In this document: positions 1 to 11,319 of the stretch, in pieces
Position numbering within the stretch: the stretch's first letter is position 1
Layout of the letters: each line of letters starts with the position of its first letter
Origin: Muribaculaceae bacterium
GTDB taxonomy: Bacteria > Bacteroidota > Bacteroidia > Bacteroidales > Muribaculaceae
Direction: 5' to 3'
NCBI GenBank assembly: GCA_024400895.1
Contig: JAKSMA010000059.1
Coordinates: 1 to 11,319, forward strand
Length of the DNA: 11,319 bases
Notes under the pieces: model-generated
Database searches by the model: none
What the model saw: the letters and a program-made list of their open reading frames with translations, nothing else
Told to the model about the DNA's origin: nothing
Program-made: the position numbers and the translations under genes

Positions 1-15
1 CCTAATATTTCTTTA

Positions 16-33
16 ATTCTTTAATTCTTGATT
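16..33 (+). repeat. Arm of an intergenic palindromic repeat (partial copy 1)
   Basis: The 18-base segment ATTCTTTAATTCTTGATT is identical to positions 10186-10203, the right arm of a complete inverted repeat downstream of gene 4, and is closely related to the right arm at 2716-2733. The matching left arm would lie before the window, so only half the element is seen. The TTCTTTAA unit is also directly duplicated just before it (about 9-24). It probably belongs to the 3' flank of the upstream gene. Confidence 0.55.
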
Positions 34-49
34 ATGATTTTGGAATATT

Positions 50-86
50 GGCCGCTTCCCGGTAGTTCGGGAGGCGGCTGCTTTTT
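50..86 (+). terminator. Rho-independent terminator of an upstream gene
   Basis: Positions 51-61 pair with 68-78 in an 11-bp GC-rich stem (one G-T pair at 56/73) closed by a 6-base loop. The stem is followed by TG and then CTTTTT at 81-86. This is a textbook intrinsic terminator on the + strand. The reverse strand has no T-run after the stem, so it is directional. It implies that a + strand gene ends before the window and that gene 1 begins a new transcription unit. Confidence 0.85.
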
Positions 87-100
87 CAGAAGCATCTTCC

Positions 101-127
101 GAGCCATCTGATTTCTCAGGGTGGCTC
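101..127 (+). other. Stem-loop between terminator and gene 1 promoter
   Basis: Positions 101-111 (GAGCCATCTGA) pair with 116-127 (TCAGGGTGGCTC). The result is an 11-bp stem with one bulged G and a TTTC loop. A TCTCTCT stretch rather than a clean T-run follows, so it is a poor terminator. It lies about 25 bases before the predicted -33 box of gene 1. It may be a back-up termination or processing hairpin, or a protein-binding dyad; its role is unknown. Confidence 0.45.
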
Positions 128-150
128 TCTCTCTAATTTCTACAATCTAA

Positions 151-190
151 TTTGCTTTTTTGATGAAAATTGGGTAATTTTATACCCAAT
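151..190 (+). promoter_or_regulatory. Predicted gene 1 promoter with overlapping dyad
   Basis: TTTG at 151-154, a 20-base spacer and TAATTTTA at 175-182 resemble the Bacteroidota -33/-7 pattern (TTTG, TAnnTTTG), with the last base of the -7 box differing. An 8-bp perfect dyad, ATTGGGTA (169-176) and TACCCAAT (183-190) with ATTTTA between, straddles the -7 box, so it may be an operator or a hairpin at the transcript start. The whole block, including the downstream leader word at 199-214, recurs before gene 2. That conservation is the main support. Confidence 0.5.
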
Positions 191-219
191 ATTAAAGGCT
201 TAACTAAAAAACCAGACAT

Positions 220-2631
220 ATGAGAAAAACTATTACTTCATTGCTGTTTGCAGCAGTGGCTTGTGTTTCGGCTTTTGGTGCCGATACATGGTCGCTTCAA
301 GGCAACGTCTACACTGTAGACACTCTCTTTCACAATCAAGTGGGTCCTGGCACCACCACCACATCGCTTTGGTTTAGAAATGCAGCCACTGGCGATGCAT
401 TGCGTGTGTTCTATGCCATCATGGACATGACCAACCCTTATCTTTCGCTTCATGGCGTGTGCGCTACCGACAAACTTGCCGGCAACGAGCGCATCTCGGC
501 TATGGCACAGCGTAAGTCGCAACCCGGTGCCCGCTATTTCGTGGGCATTAATGCCGACTTCTTTACCACATCGGGCCAAACCAACCGAGGTGTGTCGAAA
601 GTGGGCTCGCCAGTGGGCTCCACTGTGGTCGATGGCGTGATTTACCGCGCCCGCAACAATGCCAAACTTTACAAGAATTTCGTGGTCGACACGCAAGGTG
701 CGGTGTATGTAAACCCATTTTTCTTCGGTGGCTCCGTTGTGGCTCCCGATGGCACTTCTGCCACATTGGGTGGCATTAATGTGAGCGCCAACGAAAGCGC
801 GGCTTCCAACCAGAATAAGGTGACCATTTACAATGATTTGTATTATGGCGCTACTGCCGAATCGGGCGGCTGTGAAATTGCTGCAGTGCTTGTGGAAGGC
901 GAAAAGTTTGAAACCGGTAAACCCTTCAAAATGAAATTGGTGGGCGCACCAAGCACCGCCGGCGATATGGACATCGCAAAAGGTGGATATGTGCTTCACG
1001 GACATGGCACTGCAGCCACTTTCATTGCTTCGCTCCACGAAGGCGATATCATCACAGTTTCGCCATCATGGACATTCAATGGGCAGTCGGTAGAGCCTTA
1101 TCAGGTGATTTCTGGTAATCCTAAGATTCTTGAAAACGGCGTAACGCTTCAAAGCGAAGGCGACCGTGGCGATGCCAGCGCGCGTCACCCTCGTTCGGCT
1201 GTAGGCTACAGCGACGATGGCAAGAAGGTGTATTTCTTGGTAGTCGATGGCCGTTCACCTATTTCAAGCGGTGTGCGCACCACATGGCTTGCCGATATTA
1301 TGCGTTATGCAGGCGCCACCGACGCTATGAATGTGGACGGCGGCGGCTCTTCGATTCTCTATACCAGCACCCTTGGCACCCGCAACCGTCCAAGCGATGG
1401 TAGCGAACGCGCCGATGGTAATGCCATCTATGCCGTGAGTTCAGCGCCCGACGACGATGCCATTGCCAGCATCCGCTTCGTGGACTTCGCCCTCAAATCG
1501 CCAAAATACGGTGTCTACACTCCAAAGTTCTACGGCTATAACCAATATGGCATGCTCGTGAGCCAGGATGTGAAGGGCGTGAAACTTTCATGCACCGAGG
1601 CGCTTGGCCACATCATTGGCGACACCACCTTCTATGCCGACGGCTCTTTGCGTGAGGGCTTGCTCACCGCCACCTACGAAGGTGTCACCGTATCTGCTCC
1701 AGTGACCATTATCGATGCTGTGGATGCCATCAACATCACCAACGATTCCATCATCACCGACAGTTACAAAGAATATCCAGTGGCTGTGCAGACGCTGGTG
1801 GGGGAGAACGACATGAGCATTAGGCCGCGTGCACTCACATGGACGAGCACCGGCGAAAGCGTGGTCACTATTGGCGAGCATACTGGTGTGCTGAAAGGTT
1901 TGAGAAACGGTTCTGCACAGGTGGTTGGCACTCTCGGCGAAGTGTGCGACACCATGCTCGTGAATGTGGAAATTCCTGAAGCGCGTGTCATGCCCATTGA
2001 CCCAAACCTCGATATCACCACTTGGAAATTTAGCCAAACAGGCGGTAAAAATGTGGTGACAACTGCAGTGGGCGATGGTATTGACTACACCTACACTGGT
2101 GCATCGGGCCGCAGCCCTAAGATTGTGCTTACCAAAACCATTCGCTTGTGGAGTTTGCCCGACATCCTTCGCATTCGCGTGAATCCAGGCGAGGCTCCTG
2201 TGAAGAATTTCGTGTTTGGTTTGCGTGCCAATGGCGGCAGCATGAGCTACCAAACCATCACTCCCGAAACCATCACTCCTAACGAGGAATTGGTGGTTGA
2301 GGTGCCAACAAGCAGTTGGTGCGATGCTACCGACATGGGCAACTATCCCATCACTTTGAGTTCTATCCAGCTCAATATGAACACATCCACCACCGACAAG
2401 GTGTATGAAATGCATTTCACAGGCCTTGAAACCGTGTATCTTGATGTGCCCGACACCCCAGTAGTTAAGGGTGATGTGAACGGCGACGGCGTGGTAAATG
2501 TATCGGACGTTACCGCCCTCATCAACAAGATTTTGGGCATGGTTGAAATTGCCGACGAAAAGTGCGACATCAACGGCGACGGCATCATCAATGTGAGCGA
2601 CGTGACTGCTCTCATCACGATGATTCTCTAA
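220..2631 (+). CDS. Secreted phosphodiester glycosidase family (NAGPA/DUF2233) protein with dockerin, paralogue 1
   Basis: This 803-aa protein has a signal peptide at residues 1-20 (cleavage probably after SAFG). A phosphodiester glycosidase domain at about 95-410 belongs to the family of the human mannose-6-phosphate uncovering enzyme. Its family motifs are NADFF (111-115), HPRS (323-326), DGRSP (343-347), DGGGSS (373-378) and NRPSDG (389-394). It is followed by an Ig-like region (about 415-500), a Big_2-like repeat (about 500-585), a beta-rich module (about 590-745) and a dockerin with two EF-hand-like loops (752-763 and 783-794). The expected activity is hydrolysis of a sugar-1-phosphodiester bond outside the cytoplasm; the substrate is unknown. 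NADFF differs from the NGDF[FW] of its three paralogues. It has its own promoter and a 220-base gap to gene 2, so it is probably a separate transcription unit. The start is the only ATG giving the signal peptide and sits 6 bases after the leader word shared with gene 2. Confidence 0.88.
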   Translation: MRKTITSLLFAAVACVSAFGADTWSLQGNVYTVDTLFHNQVGPGTTTTSLWFRNAATGDALRVFYAIMDMTNPYLSLHGVCATDKLAGNERISAMAQRKSQPGARYFVGINADFFTTSGQTNRGVSKVGSPVGSTVVDGVIYRARNNAKLYKNFVVDTQGAVYVNPFFFGGSVVAPDGTSATLGGINVSANESAASNQNKVTIYNDLYYGATAESGGCEIAAVLVEGEKFETGKPFKMKLVGAPSTAGDMDIAKGGYVLHGHGTAATFIASLHEGDIITVSPSWTFNGQSVEPYQVISGNPKILENGVTLQSEGDRGDASARHPRSAVGYSDDGKKVYFLVVDGRSPISSGVRTTWLADIMRYAGATDAMNVDGGGSSILYTSTLGTRNRPSDGSERADGNAIYAVSSAPDDDAIASIRFVDFALKSPKYGVYTPKFYGYNQYGMLVSQDVKGVKLSCTEALGHIIGDTTFYADGSLREGLLTATYEGVTVSAPVTIIDAVDAINITNDSIITDSYKEYPVAVQTLVGENDMSIRPRALTWTSTGESVVTIGEHTGVLKGLRNGSAQVVGTLGEVCDTMLVNVEIPEARVMPIDPNLDITTWKFSQTGGKNVVTTAVGDGIDYTYTGASGRSPKIVLTKTIRLWSLPDILRIRVNPGEAPVKNFVFGLRANGGSMSYQTITPETITPNEELVVEVPTSSWCDATDMGNYPITLSSIQLNMNTSTTDKVYEMHFTGLETVYLDVPDTPVVKGDVNGDGVVNVSDVTALINKILGMVEIADEKCDINGDGIINVSDVTALITMIL

Positions 2632-2672
2632 ATCAGCAGATAAATCCCCTTTCTTAATGTAGAGGGGCAATC

Positions 2673-2733
2673 ATTAAGGAATTAAAGAAAATTGGGTACG
2701 CTTCGGCATCCCCACATTCTTTAATTCCTTAAT
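2673..2733 (+). repeat. Intergenic palindromic repeat (copy 2), possible gene 1 terminator
   Basis: A perfect 17-bp inverted repeat pairs ATTAAGGAATTAAAGAA (2673-2689) with 2717-2733. Nested in its loop is a second stem: TGGG (2693-2696) pairs with CCCA (2711-2714), and GC/GC closes a TTCG tetraloop at 2702-2705. The T-rich TTTGTTTTTG follows from 2733, so it may end gene 1 transcription. A small additional stem CCCCT/AGGGG (2646-2650 with 2663-2667) precedes it. The right arm shares CATTCTTTAATTC with the copy at 10185-10197. Confidence 0.7.
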
Positions 2734-2779
2734 TTGTTTTTGATTGGGATGACAGATTGGTGGAAAAGTGGGGATTTTC

Positions 2780-2817
2780 TTGCTTTTTATGACGAAAATG
2801 GGTAATTTTATACCCAT
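2780..2817 (+). promoter_or_regulatory. Predicted gene 2 promoter, duplicate of gene 1 promoter
   Basis: TTG at 2780-2782, a 20-base spacer and TAATTTTA at 2803-2810 match the gene 1 arrangement exactly in spacing and -7 sequence. The overlapping dyad is ATGGGTA (2798-2804) and TACCCAT (2811-2817) around the same ATTTTA centre. The outermost pair is swapped relative to gene 1, so pairing is preserved. The leader word CTTAACTAATAAACCA at 2827-2842 matches 199-214 with one change. The site probably drives the gene 2-3-4 operon. Confidence 0.5.
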
Positions 2818-2851
2818 ATACACCGACTTAACTAATAAACCACTATAGACA

Positions 2852-5215
2852 ATGAAAAAAACGATTACCACCTTATTGCTTGCCGGTGCAATGGCATTGG
2901 GAGCGAATGCGAAAGGAACTTGCGATGTGGCAGGTACTGTCTACACTGTCGACACCACTTTCCATGCCTACATAGGACCGGGCACTACACAAACCTCTAT
3001 GCTGCTGCAGAGTGGCAACAAGCACCTGCGTGTGTTCTACACCACGATTGATTTGACCAATCCGTATGTGAAAATTCGCGCCGTGAGCGGCACCGACATG
3101 ATGGCGGGTGGCGAAACCGTCTCGCAAATGTGTAACCGTAAAACTGAGCCCGGTCAGCGCTACTATGTGGGTGTGAATGGTGACTTTTGGGTTACTGCTG
3201 GTACCACAGCCCGTGGTCAGTCGATGGTGGGTGCGCCTATCGCCTCGTCGATGGCTAAAGGTGTGATATATAAGGGTATGAACAACAACGAATACCAATA
3301 CACTCTCGATGTAAATCAAGTGCCAACAATCGGCACGGTGACCTTTGGCGGCACCATTGAGGGTGCAGGCGGGAAGGTGAACATCGGCGGTATCAATACT
3401 GGCGCTGTGACCAATGCCGTTACGCTCTATAACCCCACTTATTTCAATGGTACCAACGAAGGTGGCGTAACCGAAGTGCAAGTGCGCTATGTGGATGGCG
3501 ACGACTCGTTTGCTTTCGGCAAGCAGTGCAAACTTGAGGTGGTGAACACCCCAAGCAGTGCTGGCGATATGGATGTGCCAAGCGAAGGTCTTGTGCTCAC
3601 AGGCAAAGGCTCGGCCGCAGCATTTATTGGTGCTTTGAAGCCTGGTGACCAACTCACGCTCACACTCAATGCCTCTCAAAACGGAAAGAATTTCTCTCCA
3701 TCGGAAATCATCTCTGGCCAACCTTGGGTGCTCAATGCCGGCAACGTGAATTTCGATGGAAATCCTGATGTGCATCCACGCACCGTGCTTGGCTACACGC
3801 AAGATGGTAAAACCGTGATTTTCATGGTGGTTGATGGCCGTTCGCCATTGAGCGATGGCTGTACTACGGCTGCACTTGGTTCACTGATGAAATATGCAGG
3901 AGCCTACCATGCTGTGAATGTGGATGGTGGCGGCTCTTCTTGCCTCTATTCAAGTGCCCTTGGCGTGCGTAACCGCCCAAGCGACGGTAGCGAGCGTGCC
4001 GACTGCAACGGTATTTTCGCTGTGAGCGAAGCGCCCGACGATAGCGTGATTGCAAGCATCCGCTATGTTGACTTCAGTCTGCGTCTTCCAAAATATGGCC
4101 TTTATACTCCTAAATTCTACGGCTACAACCAATACGGAATGCTCGTCGACACTGATGTGAAGGGCGTGAAGCTCTCTTGCGACGAAGCCTTGGGCCACAT
4201 CATTGGCGACACCACTTTCTATGCCGACGGGTCGCTCCCTGAAGGTGTGCTCACAGCAACCTACGGTGACATCTCCACCACCATCGTGGCACAAATCCAG
4301 AATTCGGTGGATGCCATTTCTATTGTGAACGATTCTGTAATCAACGACACTTTCCGTGAATATGCCATCGATGTCGAAAGCGTGGTGGGCGAAACGAAGA
4401 TGCGCATCAACCCTGCCGCCCTCACTTGGACAAGTACCGATGAATCGGTGGTGACAGTGGGCGAGCACACTGGTATTTTGAAGGGGTTGAAAGACGGTGA
4501 AGCCTTTGTGATTGGCACCCTCGGCGAAGTGTGCGATACCATGAAGGTGATTGTGGAACGCCCAACAGCCCATGTGATGCCTCTCGATCCAGATTTGGAT
4601 GTGGCAACATGGAAAATCAGTCAAACAGGCGGCAAAAATGCAGTGGCTACAGCCCTCGGCAGCGGTATCGATTATGTCTACACTGGCGCTTCTGCCCGCG
4701 GTCCTAAGATTGTATTGACCAAGACATTCCGCGTTTGGAGTTTGCCTGACGCTATCCGCATCACGCTCAACCCAGGTGAGGCACCCGTGAAAAATGTGGT
4801 GCTTGGCGTGCGTGCCAATGGTGAAAGCATGTCGTACCAAACCATTGAACTGGAAGGCATGGAGCCCAATAAAGAAGTGGATATCGACCTCCCCACATCT
4901 TCATGGATGGATGCCAACAATATGGGCAATTACCCAATCGTGTTGAGTTCTATCCAGTTTAATATGAATGCCTCGACCACAGGCAAGGAATATCACATGG
5001 TGTTCAAGAACTTTGCTTCGGTCTACAATGCTATCCCCGACACCAAGACGGGTGACATCAATGGCGACGGTGTGGTGAACGTATCGGATGTCACCGCGCT
5101 CATCAACAAGATTCTCTCGCTCGCCGACTTCTCTGATGCCGTGTGCGACATCAATGGCGACGGCGTGGTGAATGTGAGCGATGTTACAGCACTTATCAAC
5201 TTGATTTTAGGATAA
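2852..5215 (+). CDS. Secreted phosphodiester glycosidase family (NAGPA/DUF2233) protein with dockerin, paralogue 2
   Basis: This 787-aa protein shares the architecture of gene 1: signal peptide 1-20 (cleavage probably after GANA), phosphodiester glycosidase domain at about 93-395, Ig-like region at about 400-485, Big_2-like repeat at about 486-570, beta-rich module at about 572-730, and dockerin loops at 735-746 and 766-777. Family motifs are intact: NGDFW (109-113), HPRT (308-311), DGRSP (328-332), DGGGSS (358-363) and NRPSDG (374-379). Of the four copies it is the closest to a canonical family member. Three cysteines (337, 364, 385) lie next to these motifs and have no counterpart in the paralogues. 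The linker between its dockerin repeats (SLADFSD) is identical to that of gene 3. It is the first gene of the probable 2-3-4 operon. Extracytoplasmic glycan phosphodiester hydrolysis is inferred from the family. Confidence 0.88.
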   Translation: MKKTITTLLLAGAMALGANAKGTCDVAGTVYTVDTTFHAYIGPGTTQTSMLLQSGNKHLRVFYTTIDLTNPYVKIRAVSGTDMMAGGETVSQMCNRKTEPGQRYYVGVNGDFWVTAGTTARGQSMVGAPIASSMAKGVIYKGMNNNEYQYTLDVNQVPTIGTVTFGGTIEGAGGKVNIGGINTGAVTNAVTLYNPTYFNGTNEGGVTEVQVRYVDGDDSFAFGKQCKLEVVNTPSSAGDMDVPSEGLVLTGKGSAAAFIGALKPGDQLTLTLNASQNGKNFSPSEIISGQPWVLNAGNVNFDGNPDVHPRTVLGYTQDGKTVIFMVVDGRSPLSDGCTTAALGSLMKYAGAYHAVNVDGGGSSCLYSSALGVRNRPSDGSERADCNGIFAVSEAPDDSVIASIRYVDFSLRLPKYGLYTPKFYGYNQYGMLVDTDVKGVKLSCDEALGHIIGDTTFYADGSLPEGVLTATYGDISTTIVAQIQNSVDAISIVNDSVINDTFREYAIDVESVVGETKMRINPAALTWTSTDESVVTVGEHTGILKGLKDGEAFVIGTLGEVCDTMKVIVERPTAHVMPLDPDLDVATWKISQTGGKNAVATALGSGIDYVYTGASARGPKIVLTKTFRVWSLPDAIRITLNPGEAPVKNVVLGVRANGESMSYQTIELEGMEPNKEVDIDLPTSSWMDANNMGNYPIVLSSIQFNMNASTTGKEYHMVFKNFASVYNAIPDTKTGDINGDGVVNVSDVTALINKILSLADFSDAVCDINGDGVVNVSDVTALINLILG

Positions 5216-5240
5216 CTAACCCGATAATAATCACTGCAAT

Positions 5241-7637
5241 ATGAAAAAGCAAGTTGCAATTTTGGCTTTGGCTTGTGCTGCCGCTTTCGGGGCACAGGCT
5301 TCTACACAATACAATGTGCGTGGCACGGTCTACCAAACCGACACGCTCTTCCACGCGATGCTTGGCCCAGGCACTTCGCAGACCTCGCTTCTGATGCGTT
5401 CGGAGGCAGGGCGTCAAATGTATGTCTACTATGCGAAGATTGATTTGACCAATCCTTACATCTCCTTCAGCACTGTGATGGGCAAGGATCAACTGGCTGG
5501 CACCGAAACCGTGCGCAGTATGTCGGAACGCAAGTCGCGCCCAGGTGCACGCTATTTCCTTGGTGTGAACGGCGACTTCTTCTACACCTCTGGCAACACC
5601 AGCCGTGGCGAGTCGAAGATAGGTATTCCTATTGGCCCATGCATTGTGGATGGCGAAATCTACAAGGCCAACACCAATTCAAGTTACACCCAGTTTGTCC
5701 TCGATGCCAACAATCAAAATCCCATCATCGGCAGCACCAAATTCTCAGGCTCTGTGACCAATGCCGCAGGCACGAAAATCAGTGTTGGTGGTGTCAACTT
5801 GTTGAATCCCAGTTTGTCGAATCGTGTAATTATCTACAATAGTCACTTCTTCAGCGGCACCGACCTTCCCTCAGGCGATGCCGAAATAGCCATGAGGCTT
5901 GCCGATGGCGAATCGTTTGTGTTTGGCAAGCCATTCAAGATGGTGGCCACAGGCGCTCCATCCACTGCCGGCGATATGAACATCCCTGCCGATGGCTTCG
6001 TGATTCACGGCCAAGGCACAGGCAACGATTTTGTGAAAGCCCTGAAGGAAGGCGATGAAATCACTGTGGAATTTCATGCCAAGATTGATGGCAAAGAAAT
6101 ATATCCTCACACCATGATGTCGAGTTGGCCAAACAGCCTCCACAATGGTGAAGTGACCGAAACCGAATATCTGCTTGAAGAGTTTGGCACCAACCAGCCT
6201 GTTACGGCTGTGGCGATTGCCGATGGCGGCAAAACCATCATGTTTCTCACTATCGACGGCCGCTCTCCACTCTCAAGCGGTGCCCGCACCACCGAAATAG
6301 CCGATTTGCTCCGCTTGCTCGGTGCCACCGATGCTGTGAATATGGATAGTGGCGGCTCTTCCACATTCTATTCAAGTTCGCTTGGCGTGCGCAATGTGCC
6401 GAGCGACGGCTCTGAGCGCCCCGATGGCAATGGCATTTTCGCCGTCTACACCGCTCCCGACGACAGCACCATTGCCAGCATCGCATTTGTCGACTGGGTG
6501 GCAAAAGTGCCTAAATACGGCATCTATCGCCCGAAATTCTATGGCTACAACAAATATGGCTTGCTCATCGACACCGACTTGCATGGCGTGACTATCAGTT
6601 GTCCCGAGTCGGTGGGTCATGTGCAGCAGGATAGCGTGTTCTTCGGCGACGGTGCCGGCGATGGCCTCATCACTGCCCACTACGGCGATATGACTGCCAC
6701 AGTGCCTGTGCAGATATTTGGCGAAGGCGAAGGCATTAAGTTTAAGAACGATTCCATCGTGAACGACACCTATCGCGATTATGTGGTGGAAGTGACCAAC
6801 ACAGTGGGCGACATCACCATGCCCATCCACTCCTCAGTGCTTACATGGAGCAGCAGCGACGAGTCGGTGGTGAAGATTGATGCCGAAACAGGTGCATTGC
6901 GTGGCGTGACCGATGGCGAAGCCTATGTGTATGGCACTATCGGCGAATTCACCGACACCATGAAGGTGATAGTGGAGCGCCCAACGGCTCATGTGATGCC
7001 TATGGACCCAGGCTTGGATGTAAGCACTTGGAAAATCAGCCAGACAGGTGGCAAAAATGCAGTGAGCACCGCCCACGGCGATGGCTTCACCTACACCTAC
7101 ACCGGTGCATCGGGCCGCAGTCCGAAGATTGTACTCACCAAGACTATCCGCCTGTGGAGCCTGCCCGATGCCATCCGCATTCGTTTCAATCCGGGCGAAG
7201 CCCCTGTGAGCAATGTGGTGCTCGGTTTGCGACCTAATGGACAGAAAATGAGTTACCAGACCCTCACTCCCGACACTGTGATTGCCGGCAAGATGATTCA
7301 ACTCGAATTGCCCACCTCGTCGTGGATTGATGCCGACGATATGATGAATTATCCAATCGTGTTGAGCACCATTCAGCTGAATATGGGCACCTCTACTACG
7401 GGAAAGGAATACACCATCGACTTCGATGGCTTTGAACTGGTTTATGATGCCGTGGTCGATGAAAAGAAAGGCGACGTGGATGGCAATGGCGAAGTGAATG
7501 TGAGCGACGTGACCGCCCTCATCAACAAGATTCTCTCTCTCGCCGATTTCTCCGATACCGTGTGCGACATCAATGCCGACGGTGTGGTGAATGTGAGCGA
7601 TGTGACTGCACTAATTAATATAATTCTTGGCTTATGA
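5241..7637 (+). CDS. Secreted phosphodiester glycosidase-like protein with dockerin, paralogue 3 (variant motifs)
   Basis: This 798-aa protein has a signal peptide at 1-20 (cleavage after GAQA), a phosphodiester glycosidase-like domain at about 94-405, an Ig-like region (about 412-495), a Big_2-like repeat (about 497-580), a beta-rich module (about 582-738) and dockerin loops at 745-756 (DxDxN form) and 776-787. NGDFF (110-114) and DGRSP (339-343) are kept. HPR[ST] is replaced by QPVT (319-322), DGGGSS by DSGGSS (369-374) and NRPSDG by NVPSDG (385-390), all at the same alignment positions without gaps. Activity may therefore be altered or lost; a binding role is an alternative. It starts 25 nt after gene 2 with no visible promoter, so it is probably co-transcribed with it. 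It is closest to gene 4 in the catalytic and Ig-like regions, but its dockerin linker matches gene 2. Confidence 0.86.
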   Translation: MKKQVAILALACAAAFGAQASTQYNVRGTVYQTDTLFHAMLGPGTSQTSLLMRSEAGRQMYVYYAKIDLTNPYISFSTVMGKDQLAGTETVRSMSERKSRPGARYFLGVNGDFFYTSGNTSRGESKIGIPIGPCIVDGEIYKANTNSSYTQFVLDANNQNPIIGSTKFSGSVTNAAGTKISVGGVNLLNPSLSNRVIIYNSHFFSGTDLPSGDAEIAMRLADGESFVFGKPFKMVATGAPSTAGDMNIPADGFVIHGQGTGNDFVKALKEGDEITVEFHAKIDGKEIYPHTMMSSWPNSLHNGEVTETEYLLEEFGTNQPVTAVAIADGGKTIMFLTIDGRSPLSSGARTTEIADLLRLLGATDAVNMDSGGSSTFYSSSLGVRNVPSDGSERPDGNGIFAVYTAPDDSTIASIAFVDWVAKVPKYGIYRPKFYGYNKYGLLIDTDLHGVTISCPESVGHVQQDSVFFGDGAGDGLITAHYGDMTATVPVQIFGEGEGIKFKNDSIVNDTYRDYVVEVTNTVGDITMPIHSSVLTWSSSDESVVKIDAETGALRGVTDGEAYVYGTIGEFTDTMKVIVERPTAHVMPMDPGLDVSTWKISQTGGKNAVSTAHGDGFTYTYTGASGRSPKIVLTKTIRLWSLPDAIRIRFNPGEAPVSNVVLGLRPNGQKMSYQTLTPDTVIAGKMIQLELPTSSWIDADDMMNYPIVLSTIQLNMGTSTTGKEYTIDFDGFELVYDAVVDEKKGDVDGNGEVNVSDVTALINKILSLADFSDTVCDINADGVVNVSDVTALINIILGL

Positions 7638-10018
7638 AAAAGATTTTAGTTTCGGCTCTTGTGGCTGCCATGGGCATGGCAGCAAGCGCCTCTATCAATT
7701 ATAATATTCGCGGCACTGAATTTGTGGCCGACACCATTTTTCACGCTATGGTCGGACCCAGCACCAGCTGCACCCAACTTGTGATGCGCACCGATGCGGG
7801 CCGCCAGATGTATGTGCGCTATTCCATCACCGACATGACCAACCCCAATGTGGTGTTCTCTGCCGTGATGGGGCAGGACAAGTATTCCGGTGGCGAAACC
7901 ATTTCGGGCATGTCGCGCCGCAAATCTCGCCCCGGAGCACAGTATTTCTTGGGTGTGAATGGCGACTTTTTCCGCACCAGCGGCCAGTCGGGCCGTGGCG
8001 AATCTGTCGTGGGTGCTCCTATTGGACCTTGCATTGCCGATGGCAAGATTTATCATGGCAACAACCATGTGGCCAACTGGATTGATTTTTCTATCGACAC
8101 AAACAAACGCCCGCTTTTCGGCGATGCCTCGTTTGGCGGCACAGTGACCAATCAGAAGGGCGAAACCGTGGCAATGGGTCAGGTGAACAGTGAATTTGCC
8201 TGCGACCAGATAGAACTCTTCACCTCCACCTACATTTCAAGCACCAATCTGCGTGGCACATGTGCCGAGGTGCAGGCTGTGCTTGCCGAGGGCGAGGAAT
8301 TCAGCATCAATAAGCCTTTCCGCCTGGTAGTCACTTCCGCTCCTTCCGGTGCTGGCGACATGGATATTCCTGCCGATGGCTTCGTAATCAGAGGTCAGGG
8401 CTCTACGCTGAATTTCGTGAACAACCTGAAGCCCGGCGATGTGGTCACTTTCGACCTTCGCGTGTATATGAGCGGTCAGGAGGTGAAACCTTTCACCATG
8501 ATTTCGAGTGTGCCCAAAATTCTCGGCGCCGGCCAGGTGCTCGAAACCGAATATATCATGGGGCAGTTCAGCAGTGCCCAACCACTCACCGTGATGGGCT
8601 ATAGCCAAGACGGCAGCAAGATAATTATGGTGCAAATCGATGGCCGCTCGCCCATCTCCAGCGGTGCTCGCACCACCGAAGGTGCCGACTTGCTGCGTCA
8701 ACTCGGTGCATGGGAAGGCCTCAACTTCGACAGCGGTGGCTCTTCCACCATGTATAGCCAGGCGTTGGGCACCCTCAATGTGCCGAGCGATGGCTCCGAA
8801 CGCTCCGATGCAAATGGCTTCTTTGCTATCAGCACCGCTCCCGACGACAGCACCATTGCCAGCATCGCGTTTGTCGACTGGGTGGCAAAAGTGCCCAAAT
8901 ACGGTGTCTATCGCCCCAAGTTCTTTGGCTATAACCAATACGGACTGCTCATCGACACCGATGTGCAGGGTGTGAAAGTAAGTTGCCCCGAATCGGTGGG
9001 ACACATGACCGACGATGCCACATTCTATGGCGATGGTAGCGGTGACGCTCTCCTCACTGCCCAGTATGCCGGCCTCACCGCCACCGTGCCTGTGCAGATT
9101 TTGGGCGAAGGCGATGGACTGAACATTGTGAACGATTCCATTATCACCGATACCTATCGCCAATACGCCGTGGCAGTGGAAAACACCCACGATGGTGTGA
9201 CTCGCCCCGTGAATCCTTCTGCGCTCACATGGAGCAGCAGCGATGAGTCGGTAGTGGTGATTGATGCCAACACGGGAGTGCTGCGTGGCGTGGCCGATGG
9301 CGAGGCCTATGTGTATGGAAGCGTGGGTGAATTTGCCGACACCATGAAGGTGATAGTGGAGCGCCCAACGGCTCATGTGATGCCTATGGACCCAAGTCTG
9401 GATGTGAGCACATGGAAAATCACCCAAACCGGCGGCAAAAACGCTGTGGCCACTGCTGTGGGCGATGGCATCGACTACACCTACATCGGTGCATCGGGCC
9501 GCAGCCCAAAAATCGTGTTGAGCAAAACCTTGCGCATGTGGAGTCTGCCCGATGCCATTCAAATTCGTTTCAATCCGGGTGAAGCACCAGTGAAGAATGT
9601 GGTGCTGGGCATCCGTCCGAATGGCGATAAAATCAGTTACCAGACACTCGAGCCCGACACCGTGATTGCTGGTGAGGATATCGTGCTCACACTGCCCACT
9701 GCATCGTGGATTGATGCCGATAATATGGGTAACTATCCACTTGTGTTGAGCACCATCCAACTCAATATGGGCACATCAACCACCGGTCAGCAATACACCA
9801 TTCATTTCCAGGGTTTTGAAACCGTCTACGATGCCGTTCCTGCTCACAATGTGGGTGATATCGATGGTAATGGCGTGGTGAACGTGAGCGACGTGACAGC
9901 CCTCATCAACCAAATCCTCGGCACCGCATCATATCCAACCGACAGCTGCGATGTGGATGGCAACGGCGTGGTGAATGTGAGCGACGTCACCGCCCTCATC
10001 AACCTCATCCTCGGCTAA
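7634..10018 (+). CDS. Secreted phosphodiester glycosidase-like protein with dockerin, paralogue 4 (variant motifs)
   Basis: This 794-aa protein has a signal peptide at 1-18 or 1-20 (MAASAS region), a phosphodiester glycosidase-like domain at about 93-400, an Ig-like region (about 408-490), a Big_2-like repeat (about 495-577), a beta-rich module (about 579-736) and dockerin loops at 742-753 and 773-784, both of the DxDxN form. NGDFF (109-113) and DGRSP (336-340) are kept. As in gene 3, the other signatures are changed: QPLT (316-319), DSGGSS (366-371) and NVPSDG (382-387). Its ATG overlaps the gene 3 stop in an ATGA, with no purine-rich site before it, so translation is probably coupled. Stretches of near-identity to gene 3 at synonymous positions point to recent duplication or gene conversion. 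The last codons form a hairpin with the sequence after the stop. Confidence 0.86.
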   Translation: MKKILVSALVAAMGMAASASINYNIRGTEFVADTIFHAMVGPSTSCTQLVMRTDAGRQMYVRYSITDMTNPNVVFSAVMGQDKYSGGETISGMSRRKSRPGAQYFLGVNGDFFRTSGQSGRGESVVGAPIGPCIADGKIYHGNNHVANWIDFSIDTNKRPLFGDASFGGTVTNQKGETVAMGQVNSEFACDQIELFTSTYISSTNLRGTCAEVQAVLAEGEEFSINKPFRLVVTSAPSGAGDMDIPADGFVIRGQGSTLNFVNNLKPGDVVTFDLRVYMSGQEVKPFTMISSVPKILGAGQVLETEYIMGQFSSAQPLTVMGYSQDGSKIIMVQIDGRSPISSGARTTEGADLLRQLGAWEGLNFDSGGSSTMYSQALGTLNVPSDGSERSDANGFFAISTAPDDSTIASIAFVDWVAKVPKYGVYRPKFFGYNQYGLLIDTDVQGVKVSCPESVGHMTDDATFYGDGSGDALLTAQYAGLTATVPVQILGEGDGLNIVNDSIITDTYRQYAVAVENTHDGVTRPVNPSALTWSSSDESVVVIDANTGVLRGVADGEAYVYGSVGEFADTMKVIVERPTAHVMPMDPSLDVSTWKITQTGGKNAVATAVGDGIDYTYIGASGRSPKIVLSKTLRMWSLPDAIQIRFNPGEAPVKNVVLGIRPNGDKISYQTLEPDTVIAGEDIVLTLPTASWIDADNMGNYPLVLSTIQLNMGTSTTGQQYTIHFQGFETVYDAVPAHNVGDIDGNGVVNVSDVTALINQILGTASYPTDSCDVDGNGVVNVSDVTALINLILG

Positions 10019-10106
10019 CGAGGATGAGCTCGGCAAGGTGAGCAGCGGTGTGTCAGCATAGCTGGCGCCGCGAACAGCTCGCCTTGCCAACATTCCCTTA
10101 TCCTCG
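10004..10106 (+). terminator. Structured 3' end of the operon: stop-codon hairpin and large stem-loop
   Basis: CTCATCCTCG (10004-10013, the last sense codons of gene 4) pairs perfectly with CGAGGATGAG (10019-10028), placing the TAA stop in the 5-base loop. Positions 10032-10043 then pair with 10077-10088 (12 bp, one G-T), with further inner stems (45-48 with 68-71, 54-57 with 61-64 of the 10000 block). ATCCTCG at 10100-10106 offers a competing partner for 10019-10025 that would enclose the large stem-loop. No T-run follows, so it may protect or process the 3' end rather than terminate by itself. Confidence 0.55.
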
Positions 10107-10130
10107 GATAAATCAGGAAGATAATAAGTG

Positions 10131-10201
10131 TCAAGAATTAAAGAATTTATAATCTGAATAGACGTGTTGTTCAGGTTGTTCTTTCATTCTTTAATTCTTG
10201 A
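10131..10201 (+). repeat. Intergenic palindromic repeat (copy 3), possible terminator
   Basis: A perfect 16-bp inverted repeat, TCAAGAATTAAAGAAT (10131-10146) with ATTCTTTAATTCTTGA (10186-10201), has a 39-base loop. Seven T follow directly (10202-10208), so on the + strand it could serve as an AT-rich intrinsic terminator for the operon. The arm core is shared with the elements at 16-33 and 2673-2733, while the loops are unrelated. Confidence 0.65.
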
Positions 10202-10250
10202 TTTTTTTGTGTCTGCCAGAGGATTAATTGTTAATAATATTTAAATTTAT

Positions 10251-10259
10251 GGGGGGGGG
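10251..10259 (+). repeat. Homopolymeric G9 tract upstream of gene 5 promoter
   Basis: Nine consecutive G occur in an otherwise very A/T-rich stretch, ending 3 bases before the predicted -33 element of gene 5. Runs of this length are prone to slipped-strand length change, and such a change here would shift upstream sequence relative to the promoter. Whether it varies cannot be seen from one sequence; the run length could also be an assembly artefact. Confidence 0.6.
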
Positions 10260-10262
10260 TAA

Positions 10263-10293
10263 ATTGAAGATTGGTTGTGTTTTGGTAAATTTG
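10263..10293 (+). promoter_or_regulatory. Predicted gene 5 promoter
   Basis: ATTG at 10263-10266, a 19-base spacer and TAAATTTG at 10286-10293 match the Bacteroidota pattern, with a full consensus -7 box (TAnnTTTG). Transcription would start near 10300, giving an A/T-rich leader of about 50 bases and no Shine-Dalgarno, as is usual in the phylum. The A/T-rich sequence at 10220-10250, before the G run, could act as an upstream element. Confidence 0.6.
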
Positions 10294-10352
10294 TAAGATA
10301 AAAATTATTTTTATCCATTTAAGTAGAAACTAAATTATTAATCAAACTATAT

Positions 10353-11319
10353 ATGAAAAGAATCTTATTATTCGTTGCAACGCTTATGGTTGCGTTGTCG
10401 TCATGGGCTATTACCGTGGGTAATTATAACTTCGACATTACCAAAGAGCCCGTAGGAAGTACCCCTGGGGAAGTAGAGATCACTGGATTGAAGTCTTCAA
10501 CGCTAAAAGTTGAGAAAATTCCCAGTTTCGTCACTTACAACAACAAGAAGTACTATGTTACCTCGATTGCCAACTTTGCATTCCAAGAGTGTGAAACTGA
10601 AGATTACCTGACAATCCCTTACGGTGTCCAGAAGATTGGTTCACGCGCTTTCTACAAGTGTACTGGACTCAAGCTGGTCTACATACCCTCGTCGGTTACC
10701 GAATTCTATGGCGAAGTTTTCGCCGAGACATCGCTCACTCGAATTTTTTACAGCGGCTACACTCCCAGTTGGATTACCAAAGACTGGGGTGAGCACACCT
10801 TTGTGAGCAACCCGTCAAAAGTGGATTTGGTGTTACCGCCGGATGCCGACTATAACCTTTTCAGGGACAAGAAAATGTGGAACACATTGAAGAGCGTTAG
10901 TTATAACTCAGCGGCTTGTGACCTCAAACAAGAGTGTTATATTGATGGAAATGTCAGCATAATTTATTATGTATGCACTACACCGTTTAGAATATTCAAT
11001 AGCACTTCTTATCCCATTGAAGCTAAGATAACTCAATTTAGAGGTAAAACCGCTGCACCCAAACAAAAAGTATTCCTTAACAATTCGGATTATTCATTGA
11101 ACCTTTATGTCAACGACTTTGCAAAGAAAGTATGTGACAATACTGTTCAAACTCTTGACCTGACCGACCTGACCGATAAACTTGAAGTGCCATCTTCGCT
11201 TTGTGAAGACGCCGCTAACTTGCGTACGGTGAAGTTAGGCAATATCTCCTCTATTGGCATGCACGCCTTCCGTAATTGCACTTCACTCACCGATCTGCAG
11301 ATTGACGAGTCTGTTACAG
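10353..11319 (+). CDS. BspA-like leucine-rich-repeat (LRR_5) surface protein, 3' truncated by window end
   Basis: The reading frame is open from ATG 10353 to the window end (322 codons plus one base), so the C-terminus is unknown. Residues 1-19 form a signal peptide (MKRILLFVATLMVALSSWA). Treponema pallidum/BspA-type LRR_5 units follow, recognisable by I..FAF..C, IP.GV..IG..AF..C, LK.VYIPSSV and, after a less regular middle, IG..AF.NCTSL (about 300-312). Residues about 137-265 lack clear repeats and contain several Cys. BspA-like proteins are secreted or surface proteins linked to adhesion and host-protein binding; that role here is inferred from the family. It has its own promoter and is separated from gene 4 by 334 bases. 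Base composition is more A/T-rich than in genes 1-4. The start is chosen because it gives a typical signal peptide right after the A/T-rich leader. Confidence 0.82.
   Translation, partial: MKRILLFVATLMVALSSWAITVGNYNFDITKEPVGSTPGEVEITGLKSSTLKVEKIPSFVTYNNKKYYVTSIANFAFQECETEDYLTIPYGVQKIGSRAFYKCTGLKLVYIPSSVTEFYGEVFAETSLTRIFYSGYTPSWITKDWGEHTFVSNPSKVDLVLPPDADYNLFRDKKMWNTLKSVSYNSAACDLKQECYIDGNVSIIYYVCTTPFRIFNSTSYPIEAKITQFRGKTAAPKQKVFLNNSDYSLNLYVNDFAKKVCDNTVQTLDLTDLTDKLEVPSSLCEDAANLRTVKLGNISSIGMHAFRNCTSLTDLQIDESVT

Follow-up and report, generated by a model that had tools for sequence, protein, structure and literature searches.

The window analysed here (11,319 bases) is a whole contig, G000:C217, and carries four tandem genes on the + strand encoding proteins of 787-803 residues. 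Each of the four has a NAGPA/DUF2233 domain (PF09992), a weak Big_2 match and a C-terminal type I dockerin (Dockerin_1 above the cut-off in genes 1-4), and the N-termini, as read by eye, suggest that the gene products are secreted. The contig begins at gene 1, any upstream genes lying beyond its end, and 3' of gene 4 there is a BspA-type LRR gene which is interrupted by the contig end. Between genes 1 and 2 lie 220 bp, for which folding gives a strong hairpin; a spacer of 25 bp separates genes 2 and 3, and gene 4 begins with an ATG that shares bases with the gene 3 stop codon (ATGA). For cohesin, one match was found in the window's genome (44.1 bits), and matches were found in 33 of 61 genus genomes, 28 of them over the cut-off. 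The features of the array are as follows.

220..2631, + strand: gene 1, canonical DUF2233/NAGPA, 803 aa, ORF; PF09992 103.1 bits and PF00404 44.3 bits; motifs HPRS, DGGGSS and NRPSDG; weak Big_2 match and C-terminal dockerin
2852..5215, + strand: gene 2, canonical DUF2233/NAGPA with dockerin, 787 aa, ORF; PF09992 85.1 bits; motifs HPRT, DGGGSS and NRPSDG
5241..7637, + strand: gene 3, Arg-less DUF2233/NAGPA variant with dockerin, 798 aa, ORF; PF09992 82.6 bits; member of the variant clade
6117..6131, + strand: MSSWP of gene 3, family Gly295 changed to Ser
6195..6206, + strand: QPVT of gene 3, family-invariant Arg321 changed to Val
6345..6362, + strand: DSGGSS of gene 3, family-invariant Gly370 changed to Ser
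6393..6410, + strand: NVPSDG of gene 3, no signature change, the second position being variable in canonical members
7634..10018, + strand: gene 4, Arg-less DUF2233/NAGPA variant with dockerin, 794 aa, ORF; PF09992 69.8 bits; member of the variant clade
8501..8515, + strand: ISSVP of gene 4, Gly changed to Ser at the column of gene 3 residue 295
8579..8590, + strand: QPLT of gene 4, invariant Arg changed to Leu
8729..8746, + strand: DSGGSS of gene 4, invariant Gly changed to Ser
8777..8794, + strand: NVPSDG of gene 4

The initial annotation of this DNA had described QP[VL]T, DSGGSS and NVPSDG in genes 3 and 4 at the places where genes 1 and 2 have HPR[ST], DGGGSS and NRPSDG, with NGDFF and DGRSP retained, and our alignment agrees with both descriptions. 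The alignment is not gap-free, as had been stated: it runs over 808 columns and includes short gaps, gene 2 lacking five columns immediately ahead of HPRT. The same annotation counted three changed family motifs, with two Arg, one His and one Gly lost, and this count stands only in part. Using 223 matches, of which 197 covered enough of the domain and 157 were distinct (ORFs with more than 60 masked residues were skipped), we found two positions that are invariant in the family and lost in all eight variants, Arg321 and Gly370 (residue numbers, including Gly295, are those of gene 3). The Arg of the HPR column is R in 118/118 close and 12/12 distant canonical cores and V or L in 8/8 variants, and the first Gly of DGGGS is G in the same 118/118 and 12/12 cores and S in 8/8 variants. 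The distant set comes from a phylum-wide sample of 30 loci, of which 29 matched (L060 did not) and 12 covered enough of the domain; PR[TS] and DGGG were present in 29/29 rows found. Five solved relatives with alignments shown (6ozd, 3ohg, 6u11, 5h3k and 6pki) also have the Arg and the Gly after Asp, with 5h3k departing one position later (DGGSS). In contrast, the His and the Arg of NRPSDG vary among canonical members. The His column has H in 112 and Q in 8 of the 130 canonical cores, so His to Gln was dropped as a coupled change, and the NxPSDG column has R in only 16 of the 130 (H in 39, V in 19, K in 18), with R still present in one of the eight variant cores, so NRPSDG was dropped as a third coupled motif. 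A further loss, which the initial annotation had missed, is Gly295 to Ser in six of the eight variants; Gly325 is changed to Ala in four and Asn367 to Ser in one. Otherwise the pocket is conserved: of 23 near-universal columns, defined on the 118 close and 12 distant canonical cores, 18 are unchanged in 8/8 variants (N110, D339-G340-R341, D369, GGS, N385 and R393 among them), and the curated PF09992 cut-off of 25 bits is exceeded by both gene 3 and gene 4.

The eight variants come from six genomes (the window's own, L007, L008, L009, L017 and G230) and form one branch, nested among Arg-bearing Muribaculaceae paralogues, with a support of 99/98 in a tree of 145 rows thinned to 85 from which the motif columns had been removed. 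The QP.T/DSGGSS clade suggested earlier thus exists and has a single origin. In a genome survey that scored or kept no more than six or seven matches for each genome, variants were present in at least five genomes among the matches listed (G000, G237, G221, G193 and G230), that of L008 coming from a separate search; in a search of 393 genomes of the order, DSGGS was absent from all 16 places listed outside the window's genome. Two protein searches gave 76 proteins before the distant match P0077, namely 48 with Arg/Gly and 28 variants, and because these searches started from variant sequences, the counts are not frequencies. Databases name the variants phosphodiester glycosidases. Four of the 28 have Ile for Arg (P0014, P0029, P0034 and P0069) and were assigned no dockerin; to the eye, the ends of these four look like a sorting-type tail.

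P0077 led to a second group, partly named Eremiobacterota, Acidoferrales or Acidoferrum. In this search, which also started from variant sequences and so gives no frequencies, only candidates sharing most words were scored and 120 of 456 matches were listed (P0077-P0196). Among the 120 rows listed, 75 have V/S, 41 L/S, 2 V/T and 1 L/T, and one is gapped at Arg, so that the same paired change is present in 119/119 scorable rows. The other pocket residues are largely those of the Muribaculaceae variants: in the rows listed, N110 and D112 are kept in 117/117, D339 and G340 in 119/119, R341 in 118/119, and D369, GGS and R393 in 120/120. The group has its own changes at 113, 367 and 397, and position 385 is not Asn in 30/120 rows. 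In a joint tree of 37/118 second-group rows, 27 canonical loci, the 8 variants and three single proteins, with class B (see below) left out, the second group (100/99) and the Muribaculaceae clade (100/98) stand on separate branches. One further protein, P0076, has His with Ser on a very long branch and may be a third event. The number of independent events is therefore two, perhaps three, and not 150, and the weight of the argument rests on these events rather than on sequence numbers.

The loss of Arg and the change of Gly are tightly coupled. The 157 distinct cores consist of 130 with Arg and Gly, 19 with Arg and Ala (class B) and 8 with Val/Leu and Ser, and none is mixed; Arg is present in 177/177 cores having Gly or Ala at 370. 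In the whole set of 353 rows, one of them gapped at Arg, and 328 distinct cores, which include the same gene from two sources, the loss of Arg and the change of Gly to Ser/Thr never occur apart. The coordinated change suggested by the initial annotation is hence borne out for the Arg/Gly pair, with 0 uncoupled among the 328 cores. Class B is a fifth paralogue in the window's genome (G000:C200; also L005) which keeps Arg in all 19 cores and has Gly370 changed to Ala in all, while the NGD Asp, DGR and PSDG are gone from 19/19. It shows that Gly can change while Arg stays, but to Ala and not to Ser. We also considered the Glu seven residues before the lost Arg as a new catalytic acid. This Glu is found in 119/119 of the Eremiobacterota-type rows listed and in 24/35 Muribaculaceae variant rows (the other 11 have Gln), but it was set aside since close canonical rows often have Asp there (77/118 in an ungapped count) and 60/158 canonical cores have Glu when counted by alignment columns. 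Phe before Asp369 (Phe368) is a softer correlate, present in 137/151 variants and 8/158 canonicals.

The window contig begins at gene 1; the surroundings of the array given here are those in relatives. All 6/6 genomes with a variant have at least one Arg-bearing NAGPA gene in the same array, as expected from the earlier proposal that the variant is paired with a canonical gene. G230 has, one after the other, SusC, SusD, a PKD protein, GHL10, the variant NAGPA gene, two dockerin proteins of ~475 residues and an Arg-bearing NAGPA gene interrupted by the contig end; the variant gene thus lies directly after GHL10 in a SusC/SusD locus. In G221, a PKD protein, GHL10 and a 476-residue dockerin protein are followed by gene 1, the variant, gene 2 and another canonical gene. 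G207, in which none of the cores is a variant, carries SusC and SusD, then a protein lacking any Pfam match, GHL10, a dockerin protein of 470 residues and a pair of NAGPA genes. In L017, two proteins of ~475 residues precede gene 1, gene 2 and the variant, and no GHL10 is found there. SusC and SusD are present in both relatives scanned far enough upstream (G230 and G207). The ~475-residue dockerin proteins, of which one was compared with NCBIfam and one with solved structures, gave only dockerin above the curated domain cut-offs. The presence of GHL10 alone says little, since it occurs in 100/100 genus genomes sampled, and its place in the array says more. The window's own genome has eight GHL10 matches, all on other contigs.

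From conservation, coupling and context, we infer a mechanism for this second pocket type. An invariant Arg close to the conserved Asp loop is a natural candidate for binding phosphate. In genes 1 and 2, it would grip this group in a sugar-1-phosphate diester of the kind that the uncovering enzyme acts on, GlcNAc-1-P-mannose. In the variants, the NGD, DGR, Asp369-x-GGS and PSDG-ER residues are retained, and Ser370 may refit the space vacated by the Arg, so that Val, Leu or Ile in place of Arg together with the fixed change of Gly to Ser would mark a pocket no longer meeting phosphate. We therefore tentatively favour, at slightly below an even chance, the reading that the Arg321/Gly370 swap, which is also found as a pair in the Eremiobacterota-type group, turns a phosphodiester-glycosidase pocket into one which binds and cuts a phosphate-free glycan bond. 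The phosphate contact of the Arg, the catalysis and the substrate in this reading are predicted from sequence. Gene 2 would then cut the phosphodiester, and genes 3 and 4 another linkage of one glycan, outside the cell. As for the substrate of the array, our guess is a bacterial cell-wall glycan, because the SusC/SusD locus of the relatives has a GHL10 protein of the peptidoglycan-cleaving type, and because the linkage of wall teichoic acid to peptidoglycan, through GlcNAc-1-phosphate on MurNAc, chemically resembles that of GlcNAc-1-phosphate to mannose. Among the papers listed in a literature search on wall teichoic acid and Bacteroides, none, judged by title and abstract start, is about this idea.

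Several other explanations have to be weighed against this reading. A single appearance of the pair, later passed to the Muribaculaceae clade through gene transfer or recombination, would fit the identical residue pair and the Phe368 common to most of both groups. However, trees without the motif columns put the clade among Muribaculaceae canonicals, and a common origin of both groups is rejected (p-AU 0.008, and 0.007 with P0076 added), in a test run after the groups had been seen and on data with long branches and unequal letter make-up. In addition, in 19/19 windows of 30 residues along the core the clade resembles Muribaculaceae canonicals more than it does the second group, which disfavours recombination with that group; transfer of the core was rejected, as this comparison gave no local signal. 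We regard a single origin as very improbable. Neutral decay of redundant array copies is scarcely credible. The copy number does vary, and L007 has genes 1-3 with no gene 4 before the LRR gene, but the frames are intact in 8/8 variant genes and the catalytic part gave dN/dS values of 0.023 (vs L007) and 0.067 (vs L008) for gene 3 and 0.067 (vs L008) for gene 4, the corresponding values being higher in gene 2 (0.096 and 0.114) and in gene 1 (0.135 and 0.137). The method was that of Nei-Gojobori, and several of the dS estimates are above 1 and hence rough. These low values contradict neutral decay, and drift is unlikely because the same pair recurs in a second lineage. With nearly all other invariant pocket residues kept and a dN/dS of the catalytic part below that of genes 1 and 2, the pocket of genes 3 and 4 is a second type which has evolved recurrently, and not a product of decay.

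What this pocket does is a harder question. The main rival, which we consider unlikely but a serious contender, is that genes 3 and 4 are catalytically dead and are kept as glycan-binding surface proteins presenting the substrate to gene 2 and the SusC/SusD importer. A family-invariant residue has been lost, the variant shares its array with an Arg-bearing paralogue in every variant genome, and strong purifying selection equally fits a binding role, so a pseudoenzyme would be conserved too. Nevertheless, both groups, the second of which is large and carries the same pair, retain the acidic residues as well as DGR, GGS and PSDG-ER, whereas class B has lost the NGD Asp, DGR and PSDG and is, from its residues, the better pseudoenzyme candidate. 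Retention of the acidic residues and of the GGS loop favours altered catalysis over a dead domain. Less probable still, genes 3 and 4 may still be phosphodiester glycosidases with a pocket re-tuned for another sugar or aglycone, the Arg then not being essential for phosphate. R341 and R393, kept in 8/8 variants with other conserved residues, could hold the phosphate. An Arg dispensable for the common reaction is, however, hard to square with its retention in every core whose residue 370 is Gly or Ala, as well as in the five relatives of known structure. The variants still score as PF09992 and bear the phosphodiester glycosidase name in databases, which speaks against our preferred reading. Also against the cutting of a phosphate-free bond, G295 and G325, which are conserved in canonicals, are lost in 6/8 and 4/8 variants.

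A broader proposal, which we put forward as a possibility somewhat on the doubtful side, is that there are two catalytic types within DUF2233. On two occasions or more, phosphodiester glycosidases would have turned into ordinary glycoside hydrolases acting without phosphate, each time through one two-residue switch, namely loss of the phosphate-holding Arg and change of Gly to Ser beside the pocket Asp, and the name "phosphodiester glycosidase family protein" would misname a whole class of database entries. DUF2233 is a family of which little bacterial biochemistry is known, and the split described here is sharp, recognisable from sequence and at least twice evolved; the two-residue switch lends itself to testing both ways. 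Should the variants prove inactive as phosphodiesterases, many of the automatically assigned "phosphodiester glycosidase" names would mislead. Should the bonds cut by genes 2 and 3 differ, the locus would point to a so far unrecognised glycan with phosphodiesters that gut Bacteroidales use, for which bacterial cell-wall polymers would be the first candidate. A literature search, with most subscription journals outside its coverage, found no report of an Arg-less DUF2233 type among the papers listed, nor any paper on the solved structures when these were sought by PDB code or by the B. ovatus gene name.

Compared with known systems, the array has both shared and distinct features. We take DigH to be a GHL10 protein. 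The GHL10 domain of Cwp19 is described as a peptidoglycan lytic transglycosylase (PMC6016235), and DigH is described as cleaving denuded peptidoglycan glycans (PMC12288456). In the relatives, a protein with both GHL10 and dockerin lies upstream of the NAGPA array, but it is a neighbour of the NAGPA genes and not a homologue. Class B and genes 3 and 4 are both modified DUF2233 proteins with dockerin, and differ in that class B keeps the Arg and loses the NGD Asp, DGR and PSDG. The Eremiobacterota/Acidoferrales-type proteins are like genes 3 and 4 in having the paired change, here as [YNF]P[VL] with D[ST]GGS, and in keeping the other pocket residues (N110, D112, D339, G340, D369, GGS and R393), and unlike them in their separate tree branch and their own changes.

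The mammalian uncovering enzyme (NAGPA; PDB 6pki, 6pkg, 6pku and 6pky) has a homologous catalytic core. Its DGGGS loop and Arg column align with genes 1 and 2, whereas genes 3 and 4 are without the Arg and the Gly; by a hand count in the 6pki_A alignment, R321 corresponds to position 222, G370 to 269 and G295 to 183, and 6pki matched the profile of the four window cores with an E-value of 2.1e-05. A structure study of the uncovering enzyme is said to have found that it recognises GlcNAc and phosphate. The enzyme removes GlcNAc from a phosphodiester and splits UDP-GlcNAc too, as described in PMC12024695. The window proteins have a Big_2-like match and a dockerin, in contrast to the membrane anchor of the uncovering enzyme. 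The solved structure 3ohg, a DUF2233 protein of Bacteroides ovatus, is like genes 1 and 2 in having the same domain with HPRT and DGGGST. Das et al. (2013) reportedly found this Bacteroides ovatus protein to be weakly active on GlcNAc-P-mannose. Unlike the window proteins, 3ohg is single-domain, and it has the Arg and the Gly which are absent from genes 3 and 4.

Compared with its nearest relative (locus L007), in which gene 3 is 97% identical to that of the window, the array differs in gene 1 and in gene 4. Between the two copies of gene 1, dS reaches 1.29 in the catalytic part and 0.46 in the middle part (window 220-1467 versus L007:273-1520), and the motifs HPRS and DGGGSS of the window stand against QPRA and DGGGSA in L007. 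By its sequence, gene 1 is a mosaic, and together the dS contrast and the motif difference suggest that its catalytic half was replaced. Gene 4, judging from gene order, is gained or lost among relatives, because L007 lacks it and its LRR gene directly follows gene 3 (L007:7684-7974 versus window 7634-10352).

The 220 bp that separate genes 1 and 2 (window 2632-2851) contain a strong predicted hairpin (z -4.25), the 17-base arms of which occur three times in L007. Unlike in the window, genes 1 and 2 abut in two comparison loci (L010 and L017). In character, this hairpin resembles either a terminator or a mobile palindrome of small size.

Another contig of the same genome (G000:C200) carries a fifth NAGPA paralogue, of class B, and a cohesin protein.

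L005:340-2784, minus strand, class B NAGPA paralogue
L106:10644-12695, minus strand, BspA-type LRR protein with dockerin and cohesin

Class B retains the Arg, and Gly370 is replaced by Ala in 19/19 cores; in all 19, the Asp of NGD is also changed to Asn, DGR to DKS or DMS, and PSDG to TTEG or TTES. From these motifs, class B looks like a conserved pseudoenzyme.

Among the Arg-less variants are four database proteins (P0014, P0029, P0034 and P0069), which carry Ile in the Arg column together with DSGGSA. No dockerin is assigned to them, and their C-terminal tail looks, in sequence, like a sorting-type tail in place of the dockerin.

Near the NAGPA arrays, either upstream or alongside, pairs of ~475-residue dockerin proteins are seen repeatedly; apart from the dockerin, no domain in them exceeds a curated cut-off.

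L010:5053-6603 and 6765-8183, pair of ~475-residue dockerin proteins
L098:1834-4938, pair of ~475-residue dockerin proteins

A cohesin match was found in 33 of 61 genomes from the genus (28 over the cut-off). Since a C-terminal dockerin ends all four window proteins, a dockerin/cohesin assembly is possible in this Bacteroidales genus.
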